DNA from: Fidelibacterota bacterium
GTDB lineage: Bacteria; Fidelibacterota; SORT01
Direction: 5' to 3'
Assembly (NCBI GenBank): GCA_022571215.1
Contig: JACZYG010000008.1
Coordinates: 1 to 64,000, forward strand
DNA: 64,000 nt
The translations under genes and the position numbers were made by a program. Shown piece by piece: positions 1 through 64,000 of this stretch (position 1 is the stretch's first letter; each line of letters opens with the position of its first letter). Under the pieces are notes generated by a model. It was not told the origin of the DNA, made no database searches, and was given only the letters and a program-made list of their open reading frames with translations.

Positions 1-6
1 TAGATG

Positions 7-89
7 CGGAGGGCGAGGGATTCGAACCCCCATTCCCTTACGGGAAACGGTTTTCAAGACCGCCGCATTACCGTTCTGACCAGCCCTCC
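7..89 (-). tRNA. tRNA-Ser (anticodon UGA)
   Basis: The minus strand folds as a class II tRNA. A seven-base acceptor stem (GGAGGGC/GCCCTCC) is followed by discriminator G, as usual for serine tRNAs. The anticodon loop reads CTTGAAA with anticodon TGA. A long variable arm (TTTCCCGTAAGGGAA) and the T-loop GGTTCGAATCC are present. No 3' CCA is encoded, so the end must be added by a CCA-adding enzyme. It lies downstream of dprA in the same direction. Confidence 0.95.
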
Positions 90-193
90 AGTATGATGTA
101 AATCTAATAAGTTTTCAAAAAGATGCAAACTTTTACATTCGAAAACAGGATTGCCCGCCAGACATACATCAGGTAGGGCAAGCATGTTTTATT

Positions 194-244
194 TGGAGTG
201 CTTTGACTGCGTCAATGCAGCATCAACACAGTTGATGCACTCCA
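194..244. repeat. Cloverleaf-like inverted repeat
   Basis: An outer 8-bp inverted repeat (TGGAGTGC at 194-201, GCACTCCA at 237-244) encloses two smaller perfect hairpins, TTGAC-tgc-GTCAA (203-215) and ATCAAC-aca-GTTGAT (222-236). It sits between tRNA-Ser and dprA. It resembles mobile intergenic repeat families, although I saw no second full copy in the window. Being downstream of dprA it could also act as a transcript end, but there is no U-tract. Confidence 0.6.
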
Positions 245-296
245 TAATTCACCGCCGTCCTGCAGACTGACTCATAATGACAATATTACAAAACAA

Positions 297-2370
<2,074 letters not shown>

Positions 2371-3612
2371 TTAGAGGTTTTCGGTTATAGCTTCGGCGAA
2401 CTCGGACGTTCCTAATTTGGTAGCGCCGTCCATCTGCCGTTCGAGATCATATGTAACACGTTTTTGCAGGATAGTTTTCTCGAGGGCAGCTTCTATCAGC
2501 TCTCCCGCTTCGCTCCATTCGAGATATTTCAGCATCATCACTCCCGACAAGAGTAACGAACCGGGGTTGACCATATTTTTATTCGCATACTTGGGAGCCG
2601 TTCCGTGAGTCGCTTCAAATAGACCGATCTCATCTCCGATATTCGCTCCCGGCGCCATGCCAAGCCCGCCGACCTGAGCAGCGCACGCATCCGAAAGGTA
2701 ATCACCGTTAAGATTAGGCATAGCGGCAACCTCGTAATCTTCCGTGCGGGTCAGTATCTGCTGAAACATGCTGTCGGCTATCCTGTCGTTAACGAGAATC
2801 TTGCCATCGGGGAGATTCCCGTCGTGCTCATCCCACAGAGCTTTCTCGGTCAAAGTCTCGTTGCCGAATTCTTCGGCAGCCACTTCATATCCCCAATCTC
2901 TAAACGCGCCTTCGGTGTATTTCATTATATTACCTTTATGAACCAACGTCAGAGTCTTTCTGCCGTTTGCAATGGCAAATTCAAACGCCTTTCTGACAAG
3001 ACGTTTTGTCCCGAAAACGCTTATCGGTTTTATGCCTATACCGGAATCCGGTCGTATCTCCTTGCCGAATTTTTCTTTAATATAGCTGATGATCATTGCC
3101 GCCTCGTCGCTTCCTTCCTGCCATTCGATACCGGCGTAAACATCCTCTGTATTCTCTCTGAATATTACGATGTTCATCTTTTCGGGATGTTTGACAGGAC
3201 TTGGAACGCCTTTATAATATTTTACGGGTCTGATACACGCGTATAGGTCCATCACCTGCCGAAGCGTCACATTCAAACTTCTGAACCCGCCTCCTATCGG
3301 TGTGGTAAGCGGTCCCTTGATCGCGACGATATGATCTTTTATAGCGTTTACAGTCTCGTCCGGCAAGTGTTCGCCATAAAGTTCCTTCGCCTTTTCACCG
3401 GCATAAATCTCCATCCATTCGATCTTTTTCTCAGAACCGTACGCCTTTTCTATAGCGGTATCAATCACATATTTTGTCGCTTTCCAGATATCAGGACCGA
3501 TCCCGTCACCCTCTATAAATGGAATAATCGGATTCGAGGGGACTTGTATTTTTCCGTTTTCAAACGTTATCTTTTCGCCGGATTCAGGCTGATTTATTTT
3601 ATCGTATGACAT
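2371..3612 (-). CDS. icd: NADP-dependent isocitrate dehydrogenase
   Basis: Catalyses oxidative decarboxylation of isocitrate to 2-oxoglutarate in the TCA cycle. The 413 residues match the E. coli Icd type throughout: the substrate-binding segment [13 protein letters not shown] includes the serine that is phosphorylated in E. coli, followed by [13 protein letters not shown] and the C-terminal HGTAPKYA. The lysine-tyrosine pair in APKY and the tyrosine and arginine in VTYDLER are the residues known to select NADP over NAD. No kinase/phosphatase gene (aceK) is seen nearby. It lies between the fmdB-like gene and obg. Confidence 0.96.
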
Positions 3613-3658
3613 TTATTATATTCCACATACCAATTATTATTGCACGATGAGTAAGTTG

Positions 3659-3970
3659 TTATTCGCCGGAAGCGCCTTTAGCCGCGGTGTCAGCGGTGGA
3701 GCCGCTTTTTGCAGTCTCCTTTGCCGTTGATTCTTTTTTCGCTTTTTTCGTTTCCTGCTTGCCGGATTTTACTTCACCCGGCTTTTTATTTTTATAGTCC
3801 GTGATATAAAATCCCGAACCTTTGAATATAAGTCCCGAACCACCCCCTATTAATCTAACGGCGGTGTTCTTTCCGCACTTTCGGCACTTTTTTTTCGGTT
3901 TGTCGTTCATCGATTGAAAAAGTTCGTAAGTTACTCCGCAATTAGAGCATTTATAATCATATGTTGGCAT
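3659..3970 (-). CDS. FmdB-family zinc-ribbon protein
   Basis: A 103-residue protein whose first about 60 residues match the FmdB/CxxC_CXXC_SSSS family. It starts MPTYDYKCSNCG, has a second pair CRKCGK, and then a glycine-rich stretch ending in GFYITDY. The two CxxC pairs probably bind one zinc. The rest is a charged low-complexity K/E/A/S tail. FmdB was named as a putative regulator in a methylotroph, but the general role is unknown. Its start overlaps the end of pta by 14 nt. Confidence 0.88.
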   Translation of the reverse strand: MPTYDYKCSNCGVTYELFQSMNDKPKKKCRKCGKNTAVRLIGGGSGLIFKGSGFYITDYKNKKPGEVKSGKQETKKAKKESTAKETAKSGSTADTAAKGASGE

Positions 3971-4976
3971 GAATTTCCTTTATTGTTTCGCTGTTTTTCG
4001 CTGATTGAAGCGCGGCAATGGCTGACACTAACAGAATATCATCCGCCGAACTCCCTCTCGACAGGTCGTGCATGGGCGACTTCAAACCTTGCAGAAGAGG
4101 GCCTAAAGCGGTATATCCTCCAAGCTGCTGAGCTATCTTGTAGCCGATATTTCCGCTGTCAAGGTCGGGGAATATCAGTACATTGGCTTTTCCGGCTACC
4201 GCGCTATTCCCCGCTTTACTTACCCCTATCGCCGCGTCAACAGCCGCGTCGAATTGCAGTTCGCCATCCATCTCCAGATCCGGTCTTATTCTCTTCGCAA
4301 TCTTCAAAGCCTCGATAACTTTAGTGACCCGCTTATGTTTCGCGCTCCCCATTGTGGAAAATGAAAGAAACGCTATCTTCGCGTCCTCACCCGTAAGCAT
4401 CGAATGAGAGTCCGCTGATTCCACCGCCAGCTCCGCCAATTGTTCCGCGGTCGGATCGGGGATCACTCCGCAATCTCCGAACGTAAATGCTTTATCTTCT
4501 GTTGGCGACAGCATAAGGAATGCGCTGGAAAGAGACCGGGTATTTTCCTTTAGACCTATGAAACGAAGAGCGGCTCTCACTACCTCAGCGCTGGTATTCA
4601 CCGCCCCGGCGACACAGGCGTCCGCCTTTCCGGATAACACCATCAACGCGCCGAAGTTTAAGGAGATTTTGCTGAGCTCATGCGCTTCTTCACTGTTCAC
4701 TCCTTTTTTTATAAGACGATCAAAAGCTAACTCACCGAATTCTTTTTCGTATGCGGAAGAAACCGGATTGATAATTTCCACGTCTTTTAAGGTGATACCG
4801 CCACTCTGAGCAGAATGCAGTATCTTATCAATGTCGCCTAACAACGTCACTTTAGAAATTCCCTCTTCAGTCAACCGGGAAGCTGCGGTTATCATCCGAA
4901 CGTCTTCCCCTTCCGGTAACACCACATGGGAATCAGAATGTTTTGCGTTTTCGATTATTCTATCCGTGTAGAGCAT
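3957..4976 (-). CDS. pta: Phosphate acetyltransferase
   Basis: Interconverts acetyl-CoA and acetyl phosphate. The 339-residue protein is a single PTA_PTB domain (the short form without the DRTGG regulatory region of enteric Pta). It starts with the family's LPEGEDVRMI segment and carries conserved stretches such as ADACVAGAVNTSAEVVRAALR, FGDCGVIPDP and ANVLIFPDLDSGNIGYK. No acetate kinase gene is adjacent. It lies 6 nt after coaD. Confidence 0.93.
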   Translation of the reverse strand: MLYTDRIIENAKHSDSHVVLPEGEDVRMITAASRLTEEGISKVTLLGDIDKILHSAQSGGITLKDVEIINPVSSAYEKEFGELAFDRLIKKGVNSEEAHELSKISLNFGALMVLSGKADACVAGAVNTSAEVVRAALRFIGLKENTRSLSSAFLMLSPTEDKAFTFGDCGVIPDPTAEQLAELAVESADSHSMLTGEDAKIAFLSFSTMGSAKHKRVTKVIEALKIAKRIRPDLEMDGELQFDAAVDAAIGVSKAGNSAVAGKANVLIFPDLDSGNIGYKIAQQLGGYTALGPLLQGLKSPMHDLSRGSSADDILLVSAIAALQSAKNSETIKEIHANI

Positions 4977-4982
4977 TGAGTC

Positions 4983-5462
4983 TTATCTCTTATACTTTTC
5001 TTGGAGCTTGGTTCTGACATAATCGGGCACATACTCGCTCACGTCACCGCCGAAACTCGCAACCTCTTTCACTATGGTGGAGTTAAGATGAATGTATTCC
5101 TGAGCCGGTGTCAGGAACACGGTCTCGACATCAGGATTTAATTTTCTGTTCATCAAGGACATCTGAAATTCGTACTCGAAATCAGAGACCGCTCTCAAAC
5201 CTCTGATCATGGCTGACGCGTTTACACGTTTCAAATATTCCGCAATCAACCCGTCAAATTGATCAACCTCTATTTTTTCTTCATTAACGAGCGCCTGACG
5301 GATCATCTCCACCCGTTCAGATAGATCGAACAAAGGTGTTTTTTGCGTGTTCACCGCTACCGTCACGATGATCTTATCAAAAAGTTTGGCGCTTCGGTAA
5401 ATAATATCTACGTGACCGTTCGTAATCGGATCGAAAGTTCCAGGATATACAGCTATTTTCAT
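4983..5462 (-). CDS. coaD: Phosphopantetheine adenylyltransferase
   Basis: Catalyses the penultimate step of coenzyme A synthesis, transferring AMP to 4'-phosphopantetheine. The 159 residues show the nucleotidyltransferase signature YPGTFDPITNGHVDII at the N-terminus and the second motif LNSTIVKEVASFGG near residue 130. This is the normal family length. The start overlaps the rsmD stop by 4 nt, the widespread rsmD-coaD pairing. Confidence 0.96.
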   Translation of the reverse strand: MKIAVYPGTFDPITNGHVDIIYRSAKLFDKIIVTVAVNTQKTPLFDLSERVEMIRQALVNEEKIEVDQFDGLIAEYLKRVNASAMIRGLRAVSDFEYEFQMSLMNRKLNPDVETVFLTPAQEYIHLNSTIVKEVASFGGDVSEYVPDYVRTKLQEKYKR

Positions 5463-5992
5463 TTGCCTTCCTCGAATATGTAAACCGTGGTTCTACCCAT
5501 TTTTTTTACACGGTTCGGTTTCAGAGGAAAATTCTCTTTCATCTTTGAAGATGCTTCCAAGACAAAAAAACCTTTTTCCTCTAATGAATTGGTGGCTGCG
5601 GATATCAATTCCGGCAGACTATCATATTTATACGGCGGGTCAGCCAATATCAGGTCCCATTGTTTCGAATCCCATTCTTTAAGCTGGTTTATCGAATCGT
5701 TACGAATAACTTTTACCTTTTCAGATGCGTTTATCTTATCAACATTGGTCTTGATCAGTTCCACAGCTTTGGCAGAGTGCTCAACAAATGTGACGCTCTT
5801 TGCGCCTCTGCTCAGCGCCTCGATACCGAGATTTCCGGTACCGGCGAATAGATCAAGTATCTTAGCTCCTTCTATACCGGTCATTACGCTAAAAATCCAT
5901 TCCTTCGTCCTGTCAGCAGTAGGACGGATCTCCGTACCGGGAAAACTTGAGAGCCGCCGACCACGATGGCTGCCGGATATTATCCTCACCAT
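5459..5992 (-). CDS. rsmD: 16S rRNA (guanine966-N2)-methyltransferase RsmD
   Basis: Methylates G966 of 16S rRNA. The 177-residue protein starts with RIISGSHRGRRL and the RPTADRTKEWIFS segment. It then has the SAM-binding motif LDLFAGTGNLGIEALSRGA and the catalytic ADPPYK (NPPY-type) motif. It is adjacent to coaD, as in many bacteria. All the expected motifs are intact. Confidence 0.95.
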   Translation of the reverse strand: MVRIISGSHRGRRLSSFPGTEIRPTADRTKEWIFSVMTGIEGAKILDLFAGTGNLGIEALSRGAKSVTFVEHSAKAVELIKTNVDKINASEKVKVIRNDSINQLKEWDSKQWDLILADPPYKYDSLPELISAATNSLEEKGFFVLEASSKMKENFPLKPNRVKKMGRTTVYIFEEGK

Positions 5993-5995
5993 GGA

Positions 5996-7039
5996 TCAGG
6001 ATAAAGCCTTATTGTTGGACATGATGAGATTAAGGTATAACGAAACCGTGGCTGATGCGGAATCTTGGCTTAGGATGGATGCTCTGGACAGTCCGTAAGC
6101 AACGTTAAGTTTTGCAAAAGAATCGATAAACTTGCTTATGGAATCCTTTGAACCGTTAGCGGTGATCGTTATCGGGATCGATGAACTTCCTCTCATCTGA
6201 ACCTTAGAGCTCGCTTTGAATTTAATCAATTTCAATCCATGCGCGGCGATGAGTGTGGTCAGTCTCGTCTTAAACGGTTTTGTTTTTAATAGGCTTTTTT
6301 TCTTTTCACTTGAATCCGGCACTCTCCCTTTGAATAGGACAGATCCGCTAAATTGGGTCGCATACGCGTATTCAGATACGGAATTGGAACGTTCAAACCG
6401 CGCAGCCCTTAGATTGCTCATCGGCCACTTTTCCCGTATTTTTCGAAGCAGCAAAGCAGCCTCTTCTCTTGAATTCATCCCTAATGCAAGAGTTACTCCG
6501 CTCCTGGAAACGGTCAGCTTCATATCGCTCATACCATCGTTTACCGATGATATAATGGAGCTGAAGACATCAAGAAGGATTCTTCCCTCAATTACCTGAG
6601 TTAATTGGTTTCCCCTCTTTTGAACTGCTTTATCCGGTGATTTCTTTGCGGGTCTACCCGGTTTGACTTTGCTTTGGCTCGGTTTAGTGGTAGTAGTGGT
6701 TTTGACCGTCGCAGGTTTTTTGGTCGGCGGTTTTTTAACCGATTTTTCAGCGATTTTGGTCTCTTTAGGGCTATCCATAGGAGTCTCGTCAGCCACGACC
6801 ATAGTGTCAGGAGTAGTGGTTTCATCGCCACCTGAGAACCAGCCCTGCAGATATGCTAAATACCCTGAACCCCCTATGGCGCCAACCATGAGGATAAGCA
6901 AAATCAGCTTCAGGTTTCCGCCCTTCTTTTTGGGTTTCTCTTTCTTAGCCGGCTCGGGTGTTTCTACAGAATTTTCTTCTTCCGGGGAAAACTCCTCCTT
7001 AGCAGGTTCCCCTTTCTTTAGTAAGTTTACCTTCACCAT
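5996..7039 (-). CDS. PilO-like single-pass membrane protein
   Basis: 347 residues. A charged cytoplasmic N-terminus (1-42) leads to one membrane helix (about 44-65, LKLILLILMVGAIGGSGYLAYL). A Lys/Pro/Thr-rich linker (about 95-140) and a periplasmic domain follow. The C-terminal 60 residues (IPITITANGSKDSISKFIDSF onward, ending in alternating hydrophobic strands) resemble the ferredoxin-like fold of PilO/PilN pilus-alignment proteins. It is 5 nt after a PilM-like gene, which supports this reading. The assignment rests on layout and weak pattern similarity, so it should be treated as a hypothesis. Confidence 0.5.
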   Translation of the reverse strand: MVKVNLLKKGEPAKEEFSPEEENSVETPEPAKKEKPKKKGGNLKLILLILMVGAIGGSGYLAYLQGWFSGGDETTTPDTMVVADETPMDSPKETKIAEKSVKKPPTKKPATVKTTTTTKPSQSKVKPGRPAKKSPDKAVQKRGNQLTQVIEGRILLDVFSSIISSVNDGMSDMKLTVSRSGVTLALGMNSREEAALLLRKIREKWPMSNLRAARFERSNSVSEYAYATQFSGSVLFKGRVPDSSEKKKSLLKTKPFKTRLTTLIAAHGLKLIKFKASSKVQMRGSSSIPITITANGSKDSISKFIDSFAKLNVAYGLSRASILSQDSASATVSLYLNLIMSNNKALS

Positions 7040-7044
7040 TAGAA

Positions 7045-8025
7045 CTATAAAACCTCATCTTCAATTATGGGTCTTATCGCCATTCCGAGCGTTTCGGTAA
7101 AACGACCTGAATTTTCGCTGAGCAGCTGTGAGGGGACAGAGTCGTGGAGTTCCAATCCTTTAAATGGGTCTACCTCAAAGATATTTACGTCATCGTGAAG
7201 CGCGGCGATATGGGCAAGCTGTTCACCCTTATGAGTTCCGCTATATATAAACAGCTTATCCACTACTTTTAGAGGACCGGAATCGTTATCAGCCGCTAAT
7301 GACTTTATCAATTCTTCAAAAGCTTTATCCTTTTCCGTCCTCCCCAGCAAGTAGGTGGAGCCGTCGTTCTCCACGTGAAAAAATGCGTTACCGGTAAACT
7401 CCCCGTCCTTGACTACCGTGACCGAATAATTGTCGTCATGATGCCTCACTATCGCCACTTTTCCAGTTCTTGCTTGAGCATAGGTAAATAATATGCTGTT
7501 TAATCCGGCAAAGATATCCACATCTACAAACTCCACCGGGATATCAACCGACGAACTTATAGATTGAAACATCTCGATAATGTTATTGTTTATGGCAACG
7601 GATAGATACTTGCTATAATTCGGCAGCTCATCTGTAAGGAGATAAGTATCAATCAAATAATCATTTGAAGTGTATCCAAGTTTTTTTACCGTTTCCCATT
7701 TGACAAATTCGTCTTTTTCATCATCCGGGAGCCCGGAATCAACATGATGAATGCTAATCAGGGACCATATACGATTCAAAGCAAATGATATAGAATTCGG
7801 GCGACCGGGTAGTCCTTGAATGATAGGCTCGAGATAAGAAAGGATTTTATCCTTGGCATCCGTACCGGAACTTGTTGCTGTCCAAAGCTCGTCCGAAGTT
7901 TCGACTTCGTTTACCGCAAGAATTTTTGTGCTCTTATCCTCATAAGCGACCTCCACCGAACGAAGAACATTTCCTTCAATAGTTACGCCAAGATTTGGCA
8001 GCTGATTATAGCTCTCATCGTTCAA
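7045..8025 (-). CDS. PilM-like actin-fold protein (putative)
   Basis: 326 residues, with no signal peptide or membrane helix. The N-terminal LGVTIEGNVLRSVEV recalls the first phosphate-loop segment of PilM/FtsA-type ATPases, and the end (TETLGMAIRPII) recalls the closing helix of the same family. PilM sits on the cytoplasmic side of the type IV pilus alignment complex and binds PilN. The gene lies between two genes for single-pass membrane proteins, as pilM does with pilN/pilO. The phosphate loops are not canonical, so nucleotide binding is uncertain. Confidence 0.45.
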   Translation of the reverse strand: MNDESYNQLPNLGVTIEGNVLRSVEVAYEDKSTKILAVNEVETSDELWTATSSGTDAKDKILSYLEPIIQGLPGRPNSISFALNRIWSLISIHHVDSGLPDDEKDEFVKWETVKKLGYTSNDYLIDTYLLTDELPNYSKYLSVAINNNIIEMFQSISSSVDIPVEFVDVDIFAGLNSILFTYAQARTGKVAIVRHHDDNYSVTVVKDGEFTGNAFFHVENDGSTYLLGRTEKDKAFEELIKSLAADNDSGPLKVVDKLFIYSGTHKGEQLAHIAALHDDVNIFEVDPFKGLELHDSVPSQLLSENSGRFTETLGMAIRPIIEDEVL

Positions 8026-8056
8026 TTTCTTTGACCCTTGAAACTTTCATTCTAAT

Positions 8057-9256
8057 TTACTGGTCGCTTCCAAGCCAGGACCGATCTCCATCATCGATGA
8101 ATCCGTGAATTGAATCCACCATAGTGAATACCAAATACCTTCTTTTGTAATAATCCTCTCTCAACCAGCGTCTGGGGGAGACAAGGATCAGTTCATCAAT
8201 TTTATCCTTCAAATCGCCAAGAGTGAACGAATAAGGAACGGTGCCGGAGACTATCGGTAATCTCCTTACAACTTTTTCCTCGACTTCCGCACTTTCCACC
8301 ATATCGCCGTCAACGGAATCAGGCGCTCCATCACTATCCGCAGCCATTGCCGCAGAATCTGATACGGCTGAACTGTCGGCAGCGAGCAAACTGCTGTCTA
8401 CCTCCGTGCCGTCCTCCGATTTCGCCATTGCCGAAGAATCTGATACGGCTGAACTGTCGGCTGCAAGTAAACTGCTGTCTACCTCCGTGCTGTCCGCCGA
8501 ATCCGCCATTACTTCGGTATGAGCCGGTTCCATCTGCATCATCAATAGAACTATAACATCTTCGTCATTATCGAAAAGCTGCTCGACTATCCCGAAAGTT
8601 TCGTCGTTTATGGTGCGATCATCAATTACTATCAACTCAGGTTTCCATTCCTTTTGCAAGGGCAGCACATCATGAATTTTGGCAAGCGTCTTTAACTCAT
8701 AATTGTCCTCTACTATTATTTCGGCGAATAGACTTCTCAGGGAATCGTCGGTCTCTACCATTGTAATTTTAAACGGATTTAACTCTTGCCTGATGGGACA
8801 CGCAATATAGATCGTTCTGTTATTCGCTATATCGACAATGTATCTTTCTTGAGCGAACGGACAACTGAACAGATCCTCATTGATCGGTCGGCTCATTAAT
8901 GTGTCAATCCTTGCTACAAGATCTCCTTGAGTATCTATTGCGTATATCATGGTATCTACCCTTAGCGTTTCCGCGCCGAAAAAATTTGTGTCAGCTTTTG
9001 CCGAGTCTATAGCCATTTGCACTATTTTCATCGCTTCTTCGGGTGACTCGGGGAATCTGTTAACCAATCTATAAAATTCAATTTCCAGCTCATAGAGGTT
9101 ATCCATCCGCACTCTGCATTCTTCTTTCAACGCTGCCTCTTCACTCCAAAGCGACTTCGGAACAAACAATACAGCAATGAACATCAACGCAAGTACAGCA
9201 ATAATTGCATCAAAATATGGTGATAGTCTTTTATCGTATAGCTTAATCTTGATCAA
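8057..9256 (-). CDS. Single-pass membrane protein with 27-residue tandem repeat
   Basis: 399 residues of no family I recognise. A short cytoplasmic start is followed by one membrane helix (about 16-34, AIIAVLALMFIAVLFVP) and a large extracytoplasmic part rich in acidic residues. Between about residues 245 and 310 there is an Asp/Ser/Ala-rich low-complexity tract made of two copies of a 27-residue unit (DSSLLAADSSAVSDS core). The ordered C-terminus contains RRWLREDYYKRRYLVF. Its place between comEA and a PilM-like gene suggests a PilN-like or pilus-linked role, but that is inference from context. Confidence 0.7.
   Translation of the reverse strand: MIKIKLYDKRLSPYFDAIIAVLALMFIAVLFVPKSLWSEEAALKEECRVRMDNLYELEIEFYRLVNRFPESPEEAMKIVQMAIDSAKADTNFFGAETLRVDTMIYAIDTQGDLVARIDTLMSRPINEDLFSCPFAQERYIVDIANNRTIYIACPIRQELNPFKITMVETDDSLRSLFAEIIVEDNYELKTLAKIHDVLPLQKEWKPELIVIDDRTINDETFGIVEQLFDNDEDVIVLLMMQMEPAHTEVMADSADSTEVDSSLLAADSSAVSDSSAMAKSEDGTEVDSSLLAADSSAVSDSAAMAADSDGAPDSVDGDMVESAEVEEKVVRRLPIVSGTVPYSFTLGDLKDKIDELILVSPRRWLREDYYKRRYLVFTMVDSIHGFIDDGDRSWLGSDQ
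8343..8504 (-). repeat. Tandem repeat, 81-bp unit, two copies
   Basis: Two adjacent copies (8343-8423 and 8424-8504) of an in-frame 81-bp unit inside the 399-residue membrane protein gene. They differ at only a few positions, such as GCAGCGAG versus GCTGCAAG. The near identity implies a recent duplication, and a third partial copy may precede them at the protein level. Confidence 0.85.
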
Positions 9257-9273
9257 AATTCCTCCGGATATTA

Positions 9274-9726
9274 TTATTTATTGGCGTTTTCACTGTTATC
9301 TCCTATGATAATGAATGGCTTGATCATATTCAGTTTATTTTTTCCTATGCCTCTAATGATTAGCAGATCATCCACAGATTTAAAATAGCCGTTGGAATCT
9401 CTCCTGTTGACTATCCGCTCCGCAATGACCGGCCCGATCCCGGGCAACAGCGTTAATCCGCTCGGTTTAGCTCTATTTAACTCTATCGAATGAAGCGTCC
9501 CGTCATCGTTTAGCTTTGTTATGTTGGAAGAAACATCATACTCCGACTGAAGCATTGCGGCAGCTTCCTTAAACTTCTTGTCTTCCGCAATCAACCTCGG
9601 GATCGATTCAGCTAACCTGTCTTCGACACTCTTATCTATGTAATAATCAACACCCATACCTAATATGAATGTCACCGCTAAAAAGCTTATAGCAGCTGAT
9701 TCTTTATCTGTAAAAAACTTTTTCAT
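9274..9726 (-). CDS. ComEA-like helix-hairpin-helix DNA-binding protein
   Basis: 150 residues. An N-terminal membrane helix (about 10-28) anchors a spacer and a C-terminal double helix-hairpin-helix. The latter has LLPGIGPVIAERIVNRR and then LLIIRGIGKNKLNMIKPFI, the ComEA signature. ComEA-type proteins bind incoming DNA in the periplasm during transformation. It is first in a run with the 399-residue protein and the PilM-like and PilO-like proteins, which together with dprA supports a competence role. It starts 40 nt after dnaJ ends. Confidence 0.85.
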   Translation of the reverse strand: MKKFFTDKESAAISFLAVTFILGMGVDYYIDKSVEDRLAESIPRLIAEDKKFKEAAAMLQSEYDVSSNITKLNDDGTLHSIELNRAKPSGLTLLPGIGPVIAERIVNRRDSNGYFKSVDDLLIIRGIGKNKLNMIKPFIIIGDNSENANK

Positions 9727-9765
9727 ATAGTCGAGTCGTTTAAAACTATTATACTAAAATTATTA

Positions 9766-10920
9766 TCAATTATCCGCTGATAAATTGGCAAAGGAACCTT
9801 TTCCCATCATATCCGTAGGAGCGGAACCATTAGTCGCTTCCAATTTCACTAACAATGTTCTCTGCTCCTTACTGAGCTTTGACGGTGTCCAAACTTGTAT
9901 CCTGACCAATTGATCGCCCTTTTTGCTGCCGCGAACATCAGGCAGCCCCTTCCCTCTCATCCTTAATATCTTACCGGACTGAATGCCAGCCGGGATCTTC
10001 AGATTTGCTTTACCTGTAATTGTCGGAACTTCTATCTCGGTTCCCAACGCAGCCTGTGTGAAGGTAACTTTCGCCTCAAGAAGAACGTTTCGATTATCTC
10101 TGACGAAGTACTTATGCTCTTTGACTTTAATAAAGACTATCAGATCGCCTCGCGGCGCTCCTTGCTCACCCGAATTTCCGTCTCCCGTGAGAGTTAGGTA
10201 ATTGTCTGTATCCACTCCGGGAGGAATGTTGACGGAGATCGTTCTGCTCACCCTTTTTCTGCCGCTGCCACCGCAACTTTTACAGAGACGATTTATTATC
10301 TGACCCTCGCCATTACAATTCGAGCATGATTGAACATTTATGAACTGACCGAAGAGTGAACGAGCGACCTGTCTGACCTGACCCTGTCCCTGGCATACAG
10401 GACACGTTTTTTTACCGCTGCCCGGTTCGGCTCCGTTACCATGGCATACTTCACAACTCTCGTATCTTTTGATTTTCAGTTTCTTCTCCACACCCTTAAA
10501 CACTTCTTCAAGCGTGATCTCAAGAGTCAACTTCAGGTTACTTCCCCTTGCGGCGCGGCTACTTCTGCCGCGTTGCGATCCGAACGAATTACCGAACCCG
10601 CCCATTCCGCCAAAACCCTGCTCCATAAATGTCCGTAACGCATCCGAAAGATCAAAAGCGTCACCGCCAAAGGGATCAAATCCACCTGCTCCGGCGCCGC
10701 TTACCCCGGCTTCTCCGAATCGGTCGTATTTGGCTTTTTTCTCGTGGTCGGAGAGAACTGAGTACGCATGCGAAATGTTTTTAAAATCTTTTTCCGCCAT
10801 TTTGTCGCCTGCATTCCTGTCGGGATGATATTTCATAGCGAGCTTTCTATAAGCCTTTTTTATCTCCTCTTCAGTAGCGGAACGGTTCACCTCAAGTACG
10901 TCGTAGTAATCCCTTGCCAT
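9766..10920 (-). CDS. dnaJ: Chaperone protein DnaJ
   Basis: Hsp40 co-chaperone of DnaK. The J domain with YHPDRNAG (HPD motif near residue 33) is followed by a Gly/Phe-rich linker (about 75-125). Four CxxCxGxG zinc repeats come next ([32 protein letters not shown]), then the C-terminal substrate-binding domains. At 384 residues it is full length. It follows grpE directly in an hrcA-grpE-dnaJ operon. dnaK is not in this window. Confidence 0.97.
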
Positions 10921-10921
10921 T

Positions 10922-11485
10922 CTAAATTTTGTTTACCTTTACTTTTGAATGTCGCAGTACTCTATCGTTATGTTTATAACCCTTTTCAAATTCTTCAAGG
11001 ATAACATTATTTTTTTTCTTAGGATCGTTTTCCACCATCATTGCCTCGTGAAATTCAGGATCAAACTCCCCTCCAACAGTTTCAATTGCGGAAATCCCTC
11101 TACTTTCCAATATATTTTCAAAATTATCCTTTATCAGCTCTATCCCCGAGATAAATGATTCGGAGGCTTTATGCTCTTTTGCAGAGAACAGAGTACGATG
11201 AATATCGTCCAATAGAGGCAAGAAAGATGCTATAGTATTGTCTTGCGCGCGTATTAAGGCTCTTTCTGTTTCCCTTAGCGTCCTTTTTTTATAATTTTCA
11301 AATTCCGCTAACCGCCTTAGATTCTTATCGTTCAGTTCTTCAATATCTTTTTGCGCTTGCTGAAGCTTTGTCAGAGATTTTTTTTTCTTTGGCTTTTTTC
11401 TCTCGGTTATCTTCGATTCGCTGCCTTCTTCATCTATCCCGATATCGAGTTCCTTTTCCGTCAAACCTTCTATTCCCTCCCTCAT
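10922..11485 (-). CDS. grpE: Nucleotide exchange factor GrpE
   Basis: Stimulates ADP release from DnaK. The 187 residues comprise a charged N-terminus with a Lys run (KKPKKKKS), a long helix (about 40-100) and the C-terminal beta domain with the family signature [17 protein letters not shown]. One base separates it from hrcA upstream and from dnaJ downstream, so it is an operon member. Confidence 0.96.
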
Positions 11486-11486
11486 T

Positions 11487-12512
11487 TCAGTTCGATAGTG
11501 TATGAGATAGTGTTTTTGCCGTATGCACGACTATAGCTATCGCCTTCTCATATTGCATCCTCAAAGGACCGACTACCGCAATTATACCGGTTTGATTTCC
11601 GAAATTATAAGGCGATGTTACAAAGCTGAGCTCGGACATATCAGGATCATCCAATTCATCTCCGATTATGACATTTACGCCATCCGCCGTTGTTGAATCT
11701 TGAATCCGCTTAATAAGATTCTTCTCATTCTCGATAACTCTCAACAAGTTTTTCATTTGCGCAGGATCCGCGAATTCGGGTTTCGCCATTATATTTGCAG
11801 AACCGCTGAACGTTATCTTTTCGTTTTCACTAAAATCGAAGACCCTGTCCGCCGAGTCTATCAACAATCGGACTATCCCGGAACTTTCGTTCGACAGATC
11901 AATGCACCTTGCCGAAATGCTTTGCCGTATTTCTCTCAGGGTAAGTCCGGAAAGTTTCTCGTTGAGTTTTGTCGATATAACATCTAACGCCTCCTGAGGG
12001 ATAGAAGATTGAATCTCCAAAACTATCGTCTTTGCAAATCCCTCTTTGAGTTGCAGCACTAACATAACCGTTTGACTTGAAACCGAAAACAGATTTATCC
12101 GGGTCAGCTCGCCCTCTAAAATAAACGGCGCAATTGCGATGCCTAAATCAGAAGTAAATTCTCCTAAAAGCTTGCTGGCAGTGGATAACAGCGATTCGAT
12201 ATCAACAGCATAAGGACGCAGAGAACCTGCATTCTCCTCCTGCTCCCGCACGCTAAGCTCTTTACCCGGGTCGAGAAGATCTACGTAAAATCTGTACCCC
12301 TTGCTCGTTGGAACTCTCCCGGCAGAGGTATGAGGATGAGATAGATATCCGCTCTTCTCAAGATCGCTCATTATATGCCGAATGGTTGCGGGACTAAACT
12401 TTATGTTTCTTCTCCTTTTGAGATTGTTTGAACCCACCGGAGAAGCCGATCTGATAAACTCGCCGATGATAGCTTTTAGTATATTTTCTTCTCTTTTGTT
12501 CAGCTCATTCAT
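11487..12512 (-). CDS. hrcA: Heat-inducible transcription repressor HrcA
   Basis: Represses chaperone genes by binding CIRCE operators and is released by GroEL titration. The 341-residue protein has the N-terminal winged helix (LNKREENILKAIIGEFI, then PATIRHIMSDLEKSGYLSHPHTSAGRVPTSKGYRFYVD) and the GAF-like HrcA core, ending in QTGIIAVVGPLRMQYEKAIAIV. It heads the hrcA-grpE-dnaJ operon. I saw no CIRCE sequence (TTAGCACTC-N9-GAGTGCTAA) upstream. Confidence 0.96.
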   Translation of the reverse strand: MNELNKREENILKAIIGEFIRSASPVGSNNLKRRRNIKFSPATIRHIMSDLEKSGYLSHPHTSAGRVPTSKGYRFYVDLLDPGKELSVREQEENAGSLRPYAVDIESLLSTASKLLGEFTSDLGIAIAPFILEGELTRINLFSVSSQTVMLVLQLKEGFAKTIVLEIQSSIPQEALDVISTKLNEKLSGLTLREIRQSISARCIDLSNESSGIVRLLIDSADRVFDFSENEKITFSGSANIMAKPEFADPAQMKNLLRVIENEKNLIKRIQDSTTADGVNVIIGDELDDPDMSELSFVTSPYNFGNQTGIIAVVGPLRMQYEKAIAIVVHTAKTLSHTLSN

Positions 12513-12544
12513 GTTTTAGTCATACCATTTCTATTTAACCTTAA

Positions 12545-12573
12545 AAAGTATAATACAATTCACTTTCAGTCAA
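12545..12573 (-). promoter_or_regulatory. Putative sigma-70 promoter of hrcA-grpE-dnaJ
   Basis: On the minus strand TTGACT (12568-12573) is followed 17 nt later by TACTTT, or 15 nt later by the better -10 match TATACT (12547-12552). Transcription would start about 35-40 nt upstream of the hrcA ATG. The spacing is ambiguous. Confidence 0.45.
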
Positions 12574-12727
12574 GATAAAATAAAGGATAATTGGATCTTT
12601 AGATGGAATTTTCGTCTGATTTATAAGTGAGGAAAAATGTGCGAGTCAGGATTCAGACTGACCACAAGAAATTGAGCAACCGGCGTCAGGACAAGTCCTG
12701 ACTGCCACGCATTAAATATCATTGACT

Positions 12728-12786
12728 CCTGACTTAAGTCAGGGATTAGAATATGTGTCCGAAATCATAAACCGTTTTAACGGTTT
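12728..12786. repeat. Composite palindromic repeat, copy 1
   Basis: A 16-nt perfect palindrome CCTGACTTAAGTCAGG is followed 25 nt later by AAACCGTT-tt-AACGGTTT. The same two-part arrangement (a G/C-rich palindrome centred on TTAA, then an A/T-flanked hairpin) recurs at 27.3 kb and 45.6 kb with different arm sequences. Confidence 0.75.
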
Positions 12787-12835
12787 TATTATGTGGTTAG
12801 GGCAAGCTCTAACCCGCACCCGGAAGAAAAACTAT

Positions 12836-13711
12836 TCAGATCTTCTCTCTTAGGTATTTCCTGACAGATATATTACTGCTGAACCATCCGAGGAAAAGAC
12901 CGAACAGCAGCATCCCTAAATAGATCTCGTTACTGATCTCTATCCTGTGCAGTGGTAAATACCCGCGAAGAACGATTCCCGCCACTTTATACGCTACTTC
13001 AAGAAATCCAACGGCTATTATTCCCGCCAACAAACCCTCCACCATCCCCTCAACTACAAATGGCCGTCTGATGAAACTATCCGTAGCGCCCACCAATCGC
13101 ATCGTCCAGATGAGGTCGCGCTTAGCGAATATTGCCAGCTTTATTGTGTACGAGGAGATCAGTACTGCCGCAAAGAGCACTATGAACCCTACTACCATGG
13201 CGATACCGATAAGAATTTTAATATACTTGTCTACAATCACTAAGAGGCTTTTTCTGTACCGCACCTCTTCGATATTATTCAAATTCGCGATCCTGCTTGC
13301 TATATAAGATGCGTCCACTGCAGTTCCAAATTCGGGAGATATCCGTACGATGAATGATGCCGGAAAGGGATTCGTTCCTAATATTGTCATGACGTTTTCG
13401 CCGAACTCTTTTTCAAATTTGCGAGCCGCTTGCGCGGGGGATATATAAGTCAGATCCCATACACCTTCTATCTTGCCGATATCCTTGGCTAATTGGATCA
13501 CAACTTCATCAGCTGTATCCATTTGAACGAAAACAGTGAGGTCGAATTGTGAACGTAAAAATTTTATAAACTTCTTTCCGTTCCATCCGACTACTGCGGA
13601 AGTGCCGACCATTGTGATCGCTAACGAAAGAATGAGTACCGCAAGAAAAGCTGCTCCCCTTGCCCTCCGAAGATTTTTAAAGCCCTCGCTAAGTGAAAAG
13701 AAGAAACTCAT
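12836..13711 (-). CDS. ftsX: Cell division protein FtsX
   Basis: Permease-like partner of FtsE that couples division to peptidoglycan hydrolase activation. In 291 residues there is an N-terminal cytoplasmic start (FSLSEGFKNLRRA), a first membrane helix (about 20-42), an extracytoplasmic domain (about 45-165) and three further helices (about 172-195, 222-245 and 260-280). This is the four-helix FtsX topology. The start overlaps the ftsE stop by 4 nt. Confidence 0.93.
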   Translation of the reverse strand: MSFFFSLSEGFKNLRRARGAAFLAVLILSLAITMVGTSAVVGWNGKKFIKFLRSQFDLTVFVQMDTADEVVIQLAKDIGKIEGVWDLTYISPAQAARKFEKEFGENVMTILGTNPFPASFIVRISPEFGTAVDASYIASRIANLNNIEEVRYRKSLLVIVDKYIKILIGIAMVVGFIVLFAAVLISSYTIKLAIFAKRDLIWTMRLVGATDSFIRRPFVVEGMVEGLLAGIIAVGFLEVAYKVAGIVLRGYLPLHRIEISNEIYLGMLLFGLFLGWFSSNISVRKYLREKI

Positions 13712-14382
13712 TCTGCCTGTACGTCAATTGAATCATCAGTAACTTTGCCGTCTTCAAGATGTATACGGCGAAAGCCCCTGCCATCTATCATATGGTAATC
13801 ATGCGTAGCCATGACTACCGAAGTGCCTTGTCGTTGAATACTGATCAGCACGTCTAAAATCAAATTAGAACTTTCGGGATCAAGGTTTCCTGTCGGTTCA
13901 TCGGCAAGGATCACATAAGGCTCCACTACCAAAGCTCTTGCTATAGCGACCCGCTGTTGCTCGCCACCCGAAAGCTGATCGGGAAAATGATAACGGCGAT
14001 GGTTCAGGTCCACCTGCGCAAGGACTCTCGCAGTCATCTTTTTCACGTCCGCGCGCTTATATCCTGTCGCCCTAAGAGCAAAAGCGATATTATCGTAAAC
14101 ATTTCTGTCTCCGAGTAATTTAAAATCCTGAAATATCATCCCCACCTTACGCCGGAGATAAGGAATCTGTTTTCGTGTGATAGTGCCCGAATCAAATTCC
14201 TCGACGGTGACCCGACCGGAACTCGGCTTGATGTCCATGTACAGTAGTTTGAGAATCGTGGTTTTTCCCGCACCGGTCGGACCGGTGATACAAACGAACT
14301 CACCCTTATTAATATCCAACGTTATACCCTCGACACCTATGGTATCGGTAAACCGCGCGGATACATTTGCTAAGCTTATCAT
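13708..14382 (-). CDS. ftsE: Cell division ATP-binding protein FtsE
   Basis: ABC ATPase of the divisome. The 224 residues show Walker A GPTGAGKTT, the Q-loop MIFQDFKLL, signature LSGGEQQR, Walker B VILADEPTGNLD and the switch histidine in ATHDYHMI. It is translationally coupled to ftsX. The upstream DUF423 gene ends 15 nt before it and may share its transcript. Confidence 0.95.
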   Translation of the reverse strand: MISLANVSARFTDTIGVEGITLDINKGEFVCITGPTGAGKTTILKLLYMDIKPSSGRVTVEEFDSGTITRKQIPYLRRKVGMIFQDFKLLGDRNVYDNIAFALRATGYKRADVKKMTARVLAQVDLNHRRYHFPDQLSGGEQQRVAIARALVVEPYVILADEPTGNLDPESSNLILDVLISIQRQGTSVVMATHDYHMIDGRGFRRIHLEDGKVTDDSIDVQAE

Positions 14383-14397
14383 CTGATCATAATTATA

Positions 14398-14766
14398 TTA
14401 GGATTTATAAACCGCTATTGCAAGTGTCAACCAACCTCCAAGCAGAGCCAATCCGCCAAACGGCGTCACGGCTCCCCACATCTTTTCACCCGTCAGCGAG
14501 AGGATATATAGACTCCCGGAGAAGATAATAATTCCCGCAACAAACAGCCAACCGCTTATGTTTAGCAAACCGACCCGCCAATGCTCCAAAGCCAGAGCAA
14601 CTATGGCGATAGCGAATACATGATACATCTGGTATCTTACTCCGGTCTCAAATGTTTCTAACAGCTGCGGAGTCAATTTATCTTTGAGAGCATGCGCTCC
14701 GAATGCTCCAAAAGCAACTCCAAGAAACCCGAAAACCGCCGCAATAATAAGAAATGTTTTAGCCAT
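14398..14766 (-). CDS. DUF423 (YgdD-type) membrane protein
   Basis: 122 residues with four predicted membrane helices. The N-terminal GVAFGAFGAHALKDKL and the later ETGVRYQMYHVFAIAI are hallmarks of the DUF423/YgdD family of small inner-membrane proteins. Their function is unknown. It lies between tRNA-Arg and ftsE on the same strand. Confidence 0.92.
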   Translation of the reverse strand: MAKTFLIIAAVFGFLGVAFGAFGAHALKDKLTPQLLETFETGVRYQMYHVFAIAIVALALEHWRVGLLNISGWLFVAGIIIFSGSLYILSLTGEKMWGAVTPFGGLALLGGWLTLAIAVYKS

Positions 14767-14795
14767 TAACTATATCCCTTCATTTTTCGATTAAG

Positions 14796-14869
14796 TACCC
14801 ATGGCAGGATTCGAACCTGCGACCTCCGGTTTAGGAAACCGGCGCTCTATCCAACTGAGCTACATGGGC
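14796..14869 (-). tRNA. tRNA-Arg (anticodon CCU)
   Basis: A class I tRNA is read on the minus strand: acceptor GCCCATG/CATGGGT, D-arm with AGCTCAGTTGGATAGAGC, anticodon stem CCGGT/ACCGG with loop TTCCTAA (anticodon CCT), and T-arm GCAGGTTCGAATCCTGC. The discriminator is A and no CCA is encoded. It would decode AGG arginine codons. Confidence 0.95.
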
Positions 14870-14997
14870 GAAGAACTAAATTTATTAAAAGCGGATTTAT
14901 TTTACCAGACAAATTATTAATGATTTGAAATGGGATTACATCCGATTGTCACGTGAGTTGTTCTCCGATACAACCACCCCTCCGCTCAAAGCGGTGT

Positions 14998-15018
14998 CCC
15001 CTCCTTAAAAAGGAGGGG
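14998..15018. repeat. CCCCTCCTT/AAGGAGGGG hairpin, copy 1
   Basis: Nine-base perfect arms around a 3-nt AAA loop. The same arms recur at 20665-20685 (AGA loop) and 45889-45909 (TCC loop), each time within clusters of other repeats. Confidence 0.8.
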
Positions 15019-15130
15019 ATAAAAAATTCCCCTTTATCAAGAGGCGAAGTCCCGCAAAAAGCGGGGGGTAAATTTTATCCCGACTTCTCGGGACAAAAGA
15101 CGGAGTGTGTAAAAAGTTAAAGATTATCGT

Positions 15131-15230
15131 CATTGCGAGGAGTGGCTTAGTCACGACGAAGCAATCTCAGACTAATTTTTCCAACATGAGATTGCCACGT
15201 CATCCGCCAGCTGACGGATTCCTCGCAATG
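15131..15230. repeat. MITE-like inverted-repeat element, copy 1
   Basis: A 100-bp unit bounded by CATTGCGAGG and CCTCGCAATG, with an inner inverted pair GCAATCTCA/TGAGATTGC. Three related copies lie at 27079-27167, 38920-39023 and 45780-45880. It resembles a repeat family often seen between genes in many bacterial phyla. Confidence 0.8.
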
Positions 15231-15284
15231 ACTGCGCCTTTACCCCTCAGGGGGAGAAGCTTCATCTTTCCCGAAGCACTCACT

Positions 15285-15872
15285 CTAATTAGAGTATAAC
15301 TTCCTCTCAATTATGTATTCAATTACCTTGCTCTCAACCAATTCTTTAACGTCACTGCCTTCCCGGATTTTATTCCTGATATCGCTCGACGATATGTCCA
15401 TCAATTTGTTATCAAGAAATTCTACCTTATCAATAAATCGCCTGTCAATATTCTCATGCTTCACCTCAGCGCGGTTCAGTACACACACTGAACATTCATT
15501 CAGAATCGCTTCAGGTGATTTCCATTCGTCGAACCGCATCAGACTGTCGGCGCCGATGATTAGAAAGAGTTGATCTGCTTCAAGTGAGTACAGCTCCCTG
15601 AAATATCTTATCGAGTCAATAGTGAAGGAATCCCCTTCTCTATCTCCCTCCACATCGCTGACTTCAAAACCGGCTGAATTTTCGACCATCAATTGGGTCA
15701 TTCTAAACCTATCCTCAAATGATACTGAAGACGATTTGTCTGTGTAGGGAGTATTGAATGCCGTTACGAACAGTAGTTTATCAAGAGATTTCTTTTCAAG
15801 CGCGAACCGGGCAAGCCGCAAGTGTCCGGTGTGTGGAGGGTCGAACGAACCGCCGAATATTCCCAACCGCAT
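15285..15872 (-). CDS. nadD: Nicotinate-nucleotide adenylyltransferase
   Basis: Converts nicotinate mononucleotide to deamido-NAD. The 195 residues begin with GIFGGSFDPPHTGHL (the HxGH nucleotidyltransferase motif) and carry the second motif MDISSSDIRNKIREG (ISSTxxR type) near residue 160. LFLIIGADSLMRFDEWKSP is also typical. It follows the bamD-like gene at a distance of 50 nt and ends against the repeat region. Confidence 0.95.
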   Translation of the reverse strand: MRLGIFGGSFDPPHTGHLRLARFALEKKSLDKLLFVTAFNTPYTDKSSSVSFEDRFRMTQLMVENSAGFEVSDVEGDREGDSFTIDSIRYFRELYSLEADQLFLIIGADSLMRFDEWKSPEAILNECSVCVLNRAEVKHENIDRRFIDKVEFLDNKLMDISSSDIRNKIREGSDVKELVESKVIEYIIERKLYSN

Positions 15873-15922
15873 GAGAGAATTATCGAAGACCTCTGAGGAG
15901 TCCCGTTCCTTCTATTCGCTGT

Positions 15923-16711
15923 TCATTTTTCATCAACAAGAGCTTGGTCTGATTGGTCAACAATTTTCGTTTTTACTTTTCGGATAGCTTTTTTTGCCTT
16001 CTTCACGAATTCAGCATCTTCATCGCGTCTCAGTATATCCGCAAGCAGTTCCAAGGCGGTATCCCAGTTTTTCAGCTTCATTTCACAATCAGCTAACCGC
16101 CATCTTGCTTCCGGAGCTAAGTCACTGTCATAATACTTTTCGAGGAGTTGTCGCATGTAAATAGCTGAAGATTCACATTCGCCGAGTTTCTGATACTGTT
16201 TTCCGTTGTCGAATAATTTCTTCGCTAATTTGAATCGCAATAGGTCAAGCCGTGATTCGGCTTTTATCTTGTATTCGCTTTCGGGAAAATTTTCTATATA
16301 TTCTTGATAAGCATCCAACGCTTTCAGAGTATTAGTCTGGTCATGATATGAAGATGGAGACATCTTGTCAAAGCAAAGCGCTCTTTTATATTCTCCTACT
16401 TCCAAGAAAGGACTTTCCGGATGTATTCTCATTAATCGTTCGTATTCGGAAATAGCAAGAATATATTCTTTAAGCTCGAAATGTGAATTCGCTAAATAAA
16501 ACTGAGCGTCATCTCCAATCTCACTACCCGGAGCGTTAAACGTCACAAACTTCAATTCTGATATCGCTTTGTGAAATTTGCCCCTGTCATAGTACTCTTT
16601 GCCCAACTCATACCTGACTTCTACAGGCTTTAGTTCGTCATCTTTTCCAGAGCCGCAAGCAGATATTAACAGCTGAGTAACCAAGATGAAAATCAGAAAT
16701 GATATTTTCAT
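15923..16711 (-). CDS. bamD: BamD-like outer-membrane assembly lipoprotein
   Basis: Periplasmic TPR lipoprotein of the BAM complex that inserts outer-membrane barrels. I chose the ATG at 16711, not the first in-frame start at 16732, because it gives a clean lipoprotein signal (MKISFLIFILVTQLLISACG) with cysteine at the lipobox. The mature part is a series of TPR-like helices (RYELGKEYYDRGKFHKAISEL, then SEYERLMRIHPESPF). The charged C-terminus ends in KAIRKVKTKIVDQ. About 262 residues fits BamD. It lies just downstream of the DUF5683-like gene. Confidence 0.85.
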   Translation of the reverse strand: MKISFLIFILVTQLLISACGSGKDDELKPVEVRYELGKEYYDRGKFHKAISELKFVTFNAPGSEIGDDAQFYLANSHFELKEYILAISEYERLMRIHPESPFLEVGEYKRALCFDKMSPSSYHDQTNTLKALDAYQEYIENFPESEYKIKAESRLDLLRFKLAKKLFDNGKQYQKLGECESSAIYMRQLLEKYYDSDLAPEARWRLADCEMKLKNWDTALELLADILRRDEDAEFVKKAKKAIRKVKTKIVDQSDQALVDEK

Positions 16712-16721
16712 AGTTCCGCTA

Positions 16722-17489
16722 TCACCATGCAATGGTCAGACTTAATTGACCGTTTATTCTGTTTTGAGTTCTCACGGGAATCGCTTTCAAAGAGAGTGTC
16801 ATCGATGCCGCATCGTTGAGCTTCTTCGCAGTGTAGACTGCCTCGGCGGCTGATATCAGATGATTCAGCATTACCGTAGACGCGACCGTTGTCGCCGAAC
16901 TGAACAGATTATTTGCGTCTTCCTGCATTTTTATATATTCTGCCCGTTCGACTGTGAGGTCATCTTCATCTCGAGATACAGAACCCTCCCAACCTCGATT
17001 GAATTGGTTATATTTTCCTATATTTTCATAGTATTCGTTGTTCTTTACGGGATCACCCGTATTCGGATTTACATCTAAATTATGTACCCCCTCCGTATCT
17101 CCCGAAGCTTTCCAATCGGTGAAACTCCAGAACTCATCACCAAATGCTTTATACTCATCCACTTTGTCATTTGCATTCCGCTGTATAGTCGTATAGCCCC
17201 ACCAAAATCCTATTTCAGCAACGAAAAAGCCTACCGCTTTCTTCTTAGAACCGTTATAATACTGACCGACTCCCGGCAGCAGCGCAGAACTCATGAAAGA
17301 AAGACCGGGTCGTTTAGCGATAACTCTCTTGTTCACACTGTCTTTAATCGTCATATTAAGGTACGCCAACCTCAGAGACCCACCCGAATTGAGAACTACT
17401 TCTCTCTTAACGAGAAAGCCTTCGCCCGCCTCCGATTGGGAAAAAGTCCCCAAGAATATTATTAAGGTCAGTAAGCAAGTAAATTTCAT
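16722..17489 (-). CDS. DUF5683-like secreted or membrane protein
   Basis: 255 residues with a signal peptide (about 1-21, cut near SQSEAG). The region around residue 75, SSALLPGVGQYYNGSKKKAVGFFVAE, matches the PGxGQxYNGxxxKA pattern of DUF5683-type proteins of Bacteroidetes relatives. A second hydrophobic patch (SATTVASTVMLNHLISAAEAVY) follows near 200. The function is unknown. It sits between a large outer-membrane protein gene and bamD, so an envelope role is likely. Confidence 0.7.
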   Translation of the reverse strand: MKFTCLLTLIIFLGTFSQSEAGEGFLVKREVVLNSGGSLRLAYLNMTIKDSVNKRVIAKRPGLSFMSSALLPGVGQYYNGSKKKAVGFFVAEIGFWWGYTTIQRNANDKVDEYKAFGDEFWSFTDWKASGDTEGVHNLDVNPNTGDPVKNNEYYENIGKYNQFNRGWEGSVSRDEDDLTVERAEYIKMQEDANNLFSSATTVASTVMLNHLISAAEAVYTAKKLNDAASMTLSLKAIPVRTQNRINGQLSLTIAW

Positions 17490-17507
17490 TTCTGTCTCAA
17501 ATTAGAT

Positions 17508-20474
17508 TTATAAAAAATCAAATAGCAGCGTAAAATAATATTTCCATTCATTTCCACGGACGAATCCCCTGGCATCGGTGAATTTGTCTATACCATACGC
17601 TGCTTGAAATTCAAAAGCGGTGGGAAATGCGTAAAAGGAGAAAGTTCCCACTCTTAAAGAATATCCAATCGTTCTCTTAAAATCATTTAGCTCAGCAGCT
17701 CCTAACCAGGCATTTCCGTACTGGAAGAATATACCACCATATACATCTCTTATGTAAAGGTTTAATAAAGCCTTGTTAACGTCGTTAATAATAGGCACAT
17801 TCAACGATGCGCTTCCTATCGCTTTTCGTTCCCCTTCTATACTGTAAAAGGAATATCCCTTCATCCCTAACAGACCTCCGCCAAAGTAATAAAGGAAATC
17901 TACCACATTTGTTGAAATATAACCACCGTCTATATTTAAGGCAAGAGCGCTTTTGAAAGGAAGCTTAAAATATTTTTCAAAACCGAGATCAAGCTGATAA
18001 TAATTATACGGCTCGAATATCTCTGAAAATGTCCCGAAATTTTCGTTACGGGCAAAGTCAACGACAAATTTATCCCATTTTTGACTATACGATAGATTCC
18101 ATTTCATACCTGTATTCCGCGCGATGTAACTCTTTGCGGCAGGATAAGTCCCGTTTCTCTTCCAATTAATGCTGAGCGTTCTGCCTATAAAATAGTCATA
18201 ACTAAACGAAAATTTTCCGAATGTACCATCGTCCAATTGCGGAAAACCTATCTGCGTCGCGGAATATTTACTGTAACTGAACCGCAGGGTTATGTCGTCC
18301 GTCTCACCTTTGAAAAATGTCATACCGGGAGAGACCTCAAGCAAATTGAAATTAATATCAAGCGGTGTTTTCTTGTTCGCAAGGAGAAGCGTATCTTCTA
18401 CGTTTTGAGAAATTCCGTATGCCTCAAAAAACAAATTCGGAGTAAAATGATTATAATCAAATCTCAGATAAAGGTCAAAATCTCCACGCTTGTTGGCAGC
18501 TGCTCCGCCGAGAATACTGATTTTATTGAGCAACTCGTTCGAGAAGACGTATCCGCCAAGTTTCAGAGTGCCGTAATCTATCATTATTCTCGGTAAAAAG
18601 AAGAGCGTCGAGTAAGTTGTTTCGTACTTCTTCGCCGTGTATTCCGGACTGCTGTTCTGATCGTAATCTATCTTTGGAAGATTTTGTAAATAGTCGATCT
18701 TGTACTCGGCGTTTCGCGGCTCAATTTTTTCATTATTTTCCAACAGTGAGATTTTATAGCCGCTTATCGAATATTCAGAATACGCTATACTTCCGTCAGA
18801 GGATTCCGATGGCATGAATGCCCCGCCCCTCAGATTTGTCCTTTGCGTCAGTTCCGCTGTTTCCCTGTCATAGGAATAAATATTGAATATTCCTGTTCTG
18901 TCGGAAGAAAAGTAAATAGTCTTGTTGTCTTTCGAATAGACCGGATGCCGCTCATCTGCCGCCGTCTGTAATACAAGCCTGAAACCGCTTCCATCAGCGT
19001 TAACCTCGGCAATATCCCTCCCGTTATATGTGGAAGTTTCAAATAGGATTGTCGCTCCGTCGGGCGACCAATCGAGTTTATAGACCTGCCGCAGCTCATC
19101 AAACCGGGTCAATTCTTGGACACTTTCACTGCTGACATCGTATAGCATTATAACGCTTTCGCCGTCTCGGGTGCTCACAAACGCAATAGAATTGCCGTCA
19201 GGAGAATAAACAGGATACCTGCTCCTCTCGCCGGTAGTGAGCCTCTCATTTTTTTTTGTTTCTCTGTCGTAGAGGTATAGGTCAAAATATGTCGAGCCGC
19301 GCTTATCGGGTTTGGCTATCTTCCCGTAAACTATCTTTTTGCCGTCGGGAGACCATGAGGGCGATGATTGAACGCCCGAAGCAATTTTTTTAATCTTCCC
19401 CGACTCCTTTGAATATAAATACAGATCGGTCCGGGAGAGGTAGTCGTTTCCCTTATTTGAAATGAAAGCCAATCGCTTTCCGTCCGTTGACCAGGAGGGA
19501 AAGAAATTCGATGTTCCCCCATCACTTAACACCCTGCCTCTCAGCGTATTTTCTGATATTAGACGCGTCCTTGAGCGATACTCTTCTTCGAGCCCGCTTT
19601 TCCAATTTTCGTATACTTCATCGCCATTGACCCCCGTAGCTTTTTTTATCGCTTTTGATATCGTAACGGGTCTTTTGGATGAGAGCGCTCCGGCAATTCC
19701 GCTCAACGATTTCTCTCCATACGTCCGGGCGATATAGCTCACAAACGAGTAACCCTGATTATAGACGCTTTCGTTTCCTATGCCTATCTTCCCGAAAACA
19801 GCCATATCATCAAAACTCAAGAGTGAGTTGCTGAGCGTTCGTTCTCTCAAGATCATGTCTCTATGCGAATCCCAATGGTCGTATTGGAGTTTTTCACTAT
19901 TATACTGCGCTACTCCTTCCGCGAACCAGAGCGGAGTGGTCAGACCGGAATAAGGATACGAGACTACTCCGTTCGGAAAACCCCTGACAACATCATCACG
20001 TCGTTCTTTCTCGTACCGGAACCACTGAATATAAAACGCGGGAATTTTCCTGTTGAACTTCATCGCGGCCTGCATCGAAACGATATGCGTGAACTCATGC
20101 GTCACCACGTCTCTTAACCAATTATGCGTTCCCCTCATGTCGTAATCCATCGGCAATGCCCAGATTATTATCTTATTATCATAAAAATACGCCGCGCCGT
20201 TGGAAATGTCGTCCGTGTCCTGAACGATAAATCTCACGGGGTTTTCCGGCGCATGATCGTAGAGCTCTGTTATAGGTCGATAAATTTCTTCGGCTATCTT
20301 TGCCACCCTTCTCGCGGAATTTTCAACTCCCTTGTGATAGGTAACGCTGAAATGCTCCGTTTCTATCGTCTTCCACTCCAATTCAGGATGGTTGAATCTC
20401 GGCTGAGCATCCGCGGAATTCAGCGCTGTCAGCAGAAAGACGAAAAGAATAAAGAGATTTCGGGTAACGGTCAT
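17508..20474 (-). CDS. Outer-membrane protein with MA-type metallopeptidase, PD40 propeller and barrel
   Basis: 988 residues in three parts. After a signal peptide (1-23) comes a peptidase-MA-like domain with HEFTH at 126-130 and a downstream WFAEGVAQY (E186 as likely third zinc ligand). Next are WD40-like PD40 repeats (about 320-590) with units such as FFPSWSTDGKRLAFISNKG and PSWSPDGKKIVYGK. The C-terminal third is a beta-barrel of surface-antigen (BamA-like) type, with GGGLLGMKGYSFYSIEGERK and a terminal LLFDFL. The zinc residues are intact, so it is probably an active surface or periplasmic peptidase. The substrate is unknown. Confidence 0.85.
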   Translation of the reverse strand: MTVTRNLFILFVFLLTALNSADAQPRFNHPELEWKTIETEHFSVTYHKGVENSARRVAKIAEEIYRPITELYDHAPENPVRFIVQDTDDISNGAAYFYDNKIIIWALPMDYDMRGTHNWLRDVVTHEFTHIVSMQAAMKFNRKIPAFYIQWFRYEKERRDDVVRGFPNGVVSYPYSGLTTPLWFAEGVAQYNSEKLQYDHWDSHRDMILRERTLSNSLLSFDDMAVFGKIGIGNESVYNQGYSFVSYIARTYGEKSLSGIAGALSSKRPVTISKAIKKATGVNGDEVYENWKSGLEEEYRSRTRLISENTLRGRVLSDGGTSNFFPSWSTDGKRLAFISNKGNDYLSRTDLYLYSKESGKIKKIASGVQSSPSWSPDGKKIVYGKIAKPDKRGSTYFDLYLYDRETKKNERLTTGERSRYPVYSPDGNSIAFVSTRDGESVIMLYDVSSESVQELTRFDELRQVYKLDWSPDGATILFETSTYNGRDIAEVNADGSGFRLVLQTAADERHPVYSKDNKTIYFSSDRTGIFNIYSYDRETAELTQRTNLRGGAFMPSESSDGSIAYSEYSISGYKISLLENNEKIEPRNAEYKIDYLQNLPKIDYDQNSSPEYTAKKYETTYSTLFFLPRIMIDYGTLKLGGYVFSNELLNKISILGGAAANKRGDFDLYLRFDYNHFTPNLFFEAYGISQNVEDTLLLANKKTPLDINFNLLEVSPGMTFFKGETDDITLRFSYSKYSATQIGFPQLDDGTFGKFSFSYDYFIGRTLSINWKRNGTYPAAKSYIARNTGMKWNLSYSQKWDKFVVDFARNENFGTFSEIFEPYNYYQLDLGFEKYFKLPFKSALALNIDGGYISTNVVDFLYYFGGGLLGMKGYSFYSIEGERKAIGSASLNVPIINDVNKALLNLYIRDVYGGIFFQYGNAWLGAAELNDFKRTIGYSLRVGTFSFYAFPTAFEFQAAYGIDKFTDARGFVRGNEWKYYFTLLFDFL

Positions 20475-20726
20475 TTTAAATATTTTTCCCGTTGATTGCG
20501 GTCAGGGCAAGCCCTAACCCGCACCTTATTCCTCTCCCCTTGAGGGGAGTGTCCGGCAGCTGCCGGACGAGGGGTGTTATCGTAATAATATCTCAAATTT
20601 CTGAGAGTTCGCTTCAAAACACAACCCGACCACAAAAGTGGCTTAATAGAGGGGTATTTATTATCCCCTCCTTAGAAAGGAGGGGAAACCGCTGTAAGCG
20701 GTGGGGTGGGTTGCTTATAATTCGGG
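20475..20726. repeat. Intergenic repeat cluster
   Basis: It contains GGTCAGGGCAAGCCCTAACC (20500-20519), a CTCCCCTTGAGGGGAG hairpin (about 20535-20550), GTCCGGCAGCTGCCGGAC (20551-20568) and a CCCCTCCTT-aga-AAGGAGGGG hairpin (20665-20685). No gene is seen. Any of these could end the transcript of the upstream M6-like gene. Confidence 0.7.
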
Positions 20727-23700
20727 TCATTTTACAACCGCTATCTTGATGATAGTTGAAGAACTCTTTCCGTTCACGCCCGTTGCGGTCACTCTTGCTA
20801 AATATACTCCGCTCGAAACTCCACTCACATCCCAGACTGTTTCATTAAATTCGTTCTTTTGAATATGTTCACCCTGAAGGGTGTGGACAAACTCACCGGC
20901 CATATCGAATATCATTATTTCGACATTGTTGACCTCGGTCACGAAATATCGAATCTTTGTTTCGTTCCCTTTCGCCGGATTCGGATATGCAAAGACCTTA
21001 CCCGATTCCATAAGTTCATTGTTAACCGCGAGCGCGGAAAATGTTGAAGGAGGAGCGTAGTTCGTCCGTTCGTTATTCCCCGCGAATGTAGGCCAGGGCA
21101 GCACCGGATCGTTCTCTGCATCCTCTAACATCGTCCACATATAGAGGAATCCGTCCTCACTTGCTACAACAATCTCAATCGGTCCACCCGGTATAACATC
21201 GTCAATAACGGGAGTGGAATTAACGCTCCCCCCTGTCGAAAGAGGGAAACCGTCGACAAGTGAACCGTCGCCATGATAACCATAAACCAATCCGTTCGGC
21301 GCCCCGAAAACTATATCCGGGAAACCATCGCCGTCAACATCTCCAACCACGGGAGAAGACAATATATAACCAACAGGATTCTGATTATTTATCGTAACGG
21401 GAAAATTATCAACAAGAGTCAGATTAGCATTAAAAGCCCATAGTTTATTGTTTCCGGTTATAATCAGTTCCAGTTCGCCGTCAGCATCAATATCAGCAAG
21501 AGCGGGTGAGGAAAGTATCGAATCTCCCGTATCGTATCTGTATTGTATAATATTGTTCGAGTTTAGATTATCGTCTGCTTCTATCCCGGTTCTTTCAATC
21601 TGTACTATTCCTTCCTCTGAAACGGTTATCGCCCATCCACTTCGCCCATAAATGCTACCTGTTACCACATGCTCATCCGAAGTCAGCAGATGGGTGCTGT
21701 TTGAGAAAGCCATACTGCGAATTGTGCCGTTTCCGAAACCGGTTATTATATCACCTCCATAGTTAATCCGGCTGAGACTGCCATCAACTCCTCCAACCCA
21801 TATAATGCCCTCCGCTACCAAAGGAGTCGCTCTTATTTCGCTACCAATGTCGACACTCCACACCGGGGTCGCTTCAAACAGCGAAGATGGATTGATTTCG
21901 TGTTCATACATTTGAACGGTGCCATTTATGCCTGCCACAATAATCTCAAGGGAATCATTTCCTCCAAGGTCTGTGACCAAAATACTTCCGGCAACGCTAT
22001 CCCCCACATCGGTAAATACTTTACGGCGTGAATTATAAGGTTCGAATGAGCCGTTTCTCATAGTCGTAATTTGTATCGCACCGTTAGGTAAGGTCATGAA
22101 GATTTCCTTTACGCCGTCACCATCGAAGTCCGCGACTGCAGGGGAATTGGTGCTGCCTAAATTTGAATCCTCCAAGGGAAACGGAAATCCCTCAACCAAC
22201 AAGCCATTTGAAAGGTCAAACGTCATCACTTCACCGGCTTTTGAAATGTTGGTGATATTTATGCCCGTATAACCTCCTAAGTTACTCCGGTTGTCCGGAT
22301 TGGTTTCGTTCGTGAATGCCACGGCAGAATCGAGGTTTTCAGGAACGAAATTCGGATTTTGGAAGTACCATGCCGGGTTTTTCGCATAAAACGGGTCCCA
22401 AGGGCTGCCGGCTTCCGAGCCGCCGCCCGGCTGCAAGAATCCGAATTCATGTCCGATATCCTGTGAGCCGTCCCCCTCTTCAAGAGCGACTCCTCTATTA
22501 TCAATATCGTTATTAATCGTGTTACTTGCTCGGTTAGCTGCAATTACTTCTTTATCTATATGCCATATCAGCATCCCTGAACCGGGAAGTCCCGCATCGT
22601 AATTTGCTACGCTGACAATTACACCGCTTTTTTCGCTGTCGTATTTTACAAAAGCTGTATCTCCTCCGACTATTAATAAATCAAATCCCTCTATCGCAGC
22701 CGTATTTCGGCTCCTGTTTTCCACCAAAAAATACTCGTTGGAATTAATAGGAATCCGGTAGATACCTGTTCCGCCGTCACTCCCGGCGATTGAAACCGGC
22801 AGACTCGTTCCTATCCTGATAGTTTTTGCCTCGTCCCAACCCGCGCTGAACCGAGTGTACGCGCTTGGATATGCGGGAACGGAACCGCTCATATTATTCG
22901 ACCCTTGATCCATCAATCCCCACTTCCCTATCCCGGGATTACCTGTATCCGTATCCCATAGCGAAGGAAGTTCGAGAAAACTTCCGAAAAGAAGCGCAAA
23001 TGTCCCGTTGAGGGCTATGTCGAATCCCTCCTGGCTTTGTGTTTCCGGAAGGATGATCCCTTTCTCTACACCAAATGCCTGAAGCTCTGAAAATTCTCCT
23101 GCCGATAAATTTTTCGACAGGAAATCAGAATCGAGATATGCCGATGGAATATCGAAGGGAGTGAGATCGAGCTGAAAGACAAAATCTTTTCCCACTCCCG
23201 CATGAAATATGGTAACCACATCAAACGCATTATAATCGGCAATATCCACAGCAGCCGCTTTTATGGATTGATAAAACAGCTGAGCGAGCCGCTGGTCATT
23301 TGTCTCATCATCTAAGTTCGGACTGTAAAAACGCATCGAGTCTGAAAGCTGATATGCTCCGTTTCGACTTGAAGGAGACACTACAGAGCGTTCCAGGTCG
23401 ATTAACACTTTTCCCCCGGAAACTTTCTTGTAATAGTTTGAGAGCGCCTTAATGTGCGCGCTGAAATAAATATTGTTATGAGGAGGCGGATCAAATTTAA
23501 GATCGCTGCCTATAGATGGAAAGGATAGATCAAATAACCCGTTTCCTGTCGAACCGTCATCGGTGTCCTTTTTGAATTCAACTCGTATGGCTAAGAGCTT
23601 AAACAAATCGAGAACACTGCTTCTGAATAAGCCAAGTTTCGGAGTGAGAGAAGCGTTCGGAAGCTTAATATTGGGCTGGTACTGACCATAAGACTCTATC

Positions 23701-23771
23701 GGGAAATAAAAACAAATAAGGAGTAAAAGGGTAAACTTCTGAAGATTCATTTGGAAGTGTTTCAACATCAC
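20727..23771 (-). CDS. T9SS-sorted M6-type protease homologue lacking HExxH
   Basis: 1014 residues. A signal peptide (about 1-29) is followed by a region like the M6 (immune inhibitor A-type) metalloprotease domain up to about residue 540. FG-GAP/VCBS-like repeats come next (about 545-890, with SPAVADFDGDGVKEIFM and SPVVGDVDGDGFPDIVFG). The end is a type IX sorting domain (about 930-1014, VFAYPNPAKG through the SSGVYLARV pattern). Where M6 enzymes have HEFGHxLGLPDLYD, this protein reads ALLFGSFLELPSLWD (259-273), so both histidines and the glutamate are lost. It is probably a non-catalytic secreted binding or adhesion protein. A second ATG at 23750 is an alternative start. Confidence 0.85.
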   Translation of the reverse strand: MMLKHFQMNLQKFTLLLLICFYFPIESYGQYQPNIKLPNASLTPKLGLFRSSVLDLFKLLAIRVEFKKDTDDGSTGNGLFDLSFPSIGSDLKFDPPPHNNIYFSAHIKALSNYYKKVSGGKVLIDLERSVVSPSSRNGAYQLSDSMRFYSPNLDDETNDQRLAQLFYQSIKAAAVDIADYNAFDVVTIFHAGVGKDFVFQLDLTPFDIPSAYLDSDFLSKNLSAGEFSELQAFGVEKGIILPETQSQEGFDIALNGTFALLFGSFLELPSLWDTDTGNPGIGKWGLMDQGSNNMSGSVPAYPSAYTRFSAGWDEAKTIRIGTSLPVSIAGSDGGTGIYRIPINSNEYFLVENRSRNTAAIEGFDLLIVGGDTAFVKYDSEKSGVIVSVANYDAGLPGSGMLIWHIDKEVIAANRASNTINNDIDNRGVALEEGDGSQDIGHEFGFLQPGGGSEAGSPWDPFYAKNPAWYFQNPNFVPENLDSAVAFTNETNPDNRSNLGGYTGINITNISKAGEVMTFDLSNGLLVEGFPFPLEDSNLGSTNSPAVADFDGDGVKEIFMTLPNGAIQITTMRNGSFEPYNSRRKVFTDVGDSVAGSILVTDLGGNDSLEIIVAGINGTVQMYEHEINPSSLFEATPVWSVDIGSEIRATPLVAEGIIWVGGVDGSLSRINYGGDIITGFGNGTIRSMAFSNSTHLLTSDEHVVTGSIYGRSGWAITVSEEGIVQIERTGIEADDNLNSNNIIQYRYDTGDSILSSPALADIDADGELELIITGNNKLWAFNANLTLVDNFPVTINNQNPVGYILSSPVVGDVDGDGFPDIVFGAPNGLVYGYHGDGSLVDGFPLSTGGSVNSTPVIDDVIPGGPIEIVVASEDGFLYMWTMLEDAENDPVLPWPTFAGNNERTNYAPPSTFSALAVNNELMESGKVFAYPNPAKGNETKIRYFVTEVNNVEIMIFDMAGEFVHTLQGEHIQKNEFNETVWDVSGVSSGVYLARVTATGVNGKSSSTIIKIAVVK

Positions 23772-23823
23772 TGAGTGAGATAATGCATTAACTTTTCACC
23801 CGTGAAAAATCTGTTCGACGAGG

Positions 23824-24945
23824 TTAAAAGTTCATATTAATGCTGAATCGCATTGTGTTGGTCAACGGATGACCTTCGGGACCATCCACATAACCGAAAT
23901 CAAAACCCAATGTGTTATATCTTATACCTATGCCGAGCGTTTTCATCAGCGCTACGTTGTTATCTTCATCGCGTAGGAAATAATCCCTGAAAAATCCAGC
24001 TCTAAGAGCGACCAATCCCGAATACCAATACTCGAAACCGACATTATGAATTATCTTTTGCCATTCCAGATTAGGCGAATCATCTGTCCATGAAGTAAAC
24101 AGCGCTTTGTAAAACGGATCTTTATGGGCTTCTTCCGCGCTTTCAGGTTCAATAAATCCGTCACCGTTCAGATCGCGATTTGGATAAGAAGCAACAAGAA
24201 GTTTATTCATATCATACGCGAATCTCAATGAGTTGAATTCACCGTCAAACAGCATGTAACTTAGACCCATTTTTAAATTCATCGGCATCGGATCAGCTTG
24301 ATTGGCATCAATAAACTGAACATTCGGACCGATATTGGCGATTGCGATACCTAAATCGAGACCTGAAAAGAGCTTATCACGGGTGAGCATGCCGATATCA
24401 AATGCGAATGAAGTCGCCTTACCGTCTCCCGGTTGTCTTCCGGCGCTGAACGGCGCAAGGTCCTGATGAACTAACTTAACATTTATTCCCACAGTTGAGT
24501 TTTCGCTAAAATCAGCGGCATAGGTGCCGACAATTGCGAGCATAAAAGATCGAAAGGTACCGAGCGCTTCGGGCCCGGAAGTACCGGTTTGTATCTGCTC
24601 TCCAAGGTCTAAATAAATAATGTGACCTCCGATAGACCCAAGCCCTTCAACATGCTGACTATATCCGAGAAAGTTATAGCTTATATCGTCAACGAGATTG
24701 GGCAGCCATTTTGCCCGCATCAATGAAATTTTTCTACCTTCGCTCCATGCGATTCCTGCCGGATTATAATATCCGCCGACAGCATCATCTGCGATAGCGA
24801 CATTTGCTTCTCCCATACCGCTGGCGCGGGCGCCCGGAGCTATCAGCAGGAACGGAGCGCTTGCTTCACTCTGAGAAAAAAGCTGGGTGGTGTTGAGGGT
24901 AAATGCAGCTATTGAAAGGGCTACAATCACAGTCTTAAACATCAA
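23824..24945 (-). CDS. PorV/PorQ-family outer-membrane barrel protein
   Basis: 373 residues with a signal peptide (about 1-25, cut near TTQLFSQ). The start of the mature part, APFLLIAPGARASGMGEANVAIADDA, matches the PorV/UPF0164 pattern, as does YYNPAGIAW. The rest is alternating barrel strands ending in MRFSINMNF. PorV recognises sorted T9SS cargo and hands it to the surface. Its position next to a cargo protein with a T9SS sorting domain supports this, but PorQ or a general FadL-like role is not excluded. Confidence 0.78.
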   Translation of the reverse strand: MMFKTVIVALSIAAFTLNTTQLFSQSEASAPFLLIAPGARASGMGEANVAIADDAVGGYYNPAGIAWSEGRKISLMRAKWLPNLVDDISYNFLGYSQHVEGLGSIGGHIIYLDLGEQIQTGTSGPEALGTFRSFMLAIVGTYAADFSENSTVGINVKLVHQDLAPFSAGRQPGDGKATSFAFDIGMLTRDKLFSGLDLGIAIANIGPNVQFIDANQADPMPMNLKMGLSYMLFDGEFNSLRFAYDMNKLLVASYPNRDLNGDGFIEPESAEEAHKDPFYKALFTSWTDDSPNLEWQKIIHNVGFEYWYSGLVALRAGFFRDYFLRDEDNNVALMKTLGIGIRYNTLGFDFGYVDGPEGHPLTNTMRFSINMNF

Positions 24946-25082
24946 ATACTCCTATTATTTCCGAATCGCTTGCGCCGGCTGTTTATTGCACTTCGGCTAA
25001 CGAGCTCCTCGCGTCATATTTTCCAAATTAAACTGTAACGATATATTTATAAAGCCCTCATATTTTTAACTAATAGTGTGCA

Positions 25083-25111
25083 AAGATAATATGACATAAA
25101 AAGATTGTCAA
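25083..25111 (-). promoter_or_regulatory. Putative sigma-70 promoter of the PorV-like gene
   Basis: Minus-strand TTGACA (25106-25111), a 17-nt spacer and TATCTT (25083-25088). It would give a leader of about 130 nt before the ATG at 24945. The -35 is perfect and the -10 moderate. The rest of the 270-bp gap (24946-25215) shows nothing else. Confidence 0.5.
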
Positions 25112-25215
25112 GACCTTTTTATCCGTTGTATCTTGATGTTCAGGGCATTTATCATTCATCGCCTTATACAAATTTGCGAACAATTAGTTCCCGAAAGAAA
25201 CAGGTGGAAATGCCG

Positions 25216-26940
25216 TCAGGTTGAGAGGATAAGAAGAGTCACGTCATCCTGAGAAGAAATATCGTCGGCATGATTATCAACATCATTGACAATAGAGTCC
25301 AAAAGTTCCTTCGGAGATAGATGAAGATTACGTTTAACGTGGTCTATCAGCCTTTTTTCACCGTACTCATCCTCCTCTTTGTTTTCAGCTTCCGTGATAC
25401 CGTCGGTATACATTACGATTTTATCGCCTTTAACAATATCGATGGTTTCGGTCTTATAGTTGACCCCCGGCATCATCCCTATAATGAGACCTCCCTCCTC
25501 AAGCGGAGTCACTTCCCCCGTTTCGCTGAAACGTAAGGGCGGATTGTGACCGGCGTTGCAGTAAGTCAATTTTCTTGACTTCGGGTCGAGAACAGCCACA
25601 AAGAATGTAATGAATTTATCCGCAGTCGTATTTTCATATAAAATTTCATTTATCCGTCTTACGAGTAATCCAAGATCTGATTCGATGTTTATCAATGCCC
25701 TAAGACTCGCTTGCACATTGGACATCAGAAGAGACGCTCCTGCGCCCTTTCCCGATACATCCGCTATCGCCAACGCTACCCTGCCGTCATCAAGTTTAAT
25801 CACATCGAAGTAATCTCCGCCGACCTCCAGACTTGCCACATTTTTGCCAAACACCTCCCATTCCGTTCCGATATCAAAATCTGACGCAAGAAGTCCTTGT
25901 TGAATTTCTCTCGCGATGTTCAATTCTTCCTGAAGCCTCTGTCGCTCAAGCGATTCCTTGAATAATCTCGCGTTTTCAATCGAAATTATCGCCTGTCCGC
26001 CCATTGTGTGCAGAAATTGAAGATCTTCAGGCGAAAAAGGGTTGTTTCCTTTCCTCTCTTCGATGCAAAGAGTCCCCTTGTTTTCGCCCTGTATTGCCAA
26101 AGGTATCAGAGCTGCGATATTAGCCTTACGGAGAGCCTTATGCAGCTCGTCCCTCTTGTTTCTCACAAGCAGTGGTTCGCTGAATCCGGTTATTTGATCT
26201 ACGTACGGAGAGAGTATTTCGATATTCTCCTGTGAAAATCCTTTTCCGTGAAATAATTCGAAAGAGCCTTCTGTTTTCAGATACAACAGAAACTTACTGA
26301 CCATCAACTGCCCCATCAGAGCGTAGCCGAACTGTTTGACTATCTCATCTAAGTCAAGCGTTGAATTCAGTTCCTTACCAAGTTCAAATAGAGTTTGAAG
26401 CTCTTGATTTTTCCTGTCCAAGCCTCTGTTTGCGCTTTTTATATCGGATACAATAAGCGCGTTCTCAATTGATGATGCCGCGAGGGAGAGTAGCGAAGAG
26501 ACGTAATTTATCTCTTCATTCTCATACTTCTTCCCGAGAAGCCGCTTTCCGAATGCCAAAATTCCCATAATGCTGCCCTTTCGCATAAGTGGAAAGAGAA
26601 CTTCAAGATTTTGTTCAGCGAAGAATTTCCGTAAGGGATTCGTGTCATCCAAGTCATAGACGGGAGAGAAACTTTCGGGCAGATCGGTGTATTTCACTGT
26701 CTTTCCCTCTGAAGCGCTATTCAATCCTTTAGATTTGATCAGCTGTAGTTTATCCTCACCCGCTATGATCATGAAAGCGGATTTTTGGATCATCAAGCGA
26801 CCCATAAGCGATAAAAGTACCTGCTCGATTATCGATTCGTAATTCGTTAGTGAGCTGAGCCTGCTGCTGACCTCAAACAGATCGTTGAGGTCTTGCTCTC
26901 TCTCTTCAAGATATCTTCTGTTCGCATTCTCAGGGGACAT
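25216..26940 (-). CDS. Double-GAF PP2C phosphatase of RsbU/SpoIIE type
   Basis: Dephosphorylates an anti-sigma antagonist in a partner switch. I start it at the ATG at 26940 (MSPENANRRYLEE). The longer frame up to 27108 would run through a MITE-like repeat and encodes nothing recognisable. The 574 residues contain a coiled start, two GAF domains (about 20-170 and 190-335) and a SpoIIE domain (about 370-574). The SpoIIE domain has GGDYFDVIKLDDGRVALAIADVSGKG and VMYTDGITEAEN, so the metal-binding aspartates are present. No membrane helix is seen. It ends a run of partner-switching genes. Confidence 0.9.
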   Translation of the reverse strand: MSPENANRRYLEEREQDLNDLFEVSSRLSSLTNYESIIEQVLLSLMGRLMIQKSAFMIIAGEDKLQLIKSKGLNSASEGKTVKYTDLPESFSPVYDLDDTNPLRKFFAEQNLEVLFPLMRKGSIMGILAFGKRLLGKKYENEEINYVSSLLSLAASSIENALIVSDIKSANRGLDRKNQELQTLFELGKELNSTLDLDEIVKQFGYALMGQLMVSKFLLYLKTEGSFELFHGKGFSQENIEILSPYVDQITGFSEPLLVRNKRDELHKALRKANIAALIPLAIQGENKGTLCIEERKGNNPFSPEDLQFLHTMGGQAIISIENARLFKESLERQRLQEELNIAREIQQGLLASDFDIGTEWEVFGKNVASLEVGGDYFDVIKLDDGRVALAIADVSGKGAGASLLMSNVQASLRALINIESDLGLLVRRINEILYENTTADKFITFFVAVLDPKSRKLTYCNAGHNPPLRFSETGEVTPLEEGGLIIGMMPGVNYKTETIDIVKGDKIVMYTDGITEAENKEEDEYGEKRLIDHVKRNLHLSPKELLDSIVNDVDNHADDISSQDDVTLLILST

Positions 26941-27078
26941 AATTAGACAATTATACGACCGTATTTCTAATAATTCAACGGATAAGGCAGCTGTTGAATG
27001 ACTGGATTGTCCGGCATCGGCGGTGGCTCTTTCAAACGGTACGCGCCACTTTGTATCGTCATTGCGTATCAGTCTACT

Positions 27079-27167
27079 GTCTTTGCGAGCGAAGCGCGGC
27101 AATCCCATTCTTCACGCGAATTAATTCCGAGATTGCTTCGATCTGATGAATCAGGTCTCGCAAAGAC
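27079..27167. repeat. MITE-like inverted-repeat element, copy 2
   Basis: Bounded by GTCTTTGCGAG and CTCGCAAAGAC, with inner GGCAATCCC and GAGATTGC segments. It is related to copies at 15131, 38920 and 45780. Confidence 0.75.
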
Positions 27168-27254
27168 GAATATCCTCTCCCCTCCATATTAAGGAGGGGT
27201 GCCCCGCTTTCAGCGGGATTAGTCCCGCCATCGGCGGGAATTGATTTTCAAATA

Positions 27255-27356
27255 AAACCGTTAAAACGGTTTCTTGTATACGTGACATATCAATAACCCC
27301 TGGATTAATCCAGGGGTTATTGAGAGAATTATAATATTCGAACCATTTTAATGGTT
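27255..27356. repeat. Composite palindromic repeat, copy 2
   Basis: Three palindromes in order: AAACCGTT-aa-AACGGTTT (27255-27272), a perfect 32-nt palindrome with core CCCCTGGATTAATCCAGGGG (27291-27322), and AACCATT-tt-AATGGTT (27341-27356). The same order recurs at 45610-45712. Confidence 0.85.
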
Positions 27357-27371
27357 TTAATATAGAAGCGG

Positions 27372-27812
27372 TCAACGCAGATATTTTATCATTTTTACCG
27401 AGTTCATAGCGTCGTCGTCCTTGTCAAAAACCACCTCATCCATAGATTTTTTCATCAGGTATATTCCTAAACCCCCTTTTTGTAATTTTTTCAATCTATT
27501 TTGAACTGCCGCTTCATCATCGGGTTCGGAATTAAAACCCTTGCCCGAATCAGAGATGCTAATAATAATCTTATCGGAATCGTACCGCACCTTTACGGTA
27601 ATTTCTTTATCGTCGCCCCCTCTATAGGCGTGTTTGATGACATTGGTGCACGCTTCATCAACAGCGAGAGCAATATCACCAGACGCTGAATTGTCAAATC
27701 CTGCTTTATTCGCTATATCTGTGATAAAATCGCGTATTATCTTCAGATTAGTGCTTTGAGTCGGGATCTTCAGTATAAAATCTTTATTCGACAAGCTGTT
27801 CTCCCTGCTCAA
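27372..27812 (-). CDS. RsbW-type anti-sigma/serine kinase
   Basis: 146 residues of the HATPase_c_2 family. The N-box is AVDEACTNVIKHAY (about residue 48-61), and the G1 box ISDSGKGF and the GLGIYLMKKSMDEV segment follow. Such kinases bind a sigma factor or other target and phosphorylate the STAS antagonist. The start overlaps the upstream STAS gene by 4 nt. No sigma factor gene is adjacent, so the target is unknown. Confidence 0.92.
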   Translation of the reverse strand: MSRENSLSNKDFILKIPTQSTNLKIIRDFITDIANKAGFDNSASGDIALAVDEACTNVIKHAYRGGDDKEITVKVRYDSDKIIISISDSGKGFNSEPDDEAAVQNRLKKLQKGGLGIYLMKKSMDEVVFDKDDDAMNSVKMIKYLR

Positions 27813-28165
27813 CCTGCGCTGCCAAAGGAGGATTCAGCTTCTTCCTGAGTTTTAAATATATCATATAAACTCGGAAATCCGACAAGATCGAATACGCGAT
27901 AGATCTTATCGCTCATCTCTGTCAATTTGATGTCGCCATCGTGATTTCGAATATCCTCGATATTTCCCATTATCACTCCGAGTCCCGCGCTTGATATGTA
28001 TTCAAGTTCAGCAAAATTCAAAATGATATTATATTTCCCCGATTTAATTATCTCTTGAATTTTAGACTCGAACTTTGACGCAGTATGGGCATCGAGATAC
28101 CCGCCGACATGGAGTATAGATGTCTCATTTTTCTCATCAATTTTCATTGTTATATCCGTCTGCAT
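27809..28165 (-). CDS. RsbV/SpoIIAA-type STAS anti-sigma antagonist
   Basis: 118 residues with a STAS fold. The conserved segment LEYISSAGLGVIMGN (about 54-68) carries the serine pair in which one is normally phosphorylated. It forms the switch with the RsbW-type kinase just downstream and the two PP2C phosphatases on either side. ATG at 28147 (MKIDEKNET) is an alternative start. Confidence 0.92.
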   Translation of the reverse strand: MQTDITMKIDEKNETSILHVGGYLDAHTASKFESKIQEIIKSGKYNIILNFAELEYISSAGLGVIMGNIEDIRNHDGDIKLTEMSDKIYRVFDLVGFPSLYDIFKTQEEAESSFGSAG

Positions 28166-28206
28166 TACTCTTTCTCCATCTTATTTACGTTTTAAGGTTC
28201 TCTTTG

Positions 28207-30228
28207 TTACTTGATTTTCATTATTATCATCGTTACATCGTCGTGGACAGGTTGTTTACCCATATGATTCCAGATGTCGGATATCAATTTCGCTTTAATC
28301 TCTTCTGAACTGAAATCGAAATTATTCTTCAGCGATTTTTTTATTCTCTCCTCACCAAATTCTCTCTGATTTTCATCCATGGCATCGGAAACTCCATCGG
28401 TATAAAAATAATACAGTTCATTACTATTGAGTTTCTGTTCTTTTTCTTCGATTATTTTGTCGAAGATACCGCCTTTGTCCAGTCCGAGGCCGATACCTTT
28501 AGGTTCTAAGTTGATCCATTCATCTTTATTCCTGTTGTAGTACATGATCGGCATATGTCCCGCTCTCGCATATTTCATTTTATTCTTCTTCTTATCAATT
28601 ATCGCATAGGTCAACGATACAAACGAGCGGCGATCCATGTTGCCATGCAACGCTCTGTTTACGTCGCAGAGTATCTTGCGGGGCGAATCATATATCCTGC
28701 TATAGGCTTGAATCATTCCCTTGATCTCCGCCATATAGAACGCGGCGGAGGTTCCTTTACCCGAAACGTCTCCGATGACCATGCCGAGACGGTCATCGTC
28801 AATTTCTATAAAATCGAAATAATCCCCGCCAACCTCGGTTGCCGGCATGCTCGCCGCAGCCAGGTCTATTGAATCCGAAGGAATAGGCACTTCTTTGGGC
28901 AGCAAATTAAGTTGAACCTCATGCGCCAATCTCAATTCATGTTCGAGCCTCTCCTTATCAAGAGATTTTTTTACTAATTTAGTATTCTCAAGAGCGATGA
29001 CGATATGATTAGTAAATGCTCCGAGCAGATTAATATCGTCATTATCAAAACCGTACTCTTCGTTTTTCGCCGCGTATAATATTCCGATAACATTTGAATC
29101 GGATATCAACGGATAACCGACAAGGGACTTCACATCAGAATTCCAAGAACTCAGATGCCTCGTACCCGACTGCCTCAATACATCCTGCGCGATAAAAGGT
29201 TGTTTACTTTCGAATATCGTACCGCTCGTGCCTTCCGTTTTACTGAAATTCATATTCTGCTGTTGTTCCCGGCTTAATCCATAACTTGAAGAGAGATAAA
29301 AATGATTGGAATCCTCTTCAGTGAGCACTAACCAGGAGTACTGAGAATTTGAATATTCGGCGGTAAACTCTGAAATCATCTCAGCGAGTTTATCGAAGTC
29401 AAGAACGGAACTTACCGATCGGCTCAGCCTCTGTAATGATTCTATCTCCCTAATTTTTTTGTCGAACAGGGTTGCCGTGGGGAGATGCAGCAATAATCCG
29501 ATTAGCGCAAATGCCGTATAAATGGAGATGAATCCCGTGGAGAGTCGTACGAATATTTCCACACTGTAGCTATATTCATAAATAGCGCTCCCGTCAACAA
29601 GATCTTGAAGCATCGCAGAGAAAGCCACAATTATCAAACTGACTAAGAGTATCTGATATTTCTGCTTTTTCGACAGATAGGCTATCCATGAGACCCTAAA
29701 TGAGTTGAACACAGCAAACCCGACAGGAATCATAGCAACAGTCAACATCTGCTGGAAACCTTTTGAGCTCAACCCGCCAAAGATAGAAACCAGTGAAATG
29801 GATATGACCAATAACGCAAACAGTCGAGCCGTACTTTTTCGCCGTTTGAAATAGATGAGGTCGCGCAGCTGAATCAAAGCGATAATGCTTAACAAGGAGT
29901 AAATTATGGATGTGAGCGCGTATCCCGTCACTGAACTGAAGGCGGGAAGAATCATGATCCTGCGGATGTAGGAGAACCCGAAAAACAGAAGCACAGTGAG
30001 CAACAGAACCCGGAATTTTCCTGTAGTCTCCGCCGGTCTCAAAATCTTTATTGAGGATAACAGCGGGACAAATCCCACTACTGCGCCAAAAAGAAGAATT
30101 TCCCTTAACCAGGAGAGACCTTCTATCACCCCTGTATGAAGGTAGAAAAGCGTGTCACCGATATAAACAAGTAGGAAAACACCGACCGGGAGAAATATCA
30201 GCAGCAGATCTTTCTTAAATATCTTCAA
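28207..30228 (-). CDS. Membrane-bound GAF-PP2C phosphatase (RsbU/SpoIIE type)
   Basis: 673 residues. About seven hydrophobic helices fill residues 8-255, the first being LLLIFLPVGVFLLVYIGDTLF. A GAF domain (about 275-420) and a SpoIIE phosphatase domain (about 445-673) follow. GGDYFDFIEIDDDRLGMVIGDVSGKG and YYFYTDGVSDAMDENQ show intact metal-binding residues. It probably senses a membrane or envelope signal and dephosphorylates the adjacent STAS protein, while the soluble paralogue at 25.2 kb gives a second input. Confidence 0.9.
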   Translation of the reverse strand: MKIFKKDLLLIFLPVGVFLLVYIGDTLFYLHTGVIEGLSWLREILLFGAVVGFVPLLSSIKILRPAETTGKFRVLLLTVLLFFGFSYIRRIMILPAFSSVTGYALTSIIYSLLSIIALIQLRDLIYFKRRKSTARLFALLVISISLVSIFGGLSSKGFQQMLTVAMIPVGFAVFNSFRVSWIAYLSKKQKYQILLVSLIIVAFSAMLQDLVDGSAIYEYSYSVEIFVRLSTGFISIYTAFALIGLLLHLPTATLFDKKIREIESLQRLSRSVSSVLDFDKLAEMISEFTAEYSNSQYSWLVLTEEDSNHFYLSSSYGLSREQQQNMNFSKTEGTSGTIFESKQPFIAQDVLRQSGTRHLSSWNSDVKSLVGYPLISDSNVIGILYAAKNEEYGFDNDDINLLGAFTNHIVIALENTKLVKKSLDKERLEHELRLAHEVQLNLLPKEVPIPSDSIDLAAASMPATEVGGDYFDFIEIDDDRLGMVIGDVSGKGTSAAFYMAEIKGMIQAYSRIYDSPRKILCDVNRALHGNMDRRSFVSLTYAIIDKKKNKMKYARAGHMPIMYYNRNKDEWINLEPKGIGLGLDKGGIFDKIIEEKEQKLNSNELYYFYTDGVSDAMDENQREFGEERIKKSLKNNFDFSSEEIKAKLISDIWNHMGKQPVHDDVTMIIMKIK

Positions 30229-30256
30229 CGGCTAAAAACCGATGTTATGTCCGGAT

Positions 30257-31552
30257 TCAATCTATCTTCACTGTCCGCGCTCTATGGGGAGAAGTAAACG
30301 CGTCAAAAGTGTTAATGCTTTCTCCGAATTTGTCATACGTTAATACTCTCGCTTCTTCAGGAGCTACGTTCAAAACTACCACACTCATATTTTGCTGATT
30401 CACTCCCATCCATGTGGGCGCGCTTATACCCGTATTAATATTGAATATACGAAGACCTGCAACAGAAAGTTTTATAAGATCGTAACTTCCATCTTCATCC
30501 TCATCCGCAAGAAGCCAAAGATCACCCGATTCGGGTTCTACCGCCGCCAATATTGCTTGATTGACAGTGGTGATTTCTGTTTCTGTTCCAGTTGCGTTGA
30601 TAACAGAGATTGCTCCCGTGCCTATATCTACAGCATAGGCTCTTGCTCTTTTTTCATCGAGAGCAAGCAGTATTCTTCCTGATGTAAAACCCCCTATACT
30701 TTTTCTGTTATATCCGGTACTGAGATTTTGATAAATCTCCACCGACCTGCCTACACTGTTTATTAACCAATAATCACCATTATTGCTGTCTATCTGACCT
30801 TCATCGGCGCTGCCGCCTGTATTAAGAGAATCCGCCAATATCCAATTTCCAGGTTCCGTTTCAGAAAAGTGATAAACATTACCGGATGATCCGTCAGCGA
30901 TCCACATATCGTCCCTAACAGAATCATAATCTATATCCGAGGGGTCATCAAACTTAGTAAAAGTACTGTCGGGACTCGTTAGACTGGACGGCGCTTGACC
31001 TTCAACATAGAGCATAAGTGTTTTATCATTGCCGTTCAACAGATAAATATAACCATTCTTTTCATCAACATCAAAGGCGGTTACTGAGGGAAGATTGTCA
31101 AAAAATCTTCCTGTCCTATGAGCGGCATCATGCGTCAATTCGCTTAGAAGAATAGTAGAAATATCCAAGACCCATGTGGTAGTAAGACCAGGAATGATCC
31201 GGACTATCTCGGAACGTTCCGACTCGTTCTCCGCTAACTTCGCGGTGATCTGATATTCGTATCCTATATCTGCGGTGACTCTATTGTCTGAGTAAGAAGT
31301 TTCTGCGCCTGCCACCGAATCGTATTTCAAGAATCCGCTGTCATCAACCTGACGGTAAATATTATAGCCTATCAATGAAGAATTGTCAATAGCATCCCAA
31401 CTTAATACAACCTCCAGTCCGATTGACGTCGCCTTCAGGTCAAATATGGCAAGCCCATCATTATTGGGACCTGCAATATCTCTCTCACCACAGGATAGAA
31501 CGGTCATCGTTAATATAATGACAGGGAACAGCTTACTTTTGAATTTGTTCAT
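30257..31552 (-). CDS. Lipoprotein with fibronectin type III and propeller-like repeats
   Basis: 431 residues. The lipoprotein signal ends at VLSCGE (Cys about 21). A fibronectin type III-like domain follows (about 38-120, with VVLSWDAIDNSSLIGYNIYR). The rest (about 130-431) has repeats of the form DVDEKNGYIYLLNGND and DYDSVRDDMWIADGS, which suggest an NHL- or SMP-like beta-propeller. It lies 6 nt downstream of pilC, but a role in pilus function is only inferred. Confidence 0.72.
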   Translation of the reverse strand: MNKFKSKLFPVIILTMTVLSCGERDIAGPNNDGLAIFDLKATSIGLEVVLSWDAIDNSSLIGYNIYRQVDDSGFLKYDSVAGAETSYSDNRVTADIGYEYQITAKLAENESERSEIVRIIPGLTTTWVLDISTILLSELTHDAAHRTGRFFDNLPSVTAFDVDEKNGYIYLLNGNDKTLMLYVEGQAPSSLTSPDSTFTKFDDPSDIDYDSVRDDMWIADGSSGNVYHFSETEPGNWILADSLNTGGSADEGQIDSNNGDYWLINSVGRSVEIYQNLSTGYNRKSIGGFTSGRILLALDEKRARAYAVDIGTGAISVINATGTETEITTVNQAILAAVEPESGDLWLLADEDEDGSYDLIKLSVAGLRIFNINTGISAPTWMGVNQQNMSVVVLNVAPEEARVLTYDKFGESINTFDAFTSPHRARTVKID

Positions 31553-31558
31553 CTGAAT

Positions 31559-32770
31559 CTACTTTACAGCGTCGTACATCCCCCACATTGGCAAGAAAAT
31601 TCCAAGCGCAATTATCAGGATAAACACTCCAATTATGACGGTCATCATCGGCTCAACCATTGCGGAAAGTCGTTCTGTCAGATATTTTACTTCCTCATCA
31701 TATTGCCTGAAAATACTAACAAGCATTTCGTCCAATGAGCCGGCATCTTGTCCCGTTTTTATCATCCTGATGGTCATTGGAGGAAACAAATGCCCCTTCT
31801 CTAACGCCTCCGCCAAACCTGTGCCGATCTCCACGTCTAAACGGGCATGATCTATCTCTCTGCTGATTGCAGCGTTTCCCGCGGTTTCGGAACAGATTTT
31901 TAACGCTTCGATGATATGTATTCCACTTGTGTTCAATGTTTCAAGCATATGGGTGAAACGTGATATGGAATTTTTAAGGAACAGCGGTCCGAATACCGGT
32001 AATTTCAGCTTGAACCCATCCCACAGCAAACGCCCTTTCGTGGTGCTCAATATTCTGCGTGTCAAATAGATGGTCAATCCCAGTATTGAGAACGCTATAT
32101 ACCAATAATCCGTTATGATAGAATTCATCAATAGCAGCATCTGTGTAATTATCGGAAGTTCGACCCCCGAACGCGCGAACATCGTCGCGAATTTCGGGAT
32201 AATAAACGTAACCGCAAAAACGAACGCCATGGAAAGAGCTACCATTACAATTATGGGATACCTCATTGCGCTTTTTATACTTTTTTTAACCGATTCGTCA
32301 TGCTCCATAAAATCGCTAAGTCTCTTCAGCACATCTTCCAGCACACCGGCGCTTTCTCCTGCTCGAACCATATTGACATACAGGTTGGAAAAGGTGGATT
32401 TATGCTTCAAAAGAGAATCTGAAAAGCTCGCTCCCGCGCTTACGTCCGCTATGAGCGACCCGATGATACCTCTGAACTTTTCATCATCAGTCTGATCGTG
32501 GAGCGCATCAAGCGCAGAGACTATCGGTACTCCGGCGCCGATGAGAGTGGCGACTTGTTTAGTAAAATTAGCGATATCAATGCTGCTCACTTTCTGGAAC
32601 CGGTCAAAGAAGTTGACACTCGCGCTTTTTTCTTTCTTTTCCTTGATCTCTATCGGGAAATATTCCTGCTGATCCAAAAATTCATTAACATCTTGCATTG
32701 AATCTACACTCAATGACCCCGTAAATATCTCTCCAGCCATATTCTTCGCTTTATATGAAAATTCAGGCAT
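31559..32770 (-). CDS. pilC: Type IV pilus/type II secretion inner-membrane protein PilC/GspF
   Basis: Platform protein that works with the assembly ATPase. The 403 residues have two T2SSF domains (about 70-190 and 270-395) and three membrane helices (about 170-195, 220-240, 375-395). The N-terminus FSYKAKNMAGEIFTGSL is typical. GAGVPIVSALDALHDQ and MVRAGESAGVLEDVL match the first T2SSF repeat, and MIKTGQDAGSLDEML the second. The start overlaps the sigma-54 activator stop by one base. Confidence 0.93.
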   Translation of the reverse strand: MPEFSYKAKNMAGEIFTGSLSVDSMQDVNEFLDQQEYFPIEIKEKKEKSASVNFFDRFQKVSSIDIANFTKQVATLIGAGVPIVSALDALHDQTDDEKFRGIIGSLIADVSAGASFSDSLLKHKSTFSNLYVNMVRAGESAGVLEDVLKRLSDFMEHDESVKKSIKSAMRYPIIVMVALSMAFVFAVTFIIPKFATMFARSGVELPIITQMLLLMNSIITDYWYIAFSILGLTIYLTRRILSTTKGRLLWDGFKLKLPVFGPLFLKNSISRFTHMLETLNTSGIHIIEALKICSETAGNAAISREIDHARLDVEIGTGLAEALEKGHLFPPMTIRMIKTGQDAGSLDEMLVSIFRQYDEEVKYLTERLSAMVEPMMTVIIGVFILIIALGIFLPMWGMYDAVK

Positions 32771-34164
32771 TATGCTTCCTGGGAATTCGGCTCCCTTATC
32801 TCTCTCTTAATCGTTAAGTTGTAGCGTTTCAGTTTATTATACATAGTCGCTCGGGTTATACCCAAGGCTTTTGAAGCCCGCTGGATGTTTCCGTCGGTAA
32901 AACGCAAGGCATTGAGTATCGCATCCCTCTCCACTTTCTTAAGAGTCGTTATCGGTTCGGTTACCGTTTCTTGCTCGGCTGTTGTTTCCTTTCGCCCTAC
33001 AGATTCTCCGGACAACGAAAAATCTTCAATTCTTAGCAGACCCTCTTTGGAGCTTACTATGGCTCTGTTGATAGAATTCATGAGTTCCCGCACATTGCCC
33101 CGCCATTCGTTCTTGTTCAATAGGTCATAAGTTTCAGGTAGAATTGAGATATGTCTTTTATCCGTCCCTATTATCTGCTTAAGTATGGATGAGGCAAGTA
33201 TGGAAATATCGTCTTTACGCTCTCTTAACGACGGCAATTCGATAGGATAGACGTTGATACGGTGATATAGATCCTCCCTGAAACGTTTTTCCCTCACTTC
33301 CTCTTGAAGGTCTTTATTTGTTGCGGCGATAAGCCGGACGCTCACTCCCTTCTTCAGTATGCCGCCAACACGCTCTAATTCACCTGTCTCGATAAACCGG
33401 AGTATCTTCGCCTGCAGCGGCAAACTCATATCGCCGATTTCGTCAAGGAACAGAGTGCCGTTATTTGCGGCTTCGAACTTCCCAATTTTATCAGCATACG
33501 CCCCGGTGAACGCTCCTTTATCATAGCCGAAGAGCTCGCTCTCCTGTAAACTTTCCGGTATGGCGGCGCAATTGACCGAAACGAACGGTTGATCTTTCAA
33601 ACTGCCGTAACGGTGTATGGTCTTTGCGGCAACCTCTTTTCCGGTGCCGCTTTCACCGGTGATCATCACCGTTATATCTGAATCCAATATTCTGTCTATC
33701 TTAACATATAACTCCTGGGACGCTTTACTGTTCCCGTTAAAGTCGCCATATCCCTGTAAGAAAATGTGGAGCAGATCCGGTCTTTTCATCGAGGATGATA
33801 ATTCCTTGAAGCTCATCGCCTCTTCAATATTTTTCACAAGCGATTCGGGAGATAACGGTTTAAAAAGGATATTATAGGCGCCCGCCTGATATCCCTCCGT
33901 CACCTTCGGATAATTATTTGTATCCGCCATCAGTATTACCGGAATTCTATTGACAAGTCTCCTCATCTTTTGTAAAACCTTTACCGGGCTGATCATCGGA
34001 ATATCCATGCTCATCAATATCAGATCGGTCCGATTTATTGCAAGCCACGCGAGAGCATCAAAGCCGCTGCTCAGCGCATCTATGGTCCAACCCTCCCTCT
34101 CACCTAATTTCTGAATCGCAGCTCTGCTTTTCGAGTCAGGATCGATCAGTAATATATGTCTCAT
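32770..34164 (-). CDS. Sigma-54-dependent activator with degenerate receiver
   Basis: 464 residues: receiver-like domain (1-118), AAA+ domain (about 140-370) and Fis-type helix-turn-helix (about 410-455, ending in ATMYNKLKRYNL). Walker A is GESGTGKE (170-177) and the sigma-54 contact loop GAFTGA (217-222) is intact. A gapless alignment to NtrC puts S52 at the phosphoacceptor aspartate, A80 at the conserved Thr/Ser and P9 at one acidic-pocket aspartate. Only K102 is kept. It therefore probably activates transcription without aspartyl phosphorylation. It lies between pilB and pilC, as PilR-like regulators often do. Confidence 0.9.
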   Translation of the reverse strand: MRHILLIDPDSKSRAAIQKLGEREGWTIDALSSGFDALAWLAINRTDLILMSMDIPMISPVKVLQKMRRLVNRIPVILMADTNNYPKVTEGYQAGAYNILFKPLSPESLVKNIEEAMSFKELSSSMKRPDLLHIFLQGYGDFNGNSKASQELYVKIDRILDSDITVMITGESGTGKEVAAKTIHRYGSLKDQPFVSVNCAAIPESLQESELFGYDKGAFTGAYADKIGKFEAANNGTLFLDEIGDMSLPLQAKILRFIETGELERVGGILKKGVSVRLIAATNKDLQEEVREKRFREDLYHRINVYPIELPSLRERKDDISILASSILKQIIGTDKRHISILPETYDLLNKNEWRGNVRELMNSINRAIVSSKEGLLRIEDFSLSGESVGRKETTAEQETVTEPITTLKKVERDAILNALRFTDGNIQRASKALGITRATMYNKLKRYNLTIKREIREPNSQEA

Positions 34165-34204
34165 GTTTTCCCTCGTCCGGTCAAAATCAAAAAATTATAC
34201 ATTT

Positions 34205-35929
34205 TTACGCCGCAGGAAGCGTCTGCTCACCACGTTCAAAATTTTCGTCCTCTTCAAACTCAGAAGCCGTTATAGCCATGATCTCTTCTATGGATGTTAA
34301 TCCTTTTATCACTTTTTCCAATCCTTGCATTCTGAGAGTTTGCATACCGGCTTTTACGGCAGCATTTTTTATCTCCATGGAAGAACCACCCGACAGAATG
34401 AGGTCAATTATTTCCTGATTTGGAACCAATATCTCGTATAAACCGGTTCTTCCTTGATAACCGGTCTTTCTACAGCTCATGCATCCTACAGGTTTTCTGA
34501 ATATTATATCATCCGACGGTTTCAGTTTGAGAGCCTTGAGCTCATCATCGGTCGGACGGTATCTCTTAGCGCATTCATTGCATAATTTCCTTACAAGACG
34601 CTGCGCAATTACCCCTCTGATCGTGGAGGCTACCATAAATTTCTCTATACCCATATTGATAAGCCTTGCGATAGCCCCGGCTGCATCGTTCGTATGAACG
34701 GTGCTGAGAACCAGATGACCCGTCAAAGCCGCTTGAATCGCCAGTGCGGCAGTGTCAATATCTCTAATCTCCCCAACCATTATCACGTCGGGATCCTGAC
34801 GTAAAATACTTCTAAGAGCGGTGCTGAAGCTTACTCCCGCCTTTGGGTTGACCTGCCCCTGATTGATGTTAGGCAACTGATATTCTATCGGATCTTCAAT
34901 AGTAATAATATTCAACTCTTCCTTATTGATCTCATTGATACTTGCGTACAAAGATGTGGTCTTTCCGGAACCGGTGGGACCTGTAACCAAAATTATTCCA
35001 TTAGGGCTTCTGATTAGTTTCCTGTATTTACTGAGCGTATCACCGGTCAATCCTAAGCCAGGAAGAGATATTTTCGCTCCTTCAGAATCTAAAACACGGA
35101 TGACGATCTTCTCGCCGAAAAAGGTCGGATACGTTGATATACGCATATCTACTTTCTTATCGGCGATCTTATGCTGTATTCTACCATCCTGCGGCAAACG
35201 CGTTTCGGCGATATCCAAAGAAGCCAGTATCTTCACACGTGAGATAATAGCGGACTGTAGTTTCTTGGGCGGAGTAAAAACTTCCTGCAGCGCTCCGTCC
35301 ACCCTGTAACGAATTCGCAATTCATGTTCACGGGGCTCAATATGGATGTCCGAAGCGGATGTTTTTATAGCTTGATTAATTATCATGTCTACCATTTGAA
35401 CTACCGACACATCTTCAGCAGCCGTGTCAGCGCCGAAATCCTTAAATTCAGCAGCGGCTTCTTCCGTAGTCGCCCTGCTCTTCATCAATTCGCCTGTGCC
35501 GTAATATGAGTCTATTGCTCTATCTATGGCGCTCGCGGTAGAGAGCACAGGTTCCACGTCTAAAAGCGTTGCTCTTGTAATTTCGTCAATCGTAAGCACA
35601 TCAGAAGGATCGCTGATAGCTATCGTCAGAGTTTCATCGATTATGAATAGAGGCATCGCCTTAAACTTTCGGGCATCATTCGCTTTAAGTATTTTTAGGG
35701 TTTCCATTTCGATAGTGAAATCTTCCAACTCCAAATAAGGCATTTTTGTCTGTATCGCGAGCGCTTCAGTCAAAGACTCTTCCGAAACTATATTTTCTTT
35801 GAGAAATATAGCGCCAAGATTTTCACTCGAATCCGCCTGTAGTTCCAATCCATGTTCAAGATCCTCTTTGGATATCTTGTTCTCTCTCAGTAAAATATCG
35901 CCTATCAGATTGCTTACTCTCGCCGTCAT
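34205..35929 (-). CDS. pilB: Type IV pilus assembly ATPase PilB / GspE
   Basis: 574 residues. The N-terminal MshEN/T2SSE_N region (about 8-140) is followed by the secretion ATPase core with Walker A GPTGSGKT (317-324), an Asp box ITIEDPIEYQ, Walker B DPDVIMVGEIRD and the His box LSTVHTNDA. A tetracysteine zinc motif (CNECAKR, then CMSCRKTGYQG) lies near 460-500, as in PilB and GspE. It powers pilin polymerisation or pseudopilus growth. No pilin gene is in the window. Confidence 0.94.
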   Translation of the reverse strand: MTARVSNLIGDILLRENKISKEDLEHGLELQADSSENLGAIFLKENIVSEESLTEALAIQTKMPYLELEDFTIEMETLKILKANDARKFKAMPLFIIDETLTIAISDPSDVLTIDEITRATLLDVEPVLSTASAIDRAIDSYYGTGELMKSRATTEEAAAEFKDFGADTAAEDVSVVQMVDMIINQAIKTSASDIHIEPREHELRIRYRVDGALQEVFTPPKKLQSAIISRVKILASLDIAETRLPQDGRIQHKIADKKVDMRISTYPTFFGEKIVIRVLDSEGAKISLPGLGLTGDTLSKYRKLIRSPNGIILVTGPTGSGKTTSLYASINEINKEELNIITIEDPIEYQLPNINQGQVNPKAGVSFSTALRSILRQDPDVIMVGEIRDIDTAALAIQAALTGHLVLSTVHTNDAAGAIARLINMGIEKFMVASTIRGVIAQRLVRKLCNECAKRYRPTDDELKALKLKPSDDIIFRKPVGCMSCRKTGYQGRTGLYEILVPNQEIIDLILSGGSSMEIKNAAVKAGMQTLRMQGLEKVIKGLTSIEEIMAITASEFEEDENFERGEQTLPAA

Positions 35930-35966
35930 CTTATATCCCTGTTAATTGCCGTCTCTCATTTCCGAC

Positions 35967-36752
35967 CTACACGAACGCCCATCTTAAATATGCGTCTAAA
36001 ATCAAATTACCCCAAATGCCGCTAACCAACGCTCCGAGAGCGATAAACGGTCCGAAAGCGAACGGTTTGCCGAATTTCATCTTTCCAAGCGCAATTGCCG
36101 TTAATCCTACCACAGAAGCAAATATCGATGAAAAGAATATTGCCAAAATTGCCATCTTCCATCCTATGAACAGACCTATCATCAGTGAAAGCTTGATGTC
36201 GCCAAATCCCATTGACTCTTTCTTCATCAGCTTTTCGCCTATAAGCGCAATCAAAAAGAATGTTCCGCCCATCGCAGCGCCGCCCGTTAGTGACTCGGCA
36301 ACGGTCATGGCGTCTCCGTAAAACGCAAACGCCAACCCGAAGACCGCTCCGACTATCAGCACGGAATCCGGTATCAGCTGCGTATCGATGTCAACAATGC
36401 TTACCGCAAGCAGTAACACTCCGAGAATGGCGAAATTCGCAAACTCCCACGACAATCCAAAAAGCCGAAACATCCATACGAACCAGATCGCCACCGCTAA
36501 TTCCACAAAAGGATATCTCATCGATATCGGTTCCTTGCAATTTCTGCACTTTGCCCCGAGCAGCAGCCAACTTAGAATGGGGATATTATCATACGGTTTG
36601 ACGGGTTTGTCGCAATTCGGACAATGAGATGCGGGTCTGAATATTGATTCACCTCTCGGCAGCCGGTATACTACCACGTTCAGGAAACTTCCAAGCGCCG
36701 CTCCCAAAAAAAAGAGCCAGACGGAGAACAGTATGTGAGGTTCCATTCCCAT
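35967..36752 (-). CDS. pilD: Prepilin peptidase/N-methyltransferase
   Basis: Cleaves and methylates type IV prepilins. The 261-residue membrane protein keeps the N-terminal methyltransferase part, with its two CxxC pairs CPNCDK and CRNCKE. The catalytic aspartates sit in VDIDTQLIPD and MGFGDIKLSLM (GxGDxK). About eight hydrophobic helices are visible. One base separates it from the upstream receiver gene. Confidence 0.95.
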   Translation of the reverse strand: MGMEPHILFSVWLFFLGAALGSFLNVVVYRLPRGESIFRPASHCPNCDKPVKPYDNIPILSWLLLGAKCRNCKEPISMRYPFVELAVAIWFVWMFRLFGLSWEFANFAILGVLLLAVSIVDIDTQLIPDSVLIVGAVFGLAFAFYGDAMTVAESLTGGAAMGGTFFLIALIGEKLMKKESMGFGDIKLSLMIGLFIGWKMAILAIFFSSIFASVVGLTAIALGKMKFGKPFAFGPFIALGALVSGIWGNLILDAYLRWAFV

Positions 36753-36753
36753 C

Positions 36754-37176
36754 TTAAAGCAAAGCCTCCTCTATGAATCCTCCGATCTCACTTTCGGAGA
36801 AAAGGTTTCTTATGTTCATAATTAAATGATCGTAATCAATAGGCCGTTTTACGAACCTTTCGATCCTCAAAGCGTGAATTTTATCCAGCTCTTCCTTGCT
36901 GTCATTCTCGATGATGGCGATTATCGGAATATCTTGATATTTTTTGTCGAATTTCAACAGTTTTGCGAGCTTTGCTCCGCTCATCCGCTTCGCCTTCAGA
37001 CTTGTGATGATTAAGTTAGGTCGTTCCTTACGCGCAATAAGCAGACCCTCGTAGCCATCCGATGCCGTAATCACATCGAAACCGCTATCGGGCAGGTGGC
37101 TCTCAATTTCAACCATTTCGTCTATCTTGTCGCTTACGACAAGAACTACCGGTTTTTTGTCGGGTTCCTCAACCAT
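36754..37176 (-). CDS. Stand-alone receiver-like protein lacking the phospho-aspartate
   Basis: 140 residues forming a CheY-like domain with a short C-terminal helix. Aligned with ordinary receivers, the phosphoacceptor position in PNLIITSLKAKRMSG is S59. The first acidic pair is reduced to SD (VLVVSDK), and the conserved Thr/Ser near residue 89 is Ile. The late lysine (FVKRPID) is present. It is probably a phosphorylation-independent interaction module. It heads the pilD-pilB-activator-pilC run. Confidence 0.85.
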   Translation of the reverse strand: MVEEPDKKPVVLVVSDKIDEMVEIESHLPDSGFDVITASDGYEGLLIARKERPNLIITSLKAKRMSGAKLAKLLKFDKKYQDIPIIAIIENDSKEELDKIHALRIERFVKRPIDYDHLIMNIRNLFSESEIGGFIEEALL

Positions 37177-37203
37177 CAGACATTCCTCTGTTTATAAGAT
37201 TTT

Positions 37204-38007
37204 TCACAGCGCCCTTTTTCTGAATAATACCATTCCGCCAAAGAGCCATAATCCAGAATATAGCAGACCATATATAAAAGCCCACTCAATAAATGGAGCT
37301 ATCCTTCCCGCCGATCCCATGATCGAGCCGGGACTTACCTGTACCATATGGGGAAGCGTGTAATATATTGCAAGCGAGCCTATTTTGAGCAGACCCTTCG
37401 CGGAGATGGCAAAGAGAAAAAAATCTCCCGCAAAATATCCTGTAAGATATATAGCTGTGGCGATTAAAGAAGCCACAAATCCCGGCAGTTTCTGAACCAG
37501 CATTAGAATCATTGAATAAAGCAAAGAGACTTTGAAAAGCGTAATAAATAGGATCTTGAAAAACGGAAATGACAAGCCGCTTCCATCTATCTGTAAAGTC
37601 AGAAGCAGAAAGAGCTCGTATATCAGGAATATCATCAGAGAGAGGGAAACCGCACCTAAATATTTACCAAAAAGGTATTGAAGTCTGCTGATAGGTTTCA
37701 CGAGATAAAGAGCTATGGCGTTCGTCTTTATATCTTTTCCGATGAGATTCATACCTACGAGAAAACTGATAATAATCGTAAATAGCTCCGCATATACCAA
37801 TGCTCCTTCTACAAAAGTGCTCTTTTGTACGTCAACACTTTGAGATCGCTCGACTCCGGCGGTTACCTGTTTCGCCAGCTCCTCGTCCAACAAGACCATG
37901 CTCACTCCCGCGATGAAAACTATGCCGAGAATAGCGATAATAAGCACCTCCGTTCTCCTGATAAAATCTCCAAAAGTTATCTTCAAAACTGTCAGAACGG
38001 TTTTCAA
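37204..38007 (-). CDS. ABC-2 type transporter permease
   Basis: 267 residues with six hydrophobic helices. The N-terminus (ITFGDFIRRTEVLIIAILG) and the segment GMNLIGKDIKTNAIALYLVKPISRLQYLFGKYLGA match the ABC2_membrane family of gliding/NosY-type permeases. The start overlaps the ATPase gene by 4 nt, so the two form an exporter. The substrate is unknown. Confidence 0.88.
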   Translation of the reverse strand: MKTVLTVLKITFGDFIRRTEVLIIAILGIVFIAGVSMVLLDEELAKQVTAGVERSQSVDVQKSTFVEGALVYAELFTIIISFLVGMNLIGKDIKTNAIALYLVKPISRLQYLFGKYLGAVSLSLMIFLIYELFLLLTLQIDGSGLSFPFFKILFITLFKVSLLYSMILMLVQKLPGFVASLIATAIYLTGYFAGDFFLFAISAKGLLKIGSLAIYYTLPHMVQVSPGSIMGSAGRIAPFIEWAFIYGLLYSGLWLFGGMVLFRKRAL

Positions 38008-38738
38008 TTGGAATTCTCCATCGTTTCAAGAAAGAGTTCGTTCAGAGTGGAAGCACCGCTATCCGTTAAAAGTTCCTGCACACTGCCTGTCTTGACGATC
38101 TCTCCTTTGGAGATTATGCCTATCCTGTCAGCGAGCTTCTCCACCTCCGAAAGCTGATGCGAACAGAATAGAATCGTCTGACCTTTTGACTTTCCATTTT
38201 TCATGGTGGCGATAAAATCCTCCACGCTCTCCGGATCGAGTCCTGAAGTCGGTTCATCCAAGATCAACAGCTGAGGCTCATCAATAAAAGCGGCGGCAAG
38301 AGCTACTTTCTGTCTCCAGCCTAAAGAGAGATCGCCCATTCTTTTCTCATATGCCTTCTGCAACTTAAATTCCTCAACAACTTTCTCCACTCGTTCCATC
38401 AAATTCCCGTCGGCTGATGACAAATCAGACATATAATTCAAAAATTGTCTTACCTTCAAATGGGGATAGTATGAATGATCCTCCGGCACATACCCGATTC
38501 TTACGTGAAATCGCGCTTCTTCATGCTGATATCCCATCAAATTCACACTCCCCTCCGTTGGAGAAATTAACCCGAGCAGAATCTTCAAAGTCGTGGTTTT
38601 TCCTGCTCCGTTAGGTCCTAAATACCCGAAGATCTCTCCCTCCTCAACGGTCAAATCAATTCCCTTGAGCGCCTCGACACTGTTTTTCCTGCCGACAGTG
38701 TAGGTCTTCTTCAAATTTTTTATCTCTATTGCGTTCAA
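38004..38738 (-). CDS. ABC transporter ATP-binding protein
   Basis: 244 residues with Walker A GPNGAGKTT, signature variant LSLGWRQKVALA, Walker B LLILDEPTSGLDP and the switch histidine in FCSHQLSEVEKLA. The C-terminal extension (SKGEIVKTGSVQEL) is typical of the ABC-2 type group. It is translationally coupled to the permease and has its own strong promoter. Confidence 0.94.
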   Translation of the reverse strand: MNAIEIKNLKKTYTVGRKNSVEALKGIDLTVEEGEIFGYLGPNGAGKTTTLKILLGLISPTEGSVNLMGYQHEEARFHVRIGYVPEDHSYYPHLKVRQFLNYMSDLSSADGNLMERVEKVVEEFKLQKAYEKRMGDLSLGWRQKVALAAAFIDEPQLLILDEPTSGLDPESVEDFIATMKNGKSKGQTILFCSHQLSEVEKLADRIGIISKGEIVKTGSVQELLTDSGASTLNELFLETMENSN

Positions 38739-38791
38739 ATATACCTATTCCTCAGCTATAAAATGTGATACAGCTTAATTTTTATACATAT

Positions 38792-38820
38792 AGTATAAAT
38801 ATTATACACTTTTTTGTCAA
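38792..38820 (-). promoter_or_regulatory. Sigma-70-type promoter of the ABC transporter operon
   Basis: Minus-strand TTGACA (38815-38820), a 17-nt spacer and TATACT (38792-38797), about 55 nt upstream of the ATG at 38738. Both boxes are close to consensus and the surroundings are AT-rich. Confidence 0.7.
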
Positions 38821-38864
38821 GAAAAAGGTTTAATAGGCATATTTTTGATTTTCGAGTTTTGCGA

Positions 38865-38913
38865 CGGTCAGGGCTCCGAAGGAGTTTTAGGCAACAAGCC
38901 CCCTAACTCGCAC
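38865..38913. repeat. 49-bp exact intergenic repeat, copy 1
   Basis: The sequence beginning CGGTCAGGGCTCCGAAGGAG and ending CCCCCTAACTCGCAC is repeated without change at 45725-45773. Both copies are followed within 10 bp by a MITE-like element. Shorter relatives (GGTCAGGGCAAGCCCTAACC) occur at 20500 and 12794. Confidence 0.9.
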
Positions 38914-38919
38914 CTCGCT

Positions 38920-39023
38920 GTCTTTGCGAGGAACGCACTCCACAGAATGCGGGGAAGTGACAAAGCAATCTCGTAATTGGGATGCCGAGAGACTTGAGAT
39001 TGCCGCGCTTCGCTCGCAATGAC
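38920..39023. repeat. MITE-like inverted-repeat element, copy 3
   Basis: Starts GTCTTTGCGAGG and ends CTCGCAATGAC, with inner AGCAATCTC and GAGATTGCC. Confidence 0.75.
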
Positions 39024-39046
39024 GATGCGTAACTATTTCATGTCAA

Positions 39047-39979
39047 TCAGATAGAATTTTTATCACGCCACGCGGTTATCACAACTTTCGCTGCGTCATC
39101 TACCAAATCCATATCGATCCAATTTATCCGTTCGTCTTTTTTGAACCATGTCATCTGACGCTTGGCATACCTTCGGCTATTGACCTTCATATCATTCAGC
39201 ATCTTGGTTTCATCGATCTCGCCGTCTATAAACGAGATTACTTCGTTATATCCTATCGTTGGAATTTTCAGCAGGTCTTCACGATGCCCCGCATCCAACA
39301 GTTGCTTTACCTCTTCAACCAAACCGGTCGCTATCATTTTCTCGACGCGCTCTTCTATCCGGCTCACGAGCAGTTTCCGCTCCATCCTGAGTCCGAAGAT
39401 AAGAGTGTTTAGCCGCGGCTCATCATTTTGCTCCGCGAAAGATTCGCTAAGCGTCTTGCCTGTGATCTCATAGACCTCCAACGCCCGGGATATACGCATC
39501 TCATCGTTCCGAGAGATCAATTTAGCGTATTCCTCATCTATCTTCAGAAGCCTCTCATACGCTGCGTTTACGCCACTTTTCTTAATTTCGCCCGATATGC
39601 TCTTCCTCACTTCATCGCTGCGGGAATCGCCGGTGAACAATCCGTCCACAAGAGCTCGAAAATATAGTCCCGACCCGCCGACGATTATCGGCAGCTTTCC
39701 CCGCGAAATGATATCTAATATGACCTCATGCCCCATTTCAGCGTAAATACCCGCGCTGAAATATTCACCCGGATCCAGTATGTCTATCAGATGATGGGGA
39801 ACGGTTTGAAGTTCTTCTTTTGACGGTTTCGCGGTGCCGACATTCATTCCTCGAAACAGCTGACGGGCGTCAGCCGAAATTATCTCCCCGTTCAGTTCCT
39901 TCGCCGCTCGGATTCCTACAGCCGTTTTTCCGACTGCCGTAGGACCGACAATAGCTAACACTTTAGGTAATTCACCCAC
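39047..39979 (-). CDS. miaA: tRNA dimethylallyltransferase MiaA
   Basis: Adds dimethylallyl to A37 of tRNAs reading UNN codons. The 310 residues carry the P-loop GPTAVGKTAV, EIISADARQLFRGMNVGTAKP (with Ala in place of the usual Ser), HHLIDILDPGEYFSAG, the GGSGLYFRALVDG segment and the late RRYAKRQMTWFKKDE motif. It lies 41 nt downstream of mutL, a common pairing. Confidence 0.95.
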   Translation of the reverse strand: MGELPKVLAIVGPTAVGKTAVGIRAAKELNGEIISADARQLFRGMNVGTAKPSKEELQTVPHHLIDILDPGEYFSAGIYAEMGHEVILDIISRGKLPIIVGGSGLYFRALVDGLFTGDSRSDEVRKSISGEIKKSGVNAAYERLLKIDEEYAKLISRNDEMRISRALEVYEITGKTLSESFAEQNDEPRLNTLIFGLRMERKLLVSRIEERVEKMIATGLVEEVKQLLDAGHREDLLKIPTIGYNEVISFIDGEIDETKMLNDMKVNSRRYAKRQMTWFKKDERINWIDMDLVDDAAKVVITAWRDKNSI

Positions 39980-40020
39980 TGTGTGACCTCTCAGGCTTTT
40001 TTCGGATCAGTGAAAAAGAG

Positions 40021-41823
40021 TTATTTTCGCTCGAATCGCTTGTCCAACTCCTCGATCGTCAGATTGATAATAACGGGTCTTCCATGAGGACAATAATATG
40101 GATACTCGGTCATAAACAGCCGTTCGATGAGGGAAATCATCTCCTCCTGAGTCAACTTTTCGCCCGCTTTTACGGCGGCTTTACATGCGAAACTCGCAGC
40201 TAACGCCTTATGGGCAGGCACCTCTTTGCCGCTTGTTTCTCTAAAATTATCTATGATTTCCGCCAGCACTCTTCCTTCTGAGCCTGCCTTGATGTCCGCC
40301 GGTACTGCCTGAACAAGAATAGTTCGCTCCCCGAATTCGGTAATTTCAAAACCTATCTTATTCATGAAAGCTAATATTTCCAATAGAACGGAATAGTCCT
40401 CCGGCGACAGTTCTATCTTTTGCGGAAACAGGAGTTGCTGACTATATCCGCCCCCGCTTTCCAATGAGCTAAGCGCTTTTTCATATAGAATACGCTCATG
40501 CGCCACATGCTGGTCGATTATGCTGAGTCCGCTTTTCACCTGTGAGATAATATATTTGTTATGCACCTGCCAGACCAATCCTTCCGGCTGTCCCGGTTCG
40601 CTTTGCAGCTCGGGGAACGCTGATTTATAAGTCTCCACAGCAGGCGAAAAACCTTTTTCCTTCTCAACGATATCAGCGACGGAAAGAGATGTCATGTCAG
40701 ACAGTTCAGCAGCCGGCGGTATAGTTCTTGACGGCTTGAACTGAATTATTTTGCTGCTATGATGCGTACGGCTTTCCTCGATCTCGGCGGCTTGCCCCTC
40801 AAGCATCGGCTTAAAACTATCCGCCATTCCCTCGGAACCGATATGAACCGTGTCATGAACGGTCGTTTTTATCGTTTCATAGACATCCCACTCGTTTTTG
40901 AATTTCGCTTCCATCTTGGAGGGATGAACGTTCACATCGACCGAACGCGGATCAGCGCTGAGATTTATCACAAAAAAGGGGAATTCCCCCCGACTGACGA
41001 GATCGCCGTATCCTTTGTAAACAGCGGAGCTCATCCTCCTATCTGAAATGTACCGACCATTCAGATATAAATATTGTTCACCTCTGCTTTTGCGTATGAG
41101 CTTCGGATCTCCGACGTAACCCGTTAACTTCAATGCTCTTCCGCTGCCGGTAACTTCCTTTAGATTAGGTATATAACTTCGATTGAACGTCTCGCCTATT
41201 CGTTCCAAGAGATCGCTCTTTTTAGTTTGAAACACTTTCTTCTCGCCATTATAGAACTCAAAAGCTATCTCCGGTCGCCCCAGGGCAAATCGTTTTACAG
41301 CTTCAAGAATATGGCGGTACTCGACCTGCGGCGATTTCAGAAATTTCCTTCGGGCAGGAGTAGCGTAAAAGAGGTTCTTTATCGTAACCGACGTTCCGGG
41401 GATAGCTTCCGTAGGCGCTACAGAACGGATGCTGCCACCCGCCACCGTTATTTTCGTTCCGGTTTCCGCGTCTTTCACAGAACTGGAAAGCTCGAAGCGT
41501 GAAACAGAAGCGATACTCGGCAGCGCTTCACCTCGAAAACCAAGCGTCATAACTCCGACAAGGTCTTCGTACGAATTTATCTTACTCGTGGCATGTCTCT
41601 CGAGAGCCAGAAGCAGTTCGTCCTCCGTCATGCCGCTGCCGTTATCTATCACCTGCATCAATGTTTTACCGCCGTTTACTACGATGACTTTGATGCGGGT
41701 TGCGCCCGCATCAATACTGTTCTCCACAAGCTCCTTGATAACCGAGGCGGGTCGTTCAACGACTTCACCGGCAGCTATCTTGCTGATGAGATCGTCAGAA
41801 AGTATTTTGATCCTACTCTTCAC
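40021..41823 (-). CDS. mutL: DNA mismatch repair protein MutL (endonuclease type)
   Basis: 600 residues. The N-terminal GHKL ATPase shows EVVERPASVIKELVENSIDAGA, DNGSGM and TLGFRGEAL. The C-terminal domain has DQHVAHERILYE near residue 430 (the DQHAxxExxxxE endonuclease motif with Val for Ala), ACKAAVKAGEKL and YCPHGRPV. These mark a latent nicking endonuclease, the type found in bacteria without MutH. mutS is not in the window. The start overlaps the ureohydrolase stop by 11 nt. Confidence 0.95.
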   Translation of the reverse strand: MKSRIKILSDDLISKIAAGEVVERPASVIKELVENSIDAGATRIKVIVVNGGKTLMQVIDNGSGMTEDELLLALERHATSKINSYEDLVGVMTLGFRGEALPSIASVSRFELSSSVKDAETGTKITVAGGSIRSVAPTEAIPGTSVTIKNLFYATPARRKFLKSPQVEYRHILEAVKRFALGRPEIAFEFYNGEKKVFQTKKSDLLERIGETFNRSYIPNLKEVTGSGRALKLTGYVGDPKLIRKSRGEQYLYLNGRYISDRRMSSAVYKGYGDLVSRGEFPFFVINLSADPRSVDVNVHPSKMEAKFKNEWDVYETIKTTVHDTVHIGSEGMADSFKPMLEGQAAEIEESRTHHSSKIIQFKPSRTIPPAAELSDMTSLSVADIVEKEKGFSPAVETYKSAFPELQSEPGQPEGLVWQVHNKYIISQVKSGLSIIDQHVAHERILYEKALSSLESGGGYSQQLLFPQKIELSPEDYSVLLEILAFMNKIGFEITEFGERTILVQAVPADIKAGSEGRVLAEIIDNFRETSGKEVPAHKALAASFACKAAVKAGEKLTQEEMISLIERLFMTEYPYYCPHGRPVIINLTIEELDKRFERK

Positions 41824-42787
41824 TTTTCGCCTTACCGCCTATGAAATTCATCAGGACATTCGCCCCAAGCCGCGCTGTGTTTCCGGTCGGATCGAGTGAA
41901 GGAGCCACTTCAACAATGTCCATCCCTTTTACCCTTTTGTCTTTCGCAGCCTCATAAACTCCGTTCAGAAGTTCGACCGAGCTCAAACCGCCCGGACTCG
42001 GCGCGCTTACGCCGGGCGCTTCGGATTGATCTACCGAATCCATATCAACGCTCAGAAATATGGCATCAGTGCCTTCACCCGCCTGCAATAATGCGCCCTT
42101 CATGATATTCTCTATTCCCATACTCCGCACGACATCGGTCGTAAACAGCATCATACCTTTTGAAATCGCATAATCCCTGTAATATGAAGAATTTAAGAAT
42201 CCGTGCAGTCCGATTTGAACTATATTTTTACCGTCAACCGGATTCCCTTCAAGTTCTTCTAATATCCGTCTGAAAGGTGTTCCGCTGGATATATCCTCAT
42301 TCTCATATTCTCTCAGGTCGTTATGCGAATCGAACGTGATTATTCCAACCTTCCCGCCTATTTTCTCGCAATACGCTTTCACATGCGGGTAAGTCAGAGA
42401 GTGATCGCCTCCCATGATGAGAGGAATTTTCGATCTGTCCATTAATTCTGAAACCGCTTTGGTGACTTGAGCGTGAACTTCTCTGACACTGCCGTCAGGA
42501 ATCACTACATTTCCGAAATCCGCCGAACTTATGCCGCTGACATCAACAGCCCTGTCATAACTGTAGGTAGTGTTGAATCTGAATGCTTCCCTGATACCGT
42601 TCGGTCCTCCCTTTGCGCCACGCCTGCCTTTTACGGCGCCGTCGTATGGGACGCCGAGAAGCCCGAATTCTACATCGTTTCCGTCAAACGGTTTGAAAAG
42701 ATCGAGCGCGCGAGGATCTTTTGCGTCGAATTCCCTTTCAACCAGTTCCGCTCCGTGCGGTTCGAATATATCAGAGAGTGATTTCAT
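41813..42787 (-). CDS. Agmatinase/arginase-family ureohydrolase
   Basis: 324 residues with the binuclear manganese motifs of the family: GGDHSL, FDSHNDLRE (a DAHxD variant with Ser) and SVDMDSVDQSEAPG (SxDxDxxDPxxAPG with Gln for Pro). The hydrolysed guanidino substrate (agmatine, arginine, formiminoglutamate or other) cannot be told from sequence alone. It lies 15 nt after a creatininase-family gene, and the pair may act on related C-N compounds. Confidence 0.88.
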   Translation of the reverse strand: MKSLSDIFEPHGAELVEREFDAKDPRALDLFKPFDGNDVEFGLLGVPYDGAVKGRRGAKGGPNGIREAFRFNTTYSYDRAVDVSGISSADFGNVVIPDGSVREVHAQVTKAVSELMDRSKIPLIMGGDHSLTYPHVKAYCEKIGGKVGIITFDSHNDLREYENEDISSGTPFRRILEELEGNPVDGKNIVQIGLHGFLNSSYYRDYAISKGMMLFTTDVVRSMGIENIMKGALLQAGEGTDAIFLSVDMDSVDQSEAPGVSAPSPGGLSSVELLNGVYEAAKDKRVKGMDIVEVAPSLDPTGNTARLGANVLMNFIGGKAKSEE

Positions 42788-42802
42788 TTTTCGTTGTCCC
42801 GG

Positions 42803-43555
42803 TTAGGCTTTTTCCCATTGGTTTATCTCTTCAGATATTGAAGAAACGCATTTCATATATAATTGTTCGCCATGCTCTTTGGTAGCCATATTGACATCCG
42901 CGCCCATCACGCCGTTTGGATACAATTTTCTGAACGTGTTCTTATCGGCAAAGTACTCCGAACGTTTCATCTCTTTGAACTCCACGTCCACGGGTTTTAC
43001 ATGCTCGCTAAAATGGTACATCATCTGGCTTGTTTCGCTCGGACTGCTGTGGTGCCCTTCCCTGTCACCGAAATTTTCCTTGATGTATGAATTCACCTCT
43101 TCAGGCTCCCACCAGCATCGGAAGTAAACTCTCATCTCCGGCATATCGTTAATGAAAGACGAAAGGGCTGTCTTGACCGTGTCTCTGTTACCGCCATGAC
43201 CGTTCAACAGCATGACCCGCCTGAAGCCGTGAGCGCGTAAACTTTCGATAATCTCCTCGACTATCGTCATGAACGTCTGAGGCTTGAACGTCAATGAGCC
43301 GGGAAAGGTCATATGGTGGACGCTCATCCCGATAGGTATGACAGGAACTGTAATTATACTGAGTTTTTCCGCCACACCTCGCGCTATCCTATCCGCCGTC
43401 ATATGATCCGTACCGAATAAGCCATAGGGTCCGTGCTGCTCTGTGCTTCCTATCGGAACAATTACCCTGTCATCGTTTTTGAGGTATTCTTCAACCTCTT
43501 TCCAGTTCATAAATCTCAATTCCAAACTTTCAATTTCCTCCTCCTGGTCTTCCAA
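42803..43555 (-). CDS. Creatininase-family amidohydrolase
   Basis: 250 residues. The motifs VIVPIGSTEQHGPYG (metal-binding Glu and His) and FGTDHMTADRIARGVAEKL are present, as are MSVHHMTFPGSL, LLNGHGGNRDTV and GHHSSPSETSQMM. These are the zinc ligands and active-site residues of the creatininase superfamily, which also includes FAPy deformylases and mycofactocin MftE. The exact substrate is unknown. It overlaps the small membrane protein gene upstream by 26 nt. Confidence 0.9.
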   Translation of the reverse strand: MEDQEEEIESLELRFMNWKEVEEYLKNDDRVIVPIGSTEQHGPYGLFGTDHMTADRIARGVAEKLSIITVPVIPIGMSVHHMTFPGSLTFKPQTFMTIVEEIIESLRAHGFRRVMLLNGHGGNRDTVKTALSSFINDMPEMRVYFRCWWEPEEVNSYIKENFGDREGHHSSPSETSQMMYHFSEHVKPVDVEFKEMKRSEYFADKNTFRKLYPNGVMGADVNMATKEHGEQLYMKCVSSISEEINQWEKA

Positions 43556-43736
43556 GATAATAAAGAAACCAGAAAACGGCTACCAGCATTATAGCCAGCT
43601 TCAGAAGTGAACTCCCCGATTTTTTGGGGCTCAGACTCTTTCTTTTGAAATAGAACTTTTTTTCCGAGAGGTCTGTTGAATTTGCTCGGTTGAATGGATC
43701 AAAGGTTTGCCTTGGTTTCGGAAGACGGTTGAACAT
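43530..43736 (-). CDS. Small single-pass membrane protein
   Basis: 68 residues: a basic, proline- and serine-containing N-terminus (1-45) and one hydrophobic helix (about 46-62, LKLAIMLVAVFWFLYYL) before GRPGGGN. No family is recognised. It is kept as a real gene because it fits exactly between the M50 protease gene (one shared base) and the creatininase gene (26-nt overlap). Confidence 0.55.
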   Translation of the reverse strand: MFNRLPKPRQTFDPFNRANSTDLSEKKFYFKRKSLSPKKSGSSLLKLAIMLVAVFWFLYYLGRPGGGN

Positions 43737-44389
43737 CAGAATAAGTTGATCAGATCTCTGCCGACGAAGAGAGTACTGAAAAAACTTACGAAAGGCATGA
43801 CCCAGATAGAAAAAATAGGAATCCCCAATAATGAACTCATCACCACAAGACCGATAAGCAACATCGGTCCATACTGTTCGAATCTCAGATACGACTCTTC
43901 GTACTCCGCCGGCAGGATACCAAACAGTATTTTCGATCCGTCCAACGGAGGTATCGGCAGCATATTGAAGATCGCCAAGACAAGATTTATCATGACCGCG
44001 AAATAGAGCATATACTGGAAGAGACCGAGAAAGCTTCCGTCTATCCGTAAACCCATTCCGTTCATCACACGAATCACTATCCCTAATCCCGCCGCCATAA
44101 TGACATTGGAAGCGGGTCCGGCAAGAGCAATCCAGAGCATATCCTTTTTAGGGTCTTTCAGGTTCATCGGATTGACCGGCACAGGTTTCGCCCAGCCGAA
44201 GTGAACTATCACGATCATCAGAGTACCCATCGGGTCGAGATGAGCTAACGGGTTCATCGTTAATCTGCCGAGCATTTTTGCTGTGGGATCGCCTTTCCTG
44301 TTCGCCATCCATGCGTGCGCGTACTCATGAAAGCTAAGAGCCAGTAAAATCGGCGGAATACTCAGAAGCAGCGGTGTAAGATTTCTCAT
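43736..44389 (-). CDS. M50-family site-2-type membrane protease
   Basis: 217 residues, about five hydrophobic helices. The zinc motif HEYAH is at 21-25 and the second motif NMLPIPPLDGSKIL near residue 145 supplies the aspartate ligand. The conserved GRLTMNPLAHLDPMGTL loop places it in the short Rip/YwhC-like group of site-2 proteases (no PDZ domain). The substrate is unknown. It is joined to xerC by a TAATG overlap. Confidence 0.92.
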   Translation of the reverse strand: MRNLTPLLLSIPPILLALSFHEYAHAWMANRKGDPTAKMLGRLTMNPLAHLDPMGTLMIVIVHFGWAKPVPVNPMNLKDPKKDMLWIALAGPASNVIMAAGLGIVIRVMNGMGLRIDGSFLGLFQYMLYFAVMINLVLAIFNMLPIPPLDGSKILFGILPAEYEESYLRFEQYGPMLLIGLVVMSSLLGIPIFSIWVMPFVSFFSTLFVGRDLINLF

Positions 44390-45312
44390 TATCCTCTCGG
44401 ATGGAAAGTTTTATGTACCTCTTTGAGGTATTCCCGGTCAACGTGTGTGTATATTTGTGTCGTTGATATACTAACGTGTCCAAGCATCTCCTGCACTGAT
44501 CTAAGGTCGGCTCCGCCCTCTAAAAGATGCGTCGCGAAGGAATGCCTGAATGTATGCGGACTCACGTCCTTTTCTATACCCGCCTTACCGATCTGTTTTT
44601 TGAACAGTTTGAAAAAACCGTCGCGGGTCATTCTTTTTCCTCTCGCGTTCAGGAAGAGAAAATCGCCCGAACTCCCCACTTTCGCTATCTGCGGTCTCGC
44701 GTCTGAACTCCAAAGCCCGATCCACCGGAACGCTTCCTCTCCGAGCGGGATTATCCGCTCTTTTGACCTCTTCCCTATCACTCTGATAATTCCTTCTTCC
44801 TTAAAAACATTACTAATAATAAGATTGATCAACTCGCTTACCCTCAATCCCGCGCCGTATAAAACCTCGAACATCGTCCGATCCCGAATTCCGGTCAGTG
44901 ATGAACTATCAATCGAGTTTAATATACGCTTTATTTCGGTATACTCAAGAACCTGTGGCAGTTTTTTGCTCATCCGGGGCGTTTGAAAATTCTGCGTCGG
45001 GTCTTTCTTGGTTATATCCTCATCCTCAAGGAATCGGTGAAACGCTTTTAAGGCGGAGAGGTTTTGAGCAACGCTCCGCGAAGACAATCCCAACGATGAA
45101 AGTTCGGTGAACAGCCCCTCCACATTGTCATAGCTGACTTCATCAGGGTTAGTAATACCTTTATCCGCAAGATAAGAAATGTATCGTTTTAGGGCGATAG
45201 AGTATGCCGAGATCGTGTTCTCGGAGAGGTTACGCTCCATGCGAAGGTAAATGAAAAAATCCTTTAACTGATCCTGAAATTCGCTTCTCTCTTCGGAGCC
45301 GTTAGCCTGCAT
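44389..45312 (-). CDS. xerD: Tyrosine recombinase XerC/XerD
   Basis: Resolves chromosome dimers at dif sites. The 307 residues have the SAM-like core-binding domain (about 12-100) and the catalytic domain with R157, K181, H253, R256, H279 and nucleophile Y288. The stretches HTFRHSFATHLLEGGADLRSVQEMLGHVSISTTQIYTHV are typical of chromosomal Xer proteins and not of phage integrases. Whether it is the XerC or XerD partner cannot be decided here. A repeat-rich region lies upstream. Confidence 0.93.
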   Translation of the reverse strand: MQANGSEERSEFQDQLKDFFIYLRMERNLSENTISAYSIALKRYISYLADKGITNPDEVSYDNVEGLFTELSSLGLSSRSVAQNLSALKAFHRFLEDEDITKKDPTQNFQTPRMSKKLPQVLEYTEIKRILNSIDSSSLTGIRDRTMFEVLYGAGLRVSELINLIISNVFKEEGIIRVIGKRSKERIIPLGEEAFRWIGLWSSDARPQIAKVGSSGDFLFLNARGKRMTRDGFFKLFKKQIGKAGIEKDVSPHTFRHSFATHLLEGGADLRSVQEMLGHVSISTTQIYTHVDREYLKEVHKTFHPRG

Positions 45313-45609
45313 AACTTTAATTTAATAGAAATCCGATTGGAAGAAACTACTAAGTCACTTTTGGTATGCCTCGAACAGAGAGTAATGTGAAATCTCCTCC
45401 CTCTTTGAAGGGGGTGCTCCGCAGGAGCGGGCCTGCCCGACTAATGTCAGGCGGGGGATGTTATCTTTCGGTAATTTCTATAGTATGAACAGGATAAATT
45501 ACACCCCTCGTCCGTCAGAAGACGGACACTCCCCTCAAGGGGAGAGGATCAAATATTCCCCTCTATCAAGAGGCGAAGTCCTGCGTAAGAGGTGGATGAT
45601 TTTTAAATT

Positions 45610-45712
45610 AAACCGTTAAAACGGTTTCTCGTATTGTCAGCTGTTATTAACCCCTGGATTAATCCAGGGGTTAGTGAGATTACCTAAATCTCATAAACCA
45701 TTTTAATGGTTT
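45610..45712. repeat. Composite palindromic repeat, copy 3
   Basis: AAACCGTT-aa-AACGGTTT (45610-45627), a 26-nt perfect palindrome with core CCCCTGGATTAATCCAGGGG (45648-45673) and AAACCATT-tt-AATGGTTT (45695-45712), in the same order and similar spacing as at 27255-27356. Confidence 0.85.
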
Positions 45713-45724
45713 TATTATAGAAAG

Positions 45725-45773
45725 CGGTCAGGGCTCCGAAGGAGTTTTAGGCAACAAGCCCCCTAACTCGCAC
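45725..45773. repeat. 49-bp exact intergenic repeat, copy 2
   Basis: Identical to 38865-38913, in the same orientation and again placed directly before a MITE-like element. Confidence 0.9.
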
Positions 45774-45779
45774 ACTACT

Positions 45780-45880
45780 GTCATTGCGAGGAATCCGTCA
45801 GAAGACGGATGACGTGGCAATCTCATGCTGAAGAATCAAATCTGAGATTGCTTCTCCCGATAAATCGGGATCGCAAAGAC
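45780..45880. repeat. MITE-like inverted-repeat element, copy 4
   Basis: Starts GTCATTGCGAGGAATCCGTC and ends TCGCAAAGAC, with inner GGCAATCTCA and GAGATTGCTT. It shares its CCGTCAGAAGACGGA insert with a hairpin at 45530. Confidence 0.75.
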
Positions 45881-46129
45881 GATATTCTCCCCTCCTTTCC
45901 AAGGAGGGGAAGCCTCGAAGAGGCAGCCTGCCCGACTGATCTCAGGCGGGGGGTGGTTGGTTTGTGCGTGCGAGTCAGGATTCATCCTGACCGCCAATTA
46001 TCGCATCTACGATGCGATAAATTCCCCTCTATCAACCAGCCCGACATCGGTCTGGCGGGGAGGGAACTTTTTCAAACTCTTTTTTTTAGGAGAGAAATAT
46101 GGGAATTGTTTTTCATATGTAAAAAATAT

Positions 46130-46734
46130 TCAAGATTTAAAAATATTATTATCTGAGTCCACAAAGTGAAGCAGCTTCCAGTAAGGTGAAGAATTTGTCA
46201 TCTCAACAGCAACACTTATCACCTCACTATTGCCAATTTCTTTTTCTAAATATTCGTGTAACGATTCAAGACTAACATCGTCCCGCTCAAAATTTTCAAA
46301 TTGCTCTGGTGTAAATTGGATCATAACCTTATAATCATAATTATCTTGTTTATATGGATACATTATCTGAACTAATGATTCAATACCAGGATGTTGCTTA
46401 CTTTCTTGAGATAGCTTAATGAGCATCTTCTTGATATATTCATAAGCATCTGCTTTCTACAATAAGTTTCCATATCGAAAATTTCATTACCTCTGAAGGA
46501 TAAGTCCTCATCAAAGATAAAGGGATCAGTCGGGGAATTAGTGGAAGGATTTTTGAGGTTTCATCGGATTATTTCTAATTTTTTGCTCCGATTACCAAAC
46601 TCGGAAATATTAGTACAAATATATATTGTTGAAAATTCATTCAGGATTTTTACCAGCCCTTCAATTTCAACTTCATCAAATATCAACTCAGAGCGCACCA
46701 GCCGCACCACTGCTCCTAACAATTGATAGCCGGC
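46130..46734 (-). pseudogene. Broken reading frame, unknown family
   Basis: The longest open piece is 98 residues (46130-46426), but coding-like sequence continues upstream. From 46734 one frame reads AGYQLLGAVVRLVRSELIFD onward to a TGA at 46561-46563. The same frame then goes on with TDPFIFDEDLSFRGNEIFDM to about 46456. There a shift of one base leads into KADAYEYIKKMLIKLSQ and the 98-residue piece. So one stop and one frameshift break an apparent protein of about 200 residues. It starts directly after the TAG of the DUF5694-like gene. Alternatively the pieces are two small genes (a GTG start after TAGGAG is possible). Confidence 0.5.
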
Positions 46735-47883
46735 CTATTTGCTGACAAGAACATCTTCTAGATGAACCAACCTGACATCCATCATTTGACTCAAATAAGA
46801 ATCTAAAAATGGCTTATGAGATGCTCCAATGATTACAAGCATTCGTTTACCAGGATGTAAAACAGTCACTCGGCGAATATGAGATGCTATGTTGAGATTT
46901 CTAACTTCCCAAATAGCCACCCGACTGCGGTCTAAACCACTTGGCAAATTTGTCCGAAAAAACAAGTGCCACTGGTTCTTAACATCCTTTGAAGTGTATT
47001 CCGAAGAGTTTATATACAAATAGTAGGGTAACAAATTACCTTCTTGAACAGCCTCTTGTAATCGCGACTCCGAATTGACGTATAATAATGAATTTGCAAC
47101 TGATTTATACATTGGGTTGTCTTTAAGTTCATTCATTAAGTTTGGCGCAATGGTCATAAATATATCTTTATCCTTATGGTCATCAATTGATTCAATTCGT
47201 TGCAATCCTATTGTTTTAGCCAGTACTATTCCTATTGAGCTAATTTCGTTCGGCTGTTTTAGCTGCTCATTAAGAAAAGTGGCAACATCCTCAGTTACGA
47301 TTTCAGTGTTCGTACGGCTATTTTCTGGAAGATACGACCATTGCAATAAGGCTGAATTAAGGTCATATGAGGCCAACATCCACATAACCAAGTTTAAACG
47401 TCTTGTGAGAAGATATTCATTCTTCATTTGTTTAGTCAAAACTTGCAAAAGTGAATCTGCTGTCTGTTCCGCTTCTTTTGTTGATACACCCAACAACTTC
47501 TGGGCTTGTTGACCATACTCAATTCTATCTTTTGCAAATTGATTGAGGACTTCAGAGTAATGTCCCTTCTTTCGTTGCATATCTTCAATTAGAGAAGATG
47601 GCATGCTTTCGACACTGATTAAGTCGGGTCTAAACTTTTCCAGGACAAACAAAAGAGAGTCTAATATTGAAGGATAAAAACCCTTACCCAACGAACGCAA
47701 ATGTGGGGTAGCTAGCACCAAAATCTGGGTTTTTGAACTTTCGTCAATAGGAGCTTCCAAAATATCATTAGGAGAATTGTGGTTTTGTGATAATGAATGT
47801 GGTGCCCTAATATTTTCGGAACAGCCAAACAGTACAAACAGTATGAGAGTTGCTGACAAAATAGCCTGAAGATTTGAAATCAT
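46735..47883 (-). CDS. DUF5694/TraB-like lipoprotein (putative)
   Basis: 382 residues from the ATG at 47883, which follows an ACGAGG ribosome site and gives a lipoprotein signal (ILFVLFGCSEN). The longer frame to 47961 is less likely. QILVLATPHLRSLGKGF, PDLISVESMPSSLIEDM and the closing MLVIIGASHKPFLDSYL recall DUF5694, distantly related to TraB/GumN-type proteins with His and Glu motifs. The function is unknown. It is AT-richer in codon use than its neighbours and sits between a broken frame and the pcrB-like gene, so it may be acquired. Confidence 0.7.
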   Translation of the reverse strand: MISNLQAILSATLILFVLFGCSENIRAPHSLSQNHNSPNDILEAPIDESSKTQILVLATPHLRSLGKGFYPSILDSLLFVLEKFRPDLISVESMPSSLIEDMQRKKGHYSEVLNQFAKDRIEYGQQAQKLLGVSTKEAEQTADSLLQVLTKQMKNEYLLTRRLNLVMWMLASYDLNSALLQWSYLPENSRTNTEIVTEDVATFLNEQLKQPNEISSIGIVLAKTIGLQRIESIDDHKDKDIFMTIAPNLMNELKDNPMYKSVANSLLYVNSESRLQEAVQEGNLLPYYLYINSSEYTSKDVKNQWHLFFRTNLPSGLDRSRVAIWEVRNLNIASHIRRVTVLHPGKRMLVIIGASHKPFLDSYLSQMMDVRLVHLEDVLVSK

Positions 47884-47957
47884 TTTATACCTCGTTTGAC
47901 TTATGAATGACCTTCCCCCTATCCCTGAATGCAATATAGCCGTATGTGCTTCGGTAA

Positions 47958-48704
47958 TCACTCTTTCCAGTGGACTGCTTTGGCGAACTCGCCAATAAGA
48001 GCGGTGTCCATCTCCTCTTCGTGCACAGTACCCGTGACGATGAAGGATGCGCCTGCTCTGGCTCTCAGTTCGGCGGATTCGGGCGTGTGAATTCCCCCGC
48101 CTACTATGACAGGCAAACCGACTTCACTACATACCGCGGAAACGGTTTTCAGCGGCACGGGCATCTTTGCGCCGCTTCCCGCCTCTAAATAGATCGCCTT
48201 CATTCCCATCAGTTCCGCCGCCACGGAATGAGCTACGGTAATATCTTCCTTGTCTCTGGGAATAGGAAGCGTTCCGCTCATAAACAGCGCTGAACTGATG
48301 TTGCCGGATTCTATAAGAAGATACGCGGTTGATATGGATTCGATCTTTGACCGTTTGATCCGCATCGCAGATTTTACCTGCTCCCCGATGATCTTATCCG
48401 CGTTTCGTCCGCTGAGAAGAGACAAATACAGAAGCATATCCGCCTTGTCGGAGAGCTGTTCAGCGGAACCCGGAAAGATTATCACCGGAAGTTCGGAAGA
48501 TTTTTTCAGCGTTACGACTGCGGATTCGAAATCTGAATTATTGATAAGACTCCCACCGACGAGAATTCCGTCGGCTCCCGCCTCGGAAATTGAGTTGGAA
48601 AATTCGGTTAACTTTCCGTTGGGAACGCTGTCAGGATCTATTAAGACAAGATAGGCTGTTCCCTTCGTTTTTACTGCTTCAAGAAGATTTTCCCATACAG
48701 ACAA
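47958..48704 (-). CDS. pcrB: Geranylgeranylglyceryl/heptaprenylglyceryl phosphate synthase
   Basis: TIM-barrel enzyme that joins a polyprenyl diphosphate to sn-glycerol-1-phosphate by an ether bond. The 248 residues show LVLIDPDSVP at the N-terminus, ADGILVGGSLI, a middle SGTLPIPRDKEDI, AIYLEAGSGAKMPV and LPVIVGGGIHTPE with the phosphate-binding glycines, and ASFIVTGTVHEE. This is the GGGPS/PcrB family. Members in archaea start ether lipids, and homologues occur in FCB bacteria. It is 3 nt from gcvPA and appears to end the efp-acc-gcv run. Chain length is not predictable here. Confidence 0.92.
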   Translation of the reverse strand: MSVWENLLEAVKTKGTAYLVLIDPDSVPNGKLTEFSNSISEAGADGILVGGSLINNSDFESAVVTLKKSSELPVIIFPGSAEQLSDKADMLLYLSLLSGRNADKIIGEQVKSAMRIKRSKIESISTAYLLIESGNISSALFMSGTLPIPRDKEDITVAHSVAAELMGMKAIYLEAGSGAKMPVPLKTVSAVCSEVGLPVIVGGGIHTPESAELRARAGASFIVTGTVHEEEMDTALIGEFAKAVHWKE

Positions 48705-48707
48705 TTT

Positions 48708-50066
48708 TCAGCTCACTTCACTCAGCAGACCTATAAACCGGTCCATCTCTTCTTTGGTTCGCTTCTCCGTGACACAGATCAGCATACAGTTTTCCAATCC
48801 ATATTCATAAGGGGATAGATCGATACCCGCGAAGACCTTTTCATCCAAAAACGATTCTATTATCTTCGACGGAGCAACGGGAGTATTAACAACGAATTCT
48901 TTGAAGAACGGAGCGCTGAACATTACCTCAAAACCCGGCAATTTGTTTATTTCGTCCGCTAAATAGTGACTTTTGCGGGTGCTCAGCTCCGCGACGGTAC
49001 TTATCCCTTCTTTACCCATCAACGCCATATATATAGTGGCTGAAAGCATTACTAAACCTTGATTTGTGCAGATGTTGGAGGTAGCGCGCTCGCGTCTGAT
49101 ATGCTGTTCCCTTGTCTGTAGCGTCAGCACAAATCCCCTCTTGCCGTCTACATCCCAAGTCTGCCCGGCGATTCTGCCCGGCATGCGCCGTACGAGTTCC
49201 ATTTTTGCGGCAAATATGCCGAGATACGGTCCGCCGAATTGTGTCGGGGAACCGAGGGATTGTCCCTCTCCTACCACTATATCAGCACCGTATTCACCCG
49301 GTTTTTTGAGAATCCCAAGCGATATCGGATCGGCGCTGACGATAAAGAGAGCATCGTTATCATGGGCTATGGCTGCCATCTCATCGGCAGCTTCTATGCA
49401 ACCGAAGAAATTCGGCGTTTGAATCAGCAGACCGGCGGTGTCCGAATCAACCAGGTCGGAAAGGGCTTTCAGATCGGTTGTTCCGTCAACTTGCGGCACA
49501 GTGACAAGCTCAACATCTCCCCCTTGAAGATACGTTTTGACCACAGCCCTATGATCCGGATTCACGGTAGACGCGATCACCAGTTTATTTCTTTTCTTCA
49601 GATTGACCGCAAGCAATCCTGCTTCGGCGAGCGCCGAAGCCCCGTCATACATTGACGCGTTTGCGACATCCATCCCCGTCAACGCGCAGATCATGGATTG
49701 ATACTCAAATATTGCCTGAAGGGTTCCCTGCGAAACTTCCGGTTGATAAGGCGTGTAAGCGGTGAGATATTCCGAACGGCTGGTTATCTCTCCGATGACG
49801 GTCGGAACAAAATGATCATAGGCGCCTCCCCCTAAAAATGAAATTGCTTCACCCGTATGAACATTCCCGTTTGCAAGATCTCCGAGAAGTTTCAATACCT
49901 CATATTCTGAAAGTCCTTTACCTATACTTTCGAAATCGACATCAAGAAATTCCGGCGGGACATTGGAGAGTAATTCCTCAAAACTATCAACGCCGATAGC
50001 GTTGAGCATCTCCTTTCTGTCCTCCTCCGTGTTAGGAATAAGATGAAATGATTCTTCCAATGTCAT
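48708..50066 (-). CDS. gcvPA: Glycine dehydrogenase (decarboxylating) subunit 1
   Basis: N-terminal half of the P-protein in bacteria with a split glycine decarboxylase. The 452 residues begin IPNTEEDRKEMLNAIGV and carry the SFLGGGAYDHFVPTVI, TAYTPYQPEVSQGTLQAIFEYQ and NASMYDGASALAEA segments. The PLP lysine is in subunit 2 (gcvPB), which is not in this window, nor is gcvT. It overlaps gcvH by 4 nt. Confidence 0.95.
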   Translation of the reverse strand: MTLEESFHLIPNTEEDRKEMLNAIGVDSFEELLSNVPPEFLDVDFESIGKGLSEYEVLKLLGDLANGNVHTGEAISFLGGGAYDHFVPTVIGEITSRSEYLTAYTPYQPEVSQGTLQAIFEYQSMICALTGMDVANASMYDGASALAEAGLLAVNLKKRNKLVIASTVNPDHRAVVKTYLQGGDVELVTVPQVDGTTDLKALSDLVDSDTAGLLIQTPNFFGCIEAADEMAAIAHDNDALFIVSADPISLGILKKPGEYGADIVVGEGQSLGSPTQFGGPYLGIFAAKMELVRRMPGRIAGQTWDVDGKRGFVLTLQTREQHIRRERATSNICTNQGLVMLSATIYMALMGKEGISTVAELSTRKSHYLADEINKLPGFEVMFSAPFFKEFVVNTPVAPSKIIESFLDEKVFAGIDLSPYEYGLENCMLICVTEKRTKEEMDRFIGLLSEVS

Positions 50067-50440
50067 TCGATCAACCCCGCATAATCATCGGCAGACAGAA
50101 GTTTGGCGATTTCCGTCTCATCGGAGAATTCAATTTTGACTATCCACCCCTTGCCGTAAGGATCGTCATTCACAAACTCAGGAGAATCGAGAAGTCCGGG
50201 ATTTATCTCACTGATTTTTCCGGAAAGAGGGGCGTAAAGATCCTCGACGGTCTTTACCGCCTCAATTGTGCCGAATGTTTCGCCTATCCTGGTTTCATCA
50301 CCGACAGTCGGCATCTCGAGCCACGCAATATCCCCGAGCTCCGATTGGGCAAATTCCGTAACCCCGATAGTAGCTATATTTCCCTCTAATTTTATCCACT
50401 CATGTTCCTTTGTATATTTCAGATCAGCCGGTAGATTCAT
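50063..50440 (-). CDS. gcvH: Glycine cleavage system H protein
   Basis: Lipoyl carrier of the glycine cleavage system. The 125 residues carry the lipoylation site in [20 protein letters not shown] (lysine about residue 62) and the [13 protein letters not shown] start. It is normal length and full. The start overlaps the accC stop by 17 nt. Confidence 0.96.
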
Positions 50441-51857
50441 CGATCTTCTCCTTCTCTGTTTCTGCCGGTTGCAATCCGATTCTTTTACCGTAATCAGACC
50501 TTGATTTAAGAGTCGGGTCGAATTTAAATGAATCTAAAAAGCTTGTGTCATAGTCCCCGCTTGCAAATTTTTCATGTTTAAGCACCTGTAGGTGAAACGG
50601 AAGCGTCGTTTTCGGTCCCTCGATGACACATTCCTCAATACCTCTCTTCATTCTCCCTATAGCTTCCTCTCTTGTTCGTCCCCACGCGATCATTTTCGCA
50701 AGCAGTGAATCATAATATTGAGGTATTTCGTATCCCGCGTATACGTGCGTGTCAACGCGTATACCGACTCCGCCCGGAACGTGGAATGCCGTAATAAGAG
50801 AGGGAGACGGCATGAAATTGTGTTCGGGATCTTCAGCGTTTATCCTGCACTCTATTGCATGCCATTGAGGCTTAGCGTTCAAGACCTCATCGCTGATAGG
50901 TTCTCCGGCGGCAATCCGTATCTGCTCTTTTAACAGGTCAACTCCGTAAACCATTTCGGTCACGGGATGCTCCACTTGTATCCGGGTGTTCATTTCCATG
51001 AAGTAAAAATTACCCTCTTTGTCGAGCAAAAATTCAACGGTCCCCGCGTTGACATAATTTGCCTCACGAGCGCCCTTAATAGCGGCATCACCCATTTTTT
51101 TTCTCAATTCCGGTGAGACGGCGGGAGATGGAGATTCCTCGATAAGCTTCTGATGCCGTCGTTGAATAGAACAATCCCGTTCACCGAGATGGATGGTATT
51201 TCCATGATTATCGGCCAGGATTTGAATCTCTATATGTCTCGGATTCTTAATAAATTTTTCCATGTATAGAGAACCGTTATCGAATGACTTTTGAGCTTCC
51301 GAAGCCGCCACCAAATACGCCTTCTCTATCTCCTCTTCACTCCTGACGATCCGCATCCCCTTGCCTCCCCCTCCGGCTGTCGCCTTCAGCATTACGGGGT
51401 AACCGATCTCGTTTGCGATCTTCACAGCTTCTTCCGCCGATTCGATGACTCCATCGCTACCCGGTATCACAGGCACGCCAGCTTTTTTCATATTCTTTTT
51501 TGCCAGCGCTTTGTCACCCATTTCGGCTATCACTTTTCCGGGAGGTCCGATAAATGTGATATTCGATTCGGCGACGCAATCGGCGAAATTGGCGTTCTCC
51601 GCTAAAAATCCGTAACCCGGGTGGATAGCATCAGAATTAGTTATCTCTGCCGTTGCGAGAATTTGGGGAATCAGGAGATAACTCTGCAATCCGGGAGGAG
51701 GACCGATACAGATCGCCTCATCGGAAAATTTTACATGCAGTGAATCTTCATCCGCCTCGGAGTACACCGCCACCGTTTGGATGCCAAGCTCGTGGCACGC
51801 GCGGATAATACGAAGAGCTATTTCTCCTCGATTGGCTATGAGGATCTTTTTAAACAT
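50424..51857 (-). CDS. accC: Biotin carboxylase subunit of acetyl-CoA carboxylase
   Basis: ATP-grasp enzyme that carboxylates biotin on AccB. The 477 residues have [20 protein letters not shown], the glycine-rich loop [26 protein letters not shown] and the [10 protein letters not shown] segment. A C-terminal extension past the normal end (about 455-477, ending [10 protein letters not shown]) overlaps gcvH. Transcribed after accB with a 10-nt gap. Confidence 0.96.
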
Positions 51858-51867
51858 ACTTAGAGTG

Positions 51868-52311
51868 TTATCCGACGTCTATAAGGAATAGCGGCTCGTT
51901 ATATTGAACCGGTTTAGAATTGTCTACAAGAATTTCAATTATTACTCCCGAATACTCGGACTCGATCTCGTTCATAAGTTTCATCGCTTCCACGATACAT
52001 AATACATCGCCTTCTTTTACCTTATCCCCGACTTTTACGAATGGCTCCGCTTCGGGCGTGGATGCGGTATAGAAGGTGCCGACCATAGGAGATTTTATCT
52101 GAATATGATTCTCATTCGCGGATTGTTCGTCAGGAGTTGAATCAATCGAAACGGATGCCGCCTCTTCTTGCCCGGACACAACCTTTACCCCGTTACTATT
52201 CAAGCTTCCCTTTGATACTCGTATTTTTCTCCCCCAGCTGCTCAGTTCAATTTCGCCGATATCGGATTCTTCGAGTATTTTTATAAGCCGTTTGATCTTA
52301 TCTTCGTTCAT
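51868..52311 (-). CDS. accB: Biotin carboxyl carrier protein of acetyl-CoA carboxylase
   Basis: 147 residues: an N-terminal helix ([19 protein letters not shown]), a flexible acidic linker (about 45-75) and the biotinyl domain with the conserved [12 protein letters not shown] (biotinylated lysine). It follows efp by 29 nt in the efp-accB-accC order that many bacteria share. Confidence 0.96.
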
Positions 52312-52340
52312 TCATATCTCCGAAAGGTAGCTTGAATTTT

Positions 52341-52901
52341 CTATTTGACCCGCTCAACGTATTCACCGCTTCGGGTATCAACCTTGACCGATTCGCCCTG
52401 CTGCACGAACAGTGGTACGTTAACCATGAGACCTGTCTCCAATTTCGCGGGTTTTGTCCCGCCTTGAGCGGTATCTCCTTTGACACCGGGATCCGTTTCG
52501 ACTATTTCTGCCGTTATGAACGGCGGAATTTCAATGTCAACAGGTTCGTTTCCATGAAACAGTACTTTTATCTCCATGCTCTCTTTAAGATAATTGCTTA
52601 CATCGCTTAAAATCTCATTTGAAAGAGGAATTTGATCAAAAGTTTCCGTGTCCATGAAATAGTATGAGGAATCGTCCGAATATAGATATTGCATTTTCTT
52701 TGCATCAAGCCGTACTTCCTCTATCTTCTCTCCCGCCCGAAAAGTCTTATCTATGACCTTGCCCGATTTAATACCTTTCATCTTTGTCCTGACAAACGCT
52801 GCGCCCTTACCCGGCTTAACGTGAAGGAATTCCACTATCTTATAAATCTCTTTATTGTAAAGAAATGTGAACCCATTTCTAATATCTGATGTAGATGCCA
52901 T
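52341..52901 (-). CDS. efp: Translation elongation factor P
   Basis: Relieves ribosome stalling at polyproline. The 186 residues span the three EF-P beta-barrel domains. The tip loop HVKPGKGAAFVRTKMK carries the lysine (about residue 34) that is modified in some bacteria. No modification genes (epmA/epmB) are in the window. It is first in an operon led by a near-consensus promoter. Confidence 0.96.
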   Translation of the reverse strand: MASTSDIRNGFTFLYNKEIYKIVEFLHVKPGKGAAFVRTKMKGIKSGKVIDKTFRAGEKIEEVRLDAKKMQYLYSDDSSYYFMDTETFDQIPLSNEILSDVSNYLKESMEIKVLFHGNEPVDIEIPPFITAEIVETDPGVKGDTAQGGTKPAKLETGLMVNVPLFVQQGESVKVDTRSGEYVERVK

Positions 52902-53401
52902 CTATTTATTTTCTCTCTATTTATCTAATTCGTTTACACATAGTTATAGAAGATGGTAATCTACAAGTTGAAATTCCATCTGTCAACACTTTTAAGGGTC
53001 TGTTTTATGGTATTTTTAGCGTTTTTAACTACGGGAGTACACACTTTTATTAGTTGTTAAATAATAAATTGGTGGTAAGGGCATAGGTTGACGACTATTT
53101 GTTTTATCTGAAATACATGGCGCAAGGTAAAACTCTTTACACACCCCGCCCTACGGGCACCCCTCTTAATAGAGGGGAACTTATTGCATCTTTAATGCGA
53201 TACCGATACATGCGATCAGAACCACTCCACGCTTACAACGTGTCCCTCCATTTAATTAAGAAGGGGTCAAAAATTCCCCTCTATTAAGAGGGGTGGATTA
53301 GATAATCGAAGATTAGCTAAGACGGGGTGTGTCAGCTGCCTTCGTGGGAGTCTGGTCTTAAAATGCTTTAGAACTCTGACCACAGCCCGACCCGCGCTCA
53401 A
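52902..53401. other. Intergenic region with promoter and repeats
   Basis: The left part (52902-52990) holds the efp promoter. The right part (about 53140-53400) holds CCCTCTTAATAGAGGGG (53161-53177) and CCCCTCTATTAAGAGGGG (53276-53293) hairpins and an imperfect TTGCAT/ATGCGA hairpin (53183-53201). No gene is seen. Confidence 0.7.
52958..52986 (-). promoter_or_regulatory. Sigma-70-type promoter of the efp operon
   Basis: Minus-strand TTGACA (52981-52986), a 17-nt spacer and TAGATT (52958-52963). It lies 57-85 nt upstream of the efp ATG at 52901 and would drive efp-accB-accC-gcvH-gcvPA-pcrB. Confidence 0.65.
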
Positions 53402-53959
53402 TTACCTTAATAAACGCCGCGCGGAAACATACCGTTTTTTATAGTAAGGTTGGTTCATTGAGGATGTTACAACTCCTTTGGAGAGACTTGCGTGGACAAA
53501 ATTGTCATTACCGACGTATATACCCACATGACTGACACCCTTTGATTCTATATCCCTGAAAAATACGAGATCGCCGAACTTGAGTCTTCTCCTGCTTATT
53601 TTCGTTCCTAATTTATATTGCGAAGCCGCGTGATGCGGAAGACTTCTTTTTGCGGATTCCGCAAACACTTTCATGGTAAATCCCGAGCAATCCATTCCCC
53701 TCATGGTGGCGCCTCCCCATTTGTACGGAACCCCTTTATACTTATTTATCGATTTGAGCATAGATAATTTTATTGGAGCGTTTAGCCTCGTTACAGCTGA
53801 CAGGAGGGGCATTTTTTTGGACCTTTTACCGGCAACGGTTGAGGACTTTTTGCTACCGCCCTTATCCGATGTATACTTAGGAGACGGCTTCATACCGGCG
53901 CAACCTGATAAAAGGTTAAGAGCAATCAAAGCAGCTATAGTGATTCTATATTTATTCAT
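53402..53959 (-). CDS. NlpC/P60-family cell-wall hydrolase lipoprotein
   Basis: I place the start at the ATG at 53959, giving a lipoprotein signal that ends LNLLSGCAG; the longer frame to 53986 only adds residues before it. The 185 residues have a basic linker and an NlpC/P60 domain (about 75-185) with catalytic Cys in GMDCSGFT, His in VSHVGIYVG and a third residue in FVHAS. Such enzymes cut peptidoglycan stem peptides. It is divergent from the plus-strand island. Confidence 0.93.
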   Translation of the reverse strand: MNKYRITIAALIALNLLSGCAGMKPSPKYTSDKGGSKKSSTVAGKRSKKMPLLSAVTRLNAPIKLSMLKSINKYKGVPYKWGGATMRGMDCSGFTMKVFAESAKRSLPHHAASQYKLGTKISRRRLKFGDLVFFRDIESKGVSHVGIYVGNDNFVHASLSKGVVTSSMNQPYYKKRYVSARRLLR

Positions 53960-54045
53960 ATTCTTCAATATAATCAACATTTTCATTAAGTTAGCGAGCT
54001 ATATTCTTATTGGCAAATGTTTACTCCCGACCCACCAAAATGTGC

Positions 54046-54074
54046 TTGACTTATCCTAAGCGGAGATGTAACAT
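54046..54074 (+). promoter_or_regulatory. Putative sigma-70 promoter of the plus-strand island
   Basis: TTGACT (54046-54051), a 17-nt spacer and TAACAT (54069-54074). It lies about 77 nt upstream of the TTG start at 54151 in the divergent gap with the NlpC/P60 gene. Confidence 0.55.
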
Positions 54075-54150
54075 TAGCGGGAGTAGAGGTGGATTAGTTC
54101 CATTGATACTTGTATTTTTACCAATACTTCAAACTTAACGAGGAGTCATT

Positions 54151-54573
54151 TTGAAAAATAAGCGGCTTTTAAACTTAAGCGTATTGCTGCTTGTACTTCT
54201 TTTCTCCAATGCAATCAAAGCGAACGAATTCGCATTCTTTAGCACTGTCCAAAAAGTCTTCAAAACACAGGGGCTTCATGTTTCCTACGATAATATGAAA
54301 TTTGTCGAAGAGAACGGAATACGCCGCTTTATGCTTACCCTTCAATCGAGGAGAACGGATATAGACCGTGTCATGCTCGTAGGATTTTACGCTTCTGGCA
54401 TTGCAATTCAAAGGACAAACGAAAATGTCGATGGAGTCAACATTTCTCTTAATATCTCGAGGAAAGACGATGAGAGGATACTGCTCTCCGCTAACACAAA
54501 AGACATTTTATCTCTGTTGAATAAGAAGATTAGCACAAACCAATTTGTAAGTTCAAACGTGAGCTGGTATTAA
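54151..54573 (+). CDS. Secreted protein of unknown function
   Basis: 140 residues. It starts at TTG, preceded by CGAGGAG six bases upstream. A signal peptide (about 1-24, cut near NAIKANE) is followed by a small mixed alpha/beta domain with no recognised motif, no cysteine pairs and a C-terminal SNVSWY. It is 19 nt from the next gene and probably shares its transcript, which ends at the terminator at 54856. Confidence 0.7.
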   Translation: MKNKRLLNLSVLLLVLLFSNAIKANEFAFFSTVQKVFKTQGLHVSYDNMKFVEENGIRRFMLTLQSRRTDIDRVMLVGFYASGIAIQRTNENVDGVNISLNISRKDDERILLSANTKDILSLLNKKISTNQFVSSNVSWY

Positions 54574-54592
54574 AATAATAAGGAGGTTTTAA

Positions 54593-54823
54593 ATGGAAAT
54601 AGACTTAATGACAAGATTAGCCGGATATTTTTGGTCATTGGTATGGGCGGTCGTGGCATCAGTCGGTTTCGCATTCGGTGTCGGGCTGGCGCTCATGGTT
54701 TTCAACTGGCTCTCTAAAGATATTGACGAATGGCAAGAAATTAAGAATGGCAACTATGGAGTAGCCGCTATCATGGTCACACTGATTTTGATGGTAGGAT
54801 TGGTCGTCCATCGCGTCATATAG
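54593..54823 (+). CDS. DUF350-like small membrane protein
   Basis: 76 residues with two hydrophobic helices (about 12-38 and 55-74). The linker DEWQEIKNGNYGVAAIMVTLIL resembles the repeat unit of DUF350 proteins, which are usually twice this size. An AGGAGG ribosome site is just upstream. The function is unknown. It forms a two-gene unit with the secreted protein before it. Confidence 0.7.
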   Translation: MEIDLMTRLAGYFWSLVWAVVASVGFAFGVGLALMVFNWLSKDIDEWQEIKNGNYGVAAIMVTLILMVGLVVHRVI

Positions 54824-54855
54824 ATCTTACCGGGTATACACAGATGGAATTCAGC

Positions 54856-54885
54856 GGCAGGCATTCGTGCCTGCCCTTTTATTTT
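54856..54885 (+). terminator. Rho-independent terminator
   Basis: A perfect 8-bp stem GGCAGGCA/TGCCTGCC closed by a TTCG tetraloop, followed by CTTTTATTTT. It is the clearest terminator in the window and ends the two-gene transcript 54151-54823. Confidence 0.88.
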
Positions 54886-54907
54886 AAACTACGAACGGAG
54901 TTAAGAG

Positions 54908-55846
54908 TTGAAACATAGCATCACAATTTCACTGTCACTCGCCTCTTTACTGCTCCTTTCCTGCGCAAGCGGTCCATTAAAGGAAGCAAATCTTTTATAT
55001 GAATCAGGAGATTATCAAGCCGTCGTAAAGTCATTGAAACCGATCATCGAAAGCGCTCCCGATAATGCCGATGCTCACCTCCTGCTCGGAAAAACGCTTC
55101 GGGCGCAGGGGAAAAGCTCTGCCGCTTTTGAAGAATTCAAGACGGTACATCGACTTGCTCCGGATAACAAGGATGCCGCTTCTGCGCTACGGCAATATTA
55201 TGCGGCTGATGGGAAGAAATATTTGGCAGCAGGGAAAATAGATGAGGCGATCTCTTCTTATTCCAGAGCGCATAAATTAGATGAATCCGATCCGGAAACT
55301 TCATTGGGATTGGCGAACGCTTACATCAAATTCGGTCTACTGACCAGAGCGGAGAAACTTCTCGACAATGCTTCCGGTCTCAGGGAAGAGGTAGATAAAA
55401 GCCGCGCTCAGATAACAAAGCAAAAAGATATCGCGTCAGCTGCCTTTGCGAAGGGGAAGAAAGCGTATGACAGAGGACGATATTCTACGGCAAAAAAACA
55501 TTTGGACAAAGCGATCAAGAACAATCGAGACGATAACGATATTAAATATTACTCGTATATGTCCAATGGTCTCTATTTATACAAGAAGGGTAGCCGATGG
55601 CAGATATGGGACGCCATTGTGGAGTTTGGAAAAGCCGCCGAGGTTGACCCGCTTTCCGCTGAAGCAAACTATTACCAAGCCCTCGGATACCTCAAAAAAG
55701 ACGACAAGGATTTCGAAAACATATTATCGTTCTACGAAAAAGCGCTCGAACTCGATGTTGACAGGAAATTCACTTCAGAAATTAAGAAGGGATTGAAAAA
55801 ACAGAGACGACGTAAGAAAGTTCTTGATGAATTCTGGGGGAAATAA
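54908..55846 (+). CDS. TPR lipoprotein
   Basis: 312 residues from a TTG start (an ACGGAG site lies a few bases upstream). The lipoprotein signal ends LLLLSCASG. The mature part is TPR repeats, such as ALLYESGDYQAVVKSLKPII-like and AHLLLGKTLRAQGKSSAAFE units, then SYSRAHKLDESDPETSLGLA. A late pair is around residue 190-290. It is probably a scaffold in the periplasm. It lies 22 nt after the terminator, so it needs its own promoter or readthrough. Confidence 0.82.
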   Translation: MKHSITISLSLASLLLLSCASGPLKEANLLYESGDYQAVVKSLKPIIESAPDNADAHLLLGKTLRAQGKSSAAFEEFKTVHRLAPDNKDAASALRQYYAADGKKYLAAGKIDEAISSYSRAHKLDESDPETSLGLANAYIKFGLLTRAEKLLDNASGLREEVDKSRAQITKQKDIASAAFAKGKKAYDRGRYSTAKKHLDKAIKNNRDDNDIKYYSYMSNGLYLYKKGSRWQIWDAIVEFGKAAEVDPLSAEANYYQALGYLKKDDKDFENILSFYEKALELDVDRKFTSEIKKGLKKQRRRKKVLDEFWGK

Positions 55847-55891
55847 CAAGCCTATCTCCACTCCGCCTTGTAAACTTGGTCGAAGCCACCA

Positions 55892-57148
55892 ATGAAAAAA
55901 AAATCGTATAGGCGTTTCCTTCGGAGGATAAGCATCGCGCTCATAAAGGCTCAGAAGCCTATACGCATACTCTCGTCTATCCATATTCCTAACACCGTCA
56001 AAAAACGTTTTCTTTCACATAAAAAGAAAAGATTACCAAAGTATGAATATCCTCCCCTCAGATGGAGCGCCGATCAGCGGAGGAGTATGTTTTTTGAGAT
56101 TCAATCACAACTCGACAGCTCGAATCCTGTGGAAAACATTATTCGAAAGACCTGTGAGGAGTATCTGCTGACCATCAAAATGCTCGAATCAAGGGGAACG
56201 GCTGATTTTTATAAATATTCTAAAGAGCTGTACGGATACCCGGATCAGAGATTCGTAGGAGGAAAAGTTTCTATATACGACTTGGCTATGCACATCAATG
56301 ACGCATTTGAAGGATTCGAGCTTCCGTACGATTTAGAAAAAGATGTGCCTAAATTAAACGCTCTTGCGGCTAAAACACTGCTTTCGGATCAACTGAGAGA
56401 ACTCTTCCCTGATAAAAAGATAAATGTCATAATCTCTAACAGACTCACCGCCGATGCGGCAGCGGGAGCGGATTACGTTAAACTGAGAAAGGGCGCAACT
56501 TACACACACAGGCAGATAGAACAACTCGTTCGACATGAAGGAGAGGTGCATATCGCCACAACATTGAACGGCGCCTCGCAACCAATCCTCAAATTTCTTT
56601 CAAAAGGTACGCCAAGAACGACTGTCTATCAGGAAGGATTAGCCGTATTTGCCGAATTCATGAGTCAGCAAATTGACCCGGTACGGGTAAAAAGACTCGC
56701 CTATCGGACAATTGCGATTAAGATGTGCGAAGACGGAGCTGATTTCATTGATCTGTTCAACTATTATCTCGAACAGAATTTTTCGGAATCTGACGCGTTT
56801 GATGCCGCCGCCAGGTGCATAAGGGGCGGTCTAATGCGAGGAGGCGCGCCCTTTACAAAGGATGTCTCCTATCTTGACGGCTTCGTGAAAATTTATCACT
56901 TCGTGCACGTGGCGATGAAGAAAAATCGACCTGAACTTGTCAGATTTTTATTTGCCGGGAAACTCACGGCAGAAACCGTACCCATCATTTATGATCTGAG
57001 CCTGGACAATTTGGTCAGGGAACCTAAATATCTTCCCGATTGGGTCAGAGACACCAGATACCTTCTGACCTTCTTCAATTTTTCGGCTTTCATGGATCTG
57101 ATAAACCTTTCAGAGGTCGAAGAGCATTATGAGCATCTGATGAATTAA
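55892..57148 (+). CDS. DUF1704 QEGLA-motif metallopeptidase-like protein
   Basis: 418 residues of the 'flavohemoglobin expression-modulating QEGLA motif' family (DUF1704). H215-E216-x3-H220 (in LVRHEGEVHIATT) and the Q247-EGLA motif with E248 match the HExxxH zinc site and third ligand of MATCAP, the eukaryotic tubulin-tyrosine carboxypeptidase of the same family. A very basic N-terminus (1-50) has no signal peptide. The bacterial substrate is not known to me. It meets the PHP gene tail to tail with a 4-nt overlap. Confidence 0.88.
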   Translation: MKKKSYRRFLRRISIALIKAQKPIRILSSIHIPNTVKKRFLSHKKKRLPKYEYPPLRWSADQRRSMFFEIQSQLDSSNPVENIIRKTCEEYLLTIKMLESRGTADFYKYSKELYGYPDQRFVGGKVSIYDLAMHINDAFEGFELPYDLEKDVPKLNALAAKTLLSDQLRELFPDKKINVIISNRLTADAAAGADYVKLRKGATYTHRQIEQLVRHEGEVHIATTLNGASQPILKFLSKGTPRTTVYQEGLAVFAEFMSQQIDPVRVKRLAYRTIAIKMCEDGADFIDLFNYYLEQNFSESDAFDAAARCIRGGLMRGGAPFTKDVSYLDGFVKIYHFVHVAMKKNRPELVRFLFAGKLTAETVPIIYDLSLDNLVREPKYLPDWVRDTRYLLTFFNFSAFMDLINLSEVEEHYEHLMN

Positions 57149-58743
57149 TTTGGAGTTCTAATCCAAATCGGATTCGTGAAAGAGAACGGTCTGTTTTCAC
57201 CCTCCGTAAATGTTTCCATTCTGATATAGCTTATTGATCTGAAATCAATCGGCAAACTCTTTTCAAAAGTATAGTCGCTTTCAAAATTGCCGAATTCATG
57301 CAAAACCGATTCTCTCTTAGTTGACAGATCGCCCGCTACGACGACCACTTTTTTAAGCCTTCCGTATTCCTTTGACGATACGGCTCTTACCTGTAGATTG
57401 CCCGAATCTAAAGCTGCTTCATCCCCCATTCCGAATAGTTCGCCCTCATCTGACACAATCGATATGTCGGAGATCGGACCTGTGCTGATTTGCGCTCTTC
57501 TTCTTCTTATCGCTTCGAGGATAGAACCGGAATTATTCTCGCTGTACCGAATTGCGGTGCGAACCTGTCCGAACAGTTGCCGCTCATGTTGATGCATTGA
57601 AAGAAATGGAATTTTTATCTGTCTGAATTTATTGAAATTACCATGAGCGTCGTTCCCGGCGAGAATTATCTTCTTATCTCCTTCAAGCAGAAGTTCCTTC
57701 CATAGTTCAAGTCCCTCATAAAATGCTTTATCGGGAAGACCGTTCAGTATTTGGAGACCGGTAATCCGTTCATCTTTGAGGTCTTCCTTCGACCAGAAGC
57801 CCCGGTTAAATATTACTTTTTGCCCTAAGGAAGGTTTTTCGCGCGGATGAGCGGCTACGGCTATCGCTTCATCTCCCATTAAGTCAAGAACATCGTTTAT
57901 AGACATAGTCGGCTTTCTGTCAGGATAATTATCCTCACAATCGCCATTGCCGGGGATGAATTTCGGAGAATTCAGTATTAACAGATGCACATTTTCACCC
58001 TTAGCATTTCCGCATGAAACTTCTTCCGCGCGAATGGGAATAGAGTTATCGCCAGACTCGTGTTCATTTATGAGCTGCTTCAAAGCATTCCAACGCGGCA
58101 GTTCCGCATCATTCTCGAAAGGAAATTCCATCGAATTATCCAAATTATACGAGTGATCCGCCACAACAAAATATTCAAGACCAAGAGCGGAGGAAAGAAT
58201 TAAAGAATCTTTTATTGGCGCTCCAAACTCTACCTTATCGTCGGTAAATTCAGAGTGAGTATGGAAGTCACCATAATGCCAATCGGCAAGCTCGGGTAAT
58301 TTCTCACCAGATACGTTTACCGAAAGCTCCAAAGGGGGTAACCCTTTCAGGTTATCGTTTATAACCTGATACCTCTTTTCTTCCGTATCTGTGAGATCAA
58401 ATTTCAGCCTCACATCCATTTTCCCGCTTATTCCGGAGGGCAATTCTATAAATAACAGTTTACTCCAATACCGTTCTTCAATTCTCATACCGCCGAATTT
58501 TACTAATTCTTCATATACCACACCGTCTTTGTTTTTAATAGTTATTTCAATACTGTTTAACAGAGTGGGGAATCTCAAAGCATCCTTGATGATACAAAGT
58601 ATCGGGAGTCGAGTGTCCGGTTGGAGTCTTATCGGCAGGTCCGCAATGACCTCCGGCCTCCTCATGAACATCCTGCTTGGGAACCATTTCCATTTGTAGT
58701 GCACTTCCACGTAGGCAAGGATGGGAAGGAGAAATCCGATCAT
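57145..58743 (-). CDS. PHP-domain (CehA/McbA-type) metallohydrolase
   Basis: 532 residues. A short hydrophobic start and a beta-rich N-terminal part (about 30-155) precede the PHP domain. The metal motif GDFHTHSEFTDDKVEFG is near residue 160, LEYFVVADHSYNL follows, and ISMNDVLDLM-like and VAAHPREKPSL and LAGNDAHGNFN segments give later ligands. The CehA/McbA group includes carbaryl hydrolases, but the real substrate is unknown. It overlaps the next gene by 4 nt. Confidence 0.85.
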   Translation of the reverse strand: MIGFLLPILAYVEVHYKWKWFPSRMFMRRPEVIADLPIRLQPDTRLPILCIIKDALRFPTLLNSIEITIKNKDGVVYEELVKFGGMRIEERYWSKLLFIELPSGISGKMDVRLKFDLTDTEEKRYQVINDNLKGLPPLELSVNVSGEKLPELADWHYGDFHTHSEFTDDKVEFGAPIKDSLILSSALGLEYFVVADHSYNLDNSMEFPFENDAELPRWNALKQLINEHESGDNSIPIRAEEVSCGNAKGENVHLLILNSPKFIPGNGDCEDNYPDRKPTMSINDVLDLMGDEAIAVAAHPREKPSLGQKVIFNRGFWSKEDLKDERITGLQILNGLPDKAFYEGLELWKELLLEGDKKIILAGNDAHGNFNKFRQIKIPFLSMHQHERQLFGQVRTAIRYSENNSGSILEAIRRRRAQISTGPISDISIVSDEGELFGMGDEAALDSGNLQVRAVSSKEYGRLKKVVVVAGDLSTKRESVLHEFGNFESDYTFEKSLPIDFRSISYIRMETFTEGENRPFSFTNPIWIRTPN

Positions 58744-59732
58744 TCTTCTTCCTTTTGAACCTGCGTCAAAGATTCAGCGGAATTCGTTATTTCCCTTCCG
58801 ATCTTTAGTCTTTTTAGAAACAGGGTTCCTACCAAAGATGGAAGCAACACATTCATCGAAAACATCAACAGCGCGGATGCGACTGAAGCTACCTCTGAAA
58901 CTCCAAGATTTTTAAAAAAATAGATCGTAGCGGCTTCTCGTACTCCCAATTCTCCGAATGTAAGCGGAAGCAGGGTTTTGGTAAAATGAGCTGAAGAAGC
59001 GGATAACGTTCCCGGCAAAAAACCGACATCAGAAAACGCATTTACAAGAAGCCAAAGTTCTGTCACCACAAGAAACCAGACTGATGTGGCAAGTCCCAAT
59101 AAAAGAAAAATTTTCCCTCTTTTCAGATTAGAGATAGTTGATGATATATCAACTATCTGTTCTCTGCGAAATAAAAACTTGTTAAGCGTGATCAAGGTTT
59201 TTCCTACTTTCCGGGGGAACATGACTGAAACGGCAATGAGCATGTAAACGAACAAACTCCCCGCTATCATCAACATATTAGCTGACAACGAAGGAGAATA
59301 ATGCAAGTTGAAGAAAACGATCAAACTTAGTAAACCCCAAATAAAATACGCTAAAGTCGAATAAAATTTATCCGCTAACGTAAGCCCTACCACTTTCAAC
59401 TGCGGAACGTCTTTCAGGAACCAGGCTCGACCCAATTCCCCTAAACGCGCGGGAGTAATGATTCCAAGCGTCATACCCGCAAGAAGCGATGATGCGGCAT
59501 CCGAAAACCGGATGTTTTCGTCCGCTATTTTCAATAGTTGATACCACTTGGTCATTTGTAATATCAGGATCAGTGGCATCAGAGAAAATGCCGCCCATAA
59601 CTTCGTTTTATCGGAAGATGCTATTGCTCTGAGCAGCTCATCCAATTGAATATTAAAAAACCTATAGATAAACATTACCAGGAGGACAGTAACAATGAGT
59701 CTGACGATGTTTGAGAAGTTTTTAAGTTTCAT
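58740..59732 (-). CDS. UPF0104/LPG-synthase-TM-like membrane protein
   Basis: 330 residues with about eight hydrophobic helices. The segments TPARLGELGRAWFLKD and LLPLTFGELGVREAATIYFF match the conserved loops of the lysylphosphatidylglycerol-synthase TM/UPF0104 (YbhN, AglD) family, here without the soluble synthase part. Members are suspected lipid or glycan flippases. It is coupled to the PHP gene by an ATGA-type overlap. Confidence 0.85.
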   Translation of the reverse strand: MKLKNFSNIVRLIVTVLLVMFIYRFFNIQLDELLRAIASSDKTKLWAAFSLMPLILILQMTKWYQLLKIADENIRFSDAASSLLAGMTLGIITPARLGELGRAWFLKDVPQLKVVGLTLADKFYSTLAYFIWGLLSLIVFFNLHYSPSLSANMLMIAGSLFVYMLIAVSVMFPRKVGKTLITLNKFLFRREQIVDISSTISNLKRGKIFLLLGLATSVWFLVVTELWLLVNAFSDVGFLPGTLSASSAHFTKTLLPLTFGELGVREAATIYFFKNLGVSEVASVASALLMFSMNVLLPSLVGTLFLKRLKIGREITNSAESLTQVQKEEE

Positions 59733-59913
59733 TTAATCCACTGTGTCAAAGGCTAAAGAGTAATATAACAATTCCCGCAGATAAATTGATAATACATTGA
59801 CGGTCTATGAGAATGACGCAGTCGTTTCAATGTAGATGAAGATTTTTGATGATTCCCCGGACAGTTGTTAAACGGCAATTGTCGAACGCGTTTCTATGAA
59901 TTTAACGATAAAA

Positions 59914-60441
59914 TTATTGCTCTGATTCTTCTTCAGATTCGGGCGGCTTCAACTCTCTCTTCCTTGGATTCACAAAAACGTTTGTTCTCAGAACCCACGA
60001 CCTCGGAAAGCCTACCGTGCGGGCATATCTCTGAAGCTCCTCCGCCCCGGACCGGGATATTTGATTGCCCACTCTGATTTTATAATTGGGCGCGTCGAAT
60101 CGGAGATACGCCTCACCCAGAAACAAAGAATCCGCTCGCGCCAATATGCTGTCTGCTTCATTTAGCTCGTGCGTGGTAAAAATTTGAACCCTATATCCTT
60201 CCGTCATCGCTTCATAATCAGTATCAGTTGTATCCTCGCGCTCACTGTTGAAGGAGGGCATAGGAATTCCGTTGATCAATATATCATCATCGCCTAATGC
60301 AAGCGGATCAAACCAACCTTGACCCGACTTCCCTTTTGATTTTTCCCCCTTATGCTCTGAAACTGTTCCAACGGCGCATCCTAAAGAAGTCAATAGAAAG
60401 ATCATTATAACCGTTATAAAGAGATTTCGCCGGTTCAACAC
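59914..60441 (-). CDS. SPOR-domain lipoprotein
   Basis: 175 residues: lipoprotein signal ending LLTSLGCAV, an acidic linker with DPLALGDDDI and a C-terminal SPOR domain (about 85-155, GYRVQIFTTHELNEADSI ... YKIRVGNQ). SPOR domains bind denuded septal peptidoglycan. It is one base after the TPR-SH3 gene and closes the Bat operon. Upstream of 59914 to 59733 no gene is seen. Confidence 0.85.
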   Translation of the reverse strand: MLNRRNLFITVIMIFLLTSLGCAVGTVSEHKGEKSKGKSGQGWFDPLALGDDDILINGIPMPSFNSEREDTTDTDYEAMTEGYRVQIFTTHELNEADSILARADSLFLGEAYLRFDAPNYKIRVGNQISRSGAEELQRYARTVGFPRSWVLRTNVFVNPRKRELKPPESEEESEQ

Positions 60442-61200
60442 TCAGATGACCTCAAGCATTTCAGCAGGAGCCCAACCCGCTTTTCCGTCTATCAAACGAA
60501 TCTGTTTCCAGCTGTCGCTCCCGCCGATGAGTTCTACGGTAGTTCCCTCATGCAGAAGGAATAGCTCTTCCCCTATCTCTTCTGGCGCGCTGGATACGGA
60601 CATTTCCTCAACCATTACGACAGCCCTTGAACTTTTCAATTCATACTCGATCTTCAGTCCCGCAAAAACCGATGTGAAGAAAAAGAGTATCCCGAACGTT
60701 ATCAGAGAAAAATTCAGCGTCCTTTTAAGTCTTCCGTCAGCCATGAATAAAGTTACCGCATATATGAATATTGAAGCAAGATAAAGAAGAATTAAAAATT
60801 TAATGACTACGTCAGTTCTCGCGGAATTGTGTATTGAACGAATTAACCTAATAATCGTATTTTCCTGAGGCATGATAATTTTATCTTTTAACAGCAGATT
60901 TGCCGCCCTGAGATTATAGAGGATACTTTCATCACCCGGAGATAATTTCTTCGCCCTCTCGTAGGCAAGAACGGAGTAGCCTAATCTTCCGAGTTTATAA
61001 TACGAATTGCCGAGATTATACCAAAGCTCGGGACTTTCAAGACCCGTCTCGACGATATCCGTATAGCTTCTGACCGCTCCTTCGTAATCCCCCGATTCAT
61101 ACTGACCGTTACCTTGCAAAAAGAGGTCTATTTCCGTCTGCGCCGATAGAACCGTATTGACTGAAAGCAGCGTCGTAAGTAGATATAGCAGCATTTTCAT
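60442..61200 (-). CDS. BatE-like TPR and SH3b protein
   Basis: 252 residues: a signal peptide (about 1-19), two TPR units (about 28-100, YESGDYEGAVRSYTDIVE and LGNSYYKLGRLGYSVLAYE), two membrane helices (about 130-152 and 160-180) and a C-terminal SH3b-like domain (DSWKQIRLIDGKAGWAPAEML). The layout is that of BatE, in an operon with BatD and VWA proteins. It follows batD at 2 nt. Confidence 0.85.
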   Translation of the reverse strand: MKMLLYLLTTLLSVNTVLSAQTEIDLFLQGNGQYESGDYEGAVRSYTDIVETGLESPELWYNLGNSYYKLGRLGYSVLAYERAKKLSPGDESILYNLRAANLLLKDKIIMPQENTIIRLIRSIHNSARTDVVIKFLILLYLASIFIYAVTLFMADGRLKRTLNFSLITFGILFFFTSVFAGLKIEYELKSSRAVVMVEEMSVSSAPEEIGEELFLLHEGTTVELIGGSDSWKQIRLIDGKAGWAPAEMLEVI

Positions 61201-61202
61201 TA

Positions 61203-63023
61203 TCAGAGAACCTTCAATAAGTTATCAAGCAATCCGGTCGCTTTGGTGTAGGTTTCTTCGACGGTAACGCTTGATGAACTTTCGGGAGAATATATCGCCA
61301 TTTCGCAAATCCTTATTACCGAAGAAAATTCATCCGCTATTTCCTCGTTCTTGCCCTTTTCTTTCAATCTTCCCATTATCTCCTCCGCCGATACGCTTGC
61401 GACGGAAAGATTCAACCGGTCTGCCGCCGCTCCGAGTAATGCCTTGCCTATCTCACTGTAAAATTCTTTAGAATCTTCAGCCTCCATCGCGTTTCTAGCT
61501 CTATTCAGCCGTTTCTTTGATTCAGAAGACGCTCTTCTCCGCCGCTGATAAGCCACATTCGTACTCATCTGATCAAGATGCTTCCTGAAAAGGAACGCGC
61601 CGCTCAACGCGAAAAGGGGGGTTATTCCCCAAAATATCATCCAACCGCTCTTATACAATTTTTTATTTCTCTCGCTGAATTCAGGCAACTCCCTTTTGAT
61701 AAACCGAATATCGCTGCTTAGTATTGCTACCTCCTCTCTTGACAGGCCGGGAGTGGACGTCAGAGTGGAACGATTCCCCTCACCTACATCAATTTGAATC
61801 GGTATTGAACGCGTGGTTTTGTACCCTTGTGATTTTGGATCAAAATAACTCAAGCTGATCCTACCGAGCTCGATTCTTCCGGATTTCCGGGGAATCAGGA
61901 CGTATTCGAATTTTTTCACGCCGCTGATCCTGCCCCGTTTGATCGAACTCTCCTGCGATATTTCAGGTTCGAAAACCTCTACTTCATCAGGAAAATTTAT
62001 ATTGGGCAGCTTCACATATTTTATATTTCCCTCTCCCGAGATTTTCACTCGCAAAGTTATGGCATCGTTGACCTTCGCATCCTGTTCCACGATCTCCGCC
62101 GATAGGTCAAATTGCCCGACAGCTCCCGAAAAGTCGGCAGGTTTGCCCCTATCGGGCAGCGGGAGCACTTCGATCTTCAGCTCATTTGAAATTACTCTTC
62201 TGTTTTTGAATCCTCCCAAAAATGAGCCTTCAAAAAAATCGTCAAATATGCTATTACGTCTTCTACGTCTTACTCTCTCTTTATAATCAAGCGGCAGCGG
62301 ATCCAGAGTGAGTTCACCCGAACGGGTCGGGAAGAGAGCGAACTTAGCCACAATGGCAGTAGTGTATCGCACCCCGTCCACTACTTCTTCTTCCACCAAC
62401 AGTTGATTCGGCTGGGGAATCTCTTCTATCCAAAAGCCGATAGCCTCAGGTAAGCTCGGAGTGTTAAAGTTCACCAATTTTACTTTGGTGTATATACGAT
62501 ATGTAACGGTGACCTGCTCACCCTTGTATATTTTTTCCTTATCACTCTTCGCAACAAGAAATGTGGAAACCTCGCCGTTGATTCCCGGTCGTTTAGAACC
62601 CTTAGACGTGATAGGATCCGTTCTTCCCGTTTTCGTGACATTTATTTTGATCGAGTCCGACTTGTATAATTTCCCTCTATATTCGATGGCAGCGGGTTTT
62701 ATAATAAACGAACCCTCTTTTTTCGGCGCAAGCACCCACGAAAAAGTTGCGGAAGAGCTTATCTCGCCATTTATGAATTGAAAATTTGTTGATTGAGAAG
62801 GTCCGCCTACTATATCAAAATCTCCAAAATTTGAGATTTCAAGGTCTCTGACATTTATCTGTGTTTCTCCGAAAATCGCCAATTTATAAGTAAACCGGTC
62901 ATACAGGGTCATATCTTTCTTTGTAACCGTCGCTTCGAGTCTGATATCTTGCTGAGCAAACGAAGTTGTCCAGGCGAAAAGAATAATAAGCGGAACGTAT
63001 AATTTATAACGCGGCATTACCAA
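61203..63023 (-). CDS. batD: BatD-family protein (oxygen tolerance)
   Basis: 606 residues: signal peptide (about 1-24), a long array of beta-rich extracytoplasmic domains (about 25-445; EEVSYSWVL-like ATFSWVLAPKKEGSFII and TYRIYTKVKLVNF) and one membrane helix (about 465-482, WMIFWGITPLFALSGAFLF). A basic cytoplasmic tail with an ordered C-terminal region follows. This is the BatD/DUF7847 layout. Bat proteins were linked to aerotolerance in Bacteroides, but the molecular role is unclear. A GTG or the ATG at 63017 could also start it. Confidence 0.9.
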   Translation of the reverse strand: MVMPRYKLYVPLIILFAWTTSFAQQDIRLEATVTKKDMTLYDRFTYKLAIFGETQINVRDLEISNFGDFDIVGGPSQSTNFQFINGEISSSATFSWVLAPKKEGSFIIKPAAIEYRGKLYKSDSIKINVTKTGRTDPITSKGSKRPGINGEVSTFLVAKSDKEKIYKGEQVTVTYRIYTKVKLVNFNTPSLPEAIGFWIEEIPQPNQLLVEEEVVDGVRYTTAIVAKFALFPTRSGELTLDPLPLDYKERVRRRRRNSIFDDFFEGSFLGGFKNRRVISNELKIEVLPLPDRGKPADFSGAVGQFDLSAEIVEQDAKVNDAITLRVKISGEGNIKYVKLPNINFPDEVEVFEPEISQESSIKRGRISGVKKFEYVLIPRKSGRIELGRISLSYFDPKSQGYKTTRSIPIQIDVGEGNRSTLTSTPGLSREEVAILSSDIRFIKRELPEFSERNKKLYKSGWMIFWGITPLFALSGAFLFRKHLDQMSTNVAYQRRRRASSESKKRLNRARNAMEAEDSKEFYSEIGKALLGAAADRLNLSVASVSAEEIMGRLKEKGKNEEIADEFSSVIRICEMAIYSPESSSSVTVEETYTKATGLLDNLLKVL

Positions 63024-63772
63024 TCTTTCTCCGGGCTGCGTCTCTTCACCGTACGCGCCTTTATGTAATCCTTCAACGCCTGCATCTCTTGCTGTTCCAG
63101 TGCCTCTAAGATATCCTGATATTCCTCCTGTGACTTCTGTTTTTCTTTCTGCTGCTGTTTATCCCGCTCTTTTTCCTGCTCGCTTTTTTGGTCATCCTCT
63201 TTTTCCTGCTCACTGTCCTGCTCGTCTTTATTCTGTTCGTTTTGGTCCTGCTTTTCGTCACTCTCCTCTTCTTCCTCGGAATCCTCGTTCTCCTCTTCCT
63301 GTTCGTCCTCTCCTTCCTGTTTTTCTTTGTTCTCTTCAAGCATGCTTTTCACGAATTCGTAGTTGAATTTTGCGTCTTCATCTTCGGGGTCGAATTTCAT
63401 CGCATACTTGAACGCTTCGAGGCTCTTCTCCGGTTTATTCATTTTAAAAAGAGTATTCCCCAAGTTATAATACGCGCGGGACTTCGCTTTCGGAGCTTCT
63501 AATGTGAGGGCATCTTCGAATCCTGACTTCGCCGAATTAAGAGTTCCCTTCTTGTAGAACGCACCGCCCAAGTTGAATTTAATATTCTTATCATCCGTGT
63601 TTTTTGCCAACAATTCGGAGTATAACTCTATCGCTTTATCATAATCTCCTTGCCGATATGCGTTTAAAGCAGGATCGTCGCTGCTCTGCTGGCTCAATAC
63701 CGGCGTCGCTGTCGCTATTAAGACTAAAAGCGTTAAATATTTGATATTACTTATATCTGCCATGCCATTCAC
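63017..63772 (-). CDS. BatC-like TPR protein with acidic tail
   Basis: 251 residues. A signal peptide or anchor (about 10-28) precedes three TPR units (about 32-135, AYRQGDYDKAIELYSELLA, FNLGGAFYKKGTLNSAKSGFE and YYNLGNTLFKMNKPEKSLEAF). A tract of about 80 residues consisting almost only of E, D, Q, K, N and S follows (about 148-230). The C-terminus is mixed helical. It overlaps the VWA gene upstream by 26 nt and batD downstream by 7 nt, so the Bat genes are tightly coupled. Confidence 0.85.
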   Translation of the reverse strand: MNGMADISNIKYLTLLVLIATATPVLSQQSSDDPALNAYRQGDYDKAIELYSELLAKNTDDKNIKFNLGGAFYKKGTLNSAKSGFEDALTLEAPKAKSRAYYNLGNTLFKMNKPEKSLEAFKYAMKFDPEDEDAKFNYEFVKSMLEENKEKQEGEDEQEEENEDSEEEEESDEKQDQNEQNKDEQDSEQEKEDDQKSEQEKERDKQQQKEKQKSQEEYQDILEALEQQEMQALKDYIKARTVKRRSPEKDW

Positions 63773-64000
63773 TTTTAATTTTACGTTGCTCGGGTATAAA
63801 AGGTTCTACGAAAAGTAAAAGTAATACGAACGCAACAATATACTGATACCATTCCTTATATTCATCAAATTCCCTTGAACTCAATTCACTCTTTTCCAGT
63901 TCGGCTATCTTATTGAATACCATTTCCAGACCGCTTGTTCTCGCGGGCAGCCTGAAGTATCTCCCACCCGTGATTCCGGCGATCTCATCAAGTGAAACTT
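63747..64000 (-). CDS. Bat-type VWA-domain membrane protein, C-terminal part only
   Basis: The right edge cuts off this gene, leaving 84 codons of its 3' end. The visible part is VSLDEIAGITGGRYFRLPAR, a helix, a coiled LEKSELSSREFDEYKEWYQY and a last membrane helix (IVAFVLLLLFVEPFI), ending EWHGRYK. TGGRYFR followed by a membrane helix is the usual end of BatA/BatB VWA proteins. The stop is at 63747-63749. Confidence 0.8.
   Translation of the reverse strand, partial: VSLDEIAGITGGRYFRLPARTSGLEMVFNKIAELEKSELSSREFDEYKEWYQYIVAFVLLLLFVEPFIPEQRKIKSEWHGRYK

Follow-up and report, generated by a model that had tools for sequence, protein, structure and literature searches.

The presence of PilM, PilN and PilO is usually taken to indicate a pilus or DNA uptake, and in type IVa pili these proteins form the PilM-PilN-PilO(-PilP) subcomplex. 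A stand-alone relative, FcpMNO of the Campylobacterota, is described as a flagellar scaffold (PMC11870540). The locus described here belongs to a Candidatus Marinimicrobia genome and is read from the minus strand of a 64,000-nucleotide stretch of DNA that was analyzed as a whole (the window); it encodes a single-pass protein of a family that we term p258, a divergent PilM and a PilN/PilO-like protein. We propose, with a probability of roughly 0.6, that this trio is a stand-alone inner-membrane scaffold that derives from the type IV pilus PilM-PilN-(PilO) subcomplex and works without a pilus. No description of PilM or of such a cassette in Marinimicrobia was found in the library of published papers that was searched.

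The trio shares with the type IVa subcomplex a cytoplasmic PilM homologue, an NL tail on a single-pass partner, a PilO-like periplasmic core and the occurrence of fused PilM-PilN forms. Unlike that subcomplex, the cassette has p258 in place of a separate PilO or PilP gene and occurs without the motor, the platform and the secretin, while canonical copies are found separately in the same genome. The likeness to the FcpM/FcpN/FcpO cage is that of a stand-alone PilMNO-derived operon with a conserved neighborhood of its own that is independent of type IV pilus (T4P) genes. FcpMNO differs in that it co-occurs with flagella, and p258 would be a subunit additional to its set. Of the 227 genomes that have p258, only 44 also encode flagellar rod proteins (Flg_bb_rod matches 46 of all 245 phylum genomes). 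They are found in none of the 24 genomes of one family with small genomes (f13; 0.4-1 Mb) and not in the window's own genome, and a flagellar-cage role for the trio was rejected on these grounds.

The four open reading frames delimited in an earlier, sequence-only reading are real and encode a ComEA-like protein of 150 residues (9274-9726), the 399-residue p258 protein (8057-9256), the 326-residue PilM-like protein with a TTG start (7045-8025) and the 347-residue PilN/PilO-like protein (5996-7039). A Kyte-Doolittle scan places one transmembrane segment in each except the 326-residue protein, which has none. The neighbors, named by reading and also on the minus strand, are ftsX and ftsE (12836-14382) and dnaJ (9766-10920) upstream and rsmD (5459-5992) downstream. 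Across the 39 loci that were read, the order is ftsEX-(hrcA)-grpE-dnaJ-[comEA]-p258-PilM-PilN-rsmD-coaD with local losses, and dnaJ is upstream in 38, rsmD downstream in 36, ftsX upstream in 31 (including six of six in f13) and ftsE in 28. Gene neighborhood of this kind may reflect inherited order and not function. The gene order recurs across the phylum, with comEA absent from 13 of the 39 loci.

Purifying selection acts on the cassette genes (w 0.05-0.27), and in f13 the constraint on p258 (w 0.048-0.052) equals or exceeds that on RsmD (w 0.092-0.118). Because a PilM-like gene is present in all five genomes of the window's class, the order recurs across the phylum and selection is purifying, the cassette is not a chance assemblage. 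The trio could also be a relic, in which decaying pilus genes survive by chance in a housekeeping operon, and fused and shortened forms are indeed seen, with the fused frame split in two in one f13 genome (L137). Such a reading is refuted by the selection values together with the retention of p258 in 22 of 24 streamlined f13 genomes, and we consider it very improbable.

The 326-residue protein is a divergent PilM, as judged from its sequence relationships. It passes PilM_2 of Pfam only marginally (27.8 bits, cut-off 27) and falls below the cut-off of the NCBIfam PilM model TIGR01175 (16.4 bits versus 133). PilM_2 matches eight of 24 phylum members at E ≤ 1 (best 7.3e-11). The profile of the PilM-like alignment (A5, without L019, L021, L025, L028 and L005) matches PilM structures (3jc8, 3.1e-5; 5eox, 0.0064), and comparison by hhalign with 27 canonical PilM proteins, those of 30 loci that passed the filter, gave probabilities of 97.0 and 95.8. 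The PilM-like assignment made in the sequence-only reading is thus borne out, as is its remark that the proteins are far from the usual families.

For the 347-residue protein the Pfam PilO model (PF04350) scores 19.8 bits, below its cut-off of 22, and it matches three of 20 members of the PilN/O-like family (best E 6.4e-5). PilO is, however, the top PDB match of the family profile (E 0.0096; alignment A6, without L019, L021, L023, L024, L025, L028, L029, L036 and L005). The N-terminus, MVKVNLL (7019-7039, minus strand), resembles the cytoplasmic tail of PilN, the role of whose motif is given in PMC5805733, and the pattern [IVLMK][KRG][ILVF][ND][LF], which was written after these sequences had been seen, fits all 20 aligned relatives. 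The PilO-like core corresponds to residues 263-322 (6074-6253, minus strand), and a low-confidence AlphaFold2 model from a three-row alignment (pLDDT 39.2) contains two alpha-beta-beta stretches of ferredoxin-like type. The protein combines a PilN-type N-terminal tail, presumed to bind PilM, with a PilO-like core, and it had initially been described as a PilO-like single-pass protein.

PilM and PilN are fused in one frame in 18 of the 39 loci, with homology at both ends of the fusions by hhalign, which argues that the pair act together. The fused protein of f13 has no direct match to canonical PilM or to A5 (hhalign probabilities of 0.1 and 3.0), and its putative kinship to PilM is accepted only through a chain of intermediate families. 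No PilM match at E 0.1 was obtained in ten of the 39 loci, one of which is cut at a contig end and two of which have the frame in pieces. PilM homology, the N-terminal tail, single-pass topology and gene order are all established from sequence.

The 399-residue protein matches no Pfam or NCBIfam family above cut-off and falls into a hitherto undescribed family of single-pass proteins, p258, that was found in 227 of 245 phylum genomes and 83 of 84 genera by a search with the A4 alignment profile (from which near copies L019, L021, L025 and L028, L035-L038 with a cut 5' end, and L005 were left out). The window's protein is a class-specific long form of this phylum-wide family. Its transmembrane helix comprises residues 14-32 (9161-9217, minus strand), and a C-terminal signature, RRYLVF...HG.I.DG..SW (8075-8143, minus strand), is conserved in A4 and in A9, which takes in 30 of the 39 p258 proteins. 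The internal repeats that had been noted beside the single membrane segment are an 81-bp unit in 2.1 copies (8343-8510, minus strand) that encodes a Ser/Ala/Asp-rich loop, and this loop is missing from the two other genera of the class. A three-row AlphaFold2 model of the protein reached a pLDDT of 31.4.

Class-specific p258 proteins carry an insertion (residues 163-249; 8510-8770, minus strand) that is absent from relatives outside the class and is a degenerate receiver-like domain, with a predicted location outside the cytoplasm. In the window's protein it matches NblR at 1.3e-5, all four class p258 proteins match the NblR and ActR models at E ≤ 1 (best 2.9e-6), and the A1 profile finds Spo0F in the PDB at 1e-4. 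Like the receivers of the response regulators Spo0F and NblR, the insertion keeps the position of the phospho-acceptor Asp, with which D212 aligns, and D212 and E168 are invariant in the class. Unlike them, it does not appear to keep the conserved Thr and Lys, whose positions read as Met and Tyr in an alignment judged by eye, it is interrupted by the repeat loop and it is predicted to lie outside the cytoplasm.

The suggestion that the 399-residue protein mimics a member of the pilM-N-O series was not borne out; its nearest likeness, a weak one, is to type IV pilins in their N-terminal helix. In a way reminiscent of type IV pilins (PilA) and pseudopilins (GspG), a polar or acidic residue stands 17 positions before a conserved Pro (D16 and P33 in the window), namely E in 28, N in 23, D in five, S in three and K in one of 60 rows, among which three genomes are doubled (L023/L128, L033/L129 and L034/L130). 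The helix lines up, in register, with residues 3 to about 50 of the pilins; hhalign gave an in-register match of probability 6.2 (P 0.006), and the top three PDB matches of the p258 profile are pilins at E 0.06-0.2. The prepilin cleavage motif of pilins is absent, with position -22 from the Pro being mostly L, F, R, I or Y and neither G nor A among its eight commonest residues in the 60 rows; the pilin matches span only E 0.06 to 1.9, the globular domain is unmatched, and with a local pilin HMM no p258 stood out clearly from unrelated open reading frames. Kinship between p258 and the pilins is suggestive only.

The first gene of the cassette encodes a protein with a transmembrane segment (residues 12-30) and an HHH_3 domain (62.3 bits, cut-off 27), which supports its naming as ComEA-like. 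The ComEA DNA receptor resembles this gene only, which is an inconstant member of the locus. It lies immediately upstream of the trio in 26 of 39 loci and follows ComEC, which accompanies 24 of these 26 loci and is not found with 12 of the 13 loci without comEA, while p258, PilM and PilN remain where both are missing. We propose that comEA is a separable neighbor, an optional member of the locus that belongs to DNA uptake. For the view suggested at first, that the products of all four genes jointly steer DNA or a competence pilus through the envelope, one could point to the adjacency of comEA, to ComEC in the window's own genome, to a DprA-like gene (named by reading) within the window and to two families (f4 and f25) that largely keep ComEC and p258 with PilC mostly or wholly missing. 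However, ComEC has no match in 106 of the 227 genomes with p258, comEA is lost along with ComEC where the trio is kept, and in f13 p258 persists (22 of 24 genomes) with no ComEA, ComEC, PilC, secretin or T2SS-type ATPase above cut-off. A DNA-uptake role is thus distinctly unlikely.

The f13 family is equally informative with respect to pili. T2SSF (PilC), secretin, ComEC, HHH_3/ComEA and T2SSE above cut-off are each found in 0 of 24 genomes, and sub-cut-off T2SSE matches are short stretches of about 20-50 residues that we read as ATP-binding-motif noise, with one longer exception in G059 (78 residues, 24.0 bits versus 24.9, two stops). Across the phylum, where genomes are incomplete and single absences mean little, 91 of the genomes that have p258 show no match to PilC and 53 match neither PilC nor ComEC. 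PilMNO-type proteins normally serve pilus or type II secretion machines, and the trio might be a second alignment complex for such a machine in the same cell, sharing PilB, PilC and PilD 22 kb away; of these, PilC is upheld by a T2SSF match to the frame at 31559-32770, while PilB and PilD are recognized by reading only. This is unlikely in view of the 91 genomes, and another contig of the same genome already carries a canonical pilus locus with an ExeA-like ATPase, its own PilM-PilN (as a fusion), PilO, a PilP-like protein, secretin and pilins. Genome comparison shows phylum-wide retention of the trio under purifying selection and independently of T4P, ComEC and flagella, and the trio probably has a job other than pilus function or DNA uptake.

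In the stand-alone scaffold that we favor, an actin-fold PilM-like protein at the cytoplasmic face would bind the M-V-K-V-N-L-L tail of the PilN/PilO-like protein, which would dimerize or build rings via its periplasmic cores. With an N-in, C-out topology and a pilin-like helix that stays uncleaved, p258 would stay permanently in this complex as a periplasmic subunit, and we infer that all three proteins assemble into it. Such a complex would need neither a DNA channel nor the motor, platform and secretin of a pilus, and it would most likely organize some envelope process, for which the adjacent FtsEX is the best pointer. A stronger version, in which the trio is a dedicated FtsEX partner and acts as a module akin to FtsA and FtsN in cell division or in the remodeling of peptidoglycan, draws on the frequent presence of ftsX upstream, also in f13, and on the FtsA-like nature of PilM and the resemblance of PilM-PilN to FtsA-FtsN binding (PMC7613929). 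It rests on neighborhood, however, with hrcA, grpE and dnaJ sitting between ftsEX and the trio, and no division role is evident in the sequence, making it an unlikely alternative. It is possible, and offered tentatively, that in the ancestor of the Marinimicrobia the PilM-PilN module became detached from type IV pili, was joined by an uncleaved pilin-like periplasmic subunit and became a core envelope machine that defines the phylum, possibly with FtsEX, that acquired a receiver fold outside the cytoplasm in one class.

The trio is near-universal in the phylum and persists where the rest of the pilus is undetected, hence its annotation as a pilus or competence system would mislead. It would represent a second case of reuse of the PilMNO module, after the flagellar cage of the Campylobacterota, and p258 is a conserved core protein family in abundant ocean bacteria.

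We propose that three adjacent genes, for proteins of 399, 326 and 347 aa, encode what may be an inner-membrane scaffold free of any pilus. They lie on contig C33, which belongs to a genome of 2.56 Mb whose closest named relatives, judged by the 326-aa protein, are Candidatus Marinimicrobia MT.SAG.3 (80% identity) and MT.SAG.2 (79%). The minus-strand order is ftsE, ftsX, hrcA, grpE, dnaJ, comEA, the 399-, 326- and 347-aa genes, rsmD and coaD (names assigned by reading, comEA excepted), with intergenic spacing of 3 to 31 bases from comEA through rsmD. The canonical locus of this genome is on contig C12 (L139, 104-5388) and comprises an ExeA-like ATPase, a 676-aa PilM-N fusion, PilO, a PilP-like protein and a secretin, all named by reading except PilM, with several N_methyl pilins beside it. 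In the window, a sigma-54-type response regulator gene (32770-34164) lies between the PilC and PilB genes and two genes for GAF plus PP2C-type (RsbU-like) phosphatases (25216-27108 and 28207-30228) lie near the pilus genes, again by reading.

The 326-aa protein is, on sequence comparison, a divergent PilM. It scores 27.8 bits against Pfam PilM (cut-off 27) and misses the NCBIfam PilM threshold (16.4 vs 133), and PilM chains are the top matches of a 24-row profile of its family among all PDB sequences (3jc8, 3.1e-5; 5eox, 0.0064). Profile-profile comparison with 27 canonical PilM gave probabilities of 97.0 for the 24-row alignment and 95.8 for 16 cassette PilM, which bears out the sequence-only reading of a PilM-like protein far from the usual families. 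The periplasmic end of the 347-aa protein scores 19.8 bits against PilO, under the cut-off of 22, and PilO is the top PDB match of its 20-row family profile (E 0.0096). Its N-terminus is MVKVNLL, and all 20 of its 20 relatives match [IVLMK][KRG][ILVF][ND][LF], a pattern drawn up after inspecting the same rows; this PilN-type tail is the presumed PilM-binding peptide. PilM is described as bound by PilN through a highly conserved N-terminal motif (PMC5805733). In the proposed scaffold, the cytoplasmic PilM-like protein would grip the NL tail of its PilN/O-like partner.

The 399-aa protein represents a new family, p258, in the form that it takes in the window's class. A 20-row profile found the family in 227/245 genomes of the phylum set, in 83/84 genera and in 90/94 of the better genomes; no Pfam or NCBIfam family scores over its cut-off. 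A single TM segment is present in 30/30 members of alignment A9, and because the more positive flank is on its N side in 39 of 50 rows (A4 and A9) the topology is predicted to be N-in; p258 would be the fixed periplasmic subunit of the scaffold. Kinship to pilins is suggestive from sequence. Pilin Glu5 and Pro22 are 17 residues apart, and at this distance before a conserved Pro p258 has E (28), N (23), D (5), S (3) or K (1) in an otherwise hydrophobic helix (60 rows, 57 genomes). The top PDB matches of the A9 profile are three pilins, in register, at E values of only 0.06, 0.17 and 0.2, a GspG match has an E of 1.9 and reverse-direction tests were weak; unlike type IV pilins, p258 has no prepilin cleavage motif in the 60 rows. 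In family f30 one p258 form reaches 744 aa (G234, L131:2640-4871), and a partial frame (L035) apparently has repeated copies of a helix-plus-beta unit that is single elsewhere.

Among aligned p258, a receiver-like insertion (8510-8770, minus strand), flanked by the conserved segments CPI and RRYLVF, is confined to the window's class. It matches the NblR model (1.3e-5; 2.9e-6 for the best of four class members) and Spo0F (1e-4), and D212, at the site of the phospho-acceptor, does not vary across the class alignment (A1), whereas by eye the Thr and Lys of receivers seem not to be kept. An 81-bp tandem repeat falls in a loop of the insertion. Given the p258 topology, the insertion is predicted to face the periplasm, where phosphotransfer would be unlikely.

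Across 39 loci, one each from 39 genomes and some cut by contig ends, the gene order of the window is largely kept, with rsmD after p258 in 36 and dnaJ (38), ftsX (31) and ftsE (28) upstream, except that comEA is missing from 13. Locus L114 (G074) has a tandem pair of comEA-like genes upstream of p258. PilM was recognised in 29 loci at E 0.1, and in 18 (L101, L103, L105-L110, L116, L117, L119-L122, L133-L136) the gene after p258 is a single PilM-PilN/O frame of 463 to 623 aa, its N-terminus matching cassette PilM (probability 99.3) and its C-terminus the PilN/O alignment (89.2). In L118 the downstream frame is in pieces. The proteins of f13, a family of 24 genomes that measure 0.4-1.0 Mb, match these fused frames (99.4) and have no direct match to canonical PilM; one fused frame of f13, in L137, is split.

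A part of a pilus or DNA-uptake machine would be expected to vanish along with it. Among the 245 draft genomes, T2SSF (PilC) is found in 143 and ComEC in 127, and p258 is present without PilC in 91, without ComEC in 106 and without both in 53; 9 of these 53 combine completeness of 90% or more with contamination of 5% or less (tables read by eye). The clearest case is f13, where p258 is in 22/24 genomes and T2SSF, ComEC, secretin, T2SSE over its cut-off, flagellar rod and ComEA-type HHH are each in 0/24; in two genome pairs, w is lowest for p258 (0.048-0.052), followed by RsmD (0.092-0.118) and the fused protein (0.27). These distributions argue against both a pilus alignment complex and a role in DNA uptake, as had been suggested from the sequence. 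Loci with comEA are in genomes with ComEC in 24 of 26 cases and loci without it are in genomes lacking ComEC in 12 of 13 (Fisher p 2.8e-7, uncorrected for kinship, f13 supplying 6 of the 13). Because comEA thus tracks ComEC, it seems to be a gene for DNA uptake lodged in this operon, and the three genes that follow are independent of it.

A precedent for such a scaffold is FcpMNO of Campylobacterota, a relative of PilMNO that is described as forming a flagellar cage and as encoded in an operon of its own that does not depend on T4P genes (PMC11870540). FcpMNO serves flagella whereas the trio does not, a flagellar client being ruled out by the lack of flagellar rod in f13 despite its p258. Since FtsEX adjoins the locus and PilM-PilN is said to resemble FtsA-FtsN (PMC7613929), our analysis suggests that the trio may have a role in the envelope or in division.
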